From: Ewingella americana ATCC 33852
Lineage (GTDB): Bacteria; Pseudomonadota; Gammaproteobacteria; Enterobacterales; Enterobacteriaceae
Reading direction: 5' to 3'
Length of the DNA stretch: 64,000 bases
Assembly (NCBI RefSeq): GCF_000735345.1
Contig: NZ_JMPJ01000017.1
Span: 62,001-126,000 of the forward strand
In this document: positions 1 through 64,000 of the stretch, in pieces
Position numbering within the stretch: position 1 is the first letter of the stretch
Layout of the letters: each line of letters starts with the position of its first letter
The notes under the pieces: generated by a model
What the model was told of the DNA's origin: nothing
Databases searched by the model: none
What the model saw: only the letters and a program-made list of their open reading frames with translations
Translations under genes and position numbers: made by a program

Positions 1-178
1 CCATTTTCAGGCCATCGTGGTCGGCGCAATGTTTGACGGCATGAGCCGCGTCAAGAAGCAGCAAACCGTGTACGCCCCGCTGATGGAATACATCGCTGAT
101 AACCGTATCCACGCGCTTTCTATCAAGGCTTATACCCCTGAAGAATGGCAGCGCGATCGCAAACTGAACGGTTTTTAA
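1..178 (+). CDS. ibaG: BolA-family protein IbaG, 3' end only
   Basis: The window opens inside this gene; the reading frame starts at base 2 and 58 codons remain before TAA. The residues match the second half of E. coli IbaG (YrbA), a small BolA-like protein that works with monothiol glutaredoxins and Fe-S carriers and is linked to acid stress. The BolA signature is visible in [14 protein letters not shown] and the C-terminal end [16 protein letters not shown]. It lies 56 bp upstream of murA on the same strand, the usual enterobacterial order, so the two are probably co-transcribed. Confidence 0.93.
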
Positions 179-201
179 GCTGACAGTTGCGCAATATTTG
201 A

Positions 202-1494
<1,293 letters not shown>

Positions 1495-1534
1495 TTCAGC
1501 CTAAAAGCCCGCTGCATCTTGGCGGGCCACGTAT

Positions 1535-1569
1535 AAAAAAGCCGGAAGAGTGAATCTTCCGGCTTTTTT
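1535..1569. terminator. Bidirectional rho-independent terminator between murA and degS
   Basis: A perfect stem (GCCGGAAGA / TCTTCCGGC with a short loop) is flanked by a run of A on the left and a run of T on the right, so it can terminate murA on the plus strand and degS on the minus strand. The two genes are convergent. Confidence 0.88.
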
Positions 1570-1611
1570 ATCTGCGCGATTTCATCGCCAGAGAAGGCTA
1601 AACCCGCCCGC

Positions 1612-2682
1612 TTAGTGTGTCGGGTATTCCTGAATCGTGACCTGTAGAGCAATCTTCTTACCGTCGCGCATGATCTCAACCGGGATAACCGTGCCGGGGC
1701 GAATCTCCGCCACTTGGTCCATGGTCTCAATGGCTGACACCGCCGGTTTGCCGTTAACGCTGACAATCACGTCGCTGACCACGATACCCGCATTGGCCGC
1801 CGGACCGTTTGGCGTCACTTCATTAACGATAATGCCCTGAATTCTATCCAAACCGGTATTCGGCCCGTGCAGAGGAGAAGCCTCGCGCCCGCCAATGCCG
1901 ATATAACCACGGATAACCCGACCATCGCGGATAAGCTTGCCCATCACCTTGGTCGCCAAGGCAGTCGGAATGGCGAAGCCGATACCTTCTGGCGTCGCGC
2001 CATCATTGCTCTGGTCGAAGGAGAGGGTGTTGATGCCCATCAGCTCGCCCAGTGAGTTCACCAGCGCACCGCCGGAGTTACCTTGGTTGATAGACGCATC
2101 GGTTTGCAGGAAGTTTTGGCGGCCTGACGGGCTTAAACCAATTCGACCCGTGGCGCTGATGATCCCCTGCGTCACGGTCTGGCCGAGGTTATAAGGGTTG
2201 CCAATCGCCATCACGATGTCGCCAACATGGGGGACGCGCTTAGGGTTGATTGGAATGACCGGCAGGTTAGTGCCCGCGTCGATTTTCAGCACCGCAAGGT
2301 CAGTCAGGGTATCCGAACCAACCAGCAGGGCTTCAAATACCCGCCCGTCCTGCAATGCCACGATGATTTGGTCAGCATTGTTGATCACGTGCTTGTTGGT
2401 GAGGATGTAGCCTTTGTCATTCATGATGACGCCAGACCCCAACGTGCGGATCTGTAACTCGCTCTGTGAGTTGGCACCCATATTACGGTTATAGACGTTA
2501 ACTACCGCAGGGGCCGCATGACGCACGCCTTCGTTATAGCTGACCGGCTGTTCGCTGTTTTCAGTGAAATTGTGTTCGAACAACGGCTTGGCGATATTTT
2601 TTCGCAGCATAGGCACAGCTGCCAGCAGGATACCGGCAACAATCAGTCCAATAACGGCGGATCGCAATAACTTAACTAGCAT
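1612..2682 (-). CDS. degS: Site-1 envelope-stress protease DegS
   Basis: Inner-membrane-anchored periplasmic serine protease that senses unfolded outer-membrane porins through its PDZ domain and cuts RseA, starting the sigma-E response. The chosen start gives 356 aa (E. coli 355) beginning MLVKLLRSA; an in-frame extension 21 codons upstream is not conserved. One N-terminal membrane anchor (about residues 6-24) precedes a trypsin-like domain with His98, Asp128 and Ser203 (GNSGG) and one PDZ domain. It lies downstream of degQ in the same direction, 126 bp apart, the standard htr pair. Confidence 0.97.
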   Translation of the reverse strand: MLVKLLRSAVIGLIVAGILLAAVPMLRKNIAKPLFEHNFTENSEQPVSYNEGVRHAAPAVVNVYNRNMGANSQSELQIRTLGSGVIMNDKGYILTNKHVINNADQIIVALQDGRVFEALLVGSDTLTDLAVLKIDAGTNLPVIPINPKRVPHVGDIVMAIGNPYNLGQTVTQGIISATGRIGLSPSGRQNFLQTDASINQGNSGGALVNSLGELMGINTLSFDQSNDGATPEGIGFAIPTALATKVMGKLIRDGRVIRGYIGIGGREASPLHGPNTGLDRIQGIIVNEVTPNGPAANAGIVVSDVIVSVNGKPAVSAIETMDQVAEIRPGTVIPVEIMRDGKKIALQVTIQEYPTH

Positions 2683-2730
2683 GAGTGTCTGGAATGGTGG
2701 TTGAAATATGCCTGAAGGATAGCATGAGTT

Positions 2731-2762
2731 AATCGGACGCAGCACTGGCTACGTCCGATTTT
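2731..2762. terminator. Stem-loop between degQ and degS
   Basis: AATCGGACG and CGTCCGATT form a 9-bp stem with a 12-base loop. The T run is on the plus-strand side, so for the minus-strand degQ transcript it is at best a weak terminator or mRNA-end stabiliser that could reduce read-through into degS. Confidence 0.45.
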
Positions 2763-2808
2763 CAGCAGTTTACGGCACTAACGGCGGTTTTCAGCCATCA
2801 ATGACGAT

Positions 2809-4176
2809 TTATGGCATCAACAAATAGATATTCTGACCTTTGCGCTGCACGCTAAGCGCAATCAACGCAGGCTTGGTTTCAAGGATTTTGCGCAATGCTG
2901 CCAGATTGTCGACCGCTTCGCGGTTAACGCCGATGATCACATCATCCTTCTGCAAGCCAATTTGGTCAGCCGGAGAGCCTTTCTTCACGTCATCGACCCG
3001 AATACCTTTGGCGGTTTTAGGATCAAGGTCGCTTAAGGTCACGCCCTGCAACGCCGGGTTAATCTTATCGATGCTGGTTTCGACCGTCGGGCTCTTATCC
3101 AGCGTGACATCCACATTCATCGGCTTGCCTTCGCGCAGCAAACCAATCTGCATGGTGACGCCCGGACCTGCGGTACCCACTTTGGCACGCAGCTCGGCAA
3201 AGCTGCTCAGCGGCTTGCCTTGTAAGGTGATCAGCACGTCACCGGCCTTGATACCCGCTTTGGCCGCTGCCGAGTCAGGCAGGACTTCATTGACGAAGGC
3301 ACCGCGCTGGCTATCCAGCTTGAAGGCTTTCGCCAGTTCTGGGGTCATTTCGCTGCCGCGAATGCCCAGCAGGCCGCGTTTTACTTCGCCAAACTTAATC
3401 AACTGGGCGCTGAGGTTTTTGGCCATGTTCACCGGGATGGCGAAACCAATGCCGATGCTGCCGCCCTGCGAGGAGAGGATGGCGGTGTTGATGCCGATAA
3501 GCTCGCCTTTCAGGTTAATCAGCGCGCCGCCGGAGTTACCGCGGTTAATTGAGGCGTCGGTCTGGATAAAGTTCTCCAGCCCTTCAAGGTTCAAGCCACT
3601 GCGCCCCAGCGCCGAGATAATGCCGGACGTGGCGGTCTGCCCAAGGCCGAACGGGTTACCCACTGCCACAGCGAAGTCGCCCACGCGCAACGCGTCGGAG
3701 TCAGCCATGGCAATTTGGGTCAGGTTTTTGGCATCAATCAGCTGGATCAGGGCGATATCTGACTGATCGTCTTTGCCGATTAACTTGGCGTCGTACTCCC
3801 GGCCGTCGTTAATCTGCACTTTAATCTTGTCGGCGTTGTTGACCACGTGGTTGTTGGTCAGCACGTAGCCTTTGGCGGCATCAATAATGACGCCAGAGCC
3901 GAGGCCTTCGAAAGCTTGTCCGCCCTGATCTTCTGTTGGCGCCTGTGGCCCGAAGAAGAATTTGAATTCAGGCGGGACGTCGCTGCTGGCAGGCGTGGTG
4001 CCGGTAACCTGTACGCTGACTACGGCGGGCAGCACTTTCTCCAGCATTGGCGCCAGACTTGGCAATGCCTGACCGTCTACCGCCACGGGAATACTGGCGT
4101 TCGCAACAGGAACAGAAGCGAAGGTTAATCCGAGACTAATGGCTAATGCACTGAGTAAAAATGACTTTTTCTTCAT
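2809..4176 (-). CDS. degQ: Periplasmic serine endoprotease DegQ
   Basis: HtrA-family protease/chaperone that degrades misfolded periplasmic proteins. The start MKKKSFLLSA gives 455 aa, the E. coli DegQ length, with a purine-rich GAGAGAG site upstream; a 48-codon in-frame extension is not conserved. A signal peptide runs to about residue 28. The protease domain has His110, Asp140 and Ser215 (NRGNSGG), followed by two PDZ domains, which separates it from single-PDZ DegS next door. The short Q-linker and overall match favour DegQ over DegP. Confidence 0.96.
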   Translation of the reverse strand: MKKKSFLLSALAISLGLTFASVPVANASIPVAVDGQALPSLAPMLEKVLPAVVSVQVTGTTPASSDVPPEFKFFFGPQAPTEDQGGQAFEGLGSGVIIDAAKGYVLTNNHVVNNADKIKVQINDGREYDAKLIGKDDQSDIALIQLIDAKNLTQIAMADSDALRVGDFAVAVGNPFGLGQTATSGIISALGRSGLNLEGLENFIQTDASINRGNSGGALINLKGELIGINTAILSSQGGSIGIGFAIPVNMAKNLSAQLIKFGEVKRGLLGIRGSEMTPELAKAFKLDSQRGAFVNEVLPDSAAAKAGIKAGDVLITLQGKPLSSFAELRAKVGTAGPGVTMQIGLLREGKPMNVDVTLDKSPTVETSIDKINPALQGVTLSDLDPKTAKGIRVDDVKKGSPADQIGLQKDDVIIGVNREAVDNLAALRKILETKPALIALSVQRKGQNIYLLMP

Positions 4177-4329
4177 CAGGATAACTCTCTCGCTGTCTGT
4201 TAAAGGCTCGAAACGGTAATGAGATTGTTTATATAAGAAGACGGGCTTGAAGTTGGCGCGGCGACGCCGAAATTGGCGCGCCGCGAGTTGCCCGCAACGA
4301 TGAATAGCGTCGCGGAGCAAGGTAGAACC

Positions 4330-4731
4330 TTATTTACGACCAGTGCGCTCACCGCGCAGCAGGCCAGATGCGCCGTCTGAGTAATCGCGTGGCATCTCAA
4401 CCGGTGCCTGATCGTTGTCTGCTTCAGAACCCGTCAAACGGTAGTTGAACGGATTATCATGTGCCGGCATATCTGGCAGTAAGTTATTCGAGCTTTTCGC
4501 CATGTGCTGGTAAAGCTGGCGATAGTCGGTAGCCATGTTGTCCAGCAGCTCGGCGCTGCGGGCGAAGTGGCCAGTGAGTTCCTGACGATATTCTTCGAGT
4601 TCTGCTTTGCTTCTCTCCAGCTCGTTTTGCATCACTTGCTGATCGCGTAATTTACGATTGCCAAAGCGCATCGCTACCGCACCGATGGCGATACCGACCA
4701 CTAATCCAATGAGCGCATACTCCCAGGTCAT
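4330..4731 (-). CDS. zapG: Z-ring/envelope-associated protein ZapG (YhcB)
   Basis: Small inner-membrane protein of 133 aa (E. coli YhcB 132). One N-terminal membrane helix (about residues 2-22, ALIGLVVGIAIGAVAMRFG) is followed by a long heptad-rich coiled coil (residues 25-80) and a disordered tail with the conserved QAPVEMPRDYSDGASGLLR segment. The start has a GGAG site. Known in E. coli to link cell elongation and division and to affect envelope synthesis. It is divergent from zapE across a 258-bp region. Confidence 0.94.
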   Translation of the reverse strand: MTWEYALIGLVVGIAIGAVAMRFGNRKLRDQQVMQNELERSKAELEEYRQELTGHFARSAELLDNMATDYRQLYQHMAKSSNNLLPDMPAHDNPFNYRLTGSEADNDQAPVEMPRDYSDGASGLLRGERTGRK

Positions 4732-4989
4732 AATGACTCCTATTTTGACTTCGTTGTTCCGTAGGGCTTTTTCACGCAATGGTTTTAACGTAAATTCAAC
4801 ATACGTTTCGACCCGTATAAGTCCACTATAACCGTTTACCTTGTCTGAGTGGAATCCTAGGCGAACAATCGCCAAGGGAAAGCGGTTTTTTCACGAGCAG
4901 ACGGGTGATAAAAGCGGCGAATAGGCATTAAATCTGCGCATAACCTCCGCGAAATACTGAAAAATATTTTCTCAGGGACGTTGAACCAC

Positions 4990-6120
4990 ATGCAACCCAT
5001 TACACCACTGACATTATATAAGAACGCATTATCGGCCGGTGAGTTCCAGCCAGATGATGTTCAGCTTGCCGCCGTCACGCGACTAGATGCCATTTACCAC
5101 GCGTTAAATGCTCAAGCTGGTGCTGCGCAGGTTTCACCTTCGGCCCGTCCCGGCCTGCTGGGAAGACTGTTCGGCAAAAGTGCTCAAAAGAGCCCGCAGA
5201 GACCAGCCCAAGGATTATATATGTGGGGCGGGGTCGGGCGGGGGAAAACTTGGCTGATGGATCTGTTTTTTCAGACACTTCCCGGCGATCGCAAGCTGCG
5301 TTTGCATTTCCATCGCTTTATGTTGCGAGTCCACGAGCAATTAACCGAGCTACAGGGCAAGGAAGATCCGCTGGAAATCATCGCCGACGGTTTTAAAGCG
5401 GAAACCGACGTGCTGTGCTTCGACGAGTTTTTTGTCTCTGACATTACCGACGCGATGCTGCTGGCGACCCTGCTTCAGGCACTGTTTGCCCGTGGCATTA
5501 CGCTGATTGCCACCTCGAACATTCCGCCGGACAACCTTTATCGTAACGGCTTGCAGCGCGCGCGTTTCCTGCCCGCGATTGATTTGATTAAAGAATATTG
5601 CGACGTGATGAACGTCGACGCGGGTATCGACTACCGCCTGCGGACGCTGACTCAGGCCAATTTGTGGCTGACGCCGCTACAGCCAGATACTCAGGTCGCG
5701 ATGCAGCACATGTTCGACAAACTTGCAGGCCAAGAGGGGGAAGCCGGCCCGGTGTTGCAGGTGAATCACCGCCCGCTACAGGCGATTGCCTCCGGCGATG
5801 GCGTGCTGGCGGTGGAGTTCCACACCCTGTGCGAAGAGGCCAGAAGCCAGCTGGATTACATTGCGCTGTCGAAAATCTACCACAGCGTGCTGCTGCACAA
5901 TGTGCCGGTGATGGGCGTGAAAGATGAAAACCCGGCCCGCCGTTTTCTGGCGCTGGTGGACGAATTCTATGAGCGCCACGTCAAGCTGGTGATTTCCGCC
6001 GAGAAGCCGATGTTTGAGATTTATCAGGGTGAGCGGCTGAAATTTGAATACCAGCGCTGCCTCTCGCGATTGCAGGAAATGCAGAGCGAGGAGTACCTTA
6101 AGCGCCCGCATCTGCCCTAA
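4990..6120 (+). CDS. zapE: Division ATPase ZapE (YhcM)
   Basis: AFG1-family P-loop ATPase that binds FtsZ and promotes Z-ring disassembly under low oxygen or at high temperature. Walker A GGVGRGKT and Walker B VLCFDEFFV are present, as is the family segment TSNIPPDNLYRNGLQR. I chose the ATG at 4990 (376 aa) because an AGGGA site lies about 11 bases upstream; a TTG at 4981 would be too close to it. It is divergent from zapG and precedes the L13 operon promoter. Confidence 0.95.
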   Translation: MQPITPLTLYKNALSAGEFQPDDVQLAAVTRLDAIYHALNAQAGAAQVSPSARPGLLGRLFGKSAQKSPQRPAQGLYMWGGVGRGKTWLMDLFFQTLPGDRKLRLHFHRFMLRVHEQLTELQGKEDPLEIIADGFKAETDVLCFDEFFVSDITDAMLLATLLQALFARGITLIATSNIPPDNLYRNGLQRARFLPAIDLIKEYCDVMNVDAGIDYRLRTLTQANLWLTPLQPDTQVAMQHMFDKLAGQEGEAGPVLQVNHRPLQAIASGDGVLAVEFHTLCEEARSQLDYIALSKIYHSVLLHNVPVMGVKDENPARRFLALVDEFYERHVKLVISAEKPMFEIYQGERLKFEYQRCLSRLQEMQSEEYLKRPHLP

Positions 6121-6184
6121 GTTGCAGGGTTTGATGGCTGAAAAAAGAATCGGCTGCGAAAACTGCATTTTAGTCAAAAAAGGG

Positions 6185-6214
6185 TTCGATCTTTGTGGGC
6201 GACTTCTCTATAAT
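6185..6214 (+). promoter_or_regulatory. rplM-rpsI promoter
   Basis: A consensus -10 TATAAT lies at 6209-6214, followed by a GC-rich stretch typical of stringently controlled promoters. The -35 is poor (TTCGAT at 6185-6190 with 18-bp spacing). It is the best candidate promoter for the ribosomal protein operon. Confidence 0.6.
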
Positions 6215-6220
6215 CTTGCG

Positions 6221-6836
<616 letters not shown>

Positions 6837-6849
6837 TTCGGGATTATAG

Positions 6850-7245
<396 letters not shown>

Positions 7246-7276
7246 TTCTTTCTGCTTCGGCACAAAGAACAGCGTC

Positions 7277-7305
7277 AAAAACCCGGTGCTTCACCGGGTT
7301 TTTTT
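7277..7305 (+). terminator. Terminator of rplM-rpsI
   Basis: AAAACCCGGTG / CACCGGGTTTT stem with a 2-4 base loop followed by seven T. Confidence 0.92.
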
Positions 7306-7612
7306 ATGCCTGAAATTTGCGTAATGCCTCAACAAATTGCCTTCTGACACACATTTCCCCACGAAATCCTCCATCCCGTCCCCACAGACCGGTCAAAATC
7401 TGGTAAACTATCACACACTTTTGTGCCTGTTCGCCGAGCAGTTCCCGTTACCGCACTCTATGGCTAGGGTTTACCTTGCCAACGTTTATTGAAGAAACTA
7501 GAAGCGAAACTACGGAGCGAGACTGCGGGCTGGTGGTGAAGATGATTGTTCAGGATATAAGCCTGACCAGTTGGCTATTCGCAGATTATTCTAGATAAAC
7601 TTGGAGGTTTTC
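7306..7612 (+). other. sspA upstream region
   Basis: 307 bp without a credible gene. It holds an extended -10-like TGGTAAACT at 7401-7409 but no good -35 at matching spacing. A strong TTGGAGG ribosome site at 7601-7607 serves sspA. I see no riboswitch or small-RNA signature. Confidence 0.5.
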
Positions 7613-8254
7613 ATGGCTGTCGCTGCCAACAAACGTTCGGTAATGACGCTGTTTTCCGGCCCGACCGACATTTTTAGCCATCAAGTACGTATCGTACTGG
7701 CGGAAAAAGGTGTTAGCGTCGAGATCGAGCAGGTGGATATGGATCACTTGCCGCAGGATCTTATTGACCTCAACCCATATCGCACCGTTCCAACGCTGGT
7801 CGATCGTGAGCTGACTCTGTTTGAATCACGCATCATCATGGAATACCTTGATGAGCGTTTCCCGCATCCTCCATTAATGCCGGTTTATCCGGTTGCTCGT
7901 GGTGAAAGCCGTCTGATGATGCACCGCATCGAGAACGACTGGTACTCACTGCTGCGCCAAATCGAACAGGGTTCTGCACAAGAAGCTGACGCTGCGCGTA
8001 AGCAACTGCGTGAAGAACTGCTCGCCATCGCGCCAATTTTCTCTTACATGCCTTACTTCAAGAGCGAAGAATTCAGTCTGGTTGACTGCTATCTGGCTCC
8101 GTTGTTATGGCGTTTGCCTGAGTTGGGCATTGAGCTGTCAGGCGCGGGTTCTAAAGAGCTGAAAGGTTACATGACTCGCGTATTCGAGCGTGATGCTTTC
8201 TTGGCCTCTTTGACTGAACCAGAGCGCGAAATGCGTTTACATACCCGAGGTTAA
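7613..8254 (+). CDS. sspA: Stringent starvation protein A
   Basis: RNA polymerase-associated protein with a glutathione S-transferase fold, made under starvation and acid stress and acting as a transcription co-regulator. At 213 aa it is one residue longer than E. coli SspA and begins MAVAANKRSVMTLFSG. The apparent TTG four codons upstream lies inside the ribosome site and is not the start. The conserved PHPPLMPVYPVARGESRL surface segment is intact. sspB follows after 3 bp. Confidence 0.98.
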   Translation: MAVAANKRSVMTLFSGPTDIFSHQVRIVLAEKGVSVEIEQVDMDHLPQDLIDLNPYRTVPTLVDRELTLFESRIIMEYLDERFPHPPLMPVYPVARGESRLMMHRIENDWYSLLRQIEQGSAQEADAARKQLREELLAIAPIFSYMPYFKSEEFSLVDCYLAPLLWRLPELGIELSGAGSKELKGYMTRVFERDAFLASLTEPEREMRLHTRG

Positions 8255-8257
8255 GCA

Positions 8258-8758
8258 ATGGAGATGACTGACATGTCTCCACGCCGTCCCTACCTACTGC
8301 GGGCGTTCTACGACTGGTTGCTCGACAACCAGCTGACGCCGCACTTGGTAGTCGACGTCACAATGCCGGGCGTTATGGTGCCGATGGAATTTGCCCGCGA
8401 TGGTCAGATTGTCCTCAATGTGGCACCGCGCGCCGTCGGTAACCTCGAGTTAGGTAACGATGACGTTCGCTTTAACGCGCGCTTCGGCGGCGTTCCTCGC
8501 AACGTTTTCGTGCCAATTGCCGCCGTGCTGGCGATCTACGCCCGTGAAAATGGCGCAGGGACTATGTTCGAACCTGAACCTGCTTACGACGCAGATGGCA
8601 CCTTCGAGGACCACAGCGACGAAAGCGAAATGTCAGATTCAGCGCCAACCATGTCGGTGATCGACGGTGATTTGCCGGATGTCTCAGAAGAGGATCCGGA
8701 CGATGAGCCACCGACGCCGCCTCGCGGTGGGCGTCCTGCACTTCGCGTGGTGAAGTAA
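8258..8758 (+). CDS. sspB: ClpXP specificity adaptor SspB
   Basis: Delivers ssrA-tagged peptides to ClpXP. The 166-aa protein has the folded SspB domain (to about residue 110) with the tag-binding core NARFGGVPRNV, then an acidic disordered linker and the C-terminal ClpX-binding motif GGRPALRVVK. It is translationally close to sspA and is followed by a good terminator. Confidence 0.98.
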   Translation: MEMTDMSPRRPYLLRAFYDWLLDNQLTPHLVVDVTMPGVMVPMEFARDGQIVLNVAPRAVGNLELGNDDVRFNARFGGVPRNVFVPIAAVLAIYARENGAGTMFEPEPAYDADGTFEDHSDESEMSDSAPTMSVIDGDLPDVSEEDPDDEPPTPPRGGRPALRVVK

Positions 8759-8782
8759 GCTCCGGTAGCAAAACCACTCTCG

Positions 8783-8811
8783 AAACCCTGCATCTGATGC
8801 GGGGTTTTTTT
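8783..8811 (+). terminator. Terminator of sspAB
   Basis: AAACCC(T)GCATC / GATGCGGGGTTT stem with seven following T. Confidence 0.88.
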
Positions 8812-8853
8812 ATGACTGTTTTTCGAGGAAGCGGCGCGTATTCCCCCTCACTT

Positions 8854-8869
8854 GGTGATGGTTATCACA
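8854..8869. promoter_or_regulatory. Candidate CRP site upstream of the GH1 gene
   Basis: GGTGA-N6-TCACA matches the CRP half-sites TGTGA and TCACA at 9 of 10 positions. It lies about 96 bp before the small ORF and 170 bp before the glycosidase, where catabolite control of a sugar gene would be expected. Confidence 0.5.
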
Positions 8870-8964
8870 AAGCTTTCATCTGCCGCTGTTACTTGTTTAC
8901 TCAGCAAAGCATCCCGACCATGCTAAATGCTCATCACGACTGTGCATTTATGGAGAGGATGGGT

Positions 8965-9045
8965 ATGGACGTATTGAATGTTGAACACCAAGGCGTTGCT
9001 GCAATTAATGAAGGGAATCAGATGGCTGCGGGGGTGCTCGCATGA
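8965..9045 (+). CDS. 26-aa ORF translationally coupled to the GH1 gene
   Basis: The ORF has a strong GGAGAGG ribosome site 6 bases before its ATG and encodes MDVLNVEHQGVAAINEGNQM then AAGVLA. Its stop overlaps the start of the downstream glycosidase in an ATGA, a sign of translational coupling. I do not recognise the peptide. It could be a leader peptide controlling the glycosidase, a stump of a lost upstream gene, or the true N-terminal coding region of something degraded. No membrane segment or attenuator is visible. Confidence 0.4.
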   Translation: MDVLNVEHQGVAAINEGNQMAAGVLA

Positions 9046-10460
9046 AGCTGAAACCACAGTTTTTATCTTTCCCGCAGGACTTCTGGTGGGGTAGTGCCTG
9101 GTCAGCAGAGCAGGCGGAAGGTCGCGGTAATACCGGCAAAGGCCGCACCCAGTGGGACATGTCTTGGGATAAATACCCTAACCGCTTCCACCACGGCATA
9201 AACACCGACGTCACCACCGACTTCTTTAATCGCTACCCCGAAGACATCCAGCTGATGAAGCAAACCGGGCATAACTCCTTCCGTATCTCTATCTCGTGGG
9301 CACGCATGTTCCCGCAGGGCGACGGGGAAGTCTGCGCCGAAGCCATCGTTTTCTATCGCAAAGTGCTGGGAGAGTTAACTCAGCAGGGCATCAAGCCTTT
9401 CGTTAATCTTTTCCATTTCGACATGCCAGAAGCCATGATGCTCAAAGGCGGCTGGGAGAATCGCGAGGTGCTGGCGGCCTATGTTAACTACTGCGATGTC
9501 TGCTTCCGCGAGTTTGGCGATTTAGTCTATCGCTGGTTCACCTTCAATGAGCCGGTGGTGCCGGTGCTGGGCGGCTATTTAGAAGACTTCCACTATCCGA
9601 ACGTGGTCGACTTCAAACGCGCCGCTCAGGTGGCTTTCACCACGGTTCTCGCCAGCGCCATGGCGGTTCGCGCTTTCAAAAGCCACGGTCTGAACAGCAA
9701 GATTGGCGTGATTTTGAATCTCAGCCCGAGCTATCCACGCAGTGAAAACCCGGCCGACGTGCAGGCGGCGAAATACGCCGACCTGTTCTATAACCGCAGC
9801 TTCCTCGACCCATCAGTCAAAGGCGCATTCCCCGCTGAATTGGTCGAGGTGCTGAAGAAGCACGATCAGATGCCGGTGATTGAAGAGGGCGATTTGCAGA
9901 TCATCGCCGAAAACACCGTGCAGATCCTTGGGATCAACTATTATGAGCCTCGCCGGGTCAAGGCGCGGCTGACGGCGGTGGATCCGAACTCGCCTTTCAT
10001 GCCGGAATGGTTCTTCGAAAGCTATGTGATGCCGGGGCGTAAGTTCAACCCTTACCGTGGCTGGGAAATCTATGAGGAAGGGATTTACGACCTGTGCGTG
10101 GATATCCGCGACAACTACGGCAATATCGAAGCTTATATCTCGGAAAACGGCATGGGCGTGGCGGATGAAGAGCGTTTCATTCAAGACGGGCAAGTGCAGG
10201 ACAGCTATCGCATCGGCTTCATTCAAAACCATCTGGCTTACTTGCATCAGGCCATCAGCGAGGGCTGTAACGTCAAAGGCTACCACCTGTGGACCTTCAT
10301 CGATTGCTGGTCGTGGCTGAATACCTATAAAAACCGTTACGGGCTGATTGCGCTGGACCTGAAAACTCAGCAGCGAACCATCAAGAAGAGCGGCGAGTTC
10401 TACAAATTACTCAGCCAGAACAACGGCTTTGAATTTGAGGGGCTGTATACCCAGTTCTAG
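9042..10460 (+). CDS. GH1 family glycosidase, probable 6-phospho-beta-glycosidase
   Basis: A complete glycoside hydrolase family 1 enzyme (472 aa). The acid/base Glu170 lies in FTFNEP and the nucleophile Glu368 in ISENG. The C-terminal loop CWSWLNTYKNRYG has the serine and tyrosine typical of 6-phospho enzymes instead of the Glu-Trp of plain beta-glucosidases, although the phosphate-binding lysine is shifted by one position. No PTS transporter adjoins it, so its substrate must enter through a permease encoded elsewhere. It is coupled to the 26-aa ORF by an ATGA overlap. It is only distantly related to the BglA enzyme at 32 kb. Confidence 0.85.
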   Translation: MKLKPQFLSFPQDFWWGSAWSAEQAEGRGNTGKGRTQWDMSWDKYPNRFHHGINTDVTTDFFNRYPEDIQLMKQTGHNSFRISISWARMFPQGDGEVCAEAIVFYRKVLGELTQQGIKPFVNLFHFDMPEAMMLKGGWENREVLAAYVNYCDVCFREFGDLVYRWFTFNEPVVPVLGGYLEDFHYPNVVDFKRAAQVAFTTVLASAMAVRAFKSHGLNSKIGVILNLSPSYPRSENPADVQAAKYADLFYNRSFLDPSVKGAFPAELVEVLKKHDQMPVIEEGDLQIIAENTVQILGINYYEPRRVKARLTAVDPNSPFMPEWFFESYVMPGRKFNPYRGWEIYEEGIYDLCVDIRDNYGNIEAYISENGMGVADEERFIQDGQVQDSYRIGFIQNHLAYLHQAISEGCNVKGYHLWTFIDCWSWLNTYKNRYGLIALDLKTQQRTIKKSGEFYKLLSQNNGFEFEGLYTQF

Positions 10461-10482
10461 CTAGCCAGAGTTGAAAGCAAAA

Positions 10483-10512
10483 AAAAGCGGGGGTGTTGCC
10501 ATCCCCGCTTTT
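10483..10512. terminator. Bidirectional terminator between the GH1 gene and gltD
   Basis: AAAAGCGGGG / CCCCGCTTTT stem with a short loop, A-rich on the left and T-rich on the right, serving the two convergent genes. Confidence 0.85.
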
Positions 10513-10532
10513 CATGCTGGTTACGCTTAAAC

Positions 10533-11960
<1,428 letters not shown>

Positions 11961-14900
11961 TTACTGCGCTTGTACCCGCAGCTCAGCTGCGGAACGACTA
12001 CGGTGACCCAACAATGCTTTGACATCACTGGACTTAGGTTTTACCAGCGCAAACTTCGGCGCCCATTCCGGCCAGTTAGCCAAAATCTCTTCACCGCGTG
12101 TCGATGCGGTCAACTGTACGTGTTCGGTGATCAAACCGCGCAGATGCTCTTCATGGATTGCCAGCTCTTCTACATCAAGCACTTCAACCAATTCTGGGTT
12201 AACGCGTTTGCGGAACTCGCCATCTTCATCCAGCACGTAGGCGAAACCACCGGTCATGCCCGCGCCAAAGTTGACGCCGGTACGGCCCAGCACGCAGACG
12301 ATGCCGCCAGTCATGTATTCACAGCCGTTATCGCCAATGCCTTCAACCACGGTGATAGCACCGGAGTTACGCACCGCGAAACGCTCGCCCGCGCGGCCCG
12401 CAGCAAACATCTTGCCGCCGGTTGCCCCATACAGACAGGTGTTGCCGATGATGCTGGCTTCGTGGCTGCGGAACGCTGAACCAATCGGTGGGCGAATAGC
12501 GATACGGCCGCCGGCCATACCTTTACCCACATAGTCGTTAGCGTCGCCGGTTAACATCAGGTCTACGCCACCGGCGTTCCAGACGCCGAAGCTCTGACCC
12601 GCAGTACCGTTGAAGTTGATGCGAACTGGGTCAGCCGCCATGCCCTGATCGCCATGCTTCTCAGCGATGGCACCGGACAGCAGCGCGCCCACGGAACGGT
12701 CGGTGTTACGGATATCGAAGAACAGCGGCTTGCTCTGTTTGGTATCGATATGCGGCGCGGCCTGATCCAGAATGTCTTTGTTCAGTTTGCCGTTGTCGAA
12801 CGGCGGGTTGCTTTCGGTGCAGTACACCGCTTTGCCCGGATGCGGCGTTGCTGTCTTCAGCAATGCGGACAGGTCCAGTTTGTTCTGCTTGGCGGTGAAA
12901 CCGTCGAGTTCCAGCAGCAAGTCAGTGCGACCAATCAGGTCAACCAACTGGCTCACGCCCAGCTCGGCCATGATCTCACGGGTTTCCTGAGCGATGAACT
13001 TGAAGTAGTTCGTCACGCGCTCTGGCAGGCCGTGGTAGTGATTACGGCGCAGTTTGTCATCCTGAGTTGCAACACCGGTTGCGCAGTTGTTCAGGTGGCA
13101 AATACGCAGGTATTTACAGCCCAGCGCGACCATTGGGCCAGTACCGAAGCCGAAGCTTTCAGCACCCAAGATGGCAGCTTTAATAATGTCAGCACCGGTT
13201 TTCAGGCCGCCATCTACTTGCAGGCGGATCTTGTGGCGCAGGCCGTTGGCAACCAGCGCTTGCTGAGTTTCCACCAGACCGAGTTCCCACGGGCAGCCCG
13301 CGTATTTCACAGAAGACAGTGGGCTTGCGCCAGTACCGCCGTCGTAACCTGCGATGGTGATGAGGTCCGCATAGGCTTTCGCCACGCCGGTGGCGATAGT
13401 GCCAACGCCCGGCTCAGAAACCAGTTTCACCGAAATCATGGCTTTTGGATTGACCTGTTTCAGGTCGAAAATCAGCTGCGCCAAGTCTTCGATGGAGTAG
13501 ATGTCGTGGTGCGGTGGTGGAGAAATCAGAGTCACGCCCGGCACGGAATAACGCAGTTTCGCGATGTACGGCGTCACTTTGTCACCCGGCAGCTGGCCGC
13601 CTTCGCCCGGTTTTGCACCCTGAGCGACTTTGATCTGAATTACGTCAGCATTCACCAGATAAGCCGGCGTTACGCCGAAACGACCCGAAGCCACCTGCTT
13701 GATGCGTGACACTTTATTGGTGCCGTAGCGAGCCGGATCTTCACCGCCTTCGCCTGAGTTGGAGCGACCGCCGATGCTGTTCATCGCTTCTGCCAGAGAC
13801 TCGTGAGCCTCAGGGCTGAGTGCGCCGATGGACATGGCTGCGGTATCGAAGCGAGTGAACAAGCCTTCGGCTGGTTCTACCTGATCGACTGGGATCGGCT
13901 GGCCTTTTGGCGTGATCTGCAACAGATCGCGCAGGGCAGCAACCGGGCGCTCATTGACCAGTTTGGCGTATTGCTGATAGTCGCTGTACTCGCCGCTTCT
14001 GACTGCTGCTTGCAGCGTGTTCACCACGTCTGGGTTGTAAGCGTGATATTCGCCGCCGTGGACAAATTTCAGCAGGCCGCCCTGTTCCAGCGTCTTACGC
14101 TTCAACCATGCGCGCTTGGACAGGTTTTGCAGGTCTTGCTCGAAGTCGCTGTAGCTTGCGCCACCGATGCGGCTCACCACGCCTTGGAAGCAGGTGTTGG
14201 ACAAGTCTTTGTGCAGACCCACAGCTTCGAACAGTTGTGAACAACGGTAAGAGGCGATGGTGGAAATGCCCATTTTGGACATGATTTTGTACAAGCCTTT
14301 GTTGATACCGTTACGGTAGTTCAACATGACTTCACGGTATTTCTTGTCGATAACCTGAGTGTCGACCAGCTTCGCCAAGGTTTCATAGGCGAGGTATGGG
14401 TAGACCGCCGTCGCGCCGAAACCAAGCAGCACGGCGAAGTGGTGCGGGTCACGGGCACTGGCTGTTTCAACAATGATGTTAGCGTCGCAGCGCAGGCTCT
14501 TCTCAACCAGACGGCGTTGCAGCGCGCCTACTGCCATTGGCGCAGGCAGAGGTAAACGGTTTGGCGCGATGTTGCGGTCTGACAGCACCAGCAGCACGGC
14601 ACCGTCGCGCACTTTGCGCTCACCTTCGTCACAGAGCTTGGCGACAAAGGCTTCCATATCTTGCTCGGCTGGGTCGTAAGTCAGGTCCAGCGTGTCGGCG
14701 CGATAGTATTTGCTGTCCAGCGTGGTCAGCTGTTTAAAGTCAGACCACAGCAGGATTGGTGATTTGAAGCTCAGACGGTGCGCCTGACCTTCGGCTTCAC
14801 AGAACACATTCATCTCGCGGCCAATGCTGGTCGCCAGAGACATCACGTGAGCTTCGCGCAGCGGATCGATTGGCGGGTTGGTGACCTGCGCAAACTGCTG

Positions 14901-16418
14901 GCGGAAGTAATCATAAATAATGCGCGGACGGCTAGAGAGCACGGCGAATGGCGTGTCGTCACCCATTGAGCCGACGGCCTCTTGGCCATTTTCGCCCAGC
15001 ACGCGGATGATCTGGTCCAGCTCTTCGCTGCTATAAGCGAATTGCTTCTGGAAGGTTTCCAGCTGGGTATCGTCAAGTTCGCGAGTGCCCACTTCGGCGT
15101 CGGAGAGATCTTCAAACGGCACCAGACGCTGAACGTTTTTCTCCATCCACTCTTTATACGGGTGGCGGCCTTTCAGGTCGTTATCGGTTTCTGCCGAGTG
15201 GTGGATCTTGCCAGTACGGGTGTCGATAACCATCAGTTCGCCCGGTCCGACGCGGCCTTTTTCGACCACTTCGTCCGGCTGGTAATCCCAAATACCCACT
15301 TCAGACGCGCAGGTGATCAGCTTGTCTTTGGTGATGACGTAGCGCGCAGGGCGCAGGCCGTTACGGTCGAGGTTACAGGCAGCGTAGCGGCCGTCTGACA
15401 TCACGATACCGGCTGGGCCATCCCACGGCTCCATGTGCATGGAGTTGAAGTCGAAGAACGCGCGCAGGTCGTCGTCCATGTCCGGGTTCTGCTGCCAAGC
15501 TGGCGGAACCAGCAGGCGCATAGCGCGCAGCAGGTCCATACCACCGGCTAAGAACAGCTCCAGCATGTTGTCCAGCGAGCTGGAGTCAGAACCTGTTTCG
15601 TTAACAAACGGCGCAGCGTCTTGCAGATCGGGGATTAGTGGCGTCTTGAACTTATAACCACGGGCACGCGCCCACTGGCGGTTACCGGCAATGGTGTTGA
15701 TCTCACCGTTGTGCGCCAAATAGCGGAATGGCTGAGCCAGAGGCCAGCGCGGCACGGTGTTGGTTGAGAAGCGCTGGTGGAATAGGCAAATGGCCGATTC
15801 CAGACGCAGGTCAGCTAAATCAAGGTAGAAGCGTGGTAAATCGGCTGGCATACACAAGCCTTTATAGATGTTCACCACGTTGGAGAAGCTACAAACGTAG
15901 AAGTCTTTGTCTTCAATACGTTTTTCCATACGGCGACGCGCCATGTACAGGCGGCGTTCCATATCGCGCGGACGCCAGCCCGCAGGGGCGTTCACGAAAA
16001 TCTGTTCGATGCGAGGCAGGGAGGAGAGGGCAATCTCACCGAGAACGTCAGGGTTGGTCGGAACGTCGCGCCAGCCAACGACTGACAGCGTTTCGTTTTG
16101 CAGTTCTTCCTCAATAATGCGGCGGCTTGCAGCAGCTTCTTCTTCATCTTTGCTGAGGAATAACATGCCAACGGCGTAGTTTTTTGCCAAACGCCAGCCG
16201 CGCTCTTCTGCAACCATGCGGAAGAAACGGTCAGGTTTCTGTAAAAGTAAGCCACAGCCGTCGCCAGTCTTGCCATCGGCAAGGATTGCGCCACGGTGTT
16301 GCATGCGGGCCAGTGCGTGGATTGCCGTACGCACGACCTTATGGCTAGGTTCGCCTTCTATGTGGGCGATCAGGCCGAAACCACAGTTGTCCCTCTCAAG
16401 GGATTTATCGTACAACAT
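11961..16418 (-). CDS. gltB: Glutamate synthase (NADPH) large subunit
   Basis: Converts glutamine plus 2-oxoglutarate to two glutamates. The start MLYDKSLERDN (1485 aa) has a strong GGGGAGG site 9 bases upstream; an in-frame 41-codon extension lacks support. An 11-residue propeptide would be removed to expose the catalytic N-terminal cysteine in CGFGLIAH. Downstream are the central domain, the FMN domain (GEGGEDPARYGTNKVSRIKQ), the [3Fe-4S] ligands CKYLRICHLNNC, and the C-terminal beta-helix ending ELRVQAQ. The long 5' spacer is where Lrp, IHF and ArgR control would be expected from E. coli. Confidence 0.98.
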   Translation of the reverse strand: MLYDKSLERDNCGFGLIAHIEGEPSHKVVRTAIHALARMQHRGAILADGKTGDGCGLLLQKPDRFFRMVAEERGWRLAKNYAVGMLFLSKDEEEAAASRRIIEEELQNETLSVVGWRDVPTNPDVLGEIALSSLPRIEQIFVNAPAGWRPRDMERRLYMARRRMEKRIEDKDFYVCSFSNVVNIYKGLCMPADLPRFYLDLADLRLESAICLFHQRFSTNTVPRWPLAQPFRYLAHNGEINTIAGNRQWARARGYKFKTPLIPDLQDAAPFVNETGSDSSSLDNMLELFLAGGMDLLRAMRLLVPPAWQQNPDMDDDLRAFFDFNSMHMEPWDGPAGIVMSDGRYAACNLDRNGLRPARYVITKDKLITCASEVGIWDYQPDEVVEKGRVGPGELMVIDTRTGKIHHSAETDNDLKGRHPYKEWMEKNVQRLVPFEDLSDAEVGTRELDDTQLETFQKQFAYSSEELDQIIRVLGENGQEAVGSMGDDTPFAVLSSRPRIIYDYFRQQFAQVTNPPIDPLREAHVMSLATSIGREMNVFCEAEGQAHRLSFKSPILLWSDFKQLTTLDSKYYRADTLDLTYDPAEQDMEAFVAKLCDEGERKVRDGAVLLVLSDRNIAPNRLPLPAPMAVGALQRRLVEKSLRCDANIIVETASARDPHHFAVLLGFGATAVYPYLAYETLAKLVDTQVIDKKYREVMLNYRNGINKGLYKIMSKMGISTIASYRCSQLFEAVGLHKDLSNTCFQGVVSRIGGASYSDFEQDLQNLSKRAWLKRKTLEQGGLLKFVHGGEYHAYNPDVVNTLQAAVRSGEYSDYQQYAKLVNERPVAALRDLLQITPKGQPIPVDQVEPAEGLFTRFDTAAMSIGALSPEAHESLAEAMNSIGGRSNSGEGGEDPARYGTNKVSRIKQVASGRFGVTPAYLVNADVIQIKVAQGAKPGEGGQLPGDKVTPYIAKLRYSVPGVTLISPPPHHDIYSIEDLAQLIFDLKQVNPKAMISVKLVSEPGVGTIATGVAKAYADLITIAGYDGGTGASPLSSVKYAGCPWELGLVETQQALVANGLRHKIRLQVDGGLKTGADIIKAAILGAESFGFGTGPMVALGCKYLRICHLNNCATGVATQDDKLRRNHYHGLPERVTNYFKFIAQETREIMAELGVSQLVDLIGRTDLLLELDGFTAKQNKLDLSALLKTATPHPGKAVYCTESNPPFDNGKLNKDILDQAAPHIDTKQSKPLFFDIRNTDRSVGALLSGAIAEKHGDQGMAADPVRINFNGTAGQSFGVWNAGGVDLMLTGDANDYVGKGMAGGRIAIRPPIGSAFRSHEASIIGNTCLYGATGGKMFAAGRAGERFAVRNSGAITVVEGIGDNGCEYMTGGIVCVLGRTGVNFGAGMTGGFAYVLDEDGEFRKRVNPELVEVLDVEELAIHEEHLRGLITEHVQLTASTRGEEILANWPEWAPKFALVKPKSSDVKALLGHRSRSAAELRVQAQ

Positions 16419-16710
16419 ATTAGTGAACCTCCCCAGGCTCTGCGAGACTCTCACACCTTTTGCGAGGGGGCTTTTAGACGGAGAGGGCTCACATTTCCAC
16501 GCACTCTTGCGGTGCGTTGAATGCCTGAGTTTCTCGGTCAAAGGCCCCTCGTGACGGTTCTCACAAGTGGTGGTTGACTTGTTTTAATGAGGGAGTCTTC
16601 AATTACTGCATAAATATGACGAGTGATGCACCCGTCGAGATTGCTTCCAGCGGACTCCCAACTTAGCGAGAAAGCATACACAGGTCAAATAGGTATTTAA
16701 GTTATATCAA

Positions 16711-16737
16711 AATGTGCATAACTGAGGTTATCACATT
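16711..16737. repeat. Imperfect inverted repeat upstream of gltB
   Basis: AATGTGCATAAC and GTTATCACATT are inverse copies with one bulged base around a TGAG centre. The spacing is too long for a CRP site. Possible operator or short hairpin about 290 bp upstream of the gltB start. Confidence 0.4.
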
Positions 16738-17011
16738 GAAACAAAAGGATTTAAAGGTGATTTTAAACCCGCATAGTCGTTGCGGATAGGGGGCCGAAGT
16801 GTGAGCTGTCTCACTGTCCGGTAGCCACACTAACTATGTACCATGCTGGAAGTGACGATAATCGCAGTGTTTTATACTGCTAAACCCCTGCCACCTGTGC
16901 TTTGTGACTGTTTTTAACCAGACAGTAATAATGTACTAAGAGGGGGCCAATAATAAGAAATATTCATAGAGCCAATAATGATTTTATTTGCAGTAATAAT
17001 GAATAGTTATT

Positions 17012-17036
17012 CTTAATGTGAGTGATTCGCATTAAG
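17012..17036. promoter_or_regulatory. Fur-box-like palindrome in the gltB-arcB spacer
   Basis: The outer arms CTTAATG and CATTAAG are perfect. The core TGTGAGTGATTCGCATT matches the Fur-type pattern TGAGAATGATTCTCATT at 14 of 17 positions. A ribosome-site-like AAGGAG and a 7-codon ORF follow directly. This looks like the promoter end of an iron-regulated gene whose body is absent, but Fur binding is not shown. Confidence 0.35.
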
Positions 17037-17044
17037 GAGAATTA

Positions 17045-17068
17045 ATGATGAAAGGGCGGAAATACTGA
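17045..17068 (+). CDS. 7-codon mini-ORF after the Fur-like palindrome
   Basis: ATGATGAAAGGGCGGAAATA then C and TGA encodes MMKGRKY, with AAGGAG 5 bases upstream of the first ATG. It is too short to assign; it may be the remaining start of a deleted gene. Listed because the signal and spacing are good. Confidence 0.2.
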   Translation: MMKGRKY

Positions 17069-17288
17069 GGATATTAGGGGCTAACCTGAATAGTTAAGGC
17101 GATCATTAATAATATCCCACAGCTTATTAGTCAATATCTGCACGGATTTAATCTCCCTTGCACCATCACAAGCCCTTTCTGAGTGCAAAGCCTGCGCCAA
17201 TGGCGGACTCGCGGTTCTGACTCATCTTCGCCTCATCTCTGAGCAATATGCGGTATCATTTAAGCGTCTTCGTTTTTAGGGAATCGTT

Positions 17289-19628
17289 ATGAAGCAAATC
17301 CGAGTGTTAGCCCAGTATTACGTCGACCTGATGGTCAAGCTGGGATTGGTGCGTTTTTCTTTGCTATTAGCGTCCGCATTAGTGGTGCTGGCGATGATTG
17401 TGCAAATGGCCGTGACCATGCTGCTGCGCGGGCAGGTTGATAGCATCGACGTGGTGCGTTCAATCTTCTTTGGTTTGCTGATAACCCCTTGGGCGGTCTA
17501 TTTCCTCTCGGTGGTGGTCGAACAGCTGGAAGAGTCTCGCCAGCGCCTGTCGCGCTTGGTCGATAAGCTGGAAGAGATGCGCCATCGCGACCTCACGCTG
17601 AACCAGCAACTGAAAGACAACATTACCCAACTGAATCAGGAGATCGCCGACCGTATCAAGGCTGAAGAAGCGCGTCTGGCGGTGGTCGATAAGCTCAAGC
17701 TCGAGATGCACCATCGCGAACAGGCGCAGATTGAACTGAGCCAGCAATCGGCTCTGCTCCGCTCCTTCCTCGATGCCTCGCCGGATTTGGTCTATTACCG
17801 TAACGAAGACAAAGAGTTCTCCGGCTGTAACCGCGCCATGGAGCTGCTGACCGGCAAAAGCGAGAAGCAGCTTATCGGCCTGACGCCCAATGATGTTTAC
17901 AGCCCGGACATTGCCGAGAAAGTGGTGGAAACCGACGAAAAAGTCTTCCGCCACAATGTCTCATTAACTTACGAGCAGTGGCTGGTGTATCCCGACGGGC
18001 GCAAAGCCTGCTTCGAGCTGCGCAAAGTGCCGTTTTATGACCGAATTGGTAAGCGCCACGGCCTGATGGGCTTCGGGCGTGATATTACCGAGCGTAAGCG
18101 CTATCAGGACGCGCTGGAGAACGCCAGCAGGGAAAAGACGACGTTTATCTCGACCATCAGCCACGAGCTGCGTACGCCGCTTAACGGCATCGTGGGGCTG
18201 AGCCGCATCCTGCTCGACACTCATCTTAACGACGAGCAGCACAACTACCTGAAAACCATTCACGTCAGCGCCATCACCCTCGGCAACATCTTCAATGACA
18301 TCATTGAGATGGATAAGCTCGAGCGCCGCAAAGTGCAGCTGGATAACCAGCCGGTGGACTTCACCGGTTTCTTGTCCGATCTGGAAAACCTCTCCGGCTT
18401 GCTGGTTCAGCCGAAAGGGCTGAAGTTCGTGATGCAGCCTGATTTGCCAATGCCAGACAAAATCGTCACCGACGGCACCCGTTTGCGACAAATCCTGTGG
18501 AACCTGATTGGTAACGCGGTCAAGTTCACTCACGACGGCGAAATCGTGGTGCGCGTCCATCATGACGGCAGCGAGCATCTGCGCTTTGAAGTGCAGGATT
18601 CGGGGATGGGCATCCCGAAAGATGAACAAGAGAAGATCTTCGCCATGTATTACCAGGTGAAAGATAAAAATGGCGGCAAGCCTGCTACCGGCACCGGGAT
18701 TGGGCTGGCAGTGTCGAAACGTCTGGCGCAAAGCATGGGCGGCGATATCACCGTATGCAGCGAAAAGGGGCAGGGTTCCTGCTTCACCCTGAGCGTTATC
18801 GCGCCTACGCTTGATGAGCCGGTCAAACAGAGCGAAGAAGAGGACGACCTGCCACTGCCAGCGCTGAACGTGCTGCTGGTGGAAGATATCGAGCTGAACG
18901 TCATCGTGGCGCGCTCGGTGCTGGAGAAACTCGGCAACAGCGTTGACGTGGCCATGAACGGCCACGACGCGCTGCAAATGTTCGACCCGGACGAATACGA
19001 TCTGGTGCTGCTCGACATCCAGCTACCGGATATGACCGGACTGGATATCGCACGCAAGCTTCGCCAAGACTACGCCGGGCAGCATCTCCCGCCGCTGGTG
19101 GCCTTGACCGCCAACGTGCTGAAAGACAAGAAAGAGTATCTCGACGCCGGTATGGATGACGTGCTGAGCAAGCCGCTGTCCGTCGCGGCGCTGACCGCCA
19201 TGATCCAGCAGTTCTGGGATCATCAACCCGAAGAGTTGCCTACAGAGGAAGAAACCGTGGTCGCAAAAGCTAACGAGTCAGTGCTCGATGTCGCCATGCT
19301 GGAACAGTACATGGAGTTGGTTGGGCCGGGGCTGATTTACCAGAGCGCGGATATGTTCGAGAAGATGATGCCGGATTATCTCGCAGTGCTGGATTCCAAC
19401 ATGATTGCCCGCGACCAAAAAGGCATTGCGGAAGAGGGCCATAAGATTAAAGGCGCGGCCGGATCGGTGGGTCTTAAGCATCTACAAGTGCTAGCACAAC
19501 AGATTCAAACACCTACATTGCCAGCGTGGTGGGATAACGTTCAGGAATGGATTGATGAGTTGAAGCTGGAATGGCGCAAGGATGTGCAGATTTTACGTGA
19601 ATGGACGGCAAACGCTGAAAAAAAATAA
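17289..19628 (+). CDS. arcB: Tripartite hybrid sensor kinase ArcB
   Basis: Redox sensor kinase for ArcA in aerobic/anaerobic control (779 aa; E. coli 778). Two membrane helices (about 20-48 and 58-78), a coiled linker, a PAS domain (about 155-270) with redox cysteines Cys180 and Cys241, HisKA with His292 (SHELRTP), the ATPase domain, a receiver with Asp576 (LVLLDIQLP) and an HPt domain with His718 (EEGHKIKGAAGS). Two further cysteines, Cys490 and Cys498, sit in the ATPase domain where E. coli has threonines. An AGGGA site precedes the ATG. Confidence 0.98.
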   Translation: MKQIRVLAQYYVDLMVKLGLVRFSLLLASALVVLAMIVQMAVTMLLRGQVDSIDVVRSIFFGLLITPWAVYFLSVVVEQLEESRQRLSRLVDKLEEMRHRDLTLNQQLKDNITQLNQEIADRIKAEEARLAVVDKLKLEMHHREQAQIELSQQSALLRSFLDASPDLVYYRNEDKEFSGCNRAMELLTGKSEKQLIGLTPNDVYSPDIAEKVVETDEKVFRHNVSLTYEQWLVYPDGRKACFELRKVPFYDRIGKRHGLMGFGRDITERKRYQDALENASREKTTFISTISHELRTPLNGIVGLSRILLDTHLNDEQHNYLKTIHVSAITLGNIFNDIIEMDKLERRKVQLDNQPVDFTGFLSDLENLSGLLVQPKGLKFVMQPDLPMPDKIVTDGTRLRQILWNLIGNAVKFTHDGEIVVRVHHDGSEHLRFEVQDSGMGIPKDEQEKIFAMYYQVKDKNGGKPATGTGIGLAVSKRLAQSMGGDITVCSEKGQGSCFTLSVIAPTLDEPVKQSEEEDDLPLPALNVLLVEDIELNVIVARSVLEKLGNSVDVAMNGHDALQMFDPDEYDLVLLDIQLPDMTGLDIARKLRQDYAGQHLPPLVALTANVLKDKKEYLDAGMDDVLSKPLSVAALTAMIQQFWDHQPEELPTEEETVVAKANESVLDVAMLEQYMELVGPGLIYQSADMFEKMMPDYLAVLDSNMIARDQKGIAEEGHKIKGAAGSVGLKHLQVLAQQIQTPTLPAWWDNVQEWIDELKLEWRKDVQILREWTANAEKK

Positions 19629-19647
19629 CCCCAGCCTAGGCCGGGGT
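19628..19647 (+). terminator. Weak stem-loop after arcB
   Basis: ACCCC-A-GCC-TA-GGC-C-GGGGT folds into a GC-rich hairpin that begins in the arcB stop codon. No T tract follows, so termination may be partial or rho-dependent. Confidence 0.4.
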
Positions 19648-19876
19648 GCGCGAATACTGCGCCAACACCAGGGAAATCGTTAACCCGCGATAATTCTTAG
19701 GGTTCTGGTTTCGCAGGTTTTGGTCAATTCGACGTAAAGTCTAATACATATCGTATGAATCAACATAACAAATATAAGCGTTACTGTTACAAGATTCATT
19801 AAAAACTGTGATGTAGATTAGTCTTTGTCTATACAAAACTACAAGTCTTTATCGCAGGATTTTTAGGAGAATACAA

Positions 19877-20530
19877 ATGCAGGTTATGGGTGTTTTCCTC
19901 TGTAGTAGCGATTTTTCTAATGGAACAGAGTTTTCAGACGCTTTTTTAACCGTTTGTTCGGTGAAAAAACACACAGCTAAGGCGTTGTTTATCGTTGCTG
20001 ATGATTCGGAACGTGCTGTTATTAAAGATTTAATTGAGAAGTGTAACGTTAGCTTTACCGCTAACGAAAAAAAATCCTCATATTTTGATGATTATGAAAT
20101 AATTTCACTCAAGGAATCGGTTCCTGAACTTCTCAGCTCGCTCATTTTTAGTGGCGGATTTGGCGTAATTAATCAGTTGACCAGCTTCGAGAAAGATGGA
20201 AACGATTACATGATCGATGAACAACTATTCACATTGGTGAGTGAGATACATAAGCAACGTAAACCAATTGGATTTGTCAGTCAGTCGTCTTTGTTAGCGC
20301 CGAAACTCTTTGATACATCAATTAGAGTTACCTTAGGTAATGATGCCGATCGGGCGGAACTCCTTGATGCAATTGGTGCCGAGCCGGTTTTCTGTCCGGC
20401 GGACGATATCGTGGTCAATATGGAAATGCGGATTGTTAGCACTCCGGGTTGTCTGTCAGACGATTCTGACACTCAAGCGGCTCTGGGGATTGATAAGCTG
20501 GTCAGATGTGTAATGGAATGGAGTGAATGA
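19877..20530 (+). CDS. Divergent ElbB-like (DJ-1/PfpI superfamily) protein without the usual cysteine
   Basis: The 217-aa protein occupies the elbB position between arcB and mtgA and aligns along its length with ElbB (isoprenoid-related DJ-1 superfamily protein), but only weakly. Shared landmarks are [11 protein letters not shown] (ElbB PGGFGAAKNL), the KPIGFV segment, [25 protein letters not shown] and GIDKLV. At the nucleophile elbow E. coli has GFMCIAP while this protein has GFVSQSS, so the cysteine is replaced by serine. The coding sequence is clearly more AT-rich than its neighbours. AGGAGA lies 6 bases before the ATG. Its stop overlaps the mtgA start (ATGA). Activity as a glyoxalase is doubtful. 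Confidence 0.75.
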
Positions 20531-21258
20531 GCAAATCGTCAGGAAAGTCTCTACTTCGAGCACCCTTAAAATGGTTAAAACGACTGCTAATTTTTGTTAT
20601 CGGTGTATGGATCGCAGGGATCGTGCTGTTTTCCTTTTTACCCGTTCCCTTTTCTGCTGTGATGGTCGAAAGGCAGATTTCGGCGTGGCTCTCCGGTGAT
20701 TTTGGCTATGTGTCACATTCTGACTGGGTGCCAATGAGTGAAATATCCTCGCCAATGGCGCTAGCAGTCATGGCCGCTGAAGATCAGAAATTTCCTGAGC
20801 ATTGGGGTTTTGATGTCGATGCCATCCAATCCGTTCTCTCTAAAAGCGATCAGGAAAATGCCCGGATCCGCGGTGCATCGACCCTTTCTCAGCAAACGGC
20901 TAAAAACCTGTTTCTGTGGGATGGGCGCAGCTGGGTGCGCAAGGGGCTGGAAGCCGGGCTGACGGTGGGGATAGAAACCGTGTGGAGCAAACGCCGTATT
21001 CTCACGGTGTATCTGAATATCGTGGAGTTCGGCAACGGCGTCTTTGGCGTGGAACAGGCGGCTCAGCACTTCTTCCATAAGCCCGCCAGCAAGCTCACAG
21101 CCTCTCAGGCGGCGCTGTTAGCCGCGGTGCTGCCTAACCCTCATCTGTTTAAGGTCAACGCGCCTTCGGCTTATGTGCTGCGTAGACAGCAGTGGATTTT
21201 ACGGCAGATGGGACAGCTGGGCGGGGATGCGTTCTTGAAAGAGCATAACTTGCATTAA
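20527..21258 (+). CDS. mtgA: Monofunctional biosynthetic peptidoglycan transglycosylase MtgA
   Basis: Inner-membrane GT51 glycosyltransferase (243 aa) that polymerises lipid II. One N-terminal membrane helix (about 17-37) is followed by the GT51 motifs [14 protein letters not shown] with the catalytic glutamate, [14 protein letters not shown], and [15 protein letters not shown]. It overlaps the ElbB-like gene by 4 bp, the conserved enterobacterial pairing, and converges on lptG. Confidence 0.96.
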
Positions 21259-21284
21259 TCAGCAGTTAGCAATCAGCAGTTAGC
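21257..21284. repeat. Tandem 14-bp duplication at the mtgA stop
   Basis: Two perfect direct copies of AATCAGCAGTTAGC lie head to tail; the first begins in the mtgA TAA stop codon. Probably a local slippage duplication. Confidence 0.75.
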
Positions 21285-21300
21285 AAAGAAGAGACTTCTT

Positions 21301-21339
21301 CCGGCCCCATCCCCTCGTAAAAAAGAGGGGAGGGGCCGG
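21301..21339. terminator. Strong hairpin between convergent mtgA and lptG
   Basis: CCGGCCCC-AT-CCCCTC and GAGGGG-A-GGGGCCGG pair around an A-rich loop. There is no long T tract on either side. It probably acts as a shared transcript end. Similar pyrimidine/purine hairpins occur at 40441 and 61473. Confidence 0.55.
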
Positions 21340-21346
21340 GTAACAC

Positions 21347-22417
21347 TTAGCGTTTCTTGAGTAGCAGATAGATACTGATAAACAGGAACAGCGCGCTCGG
21401 CAGTATCGCGCCTAAGATAGGCGGAATGCTGTACACCAAGCTTAATGGGCCGAAAATCTGGTCCATTACGTAGAACAGGAAGCCGAAGCAGATCCCCGTC
21501 ACCACGCGCACGCCCATCGGCACGCTGCGCAGCGGCCCGAAGATGAACGACAGGGCCATCAACATCATTACCGCGACTGACAGTGGTGAGAAAATCTTAC
21601 TCCACATATTGAGCTGATAGCGCTTGGCCTCTTGCCCACTCTGCTGGAGATATTTCACATAGTTGTGCAAGCCGCTAATCGACAGCGCGTCAGGATCAAG
21701 AGCAACCACACCCAGCTTGTCTGGCGTCAGGTTGGTTTTCCATTCGCCGGTCAGGGTTTGCGAGCCGGTGATCTGCTTGCCGTCGGTGAGGATAGATTCA
21801 TCCACCTGCGACAGCTTCCACGTGCCATTTTCAAATGACGCGGAAGAGGCGTAGCGAACGGATTGCAGCTTATTGTTGTTATCGAAGTGGTAAATGTTTA
21901 CGCCGGTGATTTCATTGTCACCCGCGACACGTTCGATAAAGATAAAGTCTTTGCCATCTTTCGCCCACAAGCCACTCTGGGTGGAGAGCAAGGAACCGCC
22001 GTACATTTGCTGTGCGCGGTAGTTTCTCGCCATCTGCTCACCCTGCGGAGCTACCCATTCGCCGATTGCCATGGTCAGCAATACCAGCGGGATCGCCGTC
22101 TTCATCACGGAAGAAGCAATTTGCATGCGGGTGAAACCCGAAGCCTGCATCACCACCAGTTCACTGCGGGTTGCCAAAGTACCTAAGCCCAACAGTGCGC
22201 CTAACAGCGCCGCCATTGGGAAGAAGATCTCGATATCTTTCGGCACGCTGAGCAGGGTGTACAAGCCCGCGCCTGCGGCCGAATAGCCACCCTGACCGAC
22301 TTTACGCAGCTGGTCGACAAACTTGATAATGCCCGACAGCGACACCAGCATGAATAACGTCATCATGATGGTGTTGAAGATCGTGCGGCCGATATAGCGG
22401 TCTAATACTCCAAACAT
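21347..22417 (-). CDS. lptG: LPS export permease LptG
   Basis: One of the two membrane subunits of the LptB2FG ABC transporter that extracts lipopolysaccharide from the inner membrane. It has 356 aa (E. coli 360), with N- and C-terminal membrane helix bundles around a periplasmic beta-jellyroll (about residues 120-260). The coupling-helix region ELVVMQASGFTRMQ contacts LptB. The ATG overlaps the lptF stop in TGATG, so the two subunits are translationally coupled. Confidence 0.97.
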   Translation of the reverse strand: MFGVLDRYIGRTIFNTIMMTLFMLVSLSGIIKFVDQLRKVGQGGYSAAGAGLYTLLSVPKDIEIFFPMAALLGALLGLGTLATRSELVVMQASGFTRMQIASSVMKTAIPLVLLTMAIGEWVAPQGEQMARNYRAQQMYGGSLLSTQSGLWAKDGKDFIFIERVAGDNEITGVNIYHFDNNNKLQSVRYASSASFENGTWKLSQVDESILTDGKQITGSQTLTGEWKTNLTPDKLGVVALDPDALSISGLHNYVKYLQQSGQEAKRYQLNMWSKIFSPLSVAVMMLMALSFIFGPLRSVPMGVRVVTGICFGFLFYVMDQIFGPLSLVYSIPPILGAILPSALFLFISIYLLLKKR

Positions 22418-23511
22418 CAGGCTCTCCCTCTCAAGCGCGCACGGATCTTACGCATCGGCAACGTGTCCCACATATTCAGCACCAGTGCTAATACGAAGTA
22501 GGCGAGGTTAGTCACCCACATCCAGACCAGTGGGTCCAGTTTGCCTTTCGCACCGTTAGAACGCAGTGAGCTTTGCAGCAGGAAGAAAATCAAATACAGC
22601 ATGATAGCCGGCAGCATACTGAGCACGCGGCCCTGACGCGGGTTAACCACGCTGAGTGGCACCACCAGAAGCGCCATGATGAACACGGAGACGACCAGTG
22701 TCAGACGCCAGTGGAATTCTGAGCGCGCCTCAGGCAAATCTGAGCTCCACAGCTGTTGCATCGACATCTGATCTGAATCGCTGGTATCCAGTGCTACCGC
22801 CTGATGGCCAATGACCGCCAGATAATTAACGAAATCAGTAATACGGAAGTCGCGCAGCAGGGCGGTGCCTTCGTAACGCGTGCCTTGGTCCAGCGTTACC
22901 AACTGGGAGCCATCCGGGCGCTGTTCCATATGGCCTTTATCTGCGACCACCACTGACGGACGCTGATTGCCGTTCGGACGCAGCTGCGCGAGGAACACGT
23001 TGTGGAATTCTTTGCCTTTCACGTTACCAACGAACAGCACGGCGTTGCCATCCTGTGCCTGTTGGAACTGGCCTTCGACCATGGCAGCCATGCTTGGGTT
23101 AGCTTTCGCTTCGGCTAACACTTCGTCTTGATGCTTGGACGACCAAGGGCTGACCCAGAAGGCGTTGATACCTGCAAAAACAGAGGTAAATAAAGCCAGA
23201 GTTAGCGCAGCGAGGATTAATGAACGTTTCCCCAAGCCACAGGCATGCATAACAGTGATTTCACTGTCAGTATAAAGTTTGCCCAATGTCATCAATAAGC
23301 CGAGGAACAGACTTAAAGGCAAGATGAGCTGTGCCATTTCCGGCACGCCTAAGCCCAGCAGAGAAAGGACTAAATTTGTTGGGATATCGCCATCGACCGC
23401 AGCCCCTAAAACCCTGACTAACTTCTGACAAAAGAAGATCAGTAACAGGATGAAGAGAATTGCGATTTGGCTCTTGAAGGTTTCCCTAACCAGATATCTA
23501 ATGATGATCAC
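22417..23511 (-). CDS. lptF: LPS export permease LptF
   Basis: Partner of LptG in LPS export. I place the start at a GTG giving 364 aa (E. coli 366), because the protein then begins with the conserved IIIRYLVRETFKSQ; 29 further in-frame codons upstream are not conserved. Six membrane helices frame a periplasmic jellyroll; the coupling segment is SEITVMHACGLGK. Divergent from pepA over a 277-bp promoter region, as in E. coli. Confidence 0.95.
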   Translation of the reverse strand: MIIIRYLVRETFKSQIAILFILLLIFFCQKLVRVLGAAVDGDIPTNLVLSLLGLGVPEMAQLILPLSLFLGLLMTLGKLYTDSEITVMHACGLGKRSLILAALTLALFTSVFAGINAFWVSPWSSKHQDEVLAEAKANPSMAAMVEGQFQQAQDGNAVLFVGNVKGKEFHNVFLAQLRPNGNQRPSVVVADKGHMEQRPDGSQLVTLDQGTRYEGTALLRDFRITDFVNYLAVIGHQAVALDTSDSDQMSMQQLWSSDLPEARSEFHWRLTLVVSVFIMALLVVPLSVVNPRQGRVLSMLPAIMLYLIFFLLQSSLRSNGAKGKLDPLVWMWVTNLAYFVLALVLNMWDTLPMRKIRARLRGRA

Positions 23512-23773
23512 GCTTAATACGCCTGTGATAACTTGTCTTTTTGCAGGAAAATCGATAGTTTCATCGCTAATCCGCCATTTATTCTCATCATATGGCAACC
23601 TTCACAGCTAAAATAGTATTACAACACCGAGAATTGGGGTGTCCTATAGGAACATGCTTATAGCCGCCAAAATAAAAACTAACGCCGTTCAGGTTAACAC
23701 AGGTCGTTAACACAGTGACGGGAGATGTCTCCGGCCTATTCATTCTAGCCGCAGCCCCCGCCGTTGTCTTTAA

Positions 23774-25300
<1,527 letters not shown>

Positions 25301-25370
25301 TCCATTTTGAGCCAGAGCAGTGCTCAAACTGCCTGCGCTAATGGGCCTAATCAGCAATCGAAACGCCTAG

Positions 25371-25388
25371 GGCCGGTTAACTCCGGCC
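25371..25388 (+). terminator. Short stem-loop between pepA and holC
   Basis: GGCCGG-TTAACT-CCGGCC followed by a mixed T-rich stretch (TGATTTATTTT). It could be a partial terminator of pepA or a processing site in a pepA-holC-valS transcript. Confidence 0.4.
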
Positions 25389-25410
25389 TGATTTATTTTG
25401 GATAAAACTG

Positions 25411-25875
25411 ATGAAACAAGCCACTTTTTTCCTGCTCGATACGCCCGATGGCGACACCGGCCTTAGCTCGCACGAAGCGCTGGCCTGTCAGATTGCCGCC
25501 GAACGCTGTCGCGCCGGGAAACGTGTTTTGCTGGCCTGTGAAGATCAACAGCAGGCAGAACGTCTGGATGAAGCCTTATGGCAGCGCGACCCAAGCCAGT
25601 TCGTGCCGCACAATTTGGCTGGTGAAGGGCCGAAGTTTGGCGCGCCCGTCGAGCTGTGCTGGCCGGGGAAACGCGGCAACGCGCCGCGCGATCTGTTGAT
25701 AAGCCTGCTGCCTCAGTTTGCAGATTTTGCTACTGCTTTCCATGAAGTGGTAGACTTCGTACCATACGAAGATTCCCTTAAACAGTTGGCGCGCGATCGC
25801 TATAAAGCGTATCGCAGCGTTGGCTTTACCTTGACCACGGCCACGCCGCCGTCTGTCACTACATCGACCGACTAA
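25411..25875 (+). CDS. holC: DNA polymerase III chi subunit HolC
   Basis: Clamp-loader accessory subunit that binds psi (HolD) and SSB (154 aa; E. coli 147). The conserved [18 protein letters not shown] and [23 protein letters not shown] segments are intact; the C-terminal tail is a little longer than in E. coli. valS begins 14 bp downstream, the usual operon. Confidence 0.97.
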
Positions 25876-25889
25876 AAAAACGAAGCGAA

Positions 25890-28745
25890 ATGGATAAGAC
25901 ATATAACCCGCAAGATATCGAGCAACCGCTTTACGAGCACTGGGAAGAACAGGGCTATTTCAAGCCGCATGGCGACACCAGTAAAGAAAGCTTTGCCATC
26001 ATGATCCCGCCGCCGAACGTCACCGGTAGCTTGCACATGGGTCACGCTTTCCAGCAAACCATCATGGATGCCATGATCCGCTATCAGCGCATGCAGGGTA
26101 AAAACACCCTGTGGCAGGCGGGTACTGACCATGCGGGTATCGCAACGCAGATGGTGGTTGAGCGTAAAATTGCTGCCGAAGAAGGCAAAACTCGCCACGA
26201 CTACGGTCGCGAAGCTTTCATCGACAAAATCTGGGAATGGAAAGCCGAATCCGGTGGCACCATTACTCGCCAGATGCGCCGTCTGGGCGACTCCGTGGAC
26301 TGGGAGCGTGAGCGCTTCACCATGGACGAAGGCCTGTCTGACGCCGTGCGCGAAGTGTTTGTACGCCTGTACAAAGAGGACCTGATTTACCGTGGCAAAC
26401 GTCTGGTGAACTGGGATCCGAAACTGCGCACTGCGATTTCTGACCTTGAAGTTGAAAACCGCGAATCCAAAGGTTCCATGTGGCACCTGCGCTATCCGCT
26501 GGCTGACGGCGCGAAAACCGCCGAAGGTAAAGACTATCTGGTGGTGGCGACGACGCGTCCGGAAACCGTGCTGGGTGATACCGGCGTGGCGGTTAACCCG
26601 GAAGATCCGCGCTACAAAGATTTGATTGGCAAAGAGATTATTCTGCCGCTGGTTGGCCGTCGTATTCCTATCGTGGGCGATGAACACGCCGATATGGAAA
26701 AAGGCACTGGCTGCGTGAAAATCACTCCGGCCCACGACTTTAACGACTATGAAGTCGGTAAACGTCATGGCCTGCCGATGATCAACATTCTGACCTTCGA
26801 CGGCGATGTTCGCCAGACTGCGGAAGTTTTCGACACCAACGGTGAAGAGAGCGATGCGTGCAGCAACGAGATCCCAGAAGCCTTCCGTGGCCTTGAGCGT
26901 TTTGCCGCGCGTAAAGCCGTGGTTGCTGCTTTCGACGAAGCTGGCCTGCTGGAAGAGATCAAACCTCACGACCTGACCGTGCCTTACGGCGACCGCGGTG
27001 GCGTGGTTATCGAGCCAATGCTGACCGACCAATGGTACGTGCGCACTGCGCCGCTGGCCAAAGTGGCGGTAGAAGCGGTTGAGCAGGGTGAGATCCAGTT
27101 CGTACCTAAGCAGTACGAAAACATGTATTTCAGCTGGATGCGTGACATTCAGGACTGGTGTATTTCCCGTCAGCTCTGGTGGGGCCACCGTATCCCTGCG
27201 TGGTACGACGCCGAAGGCAACGTTTACGTTGGCCGCGACGAAGCGGAAGTGCGCAGCGAAAACAATTTGGGCGCAGACGTCGTGCTGACCCAAGACGAAG
27301 ACGTGCTCGACACTTGGTTCTCTTCTGGCCTGTGGACCTTCTCCACGTTGGGCTGGCCGAACCAGACTGCCGATCTGAAAGCTTTCCACCCGTCGAGCGT
27401 GGTGGTCAGCGGCTTCGACATCATCTTCTTCTGGATCGCGCGCATGATCATGATGACCATGCATTTCGTGAAAGATGAAAACGGCAAGCCGCAGGTTCCG
27501 TTCCACACGGTCTACATGACCGGGCTTATCCGCGACGACGAAGGGCAGAAGATGTCTAAGTCGAAAGGTAACGTAATCGATCCATTGGATATGATTGACG
27601 GTATTTCGCTGGAAGACCTGCTGGAAAAACGTACCGGCAACATGATGCAGCCACAGCTGGCGGAGAAAATCCGCAAGCGCACCGAGAAGCAGTTCCCGAA
27701 CGGCATCGAGCCGCACGGCACTGATGCCCTGCGCTTCACGCTGGCCGCGCTGGCTTCTACCGGTCGCGATATCAACTGGGACATGAAGCGTCTCGAAGGC
27801 TATCGCAACTTCTGTAACAAGCTGTGGAACGCCAGCCGCTTCGTGCTGATGAACACTGAAGATCAAGATTGCGGCCTGAACGGCGGCGAGCTTGAGCTGT
27901 CTCTGGCAGACCGTTGGATCTTGGCTGAATACAACCGCACGGTGAAAGCGTACCGTGACGCAATGGACGGCTACCGCTTCGACTTAGCGGCCAGCATTCT
28001 GTATGAATTCACCTGGAACCAGTTCTGCGACTGGTATCTGGAACTCACCAAGCCGGTGATGAATGGTGGCAGTGAAGCTCAACTGCGCGGCACTCGTCAT
28101 ACGCTGGTGGAAGTGCTGGAAGGCCTGCTGCGCCTTGCGCATCCGATCATTCCATTCATTACAGAAACCATCTGGCAGCGCGTTAAAACGCTGAAAGGCA
28201 TCACGGCTGAAACTATTATGCTGCAGCCTTTCCCAGAGTATGACGCGGCTAAGGCTGACGAAAGCGCGCTGGCCGACCTTGAGTGGATCAAGCAGGCTAT
28301 CATCGCTATTCGTAACGTACGCGCCGAGATGAACCTCTCTCCGGGTAAACCTCTGGAGCTGTTGCTGCGCGGAGCAAGTGCCGATGCACAGCGTCGCGTT
28401 GAGCAGAACCTGAACTTCATCTCTTCGCTGGCACGTCTGGAATCCATCACCGTGCTGCCTGCGGGCGATAAAGGCCCAGTTTCCGTCACCAAGCTGGTGG
28501 ACGGCGCTGAGCTGCTGATCCCAATGGCTGGCCTTATCGACAAAGCGGCCGAGCTGGCGCGTTTGGATAAAGAGATGGCGAAGATTGATGCTGAAATCGC
28601 GTCAATCGAAGGCAAGCTCTCCAACGAAGGCTTCGTGGCTCGTGCTCCTGAAGCTGTAGTGGCCAAAGAGCGTGAGCGTCTGGTTGCCTGTGGCGAAGCC
28701 AAAGTTAAGCTGGCCGAGCAGAAAGAGACAATTGCTGCGCTGTAA
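25890..28745 (+). CDS. valS: Valyl-tRNA synthetase
   Basis: Class I aminoacyl-tRNA synthetase of 951 aa, exactly E. coli length. HIGH-type motif [14 protein letters not shown] and KMSKSKGN motif are present, with the editing domain between ([12 protein letters not shown]) and a C-terminal coiled-coil arm (about 880-951). Followed by a strong terminator. Confidence 0.99.
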
Positions 28746-28771
28746 CGCCTAGCGTCTGAGTGTTGTTATGC

Positions 28772-28797
28772 AAAAGGCCGCTCACGCGGCCTTTTTT
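28772..28797 (+). terminator. Terminator of valS
   Basis: AAAAGGCCGC / GCGGCCTTTTTT stem-loop with six T. Confidence 0.92.
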
Positions 28798-28928
28798 GTT
28801 ACAGCGGCGCGAGGTCATTTTATTCCGTATTTTAAAACGCCATCCGTCGCCCCAGCGTTGCATCACGGCGCGGTTAGGTGGTATTAATTCGGACTGATTG
28901 TGTTTTTACATCATATTGAGTGAGTCTT

Positions 28929-29432
28929 ATGTCTACCGCCACACCCCTCAACTTGCAGGTGCGTCTGATACGTCCTGAAGACAATGCCGCTATTGCGAAT
29001 GTTATCCGCCAAGTGTCTGCTGAATTCGGCCTGACCGCTGATAAAGGCTACACGGTTGCAGACCCTAACCTTGACCATTTATATGAAAATTACAGCCAAC
29101 CGCGCTGTGCATATTGGGTGGTGGAGCTGGATGGGCAGATCGCGGGCGGCGGCGGGTTGGCACCTCTTCAAGGCGCAGAAGATGATTTGTGTGAATTGCA
29201 GAAAATGTATTTCCACTCTGCATTACGCGGCAAAGGTTTAGCCAAGAAATTAGCCTTACAGGCATTAGATTTTGCCCGTACCCAAGGCTTCGCACGCTGC
29301 TATTTAGAAACCACTGGCAGCCTGACGCAAGCCGTGGCTTTATATGAACACTTAGGTTTTGTGCATATTGACGGGCCATTAGGCAATACAGGCCATACTG
29401 ATTGTGAAGTTACCATGCTTAAACTGCTATAA
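28929..29432 (+). CDS. oatA: GNAT N-acetyltransferase OatA (YjgM)
   Basis: A 167-aa GNAT-fold acetyltransferase, the exact length of E. coli YjgM. The start is the ATG at 28929; a GTG three codons earlier overlaps the ribosome site. The acetyl-CoA loop is [15 protein letters not shown], and [20 protein letters not shown] and [21 protein letters not shown] match YjgM closely. In E. coli the protein O-acetylates L-homoserine; I infer the same. It lies beside valS as in E. coli, where rraB and argI would be on its other side; here those genes are 31 kb away. Confidence 0.9.
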
Positions 29433-29480
29433 TCAGGCACGATTAAGTTTGGATCGGCTAACTTTGGCACAGGCATCAGT

Positions 29481-30233
29481 ATGTTCACTTATAAAGAAAT
29501 TTCGACGCTGAACGAATTAGAGTTGATGGTGTATAACACCATCATTAAAAATACGGATAAAGTCATGTATATGACGATCCGTGAACTCGCTGATGCTGCG
29601 GGCGTTTCCACCACCACCGTGCTGCGTTTTTGCAAGAAAATGAATTGCGACGGATATTCAGAATTCCGCATTCGCTTTAAATTATATCTTGAACGTGACG
29701 AAAAGCCGCCGGTCTCTTTCGGTATTAGCGAGATTATTAGTTACTTCAAAAGTATTAATAATAGCGAGTTTGATGAGTTATTAGATAAAGCCGCTGCGCA
29801 AATTGCTTCCACCCGCAGAATTATATTTGTGGGCATTGGCACTTCGGGTGCTTTGGGTAAATACAGCGCACGTTTCTTTTCTAATATTGGTAAGTTCAGC
29901 ACTTATATTGATGACCCTTATTACCCAATTAATAGCGACATGTATCAGGATGCCATCGCTATTATTTTCTCGGTTTCTGGCGAGACAGAAGAGATCATTC
30001 GCATTGCCAGCCAGTTCAGTTTGCAAAATTGTAAAATTATCAGCCTGACCAACAGCGAAAGCTCCACGCTGGCCCGCATGGCGGACCTCAACATCTCTTA
30101 CCACATGCCACCAATTCTGCTCGAAGGCCACTACAATATTACGACGCAGATCCCAGTTTTGTATATTATCGAAACTATCGGCAAAAAACTGCCGCCGCTA
30201 ATTAATGAAAATATTATTAAGCACCCTAAATAA
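29481..30233 (+). CDS. RpiR/MurR-family transcriptional regulator
   Basis: A 250-aa regulator with an N-terminal helix-turn-helix of the RpiR type (TIRELADAAGVSTTTVLRFCKK, about 32-53) and a C-terminal SIS sugar-phosphate-binding domain (about 100-230, GIGTSGALGKYSARFF and FSVSGETEE). Base composition is visibly more AT-rich than the downstream PTS and bglA genes. It lies 200 bp upstream of the PTS gene in the same direction and is the likely local regulator of beta-glucoside uptake, sensing a 6-phospho-sugar. Confidence 0.88.
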   Translation: MFTYKEISTLNELELMVYNTIIKNTDKVMYMTIRELADAAGVSTTTVLRFCKKMNCDGYSEFRIRFKLYLERDEKPPVSFGISEIISYFKSINNSEFDELLDKAAAQIASTRRIIFVGIGTSGALGKYSARFFSNIGKFSTYIDDPYYPINSDMYQDAIAIIFSVSGETEEIIRIASQFSLQNCKIISLTNSESSTLARMADLNISYHMPPILLEGHYNITTQIPVLYIIETIGKKLPPLINENIIKHPK

Positions 30234-30302
30234 AACAGGGTGTTTTAGACATGTAACATCTACCAAATAACCCACGTTGTTATATCGTGACTTCAAATTC
30301 TT

Positions 30303-30331
30303 TTTTGCTAAACTCCCGTCCGAAGTATAAA
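30303..30331 (+). promoter_or_regulatory. Candidate promoter of the PTS-bglA operon
   Basis: TATAAA at 30326-30331 with a T-rich, weak -35 (TTTTGC at 30303-30308) at 17-bp spacing, in the 200-bp gap after the RpiR gene. I could not define an operator with confidence. Confidence 0.4.
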
Positions 30332-30433
30332 AATAATAATCTCACCTCTCGTGCCAAAAATTATACCCGCAGTGATTGACGTTTCAGCTAGGCAGCCAAA
30401 GCGCCAAATACCACGGGTATTAGGAGAATAATA

Positions 30434-31972
30434 ATGGCGATTGATTACGCTCAAACTGCTCAGGAAGTTGTTAAATATATTGGTGGCGATAATAATGTGA
30501 TTAGCGTCACACATTGCGCAACTCGATTACGTTTTATTTTGAAAGATAATAGCATCGTCGATAAAGAGGAATTAAAACGCGTTAAAGGCGTAATTACCGT
30601 TATCGAAGCGGGCGGGCAGATGCAGGTGGTTATCGGCAACCACGTCAGCGATGCTTATAAACAGGTTCTGCGACTGATCACCGTTGATGAAAATGCCCCG
30701 GTCTCTGCACCGAATGTCGGCATTGTCAGCCGCGTGATGGACGTCATCTCGAGCATTTTTACGCCATTCCTTTACCAACTCGCAGCCTGCGGTATTTTGC
30801 AGGGGATCATCTCCTTCCTTGCTGCAGTCGGCATCATGGACTCCAGCAGCGGCACCTACCGCATTCTGAACTTTGTGTCGTGGACGGCATTTACCTTCTT
30901 GCCAGTAATGATCGCCTTCACGGCGGCCAAAAAATTCAACGTTCATCCATTCACTGCCGTTATCACCGCCTGTGCGCTGATAAGCCCTGACTACATGAAC
31001 ATGGTGACGGCGTTCAAAATCACCACCATCAACTCTGCGGACCCTGCGATGCAGCAATTGATGCGTGAAGCCGTAAGCAACCCGGAAATCGCCAATGCCT
31101 TGACCAATCTGGTGGGCATCCCGCTGTCGGCACCGACGCTGGACTTCCTCGGCATTCCGGTGAAATACCTCAGCTACACCGCGTCGGTTATCCCAATCAT
31201 TTTGATGGTTTGGGCGATGTCCTACATCGAGCGCTTCTTCAATAAAGTTCTGCCAGTGGTTATCCGTAACCTGTTCACCCCGATGTTCTGCATCGCGATT
31301 ATGGTGCCAATGACCCTGCTGGTGTTCGGCCCGATTGGTAACCTGATTGGCGGCGCGATCGGCGGCGTTTATAACTACCTCTATCACCTGAGCCCGACCG
31401 TGGCAGGCTTCGTGGTAGGTGCTTTCTGGCAGCCATTAGTGACTCTGGGCGTTCACTGGGGCATCACGCCGGTTACCGTCGGCAACTACGCGACGCTGGG
31501 TTATGACACCTTCACCGGTCTTCAGGCTTCTGCGGTATTCGCCATGACCGGCACCATGTTCGGCGTTTATCTGAAAACCCGTAGCCGCGAAATGAAAGGC
31601 ATCTCGCTGTCAGCGGGCGTGACCGGGCTGTTTGGTATCACCGAACCGGCTATCTACGGTGTGGCATTGCGTCTGAAAAAACCTTTCCTGTGCAGCTGTG
31701 CTGCAGGCGGGATTGGCGGCGCGATTGCCGGGTCATTCAATGCCGTTTCGTGGAGTTACTGCCTGCCGGGCATCGCGGTTCTGCCGGTGTTCTTCAAAGA
31801 AGGCCACATGCCGCAGTTCCTCGGCTTCCTGCTTTCTATCACCGTGGCGTTTGTGCTTGGCGCGCTGTTCACCTATCTGGTCGGCTTTAAAGATGAAGTG
31901 GAAAGCAAACCGAAAAGCAGTGCTAAAGCAACTGACGCGACGGCGCCACAGGCCCAGTTGAATCAGGCTTAA
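30434..31972 (+). CDS. PTS beta-glucoside-type EIIBC permease
   Basis: Phosphotransferase transporter of the glucose/beta-glucoside superfamily (512 aa). The IIB domain (1-80) has the phosphorylated Cys28 in THCATRLRF; the IIC domain (about 100-490) has the FGITEPAIYG motif and about ten membrane segments. No IIA domain is present, so phosphate must come from another IIA (for example Crr), as for E. coli AscF. The adjacent BglA indicates that it imports aryl-beta-glucosides or cellobiose-like sugars as 6-phosphates. Confidence 0.93.
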   Translation: MAIDYAQTAQEVVKYIGGDNNVISVTHCATRLRFILKDNSIVDKEELKRVKGVITVIEAGGQMQVVIGNHVSDAYKQVLRLITVDENAPVSAPNVGIVSRVMDVISSIFTPFLYQLAACGILQGIISFLAAVGIMDSSSGTYRILNFVSWTAFTFLPVMIAFTAAKKFNVHPFTAVITACALISPDYMNMVTAFKITTINSADPAMQQLMREAVSNPEIANALTNLVGIPLSAPTLDFLGIPVKYLSYTASVIPIILMVWAMSYIERFFNKVLPVVIRNLFTPMFCIAIMVPMTLLVFGPIGNLIGGAIGGVYNYLYHLSPTVAGFVVGAFWQPLVTLGVHWGITPVTVGNYATLGYDTFTGLQASAVFAMTGTMFGVYLKTRSREMKGISLSAGVTGLFGITEPAIYGVALRLKKPFLCSCAAGGIGGAIAGSFNAVSWSYCLPGIAVLPVFFKEGHMPQFLGFLLSITVAFVLGALFTYLVGFKDEVESKPKSSAKATDATAPQAQLNQA

Positions 31973-31989
31973 TCAGTATTTTGTAGATT

Positions 31990-32008
31990 GGGCGGGAGCT
32001 TCCCGCCC
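31990..32008 (+). other. Intercistronic stem-loop between PTS and bglA
   Basis: GGGCGGGA-GCT-TCCCGCCC is a perfect 8-bp stem with a 3-base loop and no T tract, so it is more likely an mRNA-stabilising or processing element than a terminator. Confidence 0.6.
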
Positions 32009-32015
32009 TGAATAA

Positions 32016-33467
<1,452 letters not shown>

Positions 33468-33504
33468 GGCGAGTTGTAAGGCAAGTTATTGAAAGCTAGA
33501 AAGA

Positions 33505-33529
33505 ATTCAGGCCCGTTAAGGGCCTGAAT
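33505..33529. terminator. Stem-loop between convergent bglA and dolP
   Basis: ATTCAGGCCC / GGGCCTGAAT perfect 10-bp stem with a 5-base loop; T tract weak on both sides. Placed to end both genes. Confidence 0.6.
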
Positions 33530-33549
33530 GTTATGCGCTAAAGCGTGTT

Positions 33550-34125
33550 TTATTTAACGTAGGTAAAGGCAGTGGTGACGTGTTTCACGCCGCTCACACC
33601 GGCCGCGATGCTTGCCGCCGATTTCCCTTCCTCCTGAGTCACCAGACCCAACAAGAAGACTTCACCGTTTTCAGTGGTCACTTTCACATTGGAAGATTTC
33701 ACTGAGTCGCTGGTCAGGATCTGCGAACGGACTTTGGTGGTGATCCAAGTGTCCATTGATGCAGTGCCCATAGAGACTGGCTTGCCGGTACGAATTTCGT
33801 TGTAAACTTCGCTCGCGCCGTCAACACCCATGGTGATTTGCTTCGCGCGCGCGGCCATGTCTGGCGTTGGCGTCTGGCCGGTTAGCAATACTTTGCCCTG
33901 ATAGGCGGTTGCCACAATGCGAGCTTCATCTTTAAGCTGTTTATCTTTGCTAATGGCGTTAGACACGCGAGCTTCCAGCGTGCCGTCATCCACCTGAGTG
34001 CCCACAGTACGTGGATCGGTTGTTGTTTTTGTTGCCACGCCCGCGACGCCGACAACGGCGGCCGCTACGCAGCCTTGTAATAGTAGGGCGCTTAACAATA
34101 CTGCAAAGAGAGGACTCGCCTTCAT
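33550..34125 (-). CDS. dolP: Outer-membrane lipoprotein DolP (YraP)
   Basis: 191 aa, the E. coli length. The signal peptide ends in a lipobox LLQGC with lipidated Cys19. Two BON domains follow (about 45-112 and 122-190); TGQTPTPDMAARAKQI and VFLLGLVTQEEG mark them. DolP is an outer-membrane lipoprotein that localises to division sites and supports envelope integrity. It lies 9 bp after diaA in the yraN-diaA-dolP order. Confidence 0.97.
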   Translation of the reverse strand: MKASPLFAVLLSALLLQGCVAAAVVGVAGVATKTTTDPRTVGTQVDDGTLEARVSNAISKDKQLKDEARIVATAYQGKVLLTGQTPTPDMAARAKQITMGVDGASEVYNEIRTGKPVSMGTASMDTWITTKVRSQILTSDSVKSSNVKVTTENGEVFLLGLVTQEEGKSAASIAAGVSGVKHVTTAFTYVK

Positions 34126-34134
34126 TGGATCTCC

Positions 34135-34725
34135 TTAATCGTCCTGGTGAGGGAACAGCGTGTTATCAATCAGGTCACAGAGGCAGTTCACTGTGAGCAT
34201 ATGCATTTCCTGAATACGTGCGCTGCGATGGGACGGAATACGGATCTCAACATCGTGAGGCCCTAATAGACCGGCCAACTCACCGCCGTCATACCCTGTC
34301 AGTGCGACGATAGTCATGTCGCGGGTCACTGCTGCTTCAACCGCTTTGACAATATCACGGCTGTTACCGCGGGTGGAAATAGCCAGTAAAACGTCTCCAG
34401 CTTGCCCCAGCGCGCGGACCTGTTTGGCGTAGATTTCTTCATGCAGGCGATCGTTAGCGATAGCCGTCAGCACAATGTTATCCGCACATAGTGAGATTGC
34501 GGGTAAGCTTGGACGTTCAGTTTCAAAGCGATTAATTAAGCTGGCTGAAAAATGCTGGGCATTCGCAGCAGAAGTACCATTACCGCAGCACAGTATCTTG
34601 TTACCGTTAAGCAGTGATTGCACCAGCGTCATGGCTGCGCGGGAAATCGCATCGGGCAGAGCTTCTGCGGCGGCAATCTGGGTTTGAATACTTTCAGTAA
34701 AGCAGGCTTTGATTCTATCCAGCAC
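34135..34725 (-). CDS. diaA: DnaA initiator-associating protein DiaA
   Basis: SIS-domain protein (196 aa, E. coli length) that binds DnaA and promotes timely initiation at oriC. The SIS core is [14 protein letters not shown] and [14 protein letters not shown]. The start is a GTG, giving a first segment that matches E. coli [20 protein letters not shown]. Confidence 0.96.
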
Positions 34726-34788
34726 GTGATTTAGTCCAGTCAGTAAAATGTCGGCTGCGCTATGGCAGGCGTCAGTCTCAAAACAATC

Positions 34789-35157
34789 TTAATCCGCATT
34801 GAATGCATCACGCAGCCATTCTATCTGGCTACCCGTGATGGCTAAAACATCAAAACGGCAAGATGATGTGTCAAAGCTCGCATTTCTTCGTGCAAGCCAA
34901 AAAGAGGCGGCTTGTAATAAACGCCGCTGTTTTTGATGCGTCACGCTGGCCGCGGCTCCGCCAAACAGGGCGTTGCGACGGTAGCGCACCTCAACAAACA
35001 CGATGGTCTGCTGGTCGCGCATGATCAGGTCAATTTCACCTTGTCGGCAAGCCGCGTTGGCCTCGACGAAAATTAACCCAGCTTTTTCGAGATAACGCCG
35101 GGCGAAGACTTCATAGTCTGCGCCACGTTCGCGCGTTGTCGCGTTTTTTTCTAACAT
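34789..35157 (-). CDS. yraN: YraN family nuclease-fold protein
   Basis: UPF0102 protein of 122 aa with a predicted endonuclease-like fold. Catalytic-type residues are visible in [23 protein letters not shown] (Glu, Asp, Glu-x-Lys/Arg pattern), but the biochemical role is not established. It lies between lpoA and diaA in the standard order; spacing to diaA is 63 bp. Confidence 0.93.
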
Positions 35158-35235
35158 CTGTACATCCTTGTACTTAAAAATCGGGGTAAATCCGATACCC
35201 CTTCAGCGATTTCAGCTTTGTCTTAAATCTTTGAT

Positions 35236-37302
35236 TTAAGAAGAAACCGGCACCAGCGCGCCTTGGCTGTACTGCAACCACGGCAATTTGCGATGGATAA
35301 CGCAGTTTTGGTTAGCACTCAGCTGGCCGGTGTTACCATTAATCTGGAAGCCAGGGATCTGACGCATTTGTGAGAAGTGGTTTGCCAAGTCCCATGCATC
35401 AATACCCATCGCGTAGAGGCGCACCAGCGAGTAGTCATTTTTAAACTGACCCGTAGCCTGCTGCATCAACGCTGGGTTGGTGCCCGCCAGCAGAGGGATG
35501 TCGCTGAACTGCACGCCTTCCATCTCCAGACGGTAATCCGGGCCTGCGCCTGCCTGATAGCTGCGCGAGCTGGCATAGACGGCTGGCTTGTTGCGTCCGC
35601 TGACCGCCAAATCAATCATCGGCTTAATCAGGGTTAACTCATCCTGCGTCGCCACGATATACACCGAATCCACATTACCTGATGCGCCGCCGCCGGTGGC
35701 CTGAGTGATCTGGTCATCGGTTGGTGGCGCAGGGATGGTGATGCCGCCAATGGTCACGCCCTGAGGCGCGGCCGCCGCAGCTTGCGCGCTGCTCGACACC
35801 GGCGTGCCGGTCAGGCGAATACCGCTACGAATGGTGGATTTCAGTTCAGCATACGAGCCGAGGCTCTGCTTCAGCACGGTCTGGCCACCCTGTTTCTGCC
35901 ACTCGTCGGCAAAAGCCTGAGCGATGCGGTCGCCGAAGTTACCACGCGGCACCAACAACAGCGGTGCCTGACGGTGCTGCTGCCACATGTGGCGCGCGGC
36001 GTCCTGAGCTTCGTCTTCCGGAGAGAGCGCAAAGTAACAGATATTCGGGCTGCTTTTCTCAGTTTCTGGCTGATTCAGCGCTAAAACGTTCAGCGGAGTC
36101 TGATCTCCCGCCAAGCCGCTCACCTGATCCTTCAGCAATGGGCCGACGACGATAGTCGCGCCATCTTGCTGCGCCTGCGCCAGCAAGGCAGGGATTGGCT
36201 GGGTGCTGGTGTCATACACTTTTACCTGAGCACTAGGGTTAGCAGGCGTGGTTGGCTGCGGAGCCGCCGGAGCTGCCGCCGGAGCTGCTGCAGCCGGGGT
36301 CACTGCCGGTTGCTGCTCTTGGTCCGCGCCGTCCTGCTGGGCAGAAGGGCTAACGGCGGCATTCGGGTCAGCCGGAGCTGGAGCCGGTGCCGCGTTTGGA
36401 TCTGCTGCTGGCTGCTGCTGCGCCGCTGGCTGCGCAGAAGGCAAACCGTTCATTGCCGCGTTGAAGCCTTGCTGAATGGCATTGCCATACACCTGCGCCG
36501 CGCCGCTCATCGGCAGGAACAGGGCAATCTTCTCAGTAGAAGAAGGTTGGAAGTTCAACACGCTGTTGAGCTGAGTCGGCAGAGTCTTGGCCGCCGGGTT
36601 CACTGGGTAACGGCGCTGCCAGTCCTTGATACCGGCTTTCAGCAGGTCTGGGTCTTGCTTGTTGCTCTGCCAAACGCTGAGCAGGTCCAGCCAGCCTTGC
36701 AGGGTGTTTTCATTCGCATTGATGGTGATGTTGCTAACATCCTGCGGCGTCATCTGAATCAGCGCGGCCCACGTGGCGTCAATGTTGTTCAGGTGCGGTT
36801 TGCCCTGCAACAGCGGCTCCTGCGCGATATAAGCACGCAGCAGGCCGAGGCTGGTGCGGCCTTGGCTGGCGTCGATTTGCGCCTGATAGAAACGCGCCTG
36901 CTGGTCGCTGTTCAGGTTTGCAGGATCAATTTTGCTCAGCGTGGTGGCCGCAGCTTGGAAATTCTGCTGGGCGACCTGCACTTCGGCGCTAACCAATTGC
37001 TGCTCCTGCGCCTGCACGGCGGTCAGGTTTTGCGGCAATTTGGCCAGTTGATCGGCTGCCTGAGGCACTTTGCCTTCGCGCAACAGGGCACGAACTGCAA
37101 GTAATTGCCAGTCAGCCTTGGTATCATCACCGCTTTGCTGGGCTTGCTGTAGATAATAGTCTGAGCTGCCCGTCGCTTTCGCCTGAACTGTTTCAGTCGG
37201 AGCTTGCGGTGCCTGGCTCGAACAACTGGCGAGAAGCATCGCCACGATAACGGCAGGGATCAAACGTCCCGTGCGGGTACGAAAAGTAGTTGAGGAAGGC
37301 AT
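35236..37302 (-). CDS. lpoA: Penicillin-binding protein activator LpoA
   Basis: Outer-membrane lipoprotein of 688 aa that spans the periplasm to activate PBP1A. Lipobox LLASC with Cys27. The N-terminal TPR-like domain (to about 255) is followed by a LivJ-like C-terminal domain. A long Pro/Ala/Gln-rich stretch (about residues 280-360, repeats of ADPNAA and APAA) interrupts the start of the C-terminal domain. Divergent from rsmI across 62 bp, as in E. coli. Confidence 0.95.
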   Translation of the reverse strand: MPSSTTFRTRTGRLIPAVIVAMLLASCSSQAPQAPTETVQAKATGSSDYYLQQAQQSGDDTKADWQLLAVRALLREGKVPQAADQLAKLPQNLTAVQAQEQQLVSAEVQVAQQNFQAAATTLSKIDPANLNSDQQARFYQAQIDASQGRTSLGLLRAYIAQEPLLQGKPHLNNIDATWAALIQMTPQDVSNITINANENTLQGWLDLLSVWQSNKQDPDLLKAGIKDWQRRYPVNPAAKTLPTQLNSVLNFQPSSTEKIALFLPMSGAAQVYGNAIQQGFNAAMNGLPSAQPAAQQQPAADPNAAPAPAPADPNAAVSPSAQQDGADQEQQPAVTPAAAAPAAAPAAPQPTTPANPSAQVKVYDTSTQPIPALLAQAQQDGATIVVGPLLKDQVSGLAGDQTPLNVLALNQPETEKSSPNICYFALSPEDEAQDAARHMWQQHRQAPLLLVPRGNFGDRIAQAFADEWQKQGGQTVLKQSLGSYAELKSTIRSGIRLTGTPVSSSAQAAAAAPQGVTIGGITIPAPPTDDQITQATGGGASGNVDSVYIVATQDELTLIKPMIDLAVSGRNKPAVYASSRSYQAGAGPDYRLEMEGVQFSDIPLLAGTNPALMQQATGQFKNDYSLVRLYAMGIDAWDLANHFSQMRQIPGFQINGNTGQLSANQNCVIHRKLPWLQYSQGALVPVSS

Positions 37303-37364
37303 TCAGTTTCCAGTGATGTTTTTTTCAAGATGCTCAATATTAAATCGGCAATCCGGATGAAACA

Positions 37365-38234
37365 ATGAATCAACACGATCAAGCAGATATTTCTGCATCA
37401 ACGCTGTACATCGTACCGACACCAATCGGCAATTTAGGGGACATTACCCAGCGTGCATTGGCGGTGCTCAGCAGCGTAGATTTGATTGCGGCGGAGGATA
37501 CCCGCCATACCGGATTACTGCTGCAACACTTCGCCATTAGCGCCAAAATGTACCCTTTGCATGACCATAATGAGCAGCAAAAAGCCGAGCATTTATTGGC
37601 AAAATTGCAGGATGGTCAAAGCATTGCGTTAGTTTCCGATGCCGGAACCCCGCTGATTAACGACCCCGGCTACCATCTGGTGCGCCGCTGTCGCGAAGCC
37701 GGTATTCGCGTGGTTCCACTGCCGGGTGCCTGTGCCGCGATTGCAGCGCTGAGCGCCGCCGGTTTGCCTTCGGATAAATTCTGTTACGAGGGTTTTCTGC
37801 CCGCCAAAACAAAATCACGCAAAGATGCTCTTCAGGCACTGATTGAAGAGCCTCGCACCCTGATTTTCTATGAATCCACTCACCGCCTGCTCGACAGCCT
37901 GCAAGATATGGTGGAAGTTTGGGGGCCAGATCGCTACGTCGTGCTGGCGCGCGAAATCACTAAAACCTGGGAAAATATCCGTGGCGACGCCGTCGGCGCG
38001 CTGCTCTACTGGGTAAAAGAAGATGAAACCCGCAAGCGTGGCGAAATGGTACTGATTGTCGAAGGCCATAAAGTGGATACCGAAGCCCTACCGGCTGAGG
38101 CGCTGCGCACGCTTGCGCTGCTGCAAAAAGAGTTACCGCTGAAAAAGGCCGCCTCGCTGGCCGCCGAGATCCACGGCGTGAAGAAGAATGCGTTGTATAA
38201 ATACGCACTCGACCAGCAAGAGGGTGACAAGTAG
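37365..38234 (+). CDS. rsmI: 16S rRNA (cytidine1402-2'-O)-methyltransferase RsmI
   Basis: 289-aa SAM-dependent methyltransferase of the tetrapyrrole methylase fold. Signature regions [39 protein letters not shown] and ATRE-equivalent AREITKTWE are intact. It modifies C1402 of 16S rRNA with RsmH. Its last codons contain the -35 element of rnpB. Confidence 0.97.
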
Positions 38235-38252
38235 GCCATTATGGCCTATCAT
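38224..38252 (+). promoter_or_regulatory. rnpB promoter
   Basis: GTGACA (5/6 to the -35 consensus) at 38224-38229, 17-bp spacing, TATCAT (5/6) at 38247-38252, and the RNA begins 8 bases later at 38260. The -35 lies inside the 3' end of rsmI. Confidence 0.8.
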
Positions 38253-38259
38253 CCGCGCC

Positions 38260-38637
<378 letters not shown>

Positions 38638-38645
38638 AATACGAA

Positions 38646-38681
38646 AAGGCCCGTGTAACGCAAGTTGCACGGGCCTTCTTC
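38646..38681 (+). terminator. Terminator of rnpB
   Basis: AAGGCCCGTG / CACGGGCCTT stem with a nested AAC/GTT, followed by a T-rich stretch (TTCTTCATTT). Confidence 0.85.
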
Positions 38682-38713
38682 ATTTATAGTGTTTCTAGGT
38701 GAAGCTTATCGCG

Positions 38714-39418
38714 TCACACCGGCAGGTCAATGAGCAGAGCGCGCAGCGGGGTGCTGGCGGTCAGGCTGATTTCTGACTCACCTTGGATAAACGCGCCGTC
38801 GCCACACACCAGCTTCTGCTTCTCCTGACTCTCACCGCCCAAGGCGTCGATGCGACCGTGGATCGATTGCAGATAGGCCCGCGTGCCGCGTATCGGCAGG
38901 CTAATGCTCTCGCCTTCGCCCAGTTCAATATGATGGATCCACACCTGCTGGCGCAGCTGTAAGCTGCCTTGCTCGCCGTCTGGCGATGCCAACAGCAGGT
39001 GCGGCTGTTGGCCGACCTTAATCTGCTGGATCAGCGGATTCTCATGCTGCGGGCAGGCGTCCAGCCACAGCTGCATGCGAGTCAGCGGCTGGGTTGAACT
39101 CAGGTTCAGCTCGCTGTAGGCCACGTTGGTCTGGGTGGAGAGCAGCACGGCTTCGCCCTCGTTGACGCGAACGCTGTTGCCCTCGGCGTCGCGGTACTCC
39201 GCGCTGCCTTGCAGCACTAAATTCAGGATGTCCACCTGCGGGTAGGTGCGTGGCTGGAAGCTGGCACCCGGCGCCAGCACTTCCTGGTTGAGTACGCGCA
39301 GTGAGGCGTAGCCCATAAGTTTTGGGTCAAAATAGTGCCCAAATGAGAAGGTATAGCGCGCCTGAAGCCAACCAAAGTCAGCTGTGCCGCACTCTTTTGC
39401 AGTTCTGCTCTTAATCAT
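38714..39418 (-). CDS. yhaK: Pirin-like bicupin YhaK
   Basis: 234-aa protein of the pirin/YhaK family with N-terminal and C-terminal cupin domains (RYTFSFGHYFDPKLMGYASL; LRQQVWIHHIELGEG). E. coli YhaK is a bicupin proposed to respond to reactive oxygen or nitrogen; its reaction is not known. It is divergent from the LysR regulator yhaJ, which controls it in E. coli. Confidence 0.95.
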   Translation of the reverse strand: MIKSRTAKECGTADFGWLQARYTFSFGHYFDPKLMGYASLRVLNQEVLAPGASFQPRTYPQVDILNLVLQGSAEYRDAEGNSVRVNEGEAVLLSTQTNVAYSELNLSSTQPLTRMQLWLDACPQHENPLIQQIKVGQQPHLLLASPDGEQGSLQLRQQVWIHHIELGEGESISLPIRGTRAYLQSIHGRIDALGGESQEKQKLVCGDGAFIQGESEISLTASTPLRALLIDLPV

Positions 39419-39530
39419 TGCGGTCTGGCTCAGTTAAAAAATTTCCATACTTAAATGGTAAGCGTCTGGACGACTGATTGTTAGCCAGTTAATCTGGTCG
39501 GTATATTCAAATTTCCTGACAGAGAACCAC

Positions 39531-40436
39531 ATGGCTAAGGATCGCGCACTCACACTGGAAGCACTAAGGGTCATGGATGCTATCGACCGTCGCGGCAGCT
39601 TTGCGGCAGCGGCTGATGAGCTAGGCCGCGTGCCTTCTGCATTGAGCTACACCATGCAGAAGCTGGAGGAAGAACTGGACGTGGTGCTATTCGACCGTTC
39701 AGGTCATCGGACAAAATTCACCAACGTTGGCCGTATGCTGCTCGAACGCGGCCGCGTTTTGCTCGAAGCCGCTGATAAACTTACGGTAGACGCCGAAGCG
39801 CTGGCGCGCGGTTGGGAAACTCAAATCACTATCGTTTGTGAAGCGCTGGTTCCCGCCACCCAGCTGTTCCCGTTAATTGAAAAGCTGGCGCTGAAAGCCA
39901 ACACGGAGGTGTCGCTGATAACCGAAGTGTTAGCCGGAGCCTGGGAGCGCCTTGAGCAGGGCCGCGCCGACATTGTTATCGCGCCGGATATGCACTTCCG
40001 TTCATCGTCTGAAATCAACAGCCGCAAGCTCTACAAGCTGATGAGTGTCTATGTCGCCGCGCCGGATCATCCGATTCATCTTGAAGCCGAGCCGCTGTCG
40101 GAAGTCAGCCGCGTGAAGTATCGCGGCATTGCGGTGGCTGATACCGCCCGCGAGCGCCCAACCCTGACCGTGCAGTTGCTGGATAAACAGCAGCGTTTAA
40201 CCGTCAGCACCATTGAAGAGAAGCGTCAGGCGCTGCTGGCCGGTTTGGGTGTCGCCACTATGCCTTATCCGATGGTGGAAAAAGATATCGAAGAGGGGCG
40301 TCTGCGGGTAGTAAGCGCGGAGTACAACCGCGAGGCGGAAATTATTATGGCGTGGCGTCGTGACAGCATGGGCGAAGCCAAGGCGTGGTTCCTGCGAGAA
40401 ATAGCCAAGCTGCTCGGCACCCGCGACGCCAACTAA
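39531..40436 (+). CDS. yhaJ: LysR-type regulator YhaJ
   Basis: 301 aa with an N-terminal winged helix-turn-helix (RRGSFAAAADELGRVPSALSY about 20-40) and a C-terminal substrate-binding domain. In E. coli it responds to aromatic breakdown products and activates yqjF and yhaK; the same candidate targets are close by here (yhaK divergent, yqjG and yqjF downstream). The 112-bp yhaK-yhaJ region would carry its operator. Confidence 0.94.
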   Translation: MAKDRALTLEALRVMDAIDRRGSFAAAADELGRVPSALSYTMQKLEEELDVVLFDRSGHRTKFTNVGRMLLERGRVLLEAADKLTVDAEALARGWETQITIVCEALVPATQLFPLIEKLALKANTEVSLITEVLAGAWERLEQGRADIVIAPDMHFRSSSEINSRKLYKLMSVYVAAPDHPIHLEAEPLSEVSRVKYRGIAVADTARERPTLTVQLLDKQQRLTVSTIEEKRQALLAGLGVATMPYPMVEKDIEEGRLRVVSAEYNREAEIIMAWRRDSMGEAKAWFLREIAKLLGTRDAN

Positions 40437-40440
40437 GCTT

Positions 40441-40464
40441 GCTCCCCCTCGCCAGAAGGGGAGC
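40441..40464. terminator. Hairpin between convergent yhaJ and yqjG
   Basis: GCTCCCC / GGGGAGC stem with a 10-base loop; no T tract on either side. A likely shared transcript end. Confidence 0.5.
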
Positions 40465-40471
40465 ATGCTGC

Positions 40472-41458
40472 TTAGCTAAAACGCAGGTCGCGGCCGTGCT
40501 CGGCATCTAAATCCTGCGCCGGGCCGGTGGAGATCACCCCGTGCGGATTGATGGTCGCGTGGCTGCGATAGTAGTGATTACGGATGTGCGCGAAGTCCAC
40601 GGTTTCAGCAATGCCCGGCATCTGGTAGATGTCGCGCAGGAAACCGTAGAGGTTCGGGTAATCACTAATGCGATAACGGTCGCATTTGAAGTGCGTGACG
40701 TAGACCGGATCGAAGCGCACCAGCGTGGTCCACAGGCGCAGATCGGCCTCGGTCAGCTGGTTGCCGGTCAGATAGCGATGTTTCTCCAGCAGCGCCTCGG
40801 CGCGGTCCAACCCTTCAAACACGCCTTTAACCGCTTCGTCATAAGCTTCCTGCGAGGTGGCAAAGCCCGCTTTATAGACGCCGTTGTTAATCAGCGGATA
40901 GACCCACTCATTCACTTCATCAATGGCCGTGCGCAGGTTCTCCGGGTAGTAATCTCCGGCGCGCGCGCCTTGGGCATCAAAAGCGCTGTTGAACATGCGG
41001 ATGATATCCGCCGATTCATTGCTGACGATGGTTTGCAGCTTTTTGTCCCACAGAATAGGCACGGTGACGCGGCCGGTATAGTCCTTCTGCGCCCGCAGAT
41101 AGATTTCATAGGCGAAATTCAGGTGGTACAGGTCATCGCCGGTCGCAGCGGGGAAGTCAGTGGCGAAGGTCCAGCCATTCTCCAGCATCAGCGGATGCAC
41201 CACGGAGACCGGGATCAGCTGATCCAGACCTTTCAGCGCGCGCATCAGCAGGGTGCGGTGCGCCCAAGGACAGGCGAGTGAAACATAAAGATGATAGCGA
41301 TTCGGCTCGGCGGCGAATCCGCCTTTGCCGTGCGGACCGGCCTCGCCGTTGGGGGTTACCCAATTGCGAAACTGTGATTCCATGCGTTTAAAATGGCCGC
41401 CGGTGGATTTAGTGTCATACCAAACGTCATGCCATTTGCCTTCAACGAGTTGTCCCAT
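40472..41458 (-). CDS. yqjG: Glutathionyl-hydroquinone reductase YqjG
   Basis: Xi-class glutathione transferase (328 aa, E. coli length) that reduces glutathionyl-hydroquinones. The catalytic cysteine lies in YVSLACPWAHRTL; the C-terminal helical domain has YLTGNQLTEADLRLWTTLVRFDPVYVTHFKC. The start MGQLVEGKWHD is preceded by GGAGG; a 19-codon in-frame extension is not conserved. Confidence 0.97.
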   Translation of the reverse strand: MGQLVEGKWHDVWYDTKSTGGHFKRMESQFRNWVTPNGEAGPHGKGGFAAEPNRYHLYVSLACPWAHRTLLMRALKGLDQLIPVSVVHPLMLENGWTFATDFPAATGDDLYHLNFAYEIYLRAQKDYTGRVTVPILWDKKLQTIVSNESADIIRMFNSAFDAQGARAGDYYPENLRTAIDEVNEWVYPLINNGVYKAGFATSQEAYDEAVKGVFEGLDRAEALLEKHRYLTGNQLTEADLRLWTTLVRFDPVYVTHFKCDRYRISDYPNLYGFLRDIYQMPGIAETVDFAHIRNHYYRSHATINPHGVISTGPAQDLDAEHGRDLRFS

Positions 41459-41624
41459 GATCCCTCCTTCCCCGTGATATTTCGAGCTGAATCTTGGTTT
41501 GCTGCATTGATACAACGCGAATGATGCAGGGGAGATGTGCTGATAAAAATGAAAAGGGCGAGGTGAATAATCACATCGCCCATTCGTCTATTGAGTATAG
41601 CGGCACATTCTCATGTGCGAACTG

Positions 41625-42017
41625 TTACCAGTTTTTCTTGATCAGGCGGTCGATGCTGATTGCGCCCGGACCCGCTACGAACAGGGCGAAGAAGCCACCG
41701 GCGATAGACAGGTTTTTCATGAACATCATTTGGTTTACGGCAACAGCGAAATCAGTGTGGAAAATCAGTGCAGTCAGGATGGTGAAGATTGCAGTGATGA
41801 ACGCCGTGGTGCGGGTCAGGAAGCCGAACAGAATGGCCAAGCCGCCGCCGAATTCAAGCAAAATGGTCAGTGGCAGCAGGAAAGATGGCACACCCATTGA
41901 GCTCATGTAAGCACCGGTTCCTGCGTAGTTGGTGATCTTGCCCCAGCCCGCAGTGATGAACAGAATCGGCATTAAGATACGAGCGATAAGCAGGACGGTA
42001 TTGTTAACTTTGGTCAT
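41625..42017 (-). CDS. yqjF: DoxX-family membrane protein YqjF
   Basis: 130 aa, the E. coli length, with four membrane segments and the DoxX core RILMPILFITAGWGKITNYAG and LEFGGGLAILFGFLTRTTAF. The E. coli gene is induced by aromatic explosive-like compounds through YhaJ; function not established. GGAG precedes the ATG. It lies upstream of yqjG in the same direction (166 bp). Confidence 0.95.
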   Translation of the reverse strand: MTKVNNTVLLIARILMPILFITAGWGKITNYAGTGAYMSSMGVPSFLLPLTILLEFGGGLAILFGFLTRTTAFITAIFTILTALIFHTDFAVAVNQMMFMKNLSIAGGFFALFVAGPGAISIDRLIKKNW

Positions 42018-42202
42018 TTTCGACTCCGAAAAATGTTGCCCAAATTGGGCGACAATAATATTAACGGCACGTTCAGGTACTATCCCCATCCGTTACCGCG
42101 TCTGGTTGATGCTGGGATAGTAAGTGGAAAGTTGAACAGTTGTTAGCAAGTAAAACTGTCTATTATTATCAAATAAATTGAACTTCGAGACGGGAACTTA
42201 AA

Positions 42203-42239
42203 GAAACGGGCCAGTCGGAGAAACTCCAGACTGGCCCGT
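42203..42239 (-). terminator. Terminator of yqjDEK
   Basis: ACGGGCCAGTC / GACTGGCCCGT 11-bp stem with a nested GGAG/CTCC; on the minus strand it is followed by TTTCTTT. Confidence 0.8.
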
Positions 42240-42300
42240 GGGGGAGCGCATTGTGGGTTGTTCAAAAACGAGTTAGTCGATTTTAATCAACAAGTTAGCG

Positions 42301-42585
42301 CTACGACTTTATAAAGTTACGGCGGAAAAGCTGCACGGTGCCCCAAATACCAAAGGCGCGACGCGACCAGCGAACCACTTTACTTGGATGTCGGATGCCG
42401 TAAATTGCCAGAACGCTGGAACCCAGCACCAGATACTTACGCATATCAATAAACTTCACCCAGCCGCGATCTACTTTTGCGGTTGCTTCGAGCCATTCGA
42501 GGCGGCCCGCAGACAACTCAGCGCGTTGGCGCTCGATTTTACGCAGCAGTTTTACTTTCTCGATAACGCGGTCAGGTGTGCTCAT
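42301..42585 (-). CDS. yqjK: YqjK family protein
   Basis: 94-aa protein of unknown function (E. coli YqjK 99 aa). The N-terminal half is a charged helix (KVKLLRKIERQRAELSAGRLEWL); a hydrophobic segment follows (YLVLGSSVLAIYGI) and a basic tail. Its ATG overlaps the yqjE stop by 4 bp. Last gene of yqjD-yqjE-yqjK. Confidence 0.93.
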   Translation of the reverse strand: MSTPDRVIEKVKLLRKIERQRAELSAGRLEWLEATAKVDRGWVKFIDMRKYLVLGSSVLAIYGIRHPSKVVRWSRRAFGIWGTVQLFRRNFIKS

Positions 42586-42986
42586 TGGTCATCCTTTTCC
42601 AGCAATGAACGGTCAATATCCAGCTGTTTGCGCGTCATGCTCAACAAAGTTGAACGTTTAGCTTTCGACAGCGTCCAGAGACCTAATACCACCGCCAAGA
42701 ACAGTAAAACGCCCGTGGTGGTGCCCATTGCAACAAGTCGATAAGCCGGGTCGATTGCCCAGAACAGCACAACCAACAGGCTCATTAAACCGAAAGCGGT
42801 AAAGATTAGGGTGATGCCCGCCATCAGCAAGAGTTGGAAAATATTGGCCTTTTCCTCTTCCAGCTCAATGACGGCCAGTCTGACACGCGTTTCAACCATG
42901 CCCACCAAAACGGTGACAATGCGTTGCGCCGTATCAAGTATCCCTTTGCCCGGTCCTTGTGGCGGAGTCTTTATCGGTTCAGCCAT
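42582..42986 (-). CDS. yqjE: Inner-membrane protein YqjE (phage holin III-like)
   Basis: 134 aa, E. coli length, with two membrane helices (about 52-75 and 82-106) after an amphipathic N-terminus (GKGILDTAQRIVTVLVGMVETRVRLAVIELEEEKANIF). The start is MAEPIKTPPQ; upstream in-frame codons overlap yqjD. Role unknown; encoded between yqjD and yqjK with 2-bp and -4-bp junctions. Confidence 0.94.
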   Translation of the reverse strand: MAEPIKTPPQGPGKGILDTAQRIVTVLVGMVETRVRLAVIELEEEKANIFQLLLMAGITLIFTAFGLMSLLVVLFWAIDPAYRLVAMGTTTGVLLFLAVVLGLWTLSKAKRSTLLSMTRKQLDIDRSLLEKDDQ

Positions 42987-42988
42987 AA

Positions 42989-43294
42989 TTAACGGCGGGC
43001 TAGCAGAACGCCAATAACTACGCCGACGGCAGCACCAATACCAACGCCAGTCCAAGGTTTGTCATGCACGTAGTCGTCAGCGCGACCCGCGATTTCTTTC
43101 GAATGATGGGCCAGCTTGTCGCCAGTGTCACTCAGGCGAGAGCGGGTGTCTTTCAGCAGGCTTTCAGCCTTGCCGCGCAGCTTGTCTAACTCTGCTTTTG
43201 GCTTATCGGTGGAAGATTGAAGAACTTCTTCCAAGGTATCAGCCAACGATTTAAGTTCCGCGCGCAGATTTTCTGAGGTGGTGTTCTTAGCCAT
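42989..43294 (-). CDS. yqjD: Membrane-anchored ribosome-binding protein YqjD
   Basis: 101 aa (E. coli 101), DUF883/ElaB family. A long N-terminal helix is followed by a C-terminal membrane anchor with the family sequence DKPWTGVGIGAAVGVVIG. In E. coli it ties ribosomes to the inner membrane in stationary phase under RpoS control. Confidence 0.96.
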   Translation of the reverse strand: MAKNTTSENLRAELKSLADTLEEVLQSSTDKPKAELDKLRGKAESLLKDTRSRLSDTGDKLAHHSKEIAGRADDYVHDKPWTGVGIGAAVGVVIGVLLARR

Positions 43295-43468
43295 GTTTAT
43301 ATCACTCCATACGTTAACTGATGCGAACTTTTAACATAGCGGATATCTGGGTTATCGCAACTTAGGCACCTGATTTAAGGGAAAAAGCCCCGTATTTAAG
43401 GAAAAGCCTAAGTCAGACAACGCCGTTTCTCCGCTATGAACGGGGAAAAACGGTCTGGCATGGGCTAA

Positions 43469-43846
43469 TTATTGGCCCTGTGCTTCTTTCAGTTCAGATT
43501 GAGCTTCATCCAGCTTGTGCTGTTTCTTCTCAATTTTTTTGCTGTCGCCCGTGGCCTGAGCTTCTTTCAGCTCTTGCGCACGCTCTTCAACTTTCTTCTG
43601 TTTTTCAGCAACATGCTTTTCGTATTCAGCTTTGAGACCGGCGTCAGTACAGTGCGCTTGGTTCTCGCTCAAGGCTTTTTGCAGGCCAGCGATCTGGTCT
43701 TTATTGTTGTGCTGATGTGCGTAATCAAGTTGGGTTTTGATTTGCTGTTGTTTAGTGGCGCAAGTCTGCGGCTGCGAAGCAGCGAAAGATGCGGCAGAAA
43801 AAGCAAAAAGCGGTATAGCGAACAGCGCGGATAAACGCAGATTCAT
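43469..43846 (-). CDS. yqjC: DUF1090 periplasmic protein YqjC
   Basis: 125 aa starting MNLRLSALFA, with a signal peptide cleaved about residue 22 and a mature charged coiled coil (KQKKVEERAQELKEAQ, KKQHKLDEAQSELKEAQ). Two cysteines (TCATKQ and HCTDAG) may form a disulfide, as in E. coli YqjC. An upstream 42-codon extension is not conserved. Function unknown; linked to acid stress in E. coli. Confidence 0.9.
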   Translation of the reverse strand: MNLRLSALFAIPLFAFSAASFAASQPQTCATKQQQIKTQLDYAHQHNNKDQIAGLQKALSENQAHCTDAGLKAEYEKHVAEKQKKVEERAQELKEAQATGDSKKIEKKQHKLDEAQSELKEAQGQ

Positions 43847-44041
43847 GAGGGTGTCTTCCTTAGTCATTGTGAAACGCTGGAGCATTTCTTCCGTTGGTAA
43901 AGCACTGAAAAACGTCTTATCGAAATGGGTCGACAGAAAAAATGCGCCGTCTTGGCACAGATAATTTTTCAATACAGTGAGATGAAGTATAACAGCAGAT
44001 GATGGATGCGCTTAGGGGAGGATTCCGAAAGCGCCAAAGGA

Positions 44042-44428
44042 TTAGCCGAGCTTAAGCTGATCGCGGGTGAGTTTATGCACCCAAAGCTGCGGCTGCGGTG
44101 GATCGCAGCGTTGAATCGAGAAGCCCAGCGGCAAAATATCCATCAGGGCGTGTTCCGCCAGTTCGCGCTGTTCTAATGAATCCAGCTCGACAATCAATCC
44201 ATCATCCACTGGGGTAATGCTCTGAATGCGGATCCCGCGCTGGTTGAGGCTTTGATAGACATAAAAGCCGTCCGGCAGCGATACGCCAGCCCGCACAGGG
44301 CGAATCTGTAACGCGTTGGTGTTGTGCGGCATGCGGGCGACGGCAAATCCAATCACAATTGCTACCAACACCAGCGAAAGCAAGGTGATAGGCCACAGGA
44401 TTGAGCGTTTAATCGGTTTGATTTTCAC
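44042..44428 (-). CDS. mzrA: EnvZ/OmpR modulator MzrA
   Basis: 128 aa with one N-terminal membrane helix (about 11-31) and a periplasmic domain containing [20 protein letters not shown]. In E. coli MzrA binds EnvZ and links the Cpx response to OmpR. The start is a GTG whose GTGA overlaps the yqjA stop, so it is translationally coupled to yqjA. Confidence 0.9.
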
Positions 44429-45108
44429 GGTGCCTTGTTGCCCTTTTTCAAACGATCGGCCTGTTTTTTACGCCACAACAGCAGCAGTGAGCCGCCGAGG
44501 CCGCCGACCAACAGCACCACCGGCAGCAACATCAGGCAGTTCATCAGCTGATCTTCATACTTCAAGAACAGCGGCGTCTTGCCTAAGAAGTAGCCGAGGG
44601 TGGTCAAAATCAGGATCCACAGCAGGCCGCTCATCCAATTGAAGAATTGGAAACGCGCGTTGCTCAGCCCTGACAGGCCCGCGATGGTTGGCAATAAGGT
44701 TCTGACGAAGGCCAGAAAGCGGCCCACCAGCAGTGCGGAAAGCCCGTGGCGGTGGAACAGGTTGTGCGCCCGCTCGTGGTACTGCACCGGAAGATGCGCC
44801 AGCCAGCCTTGTACTATTCGCGTGTTGCCTAGCCACTTGCCCTGAATATAACTCAGCCAGCAGCCGAGGCTGGCGGCGGTGGTCAGCAGCACAATGGTGA
44901 GCGGGAAATTCATGGCGTCTTTGGCAATCAACACGCCGACTAAAATCAACAAGCTGTCGCCAGGCAGGAAGGCGGCGGGCAGCAAACCGTTTTCAAGGAA
45001 GATAATCAAAAATAGAACGGTATAAAGCGTCCAGACCAGCGAAGGATTGGCCAGGGTTTCATAATCTTGTTGCCATAAGGCATCGATAAGCGAACTAATG
45101 ATTTCCAT
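44425..45108 (-). CDS. yqjA: DedA-family transporter YqjA
   Basis: 227-aa inner-membrane protein (E. coli 220) of the DedA family, needed with YghB for proton-motive-force-dependent functions and drug tolerance. Family motifs [10 protein letters not shown] and [19 protein letters not shown] (with the essential Arg) are present, as are several membrane segments. First gene of yqjA-mzrA. Confidence 0.96.
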
Positions 45109-45254
45109 GTACTTTTGCGAAACTCCATCGTTTTCAGTTAACCCGCCTGAATCGACTGCGGAGCAAGCATGCTCTACGCGAGACTTTCAGACCGAGAAGT
45201 ACGCCTTTCCCTGGCGCTGCGTCCGGGGCCACTCTTGCCCAAAACGCCGTGAGT

Positions 45255-45284
45255 ATTGATACATGCAGTATAGGAATTGATACA
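45255..45284 (-). promoter_or_regulatory. Direct repeats flanking a candidate yqjA promoter
   Basis: TGTATCAAT (minus strand; ATTGATACA on plus) occurs at 45255-45263 and 45276-45284, 21 bp apart, exactly two helical turns. A minus-strand -10-like TATACT at 45267-45272 lies between them. This is the arrangement expected of a two-site operator; the protein is unknown. No clear CpxR box was found. Confidence 0.35.
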
Positions 45285-45464
45285 AAAGGCCGGTTGATCA
45301 CAGGCAATCAAACGCATCTTTAGTGCAAAAAAAACCTTCTAACCTTTATTTTCCCTAATCTTTATGTGGATGTTTTGAGGGTTTCCTCGCCGTGAACGCA
45401 TTTTGTCGCTCGGCGCAGAGGTAATAAAAGTCGTCTAACTGTAACAAAACAACCACCGTTGAGA

Positions 45465-45480
45465 CAGGTAAATATACCTG
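45465..45480. repeat. 16-bp perfect palindrome upstream of yqjA
   Basis: CAGGTA-AATA-TACCTG. Possible operator or small hairpin in the yqjA-exuR spacer; no known consensus recognised. Confidence 0.4.
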
Positions 45481-45618
45481 CTTGAGCGCATTGGTTTAAG
45501 TTCGCAACGCCATACGGGGCGCGCTTTTACACTCGCTGACACAACTCGACAATGGCTGACAGCTAGAGGCTTATTTTTCTGACAAATAGGTAGGATTTTG
45601 CATGGAGAAGTGATGAAA

Positions 45619-45640
45619 GCAGGTCAAGAAATCGACCTGC
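45619..45640 (-). terminator. Candidate terminator of exuR
   Basis: GCAGGTC / GACCTGC stem with an 8-base loop 14 bases after the exuR stop on the minus strand, followed there by TTTC only. Weak T tract. Confidence 0.5.
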
Positions 45641-45653
45641 CAGAAAAGCGGGA

Positions 45654-46457
45654 TTATTTGCTGTCGAGGGGAGTGTGGACATTCAGCGGCGGCGAATCGA
45701 GATGCACCACCGGGTTTTCTGAGTACATATAGCGATCAACGTTGAATTCAAAGTCATCGCTGGTGGCGCGGAACAGCATCTGCTTGGTGTTTTCCAGATG
45801 CTGCCACATCGCCAGCTTGGCCGCGTGCGGATCGCGGCGGATCAGCGCCTTCAAAATTTTGTCGTGATCTTCACACCAGCCTTCGATCGACTTCTCATCA
45901 ATATGCTCGTGCAGCTTGCGCCAGTAAGGGTTCTGCCGACGCTGGCTCCACATCTTCTCGACGATGATCGCCATGGCGCTGTTTTGGGTAGATTGCGCCA
46001 CCTGAATGTGAAATTTCAAATCCCACTCTGAATCGCGGAAACGGTCTTCGAGCCGCGCCTGTTCTTGGATCTCCATCAAGCGGATGATGTCCTGCTTGGT
46101 CACCTGCGTGGCGGCGAACTCGGCAATATTACTCTCAATCAGCTGCCGCGCCTGTAGCAGCTCAAAGGGGCCCGCCGCGCCGAAATCAAGGCCGGTGCCG
46201 CCGCTGCCTGCTACCACCAGATGCTTCTGCTGGTTGGACATCACGTGAATGCCCGAGCCTTTGCGCACCTCCACGTAGCCTTCTACTTCCAGCATGATGA
46301 TGGCTTCGCGCACCACGGTGCGGCTGACATTCATCTCTTCCGAAATCAGACGTTCGGCGGGCAACTTCTCGCCGACCGGATAAACGCCACCCTCAATTCT
46401 CTCTTTGAGCGTCGCGGCCAGTTGTTGATAAAGACGTCTGGTTTCAGTGGGTTCCAT
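45654..46457 (-). CDS. exuR: Hexuronate operon repressor ExuR
   Basis: GntR/FadR-family repressor (267 aa; E. coli 258). N-terminal winged helix-turn-helix ([21 protein letters not shown]) and C-terminal FCD ligand domain with [15 protein letters not shown] and [11 protein letters not shown]. The start [12 protein letters not shown] aligns with E. coli; ATGs six codons earlier are possible. A Gly-rich insertion after HVMSNQQ makes it slightly longer. It controls exuT and uxaCA, the next genes. Confidence 0.95.
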
Positions 46458-46510
46458 GATTTTACTCTTCATCACTTTGATAAATTGAATTGCGCGGGAC
46501 TAGCGTTCCA

Positions 46511-46528
46511 AACTTGTTATACCAGTAT
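46511..46528. promoter_or_regulatory. Candidate ExuR operator upstream of exuR
   Basis: AACTTGTTATACCAGTAT resembles the inverted-repeat ExuR/UxuR pattern AAATTGGTATACCAATTT (14 of 18 on the minus strand). A similar sequence lies in the exuT-uxaC region at 48107, supporting both. It is 53 bp before the exuR start. Confidence 0.45.
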
Positions 46529-46570
46529 ACGAGGAAGTGCAGGGCGATGCACCGTGCAACTCAAGTGAAA

Positions 46571-46600
46571 ACCGGTATGCCTTGCACAAGACATACCGGC
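46571..46600 (-). terminator. Terminator of exuT
   Basis: ACCGGTATG-CCTTG and CAAG-ACATACCGG form a long stem (one mismatch) with TTTT following on the minus strand. It lies between exuT and exuR, which read in the same direction. Confidence 0.8.
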
Positions 46601-46611
46601 GGAGACGAGTT

Positions 46612-47904
46612 TTAGACTTTCGCGGGCTGCAACGGCTGGGCAACAGGCTCAACCGCCGAGCGATTTTGCAATACGGTCCAGATAACAATCGCGCCAAGCA
46701 GGTCAAATACCGACAGCGCGGCAAACAGCGGGCTGAAGCCCAAGGTGTCAGCCAGTGCGCCGACCACTAAGGCGAACAGCGTGCTGGCGGTCCACGCGGC
46801 CATGCCGGTTAAACCATTGGCGGTCGCCACTTCGTTACGGCCAAACACGTCAGAGGAGAGGGTGATCAGCGCGCCAGACAGCGACTGGTGGGCAAAGCCG
46901 CCAACGCACAGTAGGGCGATGGCCGCGTAAGGGCTGGCGAACAGGCCAATCATCCCCGGACCAATCATCAGCAGCGCGCCCATGGTCACCACCAGTTTGC
47001 GCGAGACAATTAGGTTCACCTTGAAGTATTTCTGGAATAACGGCGGCAGATAGCCCCCCACGATGCAGCCCAAATCGGCGAACAGCATTGGCATCCAGGC
47101 AAACATCGCAATATGCTTGAGGTCGAAGCCATAGGCTTTAAACATAAACAGTGGGATCCACGCGTTGAAGGTCCCCCACGCCGGTTCTGCCAGAAAACGC
47201 GGCAGCGCGATGCCCCAGAACTGGCGATTACGAAGGATTTGCCACGCCGACATCTTCTTACTGTTTGAGGTTTGATGCTGCGCTTCTTGACCACCCAAAA
47301 TGTATTCGCGCTCAGGCTCGCTCAGCTTCTTCTGGTCTTTCGGGTGCTTATAAAACACCAGCCAGCACACCGCCCACACCAGACTCAGCACGCCGGTAAT
47401 GACAAACGCCATCTGCCAGCTGTGCATCACAATTGCCCACACCACCAGTGGTGGCGCAATCATGCCGCCGATGGACGAGCCGACGTTGAAGTAGCCCACC
47501 GCGATGGAGCGCTCTTTGGCGGGGAACCACTCGCTGCTGGCTTTCAGGCCTGCCGGGATCATCGCCGCTTCAGCCATACCTACCGCGCCACGGGCGATAG
47601 CCAAGCCGCCCCAGCTGCTGGCCAGCGCCGTCGCCATACAAAACAGCGCCCACATGATGGCAAACATGGCGTAGCCCACTTTGGTGCCCATCACGTCCAG
47701 CACGTAGCCCGCCACGGGTTGCATGATGGTGTAACATGCTGAATAAGCAGCAATAATATAAGAATATTGTTGAGTGGTGATATGCAGTTGATCTTGTAAT
47801 GTCGGTGCCGCCACGGCGATGGCATTACGTGTTAAATACCCCAGAACAGTACCGACGGTCACCAGTGCGATCATGTACCAGCGTAACCCTTTAATCTTAC
47901 CCAT
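46612..47904 (-). CDS. exuT: Hexuronate transporter ExuT
   Basis: MFS transporter (430 aa, 12 membrane segments) for galacturonate and glucuronate. Very close to E. coli ExuT, for example KERSIAVGYFNVGSSIGGMI, FLAEPAWGTFNAWIPLFMF and SSDVFGRNEVATANGLTGM. Divergent from uxaCA, sharing a control region with candidate ExuR and CRP sites. Confidence 0.97.
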   Translation of the reverse strand: MGKIKGLRWYMIALVTVGTVLGYLTRNAIAVAAPTLQDQLHITTQQYSYIIAAYSACYTIMQPVAGYVLDVMGTKVGYAMFAIMWALFCMATALASSWGGLAIARGAVGMAEAAMIPAGLKASSEWFPAKERSIAVGYFNVGSSIGGMIAPPLVVWAIVMHSWQMAFVITGVLSLVWAVCWLVFYKHPKDQKKLSEPEREYILGGQEAQHQTSNSKKMSAWQILRNRQFWGIALPRFLAEPAWGTFNAWIPLFMFKAYGFDLKHIAMFAWMPMLFADLGCIVGGYLPPLFQKYFKVNLIVSRKLVVTMGALLMIGPGMIGLFASPYAAIALLCVGGFAHQSLSGALITLSSDVFGRNEVATANGLTGMAAWTASTLFALVVGALADTLGFSPLFAALSVFDLLGAIVIWTVLQNRSAVEPVAQPLQPAKV

Positions 47905-48106
47905 TTCGTTCTCTCCAACCCATGTAGTCGGCGATGGCTCGATACGGCCACTGCGCGAATAGCTCCGCCTGACGGCGGGCCTCGGCTTTATTGCTTTCTT
48001 AGTTTTTTCCTTTGCCCAGCGAACGGTTCGCTAAAAAATGCCCAAACAACGGTGCCGTCGAGGTGGCAGGATCTCGGCGGCACATTTGTTCGGGCAAAAT
48101 TACGAT

Positions 48107-48124
48107 AACTTGTCATACAGATTT
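48107..48124. promoter_or_regulatory. Candidate ExuR operator in the exuT-uxaC region
   Basis: AACTTGTCATACAGATTT matches the ExuR-like pattern at 13 of 18 positions and shares AACTTGT-ATAC with the site upstream of exuR. Confidence 0.4.
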
Positions 48125-48128
48125 AAAA

Positions 48129-48144
48129 TTTGAATGACATCACA
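48129..48144. promoter_or_regulatory. Candidate CRP site in the exuT-uxaC region
   Basis: TTTGA-N6-TCACA matches 9 of 10 half-site bases. CRP activation of the hexuronate genes is known in E. coli. It sits 4 bp from the candidate ExuR site. Confidence 0.5.
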
Positions 48145-48358
48145 AAACCACATTTGAATAGTGTGGATAATGTGCGCTGGCTACATAAATTGATAAAAAC
48201 CTTAAATATCAATCATATTTGAATTTTTTTATTATTTCTCAGCTTATTAGAGAGGCGAGCGCCGCGACAAATAGCGCTGGACGATAAGTTAAATTGGTGT
48301 GATAACTTTGCATCAAAGAGAGATAACTCAAATTCACATCAAGGCGAGGAACCCCAAG

Positions 48359-49771
48359 ATGGCGCAGTTTTTAACTGAAGATTTCCTGCTCGATACCGAA
48401 GTCGCACGTCGCCTGTACCACGACTATGCGAAAGATCAGCCGATTTTTGACTATCACTGTCACCTGCCGCCGGAACAGATTGCGCAGGACTATCAGTTTA
48501 AAAACCTCTACGACATCTGGCTGAAGGGGGATCACTACAAGTGGCGCGCCATGCGCACCAACGGCATGGCCGAGCGCCTGTGTACCGGCGACGCCAGCGA
48601 CCGCGAGAAGTTTGATGCTTGGGCCGCCACCGTGCCTCACACCCTCGGCAACCCGCTCTATATCTGGACTCACCTCGAGCTGCGCCGCCCGTTCGGCATT
48701 ATTGGCAAACTGCTGTCGCCGAAAACTGCCGATGAAATTTGGGAGCGCGGCAATGAGCTGCTGGCACAGAAGAGCTTCAGCGCGCGCGGCATCATGAAGC
48801 AGATGAATGTGAAGATGGTCGGCACCACCGATGACCCGATTGACTCACTGGAGCACCATAAAACCGTCGCCGAAGATGGCAATTTCGACATCAAAGTGCT
48901 GCCAAGCTGGCGTCCGGACAAGGCGTTCAACATTGATGCCGCTGGCTTCAACGATTACATCAAGCGCCTTGAGCAGACTTCAGATACCGCCATTTCGCGT
49001 TTTAGCGATGTCTGCGACGCGCTGAAAAAACGCATGGATCACTTCGCGGCGCACGGCTGCAAAGTGTCAGACCACGCGCTGGACGTGGTGGTCTATGCCG
49101 AAGCTGACCCGGCCACGCTGGACGGCATTTTGTCTCGTCGTCTGAGCGGCAGCCTGCCGAGCAAAGAAGAGAGCGCGCAGTTCAAAACCGGCGTGTTGTT
49201 GTTCCTCGCTTCTGAATACCAGCGCCGCAACTGGGTGCAGCAGTACCACATCGGCGCGTTGCGCAATAACAACACCCGCATGTTTGAGCTACTGGGTGCC
49301 GATGTCGGCTTTGACTCTATTAATGACCAGCCACTGGCCGAGCCGCTGTCGAAATTGCTGGGCGCGCAGGGGATGAACGGCGGCTTGCCGAAAACCATTC
49401 TTTACTGCCTGAACCCGCGTGATAACGAAGTGCTGGCAACCATGGCGGTGAATTTCCAAGGCGACGGCATTCCGGGCAAAGTGCAATTTGGCTCCGCGTG
49501 GTGGTTTAACGACCAAAAAGACGGCATGCAGCGCCAGATGATCCAGCTCGCCAACATGGGGCTGCTCAGCCGCTTCGTCGGCATGCTGACTGACAGCCGC
49601 AGCTTCCTGTCCTATACGCGCCATGAATACTTCCGCCGCATCCTGTGCCAGATGATAGGTCGCTGGGTGGAAGAGGGCGAAGCGCCGAACGACATCGCGC
49701 TGCTCGGTAACATGGTGAAAAACATCTGTTTCGACAACGCCAAAAGCTACTTCGCGATTGAGCTTAACTGA
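48359..49771 (+). CDS. uxaC: Glucuronate/galacturonate isomerase UxaC
   Basis: First enzyme of hexuronate breakdown, converting galacturonate to tagaturonate and glucuronate to fructuronate. With the start [12 protein letters not shown] (GAGGA 8 bases upstream) it is 470 aa, E. coli length. The metal-binding [14 protein letters not shown] and conserved [12 protein letters not shown] and [20 protein letters not shown] regions are intact. uxaA follows within 15 bp. Confidence 0.97.
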
Positions 49772-49785
49772 GAGTGACGCACAGC

Positions 49786-51285
49786 ATGACTGACACGGCG
49801 ACTATGCAAAGCACCATTACTATTCACCCTGCTGATAATGTCGCCGTGGCACTGCGCGATCTCACCTGCGGAGAAATCACCGAAACCGGCACAGCCTTGC
49901 TGCAAGAGGTGGTGCGCGGCCATAAGTTCGCGTTGCGCCCGATTGCCGCCGGAGAGCACATCATCAAATACGGCTTGCCGATTGGTCATGCGCTGGTGGA
50001 CATCGCTGCCGGAGAACACATTCATTCGCAGAATGCCAAAACCAACCTCAGCGATCTCGACGCGTATCAGTACCAGCCGGAATTCGCCGCCGTGCCTGAG
50101 CAAAAGGGCGATCGCGAGGTGCAGATTTACCGCCGCAAAAACGGTCAGGTCGGCATTCGCAACGAGCTGTGGCTGATACCAACCGTCGGCTGCGTGAATG
50201 GCATCGCCAAGCAGATCCAGCAGCGTTTCCTCAAAGAAACCCAGCAGGCTGAAGGCATAGACGGGGTTTACCTGTTCACACATCAACTGGGCTGTTCGCA
50301 GCTCGGCGATGACCATATCAACACCCGCACCATGTTGCAGAACATGGTGCGCCATCCCAACGCGGGCGCGGTGCTGGTGATTGGTTTAGGCTGTGAAAAC
50401 AATCAGGTGGACGTGTTCCGCGACACCTTAGGTGAAGTCGATGAAGCTCGCGTGCGCTTTATGGCGTTGCAGAAATTCGATGATGAAGTTGAGGCGGGCG
50501 TCGCACGTTTGCACGAGCTTTACGCCGCGATGCGCAGTGATCAACGCCAGCCGGGCAAACTGAGCGAGCTGAAATTCGGCTTAGAGTGCGGCGGGTCTGA
50601 CGGGCTGTCGGGCATCACCGCCAACCCGCTGCTCGGGCGTTTTTCGGATTACACCATTGCCAACGGCGGCACCACGGTGCTGACCGAAGTGCCGGAAATG
50701 TTCGGCGCGGAGCGCATTCTGATGAGCCGCTGCCGTGACGAGGCCACCTTCGACAAAACCGTCAGCATGGTGAATGACTTCAAACAATATTTCATTTCCC
50801 ACAACCAGCCGATTTATGAAAACCCGTCGCCGGGCAACAAGGCGGGGGGTATCACTACCCTTGAGGAGAAGTCGCTGGGCTGTACGCAGAAAGCCGGGCA
50901 TAGCCCGATTGTCGACGTGTTGAAGTATGGCGAACGTCTGACCGCGCACGGCTTGAACCTGCTGAGTGCGCCGGGCAACGACGCCGTCGCCACCAGCGCG
51001 CTGGCCGGGGCAGGCTGCCACATGGTGTTGTTTAGCACCGGGCGCGGCACGCCTTATGGCGGCTTTGTGCCGACGATAAAACTGGCCACCAATAGCGAAC
51101 TGGCGGCCAAAAAACCGCACTGGATCGACTTCGACGCCGGGCAGTTGATCCACGGCGTAAGCATGGATCAGCTATTGGACAGCTTTGTGGATCTCATTGT
51201 GAAGATTGCCAGCGGCCAGCAGACCAAGAACGAGCTGAATGATTTTCGCGAGTTGGCGATTTTTAAAAGCGGCGTGACGCTGTAA
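49786..51285 (+). CDS. uxaA: Altronate dehydratase UxaA
   Basis: Converts D-altronate to 2-keto-3-deoxygluconate (499 aa; E. coli 495). N-terminal SAF-like domain with RGHKFAL, then the UxaA family core IRNELWLIPTVGCVNGIA, GCSQLGDDHINTRTML, LECGGSDGLSGITANP and NKAGGITTLEEKSLGC with conserved cysteines. GAGAG precedes the chosen ATG; ATG 49804 is a weaker alternative. uxaB, the reductase between the two steps, is not in the window. Ended by a strong terminator. Confidence 0.96.
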   Translation: MTDTATMQSTITIHPADNVAVALRDLTCGEITETGTALLQEVVRGHKFALRPIAAGEHIIKYGLPIGHALVDIAAGEHIHSQNAKTNLSDLDAYQYQPEFAAVPEQKGDREVQIYRRKNGQVGIRNELWLIPTVGCVNGIAKQIQQRFLKETQQAEGIDGVYLFTHQLGCSQLGDDHINTRTMLQNMVRHPNAGAVLVIGLGCENNQVDVFRDTLGEVDEARVRFMALQKFDDEVEAGVARLHELYAAMRSDQRQPGKLSELKFGLECGGSDGLSGITANPLLGRFSDYTIANGGTTVLTEVPEMFGAERILMSRCRDEATFDKTVSMVNDFKQYFISHNQPIYENPSPGNKAGGITTLEEKSLGCTQKAGHSPIVDVLKYGERLTAHGLNLLSAPGNDAVATSALAGAGCHMVLFSTGRGTPYGGFVPTIKLATNSELAAKKPHWIDFDAGQLIHGVSMDQLLDSFVDLIVKIASGQQTKNELNDFRELAIFKSGVTL

Positions 51286-51306
51286 ACGTCGGCGAGGCAG
51301 TGAGAG

Positions 51307-51336
51307 AAGGATCGGCGAGTGCCGATCCTTTTTTTT
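51307..51336 (+). terminator. Terminator of uxaCA
   Basis: AAGGATCGGC-GAGT-GCCGATCCTT with eight T downstream on the plus strand. The same hairpin lies 1 base past the end of the convergent Anbu gene and may end that transcript too. Confidence 0.92.
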
Positions 51337-51337
51337 A

Positions 51338-52066
51338 TTAATCCAGCTTCAGCGGCGGCAACTGAGCGAAGATGCTCAGTAGACCTTCCCCCCAGCCTTT
51401 ACGGATCATGTCGAAATACGGATGTTCTTCAGTGATGCGATGCTGTTGTGCCGCACTGTAGCTATCGGTTTGATAAATCATCACGTCCAGCGGCAGGCCC
51501 ACGGAAAGATTACTGCGCAGGGTCGAGTCCATCGAAATCAGCGCGCACTGCATTGCCTGCTCCAGCGGCGTGGTGTAGGTCAGCACGCGGTCGATAATCG
51601 GCTTGCCGTACTTGCTTTCTCCCACTTGGAAATAGGGCGTGTCGTGGGTCGCTTCGATGAAATTGCCCTGCGGATAAACGTGGAACAGCCGCAGCCCTTC
51701 GCCCTTAATCTGCCCGCCTAACAGCAAGTTACAGCTGAAATCGGTCATACCGCCCTGATTGGCGCCGCTGTCGCGGGCAATCACTTCTCTCACCGTTTCC
51801 CCCAGCAGGCTGGCGGCGTCGTACATCGACTCCACGTTGAGCATATTCTCGCGGTCGGGGTCCAGACAGCGGCGGTGCAGCAGGCTGATGATGCTCTGTG
51901 TGGTCGCCAAATTTCCGGCACTTTGGATAACCAGCATCCTCTCATCGCTTTGATGAAAAACATGCAGTTTGCGGAAGGTGGAGATGTGGTCCACCCCGGC
52001 ATTGGTGCGCGAATCTGAGACAAAAACCAGACCAGAGGACAAGCGCATGGCCACACAGTAAGTCAT
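51338..52066 (-). CDS. Anbu: proteasome-type N-terminal nucleophile protease
   Basis: 242-aa protein of the proteasome beta-subunit-like Anbu family (bacterial proteasome-like peptidase). It begins MTYCVAMRLSSGLVFVSDSR: after Met removal Thr1 is the nucleophile, Asp17 fits the proteasome active site and a lysine lies at mature position 32 (FRKLHVF). Other landmarks are VIQSAGNLATTQSI and NLLLGGQIKG. Anbu forms self-assembling rings in the few species studied; substrates are unknown. It is the last gene of a four-gene operon, 28 bp after the transglutaminase-like gene, and has no propeptide or companion ATPase nearby. Confidence 0.92.
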   Translation of the reverse strand: MTYCVAMRLSSGLVFVSDSRTNAGVDHISTFRKLHVFHQSDERMLVIQSAGNLATTQSIISLLHRRCLDPDRENMLNVESMYDAASLLGETVREVIARDSGANQGGMTDFSCNLLLGGQIKGEGLRLFHVYPQGNFIEATHDTPYFQVGESKYGKPIIDRVLTYTTPLEQAMQCALISMDSTLRSNLSVGLPLDVMIYQTDSYSAAQQHRITEEHPYFDMIRKGWGEGLLSIFAQLPPLKLD

Positions 52067-52094
52067 CGAAATCTACCTTTTCAGTAAGTCAGGG

Positions 52095-52889
52095 TCATTG
52101 GGGAATATCGAGCATTTGAACCGCCGCGACGGTATGCATATCTTCGCACCCTCCGCCTAACCGGACGCCACGCACCGGGCACGCATCAAGATAATCGATA
52201 CCAATGGCGAGTTTCAAATGCTGATTAGGCTGGCAGGTGTTGTTGGTCACGTCGAAGCTCTGCCAGTGGCCGTCGAGCCATGCCTCGGCCCAAGCGTGCA
52301 TGGCCACGTGGGTGGAATCCTCGGTGTAGAGATAGCCACTGACGTAGCGCGCCGGGATGCCCAAACTGCGGCAGCAGGCGAGGAACACGTGGGTGTGGTC
52401 CTGACACACTCCCTGTTGGGCGGAAAACGCCTGCGAGGCGCTGTCTTTCACCGTGGTGGTGCCGGGGCTGTAAGGCATTTTCATCAACAGTTCGCCCATC
52501 AAGGCGCGCAGGCTCTCATGCTGGGCCTGCGGGCGATAATAGCGGCTGGCAAAGTCGCGGATCGCGCCGTCGGCCTGCGTCAGCGGGCTGGTGCGCAGGA
52601 AGACCAGCGGCGATAAATGCCCGCAGTTGTCATCCTCGACGTTATCTTCGATTTCCACCACGCCGTTGGCTTCAATGGTGATCGCCTGATGCGGCTGGTC
52701 CAGCGTCAGCACGTGCAGCACGTTGCCATAGGCGTCCAGCGTGCGGGTGGCGAACTCCGGCAGGGTTAAATCCCACGACAAAATCTTCTGATGGCTGGAG
52801 TCCTGTGGGGTGAGGCGCAGATACTGGGTGCTGCGTTTCACCTGCTGGGCATAGGTGTAATGCGTCTGATGACTGACATTAAGCTTCAT
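52095..52889 (-). CDS. Transglutaminase-like cysteine protease of the Anbu operon
   Basis: 264-aa protein with an N-terminal bacterial transglutaminase-like beta domain (HYTYAQQVKRSTQYLRLTP, about 1-85) and a transglutaminase-like catalytic domain. Cys162 (QGVCQDHTHVF), His198 (VAMHAWAEAW) and Asp213 (SFDVTNNT) form the triad. In this family the enzyme probably acts as a peptidase or amidase rather than a crosslinker; this is inference from family knowledge. The start MKLNVSHQTH has GGAGG upstream and overlaps the alpha-E stop by 1 base. Confidence 0.9.
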   Translation of the reverse strand: MKLNVSHQTHYTYAQQVKRSTQYLRLTPQDSSHQKILSWDLTLPEFATRTLDAYGNVLHVLTLDQPHQAITIEANGVVEIEDNVEDDNCGHLSPLVFLRTSPLTQADGAIRDFASRYYRPQAQHESLRALMGELLMKMPYSPGTTTVKDSASQAFSAQQGVCQDHTHVFLACCRSLGIPARYVSGYLYTEDSTHVAMHAWAEAWLDGHWQSFDVTNNTCQPNQHLKLAIGIDYLDACPVRGVRLGGGCEDMHTVAAVQMLDIPQ

Positions 52890-53833
52890 TATTGTGCCTC
52901 CAGATAAGTGTGGTGAATGCTTTCGGCAATGGCATTGGTTTGGCTCAGGAATTGCGCCAGCCATTCGCGCAGGCCCACCGCAAGAATGTCGTCGAGGGTG
53001 CTGAAACGCAGTTCGGCGTGCAGAGTGTGAACCAAGCGGCGCGGCAAGTTGCCGGTGCGCCCGCCAATCAGCTCCAGCTGTTCGGCCATGATCTCCACGC
53101 AGGCCAGCAGCGAGCGCGGCAGTTCGCGGCGCAGGATCAGCAGGTCGGCAATGGTCTCGCGGCTGATTTGCTGCTTATAAAGCGTGTGGAAAGCCTCGCG
53201 GGCGCTGACTGCGCGCAGCAAGGTGTCCATTCGGTAATATTCGCGCACCGGGTCTTCATCGGCGTCGAGCAGCTGGTTTTTGGCGTCCAGCAGCCGAGCC
53301 GTGCTGTCGGCGCGTTCCAGCATGGTGCCAAGGCGAATAAAATAGAGCGCGTCGCTGCGCAGCAGGGTGCCGAACATGGCGCCGCGGAACAGGTGCGAAC
53401 GCTCCTTTACCCAGTCGAAAAAGGCGTCTGCGCCGACCGACGCCACGCCTTGGCGGCGGATCTGCTTCATCTCAATCCACGAGGCGTTAATGCTCTCCCA
53501 CACTTCCGACGACAGGCTGCCGCGCACCGCGTGGGCGTTGTTCCACGCCATCTGCATGCAGCTGAAAATGCTGCTGTGGTTAAGGCTGTCCAGCGCGAAG
53601 AAGTTGAGCAGATTGCTCATGCTGACCTGCGGATAGTTGTCGCTGAACAGCTGGCGGGTGCCGGTGAGGGTCAGCGGCACCAGTAAATCGTTCTGCTCAT
53701 CTTCCAGCTGGGATTTGTCGCGAATAGACATCATCGACAGCTTGTTGGTGACGTCGAGCAGGCGGGCAATGTTCTCGGCGCGCTCCAGATAGCGCGCCAT
53801 CCAGTACAGCTCGCTGGCGGTTCTGCTTAGCAT
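52889..53833 (-). CDS. Alpha-E domain protein (DUF403)
   Basis: 314-aa, almost wholly helical protein of the alpha-E family. It opens with the family signature MLSRTASELYWMARYLERAENIARLLDV (residues 1-28) and has a second similar stretch at LRSDALYFIRLGTMLERADSTARLLD. Alpha-E proteins nearly always accompany circularly permuted ATP-grasp enzymes, as here, and are thought to cooperate with them. The gene overlaps the ATP-grasp gene by 7 bp and the transglutaminase gene by 1 bp. Biochemical role unknown. Confidence 0.9.
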   Translation of the reverse strand: MLSRTASELYWMARYLERAENIARLLDVTNKLSMMSIRDKSQLEDEQNDLLVPLTLTGTRQLFSDNYPQVSMSNLLNFFALDSLNHSSIFSCMQMAWNNAHAVRGSLSSEVWESINASWIEMKQIRRQGVASVGADAFFDWVKERSHLFRGAMFGTLLRSDALYFIRLGTMLERADSTARLLDAKNQLLDADEDPVREYYRMDTLLRAVSAREAFHTLYKQQISRETIADLLILRRELPRSLLACVEIMAEQLELIGGRTGNLPRRLVHTLHAELRFSTLDDILAVGLREWLAQFLSQTNAIAESIHHTYLEAQ

Positions 53834-55293
53834 GCGTCATCCTCCGCAACTTGGCCGTTGACCGGCTCATCCTCTAACACCCAAGTATCTTTGGTCCCGC
53901 CGCCCTGCGACGAGTTGACCACTAGCGAACCTTCGGCCAGCGCCACGCGGGTTAAGCCGCCGGGCACCAGACGCACCTCCGCGCCGGTGAGCGCAAAGGG
54001 GCGCAGGTCGATATGGCGCGGGGCCAGCCCGTTGCCGACAAAGGTCGGGCAGGTGGAGAGCGCCAGCGTTTCCTGCGCGATGTAGTTCTGTGGGCGGGCT
54101 TTGAGCAGTTCGCGGAAACGCTCGATCTCCGCTTTGCTGGCGGTCGGCCCAATCAACATGCCGTAGCCGCCAGCGCCGTGAACCTCCTTCACCACCATTT
54201 TTTCCAGATTCGCTAGCACGAAGCTCAGGGCTTTTTCGTCGCGGCACTGCCACGTCGGCACATTATTGAGGATCGGATCTTCCGCCAGATAGAAGCGAAT
54301 CATCTCCGGCACATAAGGGTAGATGGACTTGTCATCGGCGACGCCGGTGCCGATGGCGTTCGCCAGCACCACGCCACCGGCGCGATAGACCGAAAGTAGC
54401 CCCGGCACGCCGAGCATGGAGTCAGCGCGGAAGGCCAGCGGGTCGAGGAAGGCGTCATCAATGCGGCGGTAAATCACGTCTATTTTGCACGGGCCGGAGG
54501 TGGTACGCATAAACACTGCGCCATCTTTGACAAATAAATCAACGCTTTCCACCAGCTCGACACCCATCTGCTGGGCGAGGAAGCTGTGCTCGAAATAGGC
54601 GCTGTTGAAACGCCCTGGCGTCAGCACCACCACGGTCGGGTCATTGACCGGCGTGCTCTCGCGCAGGGTTTGCAGCAGGTGGGAAGGGTAGCGCGACACC
54701 GGCGCGATGCGCTGCTCGGCGAACAGTTCAGGATAGAGCCGCATCATCATTTTGCGGTTTTCCATCATATAAGAGACGCCGGACGGCGTGCGCAGGTTGT
54801 CTTCCAGCACGTAATATTCGCCATCGCCGCCGCGCACCATGTCGGTTCCGGCGATGTGCGCATAGGTGTTGCGATGCAGATCTACCCCCTGCATGCAAGG
54901 CTGGTACTGCTCGTTGGCGAGCACCTGCTCGGCAGGCACGATGCCTGCTTTGAGTATCTTCTGGTCATGATAGATGTCATGTAGAAAGGCGTTAAGTGCC
55001 TCAACGCGCTGGCGAATGCCGAGATCTAACATCTTCCACTCATTGGCCGGAATGATGCGCGGCACGCTGTCAAACGGAATCAGCCGCTCCGCGCCGTCAT
55101 CCTCGCCATAAACATTAAAGGTAATCCCCACCCGGTGAAACAGCAGCGCGGCTTCCTCTTTTTTGCGCTGTACGGCCTGTTGATCGGCCTGCTGTAACCA
55201 TTGCCAGTAAGCTTGATAATGGTCGCGGTGTTGCCCCTGCGCCATTAGCATTTCATCAAAAAAGGGTGAATCAGAAAGCTCGATATTAATCAT
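53827..55293 (-). CDS. Circularly permuted ATP-grasp enzyme (DUF404/DUF407)
   Basis: 488-aa predicted amide-bond-forming ligase of the circularly permuted ATP-grasp type. Visible motifs are GVDLHRNTYAHIAGTDMVR, YVLEDNLRTPSGVSYMMENR, the glycine loop VVKEVHGAGGYGMLIGP and the late NSSQGGGTKDTWV. ATP-grasp ligases activate a carboxylate as acyl-phosphate and join it to an amine; the substrates here are unknown. The start MINIELSDSP has GAGGTG upstream; 42 further in-frame codons overlap the promoter region. First gene of the operon that continues with alpha-E, transglutaminase-like and Anbu genes. Confidence 0.9.
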   Translation of the reverse strand: MINIELSDSPFFDEMLMAQGQHRDHYQAYWQWLQQADQQAVQRKKEEAALLFHRVGITFNVYGEDDGAERLIPFDSVPRIIPANEWKMLDLGIRQRVEALNAFLHDIYHDQKILKAGIVPAEQVLANEQYQPCMQGVDLHRNTYAHIAGTDMVRGGDGEYYVLEDNLRTPSGVSYMMENRKMMMRLYPELFAEQRIAPVSRYPSHLLQTLRESTPVNDPTVVVLTPGRFNSAYFEHSFLAQQMGVELVESVDLFVKDGAVFMRTTSGPCKIDVIYRRIDDAFLDPLAFRADSMLGVPGLLSVYRAGGVVLANAIGTGVADDKSIYPYVPEMIRFYLAEDPILNNVPTWQCRDEKALSFVLANLEKMVVKEVHGAGGYGMLIGPTASKAEIERFRELLKARPQNYIAQETLALSTCPTFVGNGLAPRHIDLRPFALTGAEVRLVPGGLTRVALAEGSLVVNSSQGGGTKDTWVLEDEPVNGQVAEDDAC

Positions 55294-55425
55294 ATTCACC
55301 TCACTGACAGGACAGGCTGCTTCATTGTTTTTAGATACACACCATGGATCAGGCATAAACCATGCCAGCGTGCAAAAACCCTTCATCATTCGCACTATCT
55401 CTTTGTTGGCTGCACTCATTCACCC

Positions 55426-55500
55426 CAGTCACTTACTTGAGTAAGCTCCTAGGGATTCATGACTTTGCCGCCTCGATATAGCTCGAATGATTTCGGGTTA
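55426..55500 (+). repeat. Probable dispersed intergenic repeat of Yersinia/Serratia type
   Basis: The element contains a small stem (CTTAC-TTGA-GTAAG), then CTCCTAGGGATTCATGACTT, TTGCCGCC, and CTCGAATGATTTCGGGTTA. This order (short variable stem, GGGATTC, TTGCCGCC, CTCGAAT-ATTT-GGGTA) matches a dispersed intergenic motif that I recall from Yersinia and Serratia genomes; the recollection is not checked. Only one copy is seen in this window. Confidence 0.45.
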
Positions 55501-55663
55501 GTGCATAAAAACGTGAGTAAAAGAGGCTATTTCGCGCTATTTCAGTGCGCCAGATAAGGCGGCTGCCTGAATACAGGGCAGAAAACGGGCAGATGTCTTA
55601 AGTATGGTCGCTGATGAGGCAATGACAATGTGGCGGGGAGTGGGGCGGAAAAAGGCATAAAAA

Positions 55664-55683
55664 AGCCAGCCCGCAGGCTGGCT
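55664..55683 (-). terminator. Terminator of ridA (pyrBI-ridA)
   Basis: AGCCAGC / GCTGGCT stem with a 6-base loop; on the minus strand it is followed by six T. Confidence 0.88.
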
Positions 55684-55705
55684 ATTGCACGGCGCGAAGG
55701 TCGAA

Positions 55706-56092
55706 TTAACGACGAACGGCGATGGCTTCGATTTCGATTTTCACGTCTTTCGGCAGACGAGCCACTTCAACGCAAGAACGGGCCGGGAATGGCGCGTTGT
55801 GCTCGGTGAAGAAAGCTTCGTAAGTGGCGTTAACGGTGGCGAAGTCATTCAAATCTTTCACGAAAACGGTGGTTTTCACGATGTCTGAGACTTTCAGGCC
55901 AGCGGCTTCAACGATCGCCTGAACGTTGACCAGAGACTGACGCGCTTGGGCTGCGATGTCATCGGCAACTGCGCCAGTTTTTGGATCAACCGGGATCTGG
56001 CCGGAAGTGATGATCATGCTGCCCAGATCAACGCCCTGAACGTAAGGACCGATAGCTGCTGGTGCATTTTCAGTGCTAATTTCGCGGGACAT
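55706..56092 (-). CDS. ridA: 2-iminobutanoate/2-iminopropanoate deaminase RidA
   Basis: 128 aa, exactly E. coli RidA. Removes reactive enamine/imine intermediates made by PLP enzymes such as threonine dehydratase. Trimeric YjgF-family fold with conserved SGQIPVDPKTG, NATYEAFF and the arginine in PARSCVEVARLPKDVKIEIEA. The start MSREISTENAP has GGAG upstream; a 50-codon in-frame extension is spurious. It follows pyrI by 92 bp in the same direction. Confidence 0.97.
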   Translation of the reverse strand: MSREISTENAPAAIGPYVQGVDLGSMIITSGQIPVDPKTGAVADDIAAQARQSLVNVQAIVEAAGLKVSDIVKTTVFVKDLNDFATVNATYEAFFTEHNAPFPARSCVEVARLPKDVKIEIEAIAVRR

Positions 56093-56184
56093 AGTGTCTC
56101 CTGATTTAAGTGATAAGGAAGGATAGCTTGCCGACAGTATAAAGGGCGCAGATGAAAAGTCATTACGCCCGATCACGTCACGGC

Positions 56185-56652
56185 TTATTCTTCGCTGCTC
56201 ATCACCACCTGATGCTCGAACTCTTTCTCGCAATATTTGCATTGCAGGTGCACTTCGCTCTGGCGCTGCTTGACGCTAAAGCTCGAGGCCACCGGCTCAG
56301 AGCGGCTGATGCAGTTGCTGTTCGGGCAGTGCAGCACGCCGTCGATACGGTCCGGCAGGCTTGGGGTCAGCTTCTTCACCACTTCGTAATCGTCGATGCG
56401 GTTCACCGTGGCTTTCGGCGCGTAGACCGCCAGCTGGTTGACCTGCTGCTCGGTCAGGAAGGTGTTTTCGATTTTAATGATGTCTTTGCGGCCCAGCTCG
56501 TTCGACGGCAGATTCAGACCGATGGTGATGCGCTGGTCGGTTTCAGTCAGCTTAAACAGCGACAGCAGCTTGAAGCCTACCTGAGCCGGAATATGGTCGA
56601 TGACGGTGCCGCATTTGATGGCTTCAACCTGAAGTTTATTATCGTGAGTCAT
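56185..56652 (-). CDS. pyrI: Aspartate carbamoyltransferase regulatory chain
   Basis: 155 aa (E. coli 153). The N-terminal allosteric domain begins [20 protein letters not shown] and binds CTP/ATP; the C-terminal zinc domain has the four cysteines of CPNSNC and CKYC. It assembles with PyrB into the regulated holoenzyme. Starts 18 bp after pyrB. Confidence 0.98.
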
Positions 56653-56670
56653 GCTGTTTTCTCCTCAAGT

Positions 56671-57606
56671 TTAGTGGGCAGTGTCGGCGTTAAGAACCAG
56701 TGCCAGCAAGGCTTGGCGGGCATAAATGCCGTTACCTGCTTGCTGGAAGTACCAGGCGTAAGGGGTTTTATCGACGTCGGTGGTGATTTCGTCGATGCGC
56801 GGCAGCGGGTGCAGCACTTTCAGGTGCGGCTGGGCACTCTGCAGGTCATTGGCGCGCAGGATGAACTGGGCTTTGACGTTGGCGTACTCCGACGGGTCCA
56901 GACGCTCTTTCTGCACGCGGGTCATGTAGAGAATATCCAGCTCCGGCACCACCTCGTCGATGCTCTGATGCAGGCTGTACTCAATGCCTTTCTCTTCCAG
57001 CAGGGAGAGAATGTAGCCCGGCATCGCCAGCGCGTCCGGGGCGATAAAGTAGAAGCGGTTGCCTTTGAATTTCGCCAGCGCCTGCGCCAGCGAGTGGACG
57101 GTGCGGCCATATTTCAGGTCACCGACCATGGCTATCTTGATGTTGTCGAGACGGCCCTGAGTCTCGCGAATGGTAAACAGGTCGAGCAGGGTCTGCGTCG
57201 GGTGCTGGTTGGCACCGTCCCCGGCATTAAGAATGGGAATACCACCGGAGAATTCAGTGGCTAAGCGCGCCGCCCCTTCCTGCGGGTGGCGCATGACGAT
57301 GGCGTCCACGTAGGTGCCAATCACTGAAATGGTGTCGGCCAGCGTTTCGCCTTTCTTGCCAAGCGAGGTGTTGGAGCCGTCGGCAAAGCCAACTACTGAA
57401 GCGCCAAGACGGTGGATTGAGGTTTCGAACGATAAGCGCGTGCGGGTCGAGGCTTCGAAGAAGCAGCTGGCAATCACCTTATGCTTCAACAGTTCGGGCT
57501 GTGGATTGGCTTTCAGGCTGGCCGCGGTGTCGAGCACCAGTTCTAACTCTTCACGACTGAGATCGTTGATCGAGATGATGTGTTTTTGGTACAGCGGATT
57601 AGCCAT
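56671..57606 (-). CDS. pyrB: Aspartate carbamoyltransferase catalytic chain
   Basis: 311 aa, E. coli length. First committed pyrimidine step, carbamoyl phosphate plus aspartate. Carbamoyl-phosphate loop [13 protein letters not shown], the loop lysine region [21 protein letters not shown] and HPLPRIDEI are intact. Expression is governed by the pyrL attenuator directly upstream. Confidence 0.99.
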
Positions 57607-57652
57607 GACGTATTTCCTCAGCAGTTACGGTTCTTAAACCTCAAATTCTGGA

Positions 57653-57683
57653 CAAAAAAAAGCCCCTTCAATGAGGGGCTTTC
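57653..57683 (-). terminator. pyrBI attenuator
   Basis: On the minus strand GAAAGCCCC-T...A-GGGGCTTT followed by eight T forms a strong intrinsic terminator 47 bp before pyrB. The leader peptide stop codon lies in its loop, so a ribosome that closely follows RNA polymerase would prevent it forming. This is the UTP-sensing attenuation known for E. coli pyrBI. Confidence 0.9.
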
Positions 57684-57784
57684 AATAATTCAGTGATGCA
57701 ACGGAAGAACAACGGCAGCGGGCTGCCTTCAGGTACGGCGTGTTGAGTATGTTTTTTAACATCACAAACCTGACAATTGTTCAT
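57668..57784 (-). CDS. pyrL: pyrBI operon leader peptide
   Basis: 38-codon ORF with a GGGAGA site 7 bases upstream: MNNCQVCDVKK..., ending PLPLFFRCITELLKAPH at the attenuator loop. The sequence differs completely from E. coli PyrL (44 aa) except for a pyrimidine-rich PLPLFF-coding run, where RNA polymerase would pause at low UTP. Identity rests on position and architecture. Confidence 0.8.
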   Translation of the reverse strand: MNNCQVCDVKKHTQHAVPEGSPLPLFFRCITELLKAPH

Positions 57785-57809
57785 GGGTTCTCCCGGCAAA
57801 TTGTGGCGC

Positions 57810-57838
57810 ATTATACGCGCAGATTTTCATGCTGCAAG
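57810..57838 (-). promoter_or_regulatory. pyrL-pyrBI promoter
   Basis: A perfect minus-strand -10 TATAAT (57810-57815) with a TTGCAG-like -35 at about 57832-57837, 16-bp spacing, about 25 bp upstream of the leader peptide. Confidence 0.6.
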
Positions 57839-57887
57839 CGAAAATCGGCCTGAATCGAAGCAAAAAAGCAAACGATTGGCAGCCCAC

Positions 57888-59651
57888 TTACCGTTTGAAG
57901 ATTTTCATTCTCCAGCGACGCATGCGCCCCAGACGCTCCGGCGCCTTCAGCTTGTGCTTGATCCACACCACCTGCCACGGCTGGAGACGCGTCTGGCCGT
58001 CGAAAGGCACATCGGCAATCAAATCCTTGCCTTCAATCGCCAGTTTGACCACCTGCGTTTGGTTGCTGATATTGAACACGCAGGTGATTTTGTCTTCCGT
58101 CAGCGGGTCATAGCGCTCCATGGCAAATAGCGATTTCCCCATGTCGAACACCCGCTGTCCGGCCTGTGGCGAGAAGGCCGGATGGGCGCGACGGTGCTTG
58201 ATAAGATTACTCAGCCCGTAAAACACCTTCGAGCTTAGGCTGTTGGTTTTTTCCAGCCCGGCCTCCACTTGGTCCAGCTTGAGCTTCTTGCGATTAATGC
58301 GGCGATTCAGCCCCGACTGGTGCATGCCGTCGAGGTCGTTTTCGCTGCCCAGCAGGCTGTGGATATAGATTGCCGGCACGCCGATGAAGGAGAGCAGCAG
58401 GGCCTGCGCTGCGAGGAATTTGCGCGCTTTGGTGTCGACGTCGTCATCCGGCTCGGTCAGGGCGCTGAGGAAGTTGATGTTCAACTCGTAGGGCGAGTGG
58501 GTGCCGTCGCCGTTGTCTTTGTAGGAGACGCGGCCCTCTTTGCGCAAGGTCTCCTGCGCCATGTATTTGCGTTCATCGTCGCTGAGGAAGGTTTCGGTCG
58601 GGCGCAGGCCGATGCCGTCGTGGCTGGCTAAAAAGTTGAAATAGGTGGTTTCCGGGTAGCGCGCCTCGGCGTTGAGGCTCTGTGCCCACTGGGTTAGCGT
58701 GGTGGTGTCTTGGCGCAGGAAGGCGTGCAGGGTCAGCGGCGGCAGCGGGAACTGGTACACCATGTGGGCTTCGTCGCCTTCGCCAAAGTAGCTGATGTTC
58801 TCGTGATGCGGCACGTTGGTTTCGGTGATCAGCCGCGTGCCGGGGATCACTTCATCCAGAATGGTGCGCCACACCTTGATGATGTTGTGCGCCTGCGGCA
58901 TATGGATACAGCTGGTGCCGACCTCCTTCCAGATGTAGCCAATGGCGTCGAGGCGAATCGACTGCCCGCCGCTGGCGGCGTATTGCAGCAGCACGTCGAT
59001 GCTCTCCAGCAGCACCTGCGGATTTTTGAAATTGATGTCGACCTGATCCTCGCTGAAGGTGGTCCACAGATACAACTCGGTGCCGTCGGCTTTGATAAAT
59101 GGCGTCAGCAGCGGCAGAGCACGGGGGCGCACCACGCGGCTGTAATCCAGCTCTGGGTTGGAGTCGATAAAGTAATCTTTGTAGTAAGGATCGTCGTGCA
59201 GATAGCCTTTCATCCAGTCGCTGGATCGCGAGATGTGGTTGATCACGCAGTCAAACATCAGGTTGAAGTGAGAAGAGAGCTGGTGGATGTCCTGCCAACC
59301 GCCAAGATGTTCGTCAATCCGGCGATAATCAATGACGCTGAAACCATCATCCGAGCTGTAGGGATACATCGGTAAGATGTGGATATCGCTGATGATTTCA
59401 CGCAGATACTTGTCGGCGAAATGGTTCAACGTCGCCAGCGGTTTCTGCTCGCCGTGGCTGATATTGTCGCCATAGGTGATGAGGTAAATGTTGGTGCCAT
59501 CGACCCAATCCTGAGTGCGATGTTTGCCGTAATTCCACTTTTCGGCCAGTTGCAGGATCTGTTTCAGTAAATCGGCAATGTGTTCTCTGGGATAGATCCG
59601 GCTCAGTAAACTTTCCAGTCGCAAGACATATTCCAAATTGACTGATTTCAT
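57888..59651 (-). CDS. GH13_18 sucrose/glucosylglycerate phosphorylase-like enzyme
   Basis: 587-aa alpha-amylase-superfamily enzyme of the sucrose phosphorylase group. The nucleophile Asp lies in SIRLDAIGYIWKE, the acid/base Glu in LITETNVPHHENISYFG, and the third acid in FLASHDGIGLRPTE. Closest by recall is E. coli YcjM (glucosylglycerate phosphorylase), sharing GTSCIH, VRPRALPLLTPF and WTTFSEDQVDINF. It would split an alpha-glucoside with phosphate, giving glucose 1-phosphate and an acceptor. It stands alone, with no transporter or kinase beside it, between pyrL and the ornithine carbamoyltransferase gene. The basic tail RLGRMRRWRMKIFKR is unusual. Confidence 0.82.
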   Translation of the reverse strand: MKSVNLEYVLRLESLLSRIYPREHIADLLKQILQLAEKWNYGKHRTQDWVDGTNIYLITYGDNISHGEQKPLATLNHFADKYLREIISDIHILPMYPYSSDDGFSVIDYRRIDEHLGGWQDIHQLSSHFNLMFDCVINHISRSSDWMKGYLHDDPYYKDYFIDSNPELDYSRVVRPRALPLLTPFIKADGTELYLWTTFSEDQVDINFKNPQVLLESIDVLLQYAASGGQSIRLDAIGYIWKEVGTSCIHMPQAHNIIKVWRTILDEVIPGTRLITETNVPHHENISYFGEGDEAHMVYQFPLPPLTLHAFLRQDTTTLTQWAQSLNAEARYPETTYFNFLASHDGIGLRPTETFLSDDERKYMAQETLRKEGRVSYKDNGDGTHSPYELNINFLSALTEPDDDVDTKARKFLAAQALLLSFIGVPAIYIHSLLGSENDLDGMHQSGLNRRINRKKLKLDQVEAGLEKTNSLSSKVFYGLSNLIKHRRAHPAFSPQAGQRVFDMGKSLFAMERYDPLTEDKITCVFNISNQTQVVKLAIEGKDLIADVPFDGQTRLQPWQVVWIKHKLKAPERLGRMRRWRMKIFKR

Positions 59652-59802
59652 ATCGTTTCCCTTTTCTTTATCACTCCAAAAGATGGCAAAAGAAGCGGCG
59701 CATAATGAAAAGGTTAGTTGAAAATGGGGTGTTCAGGCGGGGATTGGCCGTGAAAAACTGCAATGTTGTGTAAAAGGGTATGTGCGAAGCTGGAGGAAAT
59801 AA

Positions 59803-59830
59803 CCTGACGCGCGAGGATTGTCGCGTCAGG
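59803..59830 (-). terminator. Terminator of the ornithine carbamoyltransferase gene
   Basis: CCTGACGCG / CGCGTCAGG perfect 9-bp stem, followed on the minus strand by TTATTTCC. Confidence 0.7.
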
Positions 59831-59841
59831 CCGAAGGCGAA

Positions 59842-60849
59842 TCAGAGTGAACCAAGGGTGGCGACCATCACCGCTTTGATGGTGTGCAGGCGGTTTTCAG
59901 CCTGATCGAACACCACGCTGTGCGCCGACTCGAACACTTCATCGGTCACTTCCATCCCGCCGTGCAGGTTGTACTCTTCCGCCATCTGGCGGCCAAGGGT
60001 GGTCTGGTCATCATGGAAAGCAGGCAGGCAGTGAAGGAATTTCACCTGCGGGTTGCCGGTCAGGGCCAACATGGCGCTATTCACCTGATAGTCACGCAGC
60101 AGGCTAATACGTTGTTTCCATGTCTCTTTTGGCTCGCCCATTGACACCCAAACGTCGGTATAAAGGAAATCCGCGCCTTTCACGCCCGCCGCAATGTCTT
60201 CGGTCAGGGTGATGTTGCCGCCGTTTTCCTGCGCCAGCTTCTTACAGGTTTCCACCAGCTCTGCTTCAGGCCAGCAGGCCGTTGGCGCGACCAGACGCAG
60301 GTCCAAACCGCAGAGCGCGGCGGCTTCCAGCAGGGTGTTGCCCATGTTGTTGCGCGCGTCGCCGAGATAGGCCAGCGTCATTTGCGACAGCGATTTGCTC
60401 GGCAAATGCTCTTGCATGGTCAGCAGGTCGGCTAGCAGCTGAGTCGGGTGGAATTCCGTCGTCAGGCCATTCCACACCGGCACGCCGGAGAACTCCGCCA
60501 GCGTCTCAACTTTGTCCTGACCAAAACCGCGATATTGAATACCGTCATACATTCTGCCCAGCACGCGGGCGGTGTCTTTCATCGACTCTTTGTGACCAAT
60601 TTGGCTGCCACTTGGGCCGAGGTAGGTGACATTAGCACCCTGATCATAGGCGGCAACTTCGAAAGAGCATCGGGTGCGGGTTGAGTCTTTTTCGAAGATG
60701 AGCGCGATGTTTTTCCCTTGCAGATGGGCTTTTTCGATACCGTTTTTCTTAGCGGCTTTCAGCTCGGCGGAGAGCTGGAGAAGGGAGGAAATCTCCGACG
60801 GGGTAAAATCCAGTAACCTGAGAAAATGACGTTTACTCAACAGACTCAT
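59842..60849 (-). CDS. argI: Ornithine carbamoyltransferase
   Basis: 335 aa (E. coli ArgI 334). Makes citrulline from ornithine and carbamoyl phosphate in arginine synthesis. Carbamoyl-phosphate loop [37 protein letters not shown] and the ornithine-site HCLPAFHDD are intact. The start MSLLSKRHF has GAGGA upstream; the upstream in-frame codons run through the ARG boxes and are not translated. Divergent from rraB as in E. coli, so argI is preferred over argF. Confidence 0.97.
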
Positions 60850-60880
60850 GGTGTTCCTCTCCAATGCTTTTGCATTCTGT

Positions 60881-60919
60881 AGTGAATTAAAATTCAATTT
60901 ATATGTATGAATATGCAAT
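60881..60919. promoter_or_regulatory. Tandem ARG boxes (ArgR operator)
   Basis: Two 18-bp boxes separated by exactly 3 bp: AGTGAATTAAAATTCAAT (60881-60898, with a perfect TGAATTAAAATTCA core) and TATGTATGAATATGCAAT (60902-60919). This is the classical arrangement for hexameric ArgR and predicts strong arginine repression of the adjacent gene. Confidence 0.92.
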
Positions 60920-61012
60920 TACAACCCCGTCGTTAAAACTTTATAGTGGAGGCCGGCCCCGCGCTGTGTGAAAATGGTCTAGAGAAACGTCACATTGATT
61001 GAGGACAGAGGC

Positions 61013-61441
61013 ATGGCAAATCGTGAATTGCTAGAAGAACAGAGTGAAGAGACCCGCTTAATCATCGAAGAGCTGCTGGATGATGGCAGCGATCCAGACG
61101 CGCTTTACACCATCGAACATCACTTATCTTCTGATAAGTTTGAAGATTTGGAGAAAGCCGCGGTTGCCGCTTTCAAACTGGGTTATGAAGTTAATGACGC
61201 AGAAGAGTTGGAATTAGAAGACGGTTCAACCGTGATGTGCTGTGACGTGATCAGCGAAATTGCGCTGAACGCCGAACTGATTGATAAACAGGTTGAGCAG
61301 TTGATGGACCTGGCCGAAGCCCACGGCGTTGATTACGACGGTTGGGGCACTTACTTCGAAGGCGACGACGAAGATGAGGACGGCGAAGAAGGTGATGAAG
61401 AAGATTTGGTTGATGAAGATGATGACGGCAAACGTCATTAA
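61013..61441 (+). CDS. rraB: RNase E inhibitor RraB
   Basis: 142 aa (E. coli 138). Binds RNase E and changes degradosome composition. Starts [20 protein letters not shown], with [13 protein letters not shown] and [11 protein letters not shown] conserved, and a very acidic C-terminal tail (about 118-142). GAGGAC lies 6 bases before the ATG. Confidence 0.96.
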
Positions 61442-61446
61442 TGACT

Positions 61447-61471
61447 AACCCTATCAATCAGATAGGGTTTT
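61447..61471 (+). terminator. Terminator of rraB
   Basis: AACCCTATC-AATCA-GATAGGGTT with TTTT. Confidence 0.8.
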
Positions 61472-61472
61472 G

Positions 61473-61499
61473 ATCCTCCCCTTGAACTAAGGGGAGGAT
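61473..61499. terminator. Second hairpin between convergent rraB and ampH
   Basis: ATCCTCCCCTT-GAACT-AAGGGGAGGAT is a perfect 11-bp stem 1 base after the rraB terminator. No T tract. Like the hairpins at 21301 and 40441 it is a C-run/G-run stem at a convergent junction. Confidence 0.6.
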
Positions 61500-61540
61500 A
61501 AGCCTAGCTTGCAATTCCGTGCTTTAAATAATTCCGCGCC

Positions 61541-62689
61541 TTAAATCTCGTTATTACGCACTAACTCCGCAACCAGATCGTTCACGCCGTCACTCATGTT
61601 TTTAAACTTGGTTAACTCGCTGCGCGTCACTACCACGAACACGCCTACGCCGCGCTGAGGCACCATCGCCACGTAAGTGATAAAGCCACCGCCACCGCCG
61701 GTTTTCTGAATAATGCGCGGTAACAACGGCGTCGGCGCCATCGTCACCCAGCCCATCCCCAAAGAGTCGGCCATGCCCGGTACGTCCATGCCTTTCAGCG
61801 ACACCAAATCAGTACGCTTGAAGTACATCTTCTGCGCCATTTCGGCGGTCAGGGTTGGCTTGCCGAGAGGTGAAGGCAGGAACTGACGCATCCAGCGCGC
61901 CATGTCGGCCGGGGTCGAGTAAATCCCGCCGCTACCCGCCGCCGCCGTGGTATTCAGACATGGGCTTGGGCGCAGGCCGGACATCAGGCGAGCACACTGG
62001 CTGGCATTTGGCGTCAGCGTGGTGTCGACCATGCCCAGCGGCTGGGTTATCTGTTCGCGCAGCAGCTGGGTGTAAGGTTTACGCGCCGCGTTGGATAAGG
62101 CGTCAGCCAGCAGGTCAAAAGCTAAGTTGGAGTAAGCCGCACGCGCGCCCGGAGGCGTGGTCATTTTGGCGACTCGCAGCCACGCCCAGCGATCGGCCTT
62201 GGTCGGCCAAGTAAATACCGGGCGATTTGGCGCGCCACCCGGCTGCTCACGCGGCAGGCCGCTGGTGTGAGTCGCGAGGTTGAGCAGGGTGATTGGCGTG
62301 GTGCCGCTGTAGGAAGGCACGGCTTTGCCGTCGGAATATTTACGCAGCGGGTCGTTAATCTTGACGGTGCCCTGCTGCGACAGCTTAACCAGCACTTCGC
62401 TGGTCATCAGCTTGGTCAGCGAGGCAATTCGAATCACGGAATCTTCACGTGGACGAATGTCTGAGCCTGGGCGGGTTTCGCCAAAGCTGCGGAAAACTTG
62501 TTGGTTATTATCGACAACCACCAGCGCCATTCCCATCGCGCCGCTGCCGTAGAAGATATGTTCGGCATAATCATCAACAACTTGAGAAGCCAATCGGGCG
62601 TTTTTCGCCTGGCTCAACAGCGGCATGCTGGCAAAGGCCAGAGCCAAAAGTGAGAGAGAAATTTTTTTCAGCAAACCGGTATCCATCAA
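61541..62689 (-). CDS. ampH: D-alanyl-D-alanine carboxypeptidase/endopeptidase AmpH
   Basis: 382-aa class C beta-lactamase-fold enzyme of peptidoglycan remodelling (E. coli AmpH 385). Signal peptide to about residue 28. Ser90-x-x-Lys (ASLTK), the YSN motif (AAYSNLAFDLL) and the KTGGGGGF motif are present. The match to AmpH (DDYAEHIFYGSGAMGMALVV, FKNMSDGVNDLV) is far better than to AmpC, so beta-lactam resistance should not be inferred. The first two codons are both ATG. Confidence 0.95.
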   Translation of the reverse strand: MMDTGLLKKISLSLLALAFASMPLLSQAKNARLASQVVDDYAEHIFYGSGAMGMALVVVDNNQQVFRSFGETRPGSDIRPREDSVIRIASLTKLMTSEVLVKLSQQGTVKINDPLRKYSDGKAVPSYSGTTPITLLNLATHTSGLPREQPGGAPNRPVFTWPTKADRWAWLRVAKMTTPPGARAAYSNLAFDLLADALSNAARKPYTQLLREQITQPLGMVDTTLTPNASQCARLMSGLRPSPCLNTTAAAGSGGIYSTPADMARWMRQFLPSPLGKPTLTAEMAQKMYFKRTDLVSLKGMDVPGMADSLGMGWVTMAPTPLLPRIIQKTGGGGGFITYVAMVPQRGVGVFVVVTRSELTKFKNMSDGVNDLVAELVRNNEI

Positions 62690-62798
62690 CTAGGCAGAGT
62701 ATTTATTCGGAATTTGTATACTAATGCGAACTTTCTGAAACGGCATGGGAAAAAAGCGCCCAATTGGCAAAATGTTGTAAGAAATCTCCTTTATCTGG

Positions 62799-64000
62799 TC
62801 ATTCCGGTTGCGGCACGTGTTTTTCGCGCACCAGCAGCATGGCTCCGATTCCCACCAGCGTGATGATCGCCGCGAAGTAGAAACCAGCGTTAAGTGAGCC
62901 AGTCCGGTCGGCGATAAAGCCGGTCACGTAAGGGGCAAAAATCGATGCCGCCATGCCAAAGAAGTTATACAGGCTGAAGGCGGTGCCGAGGGCTTTCTTC
63001 GGCGCGTTATCCGCGACCAGCGCCACCAGAATCGGGTTCAGGCTGATTTTGCCGATAAAGCCATACAGCACCAGCACCACGATCAGCATGGTTTCCGAGG
63101 TCGAATAAACAATGCCGAACAGCGCCAGCAGCGAGAGCGGCAGCATGCACAGCACCACCGGCTTTCTGCGTCCCAGCTTGTCCGAGGCGTAGCTGAAAAT
63201 CAGCGTCCCGAGAATCGAAATCCACGGCACAATCGACGCAATATTACTGGCGCGCGCCATGTCCATTCCACGCTCCTGCTGCAAGTAGTAAGGCAGCCAA
63301 GAGATGATCACGAAGAAGCCGTAAATCGAGCAGAAAATGGTGATGTAGGCGAGGATCAGGTTGCGATTTTTCAGCAAATCCATAAAGCGGAACGGCGGCT
63401 CTTGGTCGGCGGCCTGTACCGCGGCGGGCGCGGCAACCGGCGGGCGTTTATGGATAACAAACAGCATCAACAGCGCGACCACCAGCACCGGCAGGGCGAT
63501 GATCACAAAGGGCAATTTCCAACCAGTGTGGAAATGATTCACCGACACGCTAGATAGCTGATAGCCCAGCGCAATACCAAAGGACATGCCGCTGCCAATC
63601 ACTGCGCTGCCCAGCGTCAGCCATTTCTTCGGAATGGCTTCTGAGGAGAGCGCGTACTGCGGGCCGTAATAGACCCCTTGCGCCGCGCCGGTCAGCATCC
63701 AAAGCAGGATAAAGCCCAAGAATCCCGGCGAAATGCTGATAGAAGCAATGAACACGGCGAACAGCATAAAGCCGGTGACTAAGACTTTTTTGTGGCCCAG
63801 CCGGTCGCCGAGCAATCCGGCGGGAACCTGTAGCAGGGTGTAGGCCAAGAAGAACAGGCTACTAATAATGCCCAGCTCGGCCTGATTCAGCCCGTATTCG
63901 TCCTGAATCATTGGCATTAGCGGGCTGAGAACCGAGCGTCCGGCGTAGATAACCACCCAGCCGAAGAAGAAGATAATGACCAACTGGATCCAGTAGGGGA
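62799..64000 (-). CDS. MFS transporter, 5' end beyond the window
   Basis: Major facilitator transporter with about twelve membrane segments; 400 codons are visible and the frame stays open to the window edge (PYWIQL precedes VIIFFFGW), so the true start lies outside. MFS loop motif GDRLGHKKVLVTG (2-3 loop) and SDKLGRRKPVV (8-9 loop) are present. The family resembles anion:cation or sugar-acid symporters, but the substrate cannot be assigned. No linked catabolic gene is visible. Confidence 0.88.
   Translation of the reverse strand, partial: PYWIQLVIIFFFGWVVIYAGRSVLSPLMPMIQDEYGLNQAELGIISSLFFLAYTLLQVPAGLLGDRLGHKKVLVTGFMLFAVFIASISISPGFLGFILLWMLTGAAQGVYYGPQYALSSEAIPKKWLTLGSAVIGSGMSFGIALGYQLSSVSVNHFHTGWKLPFVIIALPVLVVALLMLFVIHKRPPVAAPAAVQAADQEPPFRFMDLLKNRNLILAYITIFCSIYGFFVIISWLPYYLQQERGMDMARASNIASIVPWISILGTLIFSYASDKLGRRKPVVLCMLPLSLLALFGIVYSTSETMLIVVLVLYGFIGKISLNPILVALVADNAPKKALGTAFSLYNFFGMAASIFAPYVTGFIADRTGSLNAGFYFAAIITLVGIGAMLLVREKHVPQPE

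What the first reader, a model, noticed from the sequence alone, without database searches (positions are those of the whole stretch)
51338..55293. Complete four-gene Anbu operon: ATP-grasp ligase, alpha-E, transglutaminase-like protease, proteasome-like Anbu
Seen: four minus-strand genes with junctions of -7, -1 and +28 bp, all with intact catalytic motifs. Known: Anbu is a bacterial proteasome-like peptidase often encoded with these three families, and ATP-grasp/amidoligase clusters have been predicted to make or modify peptides. Inference: the ATP-grasp/alpha-E pair ligates amino acids or peptides to an acceptor and the two hydrolases process or recycle the product. No substrate, tag or product is established, and no unfoldase ATPase or tagged small protein is encoded nearby.
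Basis: partly seen in the sequence, partly recalled or inferred. Interest (0 to 1): 0.85.

Follow-up and report, generated by a model that had tools for sequence, protein, structure and literature searches.

The report
Nitrogen-starvation-controlled Anbu ligase–protease operon
The four genes are a real, intact copy of an already described bacterial gene set of unknown job that probably joins and cuts amide bonds, and its on-switch in many relatives looks like the standard nitrogen-starvation switch, which tells experimenters when to look for what it makes.

Summary
Window 55293-51338 (-) encodes a circularly permuted ATP-grasp ligase, Alpha-E, a transglutaminase-like cysteine hydrolase and Anbu, junctions -7, -1 and +28 bp, catalytic residues intact. 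The set is not new: the same four-gene order is published, with Anbu structures and an ATPase assay (PMC6376114, PMC5666114). The useful addition lies upstream. A sigma54 (-24/-12) site precedes the ATP-grasp gene in 78 of 90 loci with a close ATP-grasp gene (control ORFs 28 of 1299), and NtrC-type palindromes in 49 of 95 (control 30 of 1255), with sharp spacing controls. Loci without Anbu carry the site as often. Published data for a Burkholderia and a Pseudomonas operon agree, except that induction persisted in a P. putida rpoN mutant. In the window the sigma54 site is present, but no NtrC box above chance is found, and a strain-specific insert of about 123 bp with an interspersed repeat sits just upstream. 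Best reading: a nitrogen-starvation-induced amide ligase/hydrolase module. The substrate is unknown, no tag or unfoldase lies in the operon, and Anbu's activity is undemonstrated. Known kind of system; the conserved regulation makes its function testable.

The parts
53827..55293 (-). Circularly permuted ATP-grasp ligase (CP_ATPgrasp_2), gene 1
   Evidence: PF14403 4e-165; solved relative 3n6x 5e-209; E164/N166/K369 and glycine loop invariant in 36 of 36
52889..53833 (-). Alpha-E helical protein, gene 2 (7-bp overlap with gene 1)
   Evidence: PF04168 1e-84; R14/E17/R18, R104, R150, E173, E213, R240 invariant in 48 of 48; all-helical AF2 model pLDDT 90.3
52095..52889 (-). Transglutaminase-like cysteine hydrolase, gene 3 (1-bp overlap)
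   Evidence: PF01841 and PF08379; C162/H198/D213 invariant in 26 of 26
51338..52066 (-). Anbu, proteasome-like N-terminal-nucleophile subunit, gene 4
   Evidence: Best solved match 5nyw 3e-133; T2/D18/K33 invariant in 30 of 30
55352..55368 (-). Sigma54 (-24/-12) promoter site CTGGCATGGTTTATGCC, 10 of 13 to consensus, 75 bp before the ATP-grasp ATG
   Evidence: a site at 9 of 13 or better in 41 of 41 Enterobacterales-type loci (L001-L040, L044); motif 1.55 bits per fixed column against 0.25 in the flanks
55533..55549 (-). Degenerate NtrC-like box CGCACTGAAATAGCGCG, aligned with the boxes of Rouxiella and Rahnella laticis; by score alone not above chance
   Evidence: Position in the alignment; 7 of 12 counted by eye. 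One search found no better than 7 of 12 in the window's 210-bp search range, which 91 of 100 shuffles reach
55380..55502 (.). About 123-bp insertion between that box and the sigma54 site, containing one copy (55420-55449) of an interspersed repeat; ends approximate
   Evidence: Absent in the 5 relatives aligned; repeat 11 copies in the genome, 0 for the reversed-pattern control; the repeat pattern in no other locus then held
55664..55683 (-). Terminator-like hairpin after ridA, which would separate it from the operon
   Evidence: pattern match; 4 such sites in the region against 4.7 in shuffles, so weak evidence

Best explanation
It is the known Anbu operon, and in many beta/gammaproteobacteria it is a nitrogen-starvation operon. 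Under nitrogen limitation phosphorylated NtrC bound upstream activates sigma54 polymerase at the -24/-12 site before the ATP-grasp gene (sites shown here by sequence; nitrogen-dependent expression in print for one Pseudomonas and one Burkholderia operon; inferred for this strain). The ATP-grasp enzyme makes an acyl-phosphate and joins it to an amine, giving an amide (family chemistry; phosphate release from ATP is in print for the Y. bercovieri enzyme). Alpha-E is its constant partner, sometimes fused to it, and probably helps bind substrate (inferred). The cysteine hydrolase and the Anbu Ntn-hydrolase act on the opposite side, opening amide or isopeptide bonds of the product or of what it is attached to, so that nitrogen is reversibly conjugated or recovered (inferred). 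The ligase/Alpha-E pair is the core; Anbu is an add-on, since loci without Anbu have the same promoter.
Against: In P. putida the induction persisted in an rpoN mutant (14- to 20-fold) and Anbu itself (PP_2685) rose only 1.1-fold in wild type (PMC7801951 table). The window has no NtrC box above chance, and of its 8 closest named relatives (L002-L007, L039, L044) only L006 reaches 10 of 12. Divergent ATP-grasp loci (45-65% identity) have the sigma54 site in only 8 of 45, so the link is not universal, and the full four-gene Anbu operon of B. cenocepacia (L177) has neither site at 10 or better. Y. bercovieri Anbu cleaved no tested substrate, showed no specific binding of its operon partners and did not stimulate the ATP-grasp protein (PMC6376114, passages). 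No gene beside the operon recurs in more than 7 of 52 groups. The fused ATP-grasp/Alpha-E model has pTM 0.65, so the contact is not resolved.
Confidence: 0.55

Rival explanations
1. Tag-and-degrade system: ATP-grasp/Alpha-E attaches an amino acid or peptide to proteins, and Anbu (or the cysteine hydrolase) removes the tag or degrades the tagged protein, as a proteobacterial counterpart of pupylation used in nitrogen starvation.
For: Anbu is proteasome-like with an intact Thr/Asp/Lys site; nitrogen control fits protein recycling; tagging was proposed in print (reported in PMC6376114 passages).
Against: No AAA unfoldase and no tag gene recognised in the operon, published negative peptidase and pull-down results (PMC6376114), an open-ring particle rather than a closed barrel (PMC5666114, PMC8665760 passages). 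Loci without Anbu carry the same promoter (21 of 23).
Confidence: 0.2
2. Small-molecule amide cycle: the ligase makes a soluble conjugate, such as a gamma-glutamyl, peptide or polyamine amide, and the hydrolases release it, like glutathionylspermidine synthetase/amidase; the purpose is uptake, storage or detoxification of nitrogen compounds.
For: Closest folds after 3n6x are glutathione, glutathionylspermidine and trypanothione synthetases, E. coli YgiC/YjfC and the pseudodipeptide ligase Cp1B (PMC12568646 passages). Marine metagenome correlation of these domains with urea-metabolism domains (PMC3597751 passages).
Against: No transporter, oxidase or other catabolic gene is constant beside the operon (an ABC ATPase gene recurs in 5 of 52 groups); a 12-subunit proteasome-like particle seems elaborate for a small amide.
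Confidence: 0.4
3. Peptide or RiPP-like product: the operon makes a secreted or signalling peptide from a ribosomal precursor encoded elsewhere.
For: ATP-grasp ligases make graspetides (PMC8939145, search listing and start of abstract only); a peptide-synthesis system was suggested in print (reported in PMC5666114 passages).
Against: No room for a precursor ORF in the junctions (28 bp or less); between ridA and the ATP-grasp gene only one short ORF (38 aa, 55542-55658) reads along the operon strand entirely before the promoter and another (27 aa) overlaps the site (conservation not tested); no exporter constant next to it; the graspetide enzyme PsnB is only a weak Foldseek match (E 0.05).
Confidence: 0.1

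Closest known systems
Anbu operon of Yersinia bercovieri and Pseudomonas (PMC6376114, PMC5666114; passages)
   Same: Same four families in the same order; Anbu 82-84% identical to the Yersinia copies held (L009/L011/L014); same catalytic residues.
   Different: Window copy has a strain-specific insert upstream of its promoter; the promoter itself is not discussed in the passages of those papers that I read.
Burkholderia cenocepacia I35_5080-83 cluster (PMC5491218; passages)
   Same: ATP-grasp, Alpha-E and transglutaminase genes; reported sigma54- and NtrC-dependent; the copy with that gene order in a related record has both sites.
   Different: No Anbu named among the four; a large transglutaminase protein instead (in L061 such a protein carries DUF2126).
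E. coli glutathionylspermidine synthetase/amidase and eukaryotic glutathione/trypanothione synthetases
   Different: 9-14% identity; here ligase and hydrolase are separate genes, the hydrolase is transglutaminase-like, and Alpha-E and Anbu have no counterpart (recalled).
Pup-proteasome system of actinobacteria (recalled)
   Same: Proteasome-like peptidase working with an amide-forming ligase; use in nitrogen starvation (recalled).
   Different: No Pup-like tag, PafA/Dop or AAA unfoldase recognised in the operon; Anbu particle is open (PMC5666114 passages).

Membership tests
Anbu | N-terminal Thr after Met, Asp17 and Lys33 of the mature protein | tested here: met
   T2, D18, K33 (counting Met) in 30 of 30 aligned and 98 of 99 copies, one Ser
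Anbu | Sequence closest to solved Anbu rather than HslV or 20S beta | tested here: met
   The five best solved matches are entries labelled Peptidase, Designed Anbu Protein or Anbu, the sixth a proteasome alpha subunit at 2e-4 (that 5nyw and 5lox are Anbu is recalled, 5lox also named Anbu in PMC8665760)
Anbu | Open-ring multimer | not testable with these tools
   Published for relatives (PMC6376114, PMC5666114, PMC8665760 passages)
Anbu | Peptidase activity | not testable with these tools
   Negative in print for YbAnbu, HyAnbu and PaAnbu with standard substrates (PMC6376114)
Anbu four-gene operon | Order ATP-grasp, Alpha-E, transglutaminase-like, Anbu on one strand | tested here: met
   same order in many relatives
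Circularly permuted ATP-grasp ligase | Family profile, ATP-binding and Mg residues, glutathione-synthetase-like fold | tested here: met
Circularly permuted ATP-grasp ligase | Makes an amide bond | not testable with these tools
   Phosphate release from ATP is published (PMC6376114 passages); I saw no amide product reported
Transglutaminase-like hydrolase | Cys-His-Asp triad | tested here: met
   C162/H198/D213 in 26 of 26
Alpha-E | Family profile with conserved ER motif | tested here: met
   PF04168 1e-84; E17-R18 in 48 of 48
Alpha-E | A known fold | tested here: inconclusive
   Confident helical model, no match above the level common for helical bundles
NtrC-sigma54 promoter | -24/-12 site with GG-N10-GC before the first gene | tested here: met
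   Window 55368-55352, 10 of 13; a site at 9 or better in 41 of 41 Enterobacterales-type loci
NtrC-sigma54 promoter | NtrC palindrome upstream | tested here: inconclusive
   49 of 95 relatives at 10 of 12 or better; in the window nothing above chance (7 of 12), only an aligned degenerate box behind an insert
NtrC-sigma54 promoter | Induction in nitrogen starvation dependent on ntrC and rpoN | not testable with these tools
   In print: yes for B. cenocepacia; P. putida induced but still induced in an rpoN mutant (PMC5491218, PMC7801951)
Pup-proteasome-like tagging | Tag protein and AAA unfoldase encoded with it | tested here: not met
   No such gene in the operon; elsewhere in the genome not tested
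Glutathionylspermidine synthetase/amidase | Ligase fused to an amidase | tested here: not met
   Ligase and cysteine hydrolase are separate genes

The most novel reading that the evidence does not exclude
The ATP-grasp/Alpha-E set, with or without Anbu, is a core member of the NtrC regulon of beta/gammaproteobacteria. It runs a yet unseen reversible amide-conjugation system that lets cells recycle protein or amine nitrogen in starvation, a proteobacterial counterpart of pupylation with a proteasome relative as its hydrolase.
Probability: 0.2. Interest if true: 0.85.

Novelty: new member of a known kind. Interest (0 to 1): 0.45.

Why it matters
The job of Anbu, a proteasome relative proposed as ancestral, has been open since it was named in 2008 (PMC5666114, PMC8665760 passages): no substrate is known. 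A nitrogen-starvation promoter conserved across many beta/gammaproteobacteria, present also where no Anbu was found, says when the system is made and suggests that the ligase/Alpha-E pair is its core. Product hunting in nitrogen-starved wild type against deletion strains becomes a direct test.

Tried and rejected
Upstream start of the ATP-grasp gene (55419): rejected, it lies before the sigma54 site and inside the insert. Insert as a coding extension: rejected, absent in the relatives compared. Alpha-E fold: Foldseek against PDB gave no match at E 0.001 or better; the best second-look Z, 8.8 (NasR), is within what helical bundles give, so I draw nothing from it. Fused ATP-grasp/Alpha-E model: pTM 0.65, domain contact not used. 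Conserved neighbours: the widest families are a short-chain dehydrogenase (7 of 52 groups), an ABC ATPase and a Peptidase_Mx protein (5 each), the transglutaminase/DUF2126 protein and a response regulator (4 each); none constant enough to be a substrate. Separated Anbu genes: in the three loci whose neighbours I looked up (L165, L167, L169) they are genes such as mutS, a histidine kinase and recQ, and none of ten Anbu genes tested has a sigma54 site at 10 of 13 or better within 250 bp. Short ORFs before the operon were listed but not tested for conservation. The sigma70 scan gave 6 weak sites against 2.2 expected, not used. Iyer 2009 and Hervas 2009 are not held; what I say of them is from citing papers. 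A DUF407 hit in a Nodularia paper was a false text match. Papers on K. oxytoca and P. stutzeri gave nothing on these genes, one on Caulobacter another transglutaminase, one on P. pseudoalcaligenes two unplaced transglutaminase proteins, one on Paraburkholderia phymatum nothing. A cross-phylum test (NtcA in cyanobacteria, GlnR in actinobacteria) was not tried: I saw no way to reach such genomes. One search scored sites with a slip in the comparison order; onward uses the corrected score, and no count is taken. One search's control still included the operon genes; the clean control is.
Full report
What is there. Four minus-strand genes lie at window 55293-51338 exactly as described, with family assignments confirmed by Pfam and by nearest solved chains: 3n6x for the ATP-grasp protein, 3isr for the transglutaminase-like protein, 5nyw and other Anbu entries for Anbu; Alpha-E has no solved relative by sequence at E below 0.6. 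The host is near Rahnella and Rouxiella: the ATP-grasp protein is 92-94% identical to theirs. The window lies on contig C17 of a 92-contig, 4.87-Mb genome.

Intactness. Catalytic residues are invariant in the aligned relatives: Anbu T2/D18/K33 in 30 of 30, transglutaminase C162/H198/D213 in 26 of 26, ATP-grasp D151, R154, E164, N166, K369, E370 and the glycine loop in 36 of 36, Alpha-E R14/E17/R18/R150/E173/E213/R240 in 48 of 48. These alignments used chosen, diverse members of the 80 loci, not all. Over the Anbu copies in the loci then held (L082-L111 dropped as duplicates; matches from residue 1 and over 180 residues only) 98 of 99 keep Thr/Asp/Lys and one has Ser. None of the 86 Anbu matches in the phylum sample shows an internal stop; one (G149) is a fragment of 39 residues.

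Distribution. In a phylum sample of 249 genomes Alpha-E is in 132 and Anbu in 85; 84 of the 85 also have Alpha-E, the exception being G094. In an order sample of 247 Alpha-E is in 30 and Anbu in 13, all 13 with Alpha-E. Fisher p values are 2e-30 and 8e-14; related genomes are not independent. Within the window's family 4 of 18 genomes have both and 14 have neither (three of the 14 are genomes of about 1 Mb). Of 86 Anbu copies 72 lie within 8 kb of Alpha-E on the same contig, 48 of them on the same strand at 828-1174 bp; the other 14 are farther away, on other contigs, or without Alpha-E. Alpha-E without Anbu is common (48 of 132). So Anbu depends on the ligase/Alpha-E set, not the reverse. The operon has no blastn match in 5,426 E. 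coli genomes.

The promoter. Upstream of the ATP-grasp start stands a sigma54 site, in the window CTGGCATGGTTTATGCC at 55368-55352. I scored a region from -120 to +30 of the expected first residue for YTGGCACG-N4-TTGCW with GG and GC required. Of 137 loci with a usable ATP-grasp match two (L080, L137) were too short and dropped; L082-L111 were left out as duplicates or single-gene stretches. 86 of 135 reach 10 of 13. Changing only the spacing to 8, 9, 11 or 12 gives 4, 1, 4 and 3. With ATP-grasp identity of at least 65% it is 78 of 90; at 45-65% it is 8 of 45; mechanical ORFs of 150 aa or more in the same loci, not overlapping the operon genes, 28 of 1299. Most named loci of the first group are titled as beta- or gammaproteobacteria. 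Collapsed at 80% identity, 16 of 52 clusters have the site in at least half of their members. In 41 Enterobacterales-type loci (one of them, L029, is titled a betaproteobacterial MAG) all 41 have a site at 9 or better, and the fixed motif columns hold 1.55 bits against 0.25 in the flanks, which looks like selection rather than shared ancestry.

The activator. Within 220 bp upstream of the site, a palindrome TGCACC-N5-GGTGCA at 10 of 12 or better is found in 49 of 95 loci with a site (about 1 expected from shuffles); half-site spacers of 2, 3, 4, 6, 7 and 8 give 6, 2, 2, 2, 4 and 4 of 95, and upstreams of mechanical ORFs 30 of 1255. This is the NtrC box as given in PMC8743547 (passages). It is perfect (12 of 12) in L016, L017, L018, L020 and L022 (Pantoea, Erwinia and a record titled Enterobacter cancerogenus). 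The window itself reaches only 7 of 12, no better than shuffles, and among its eight closest named relatives (L002-L007, L039, L044) only L006 reaches 10.

Independent support and a contrary result. PMC5491218 (passages) reports I35_5080-83 of B. cenocepacia as sigma54- and NtrC-dependent. In a B. cenocepacia record with four ATP-grasp places, only the place with that gene order has both sites (11 of 13; 11 of 12); the complete Anbu operon there has neither at 10 or better. PMC7801951 (passages and table) reports PP_2686-2688 of P. putida up 11- to 15-fold in nitrogen limitation and assigns PP_2685-2688 to NtrB/NtrC after Hervas 2009, which I could not read. But the same table shows 14- to 20-fold induction of PP_2686-2688 in an rpoN mutant and only 1.1-fold for Anbu itself in wild type. 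PMC6376114 (passages) notes that Anbu is highly expressed in nitrogen starvation. That the promoter is conserved across many beta/gammaproteobacteria, with or without Anbu, I did not find in print in paper searches; most subscription papers are not in that library.

The window's own variant. The five relatives aligned lack a stretch of about 123 bp (55380-55502) that here separates the sigma54 site from a degenerate NtrC-like box at 55549-55533, which lines up with the boxes of Rouxiella aceris (9 of 12) and Rahnella laticis (10 of 12). The stretch carries one of 11 genomic copies of a repeat whose pattern was in no other locus then held. NtrC acts at a distance (recalled), so the effect on expression is open.

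Verdict. The value lies in the conserved nitrogen-starvation control, which gives the condition under which to look for the product.

Noticed in passing
window 55420-55449 and 10 further genomic places: Interspersed repeat (GGAGCTTACTnnAGTAAGTGACTGGGGTGA-like), 11 copies in the genome at up to 2 mismatches, one of them in the operon's promoter region. Its wider unit was not defined.
   Followed up: partly
L060, L061, L062; G031, G081, G141: Variant operons in which Anbu follows Alpha-E without the small transglutaminase in between; in L061 a 1109-aa transglutaminase/DUF2126 protein and in L156 (G081) a transglutaminase-like protein follows Anbu.
   Followed up: partly
G019, G082, G196, G207, G225, G231, G246 (family f9): Anbu separated from the Alpha-E genes in the same genome in all seven; in G196 (L165) it lies next to mutS.
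   Followed up: partly
L177, L184, L185 (B. cenocepacia record): Four ATP-grasp places in one replicon, of which only one carries the NtrC/sigma54 sites: a natural set for comparing paralogues.
   Followed up: partly
window 57888-59651 (-): A sucrose-phosphorylase-like glycoside hydrolase gene (best NCBIfam model below its cut-off) stands between pyrB and argF-type genes.
   Followed up: no
window 49774-51285 (+): Altronate/galactarate dehydratase-type gene (best model below its cut-off) convergent with Anbu, after a glucuronate isomerase gene; its homologue is convergent with Anbu in several Rahnella/Rouxiella loci too.
   Followed up: no
L050: Kushneria locus lacks the site before ATP-grasp but has one (12 of 13) before the transglutaminase-like gene.
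   Followed up: no
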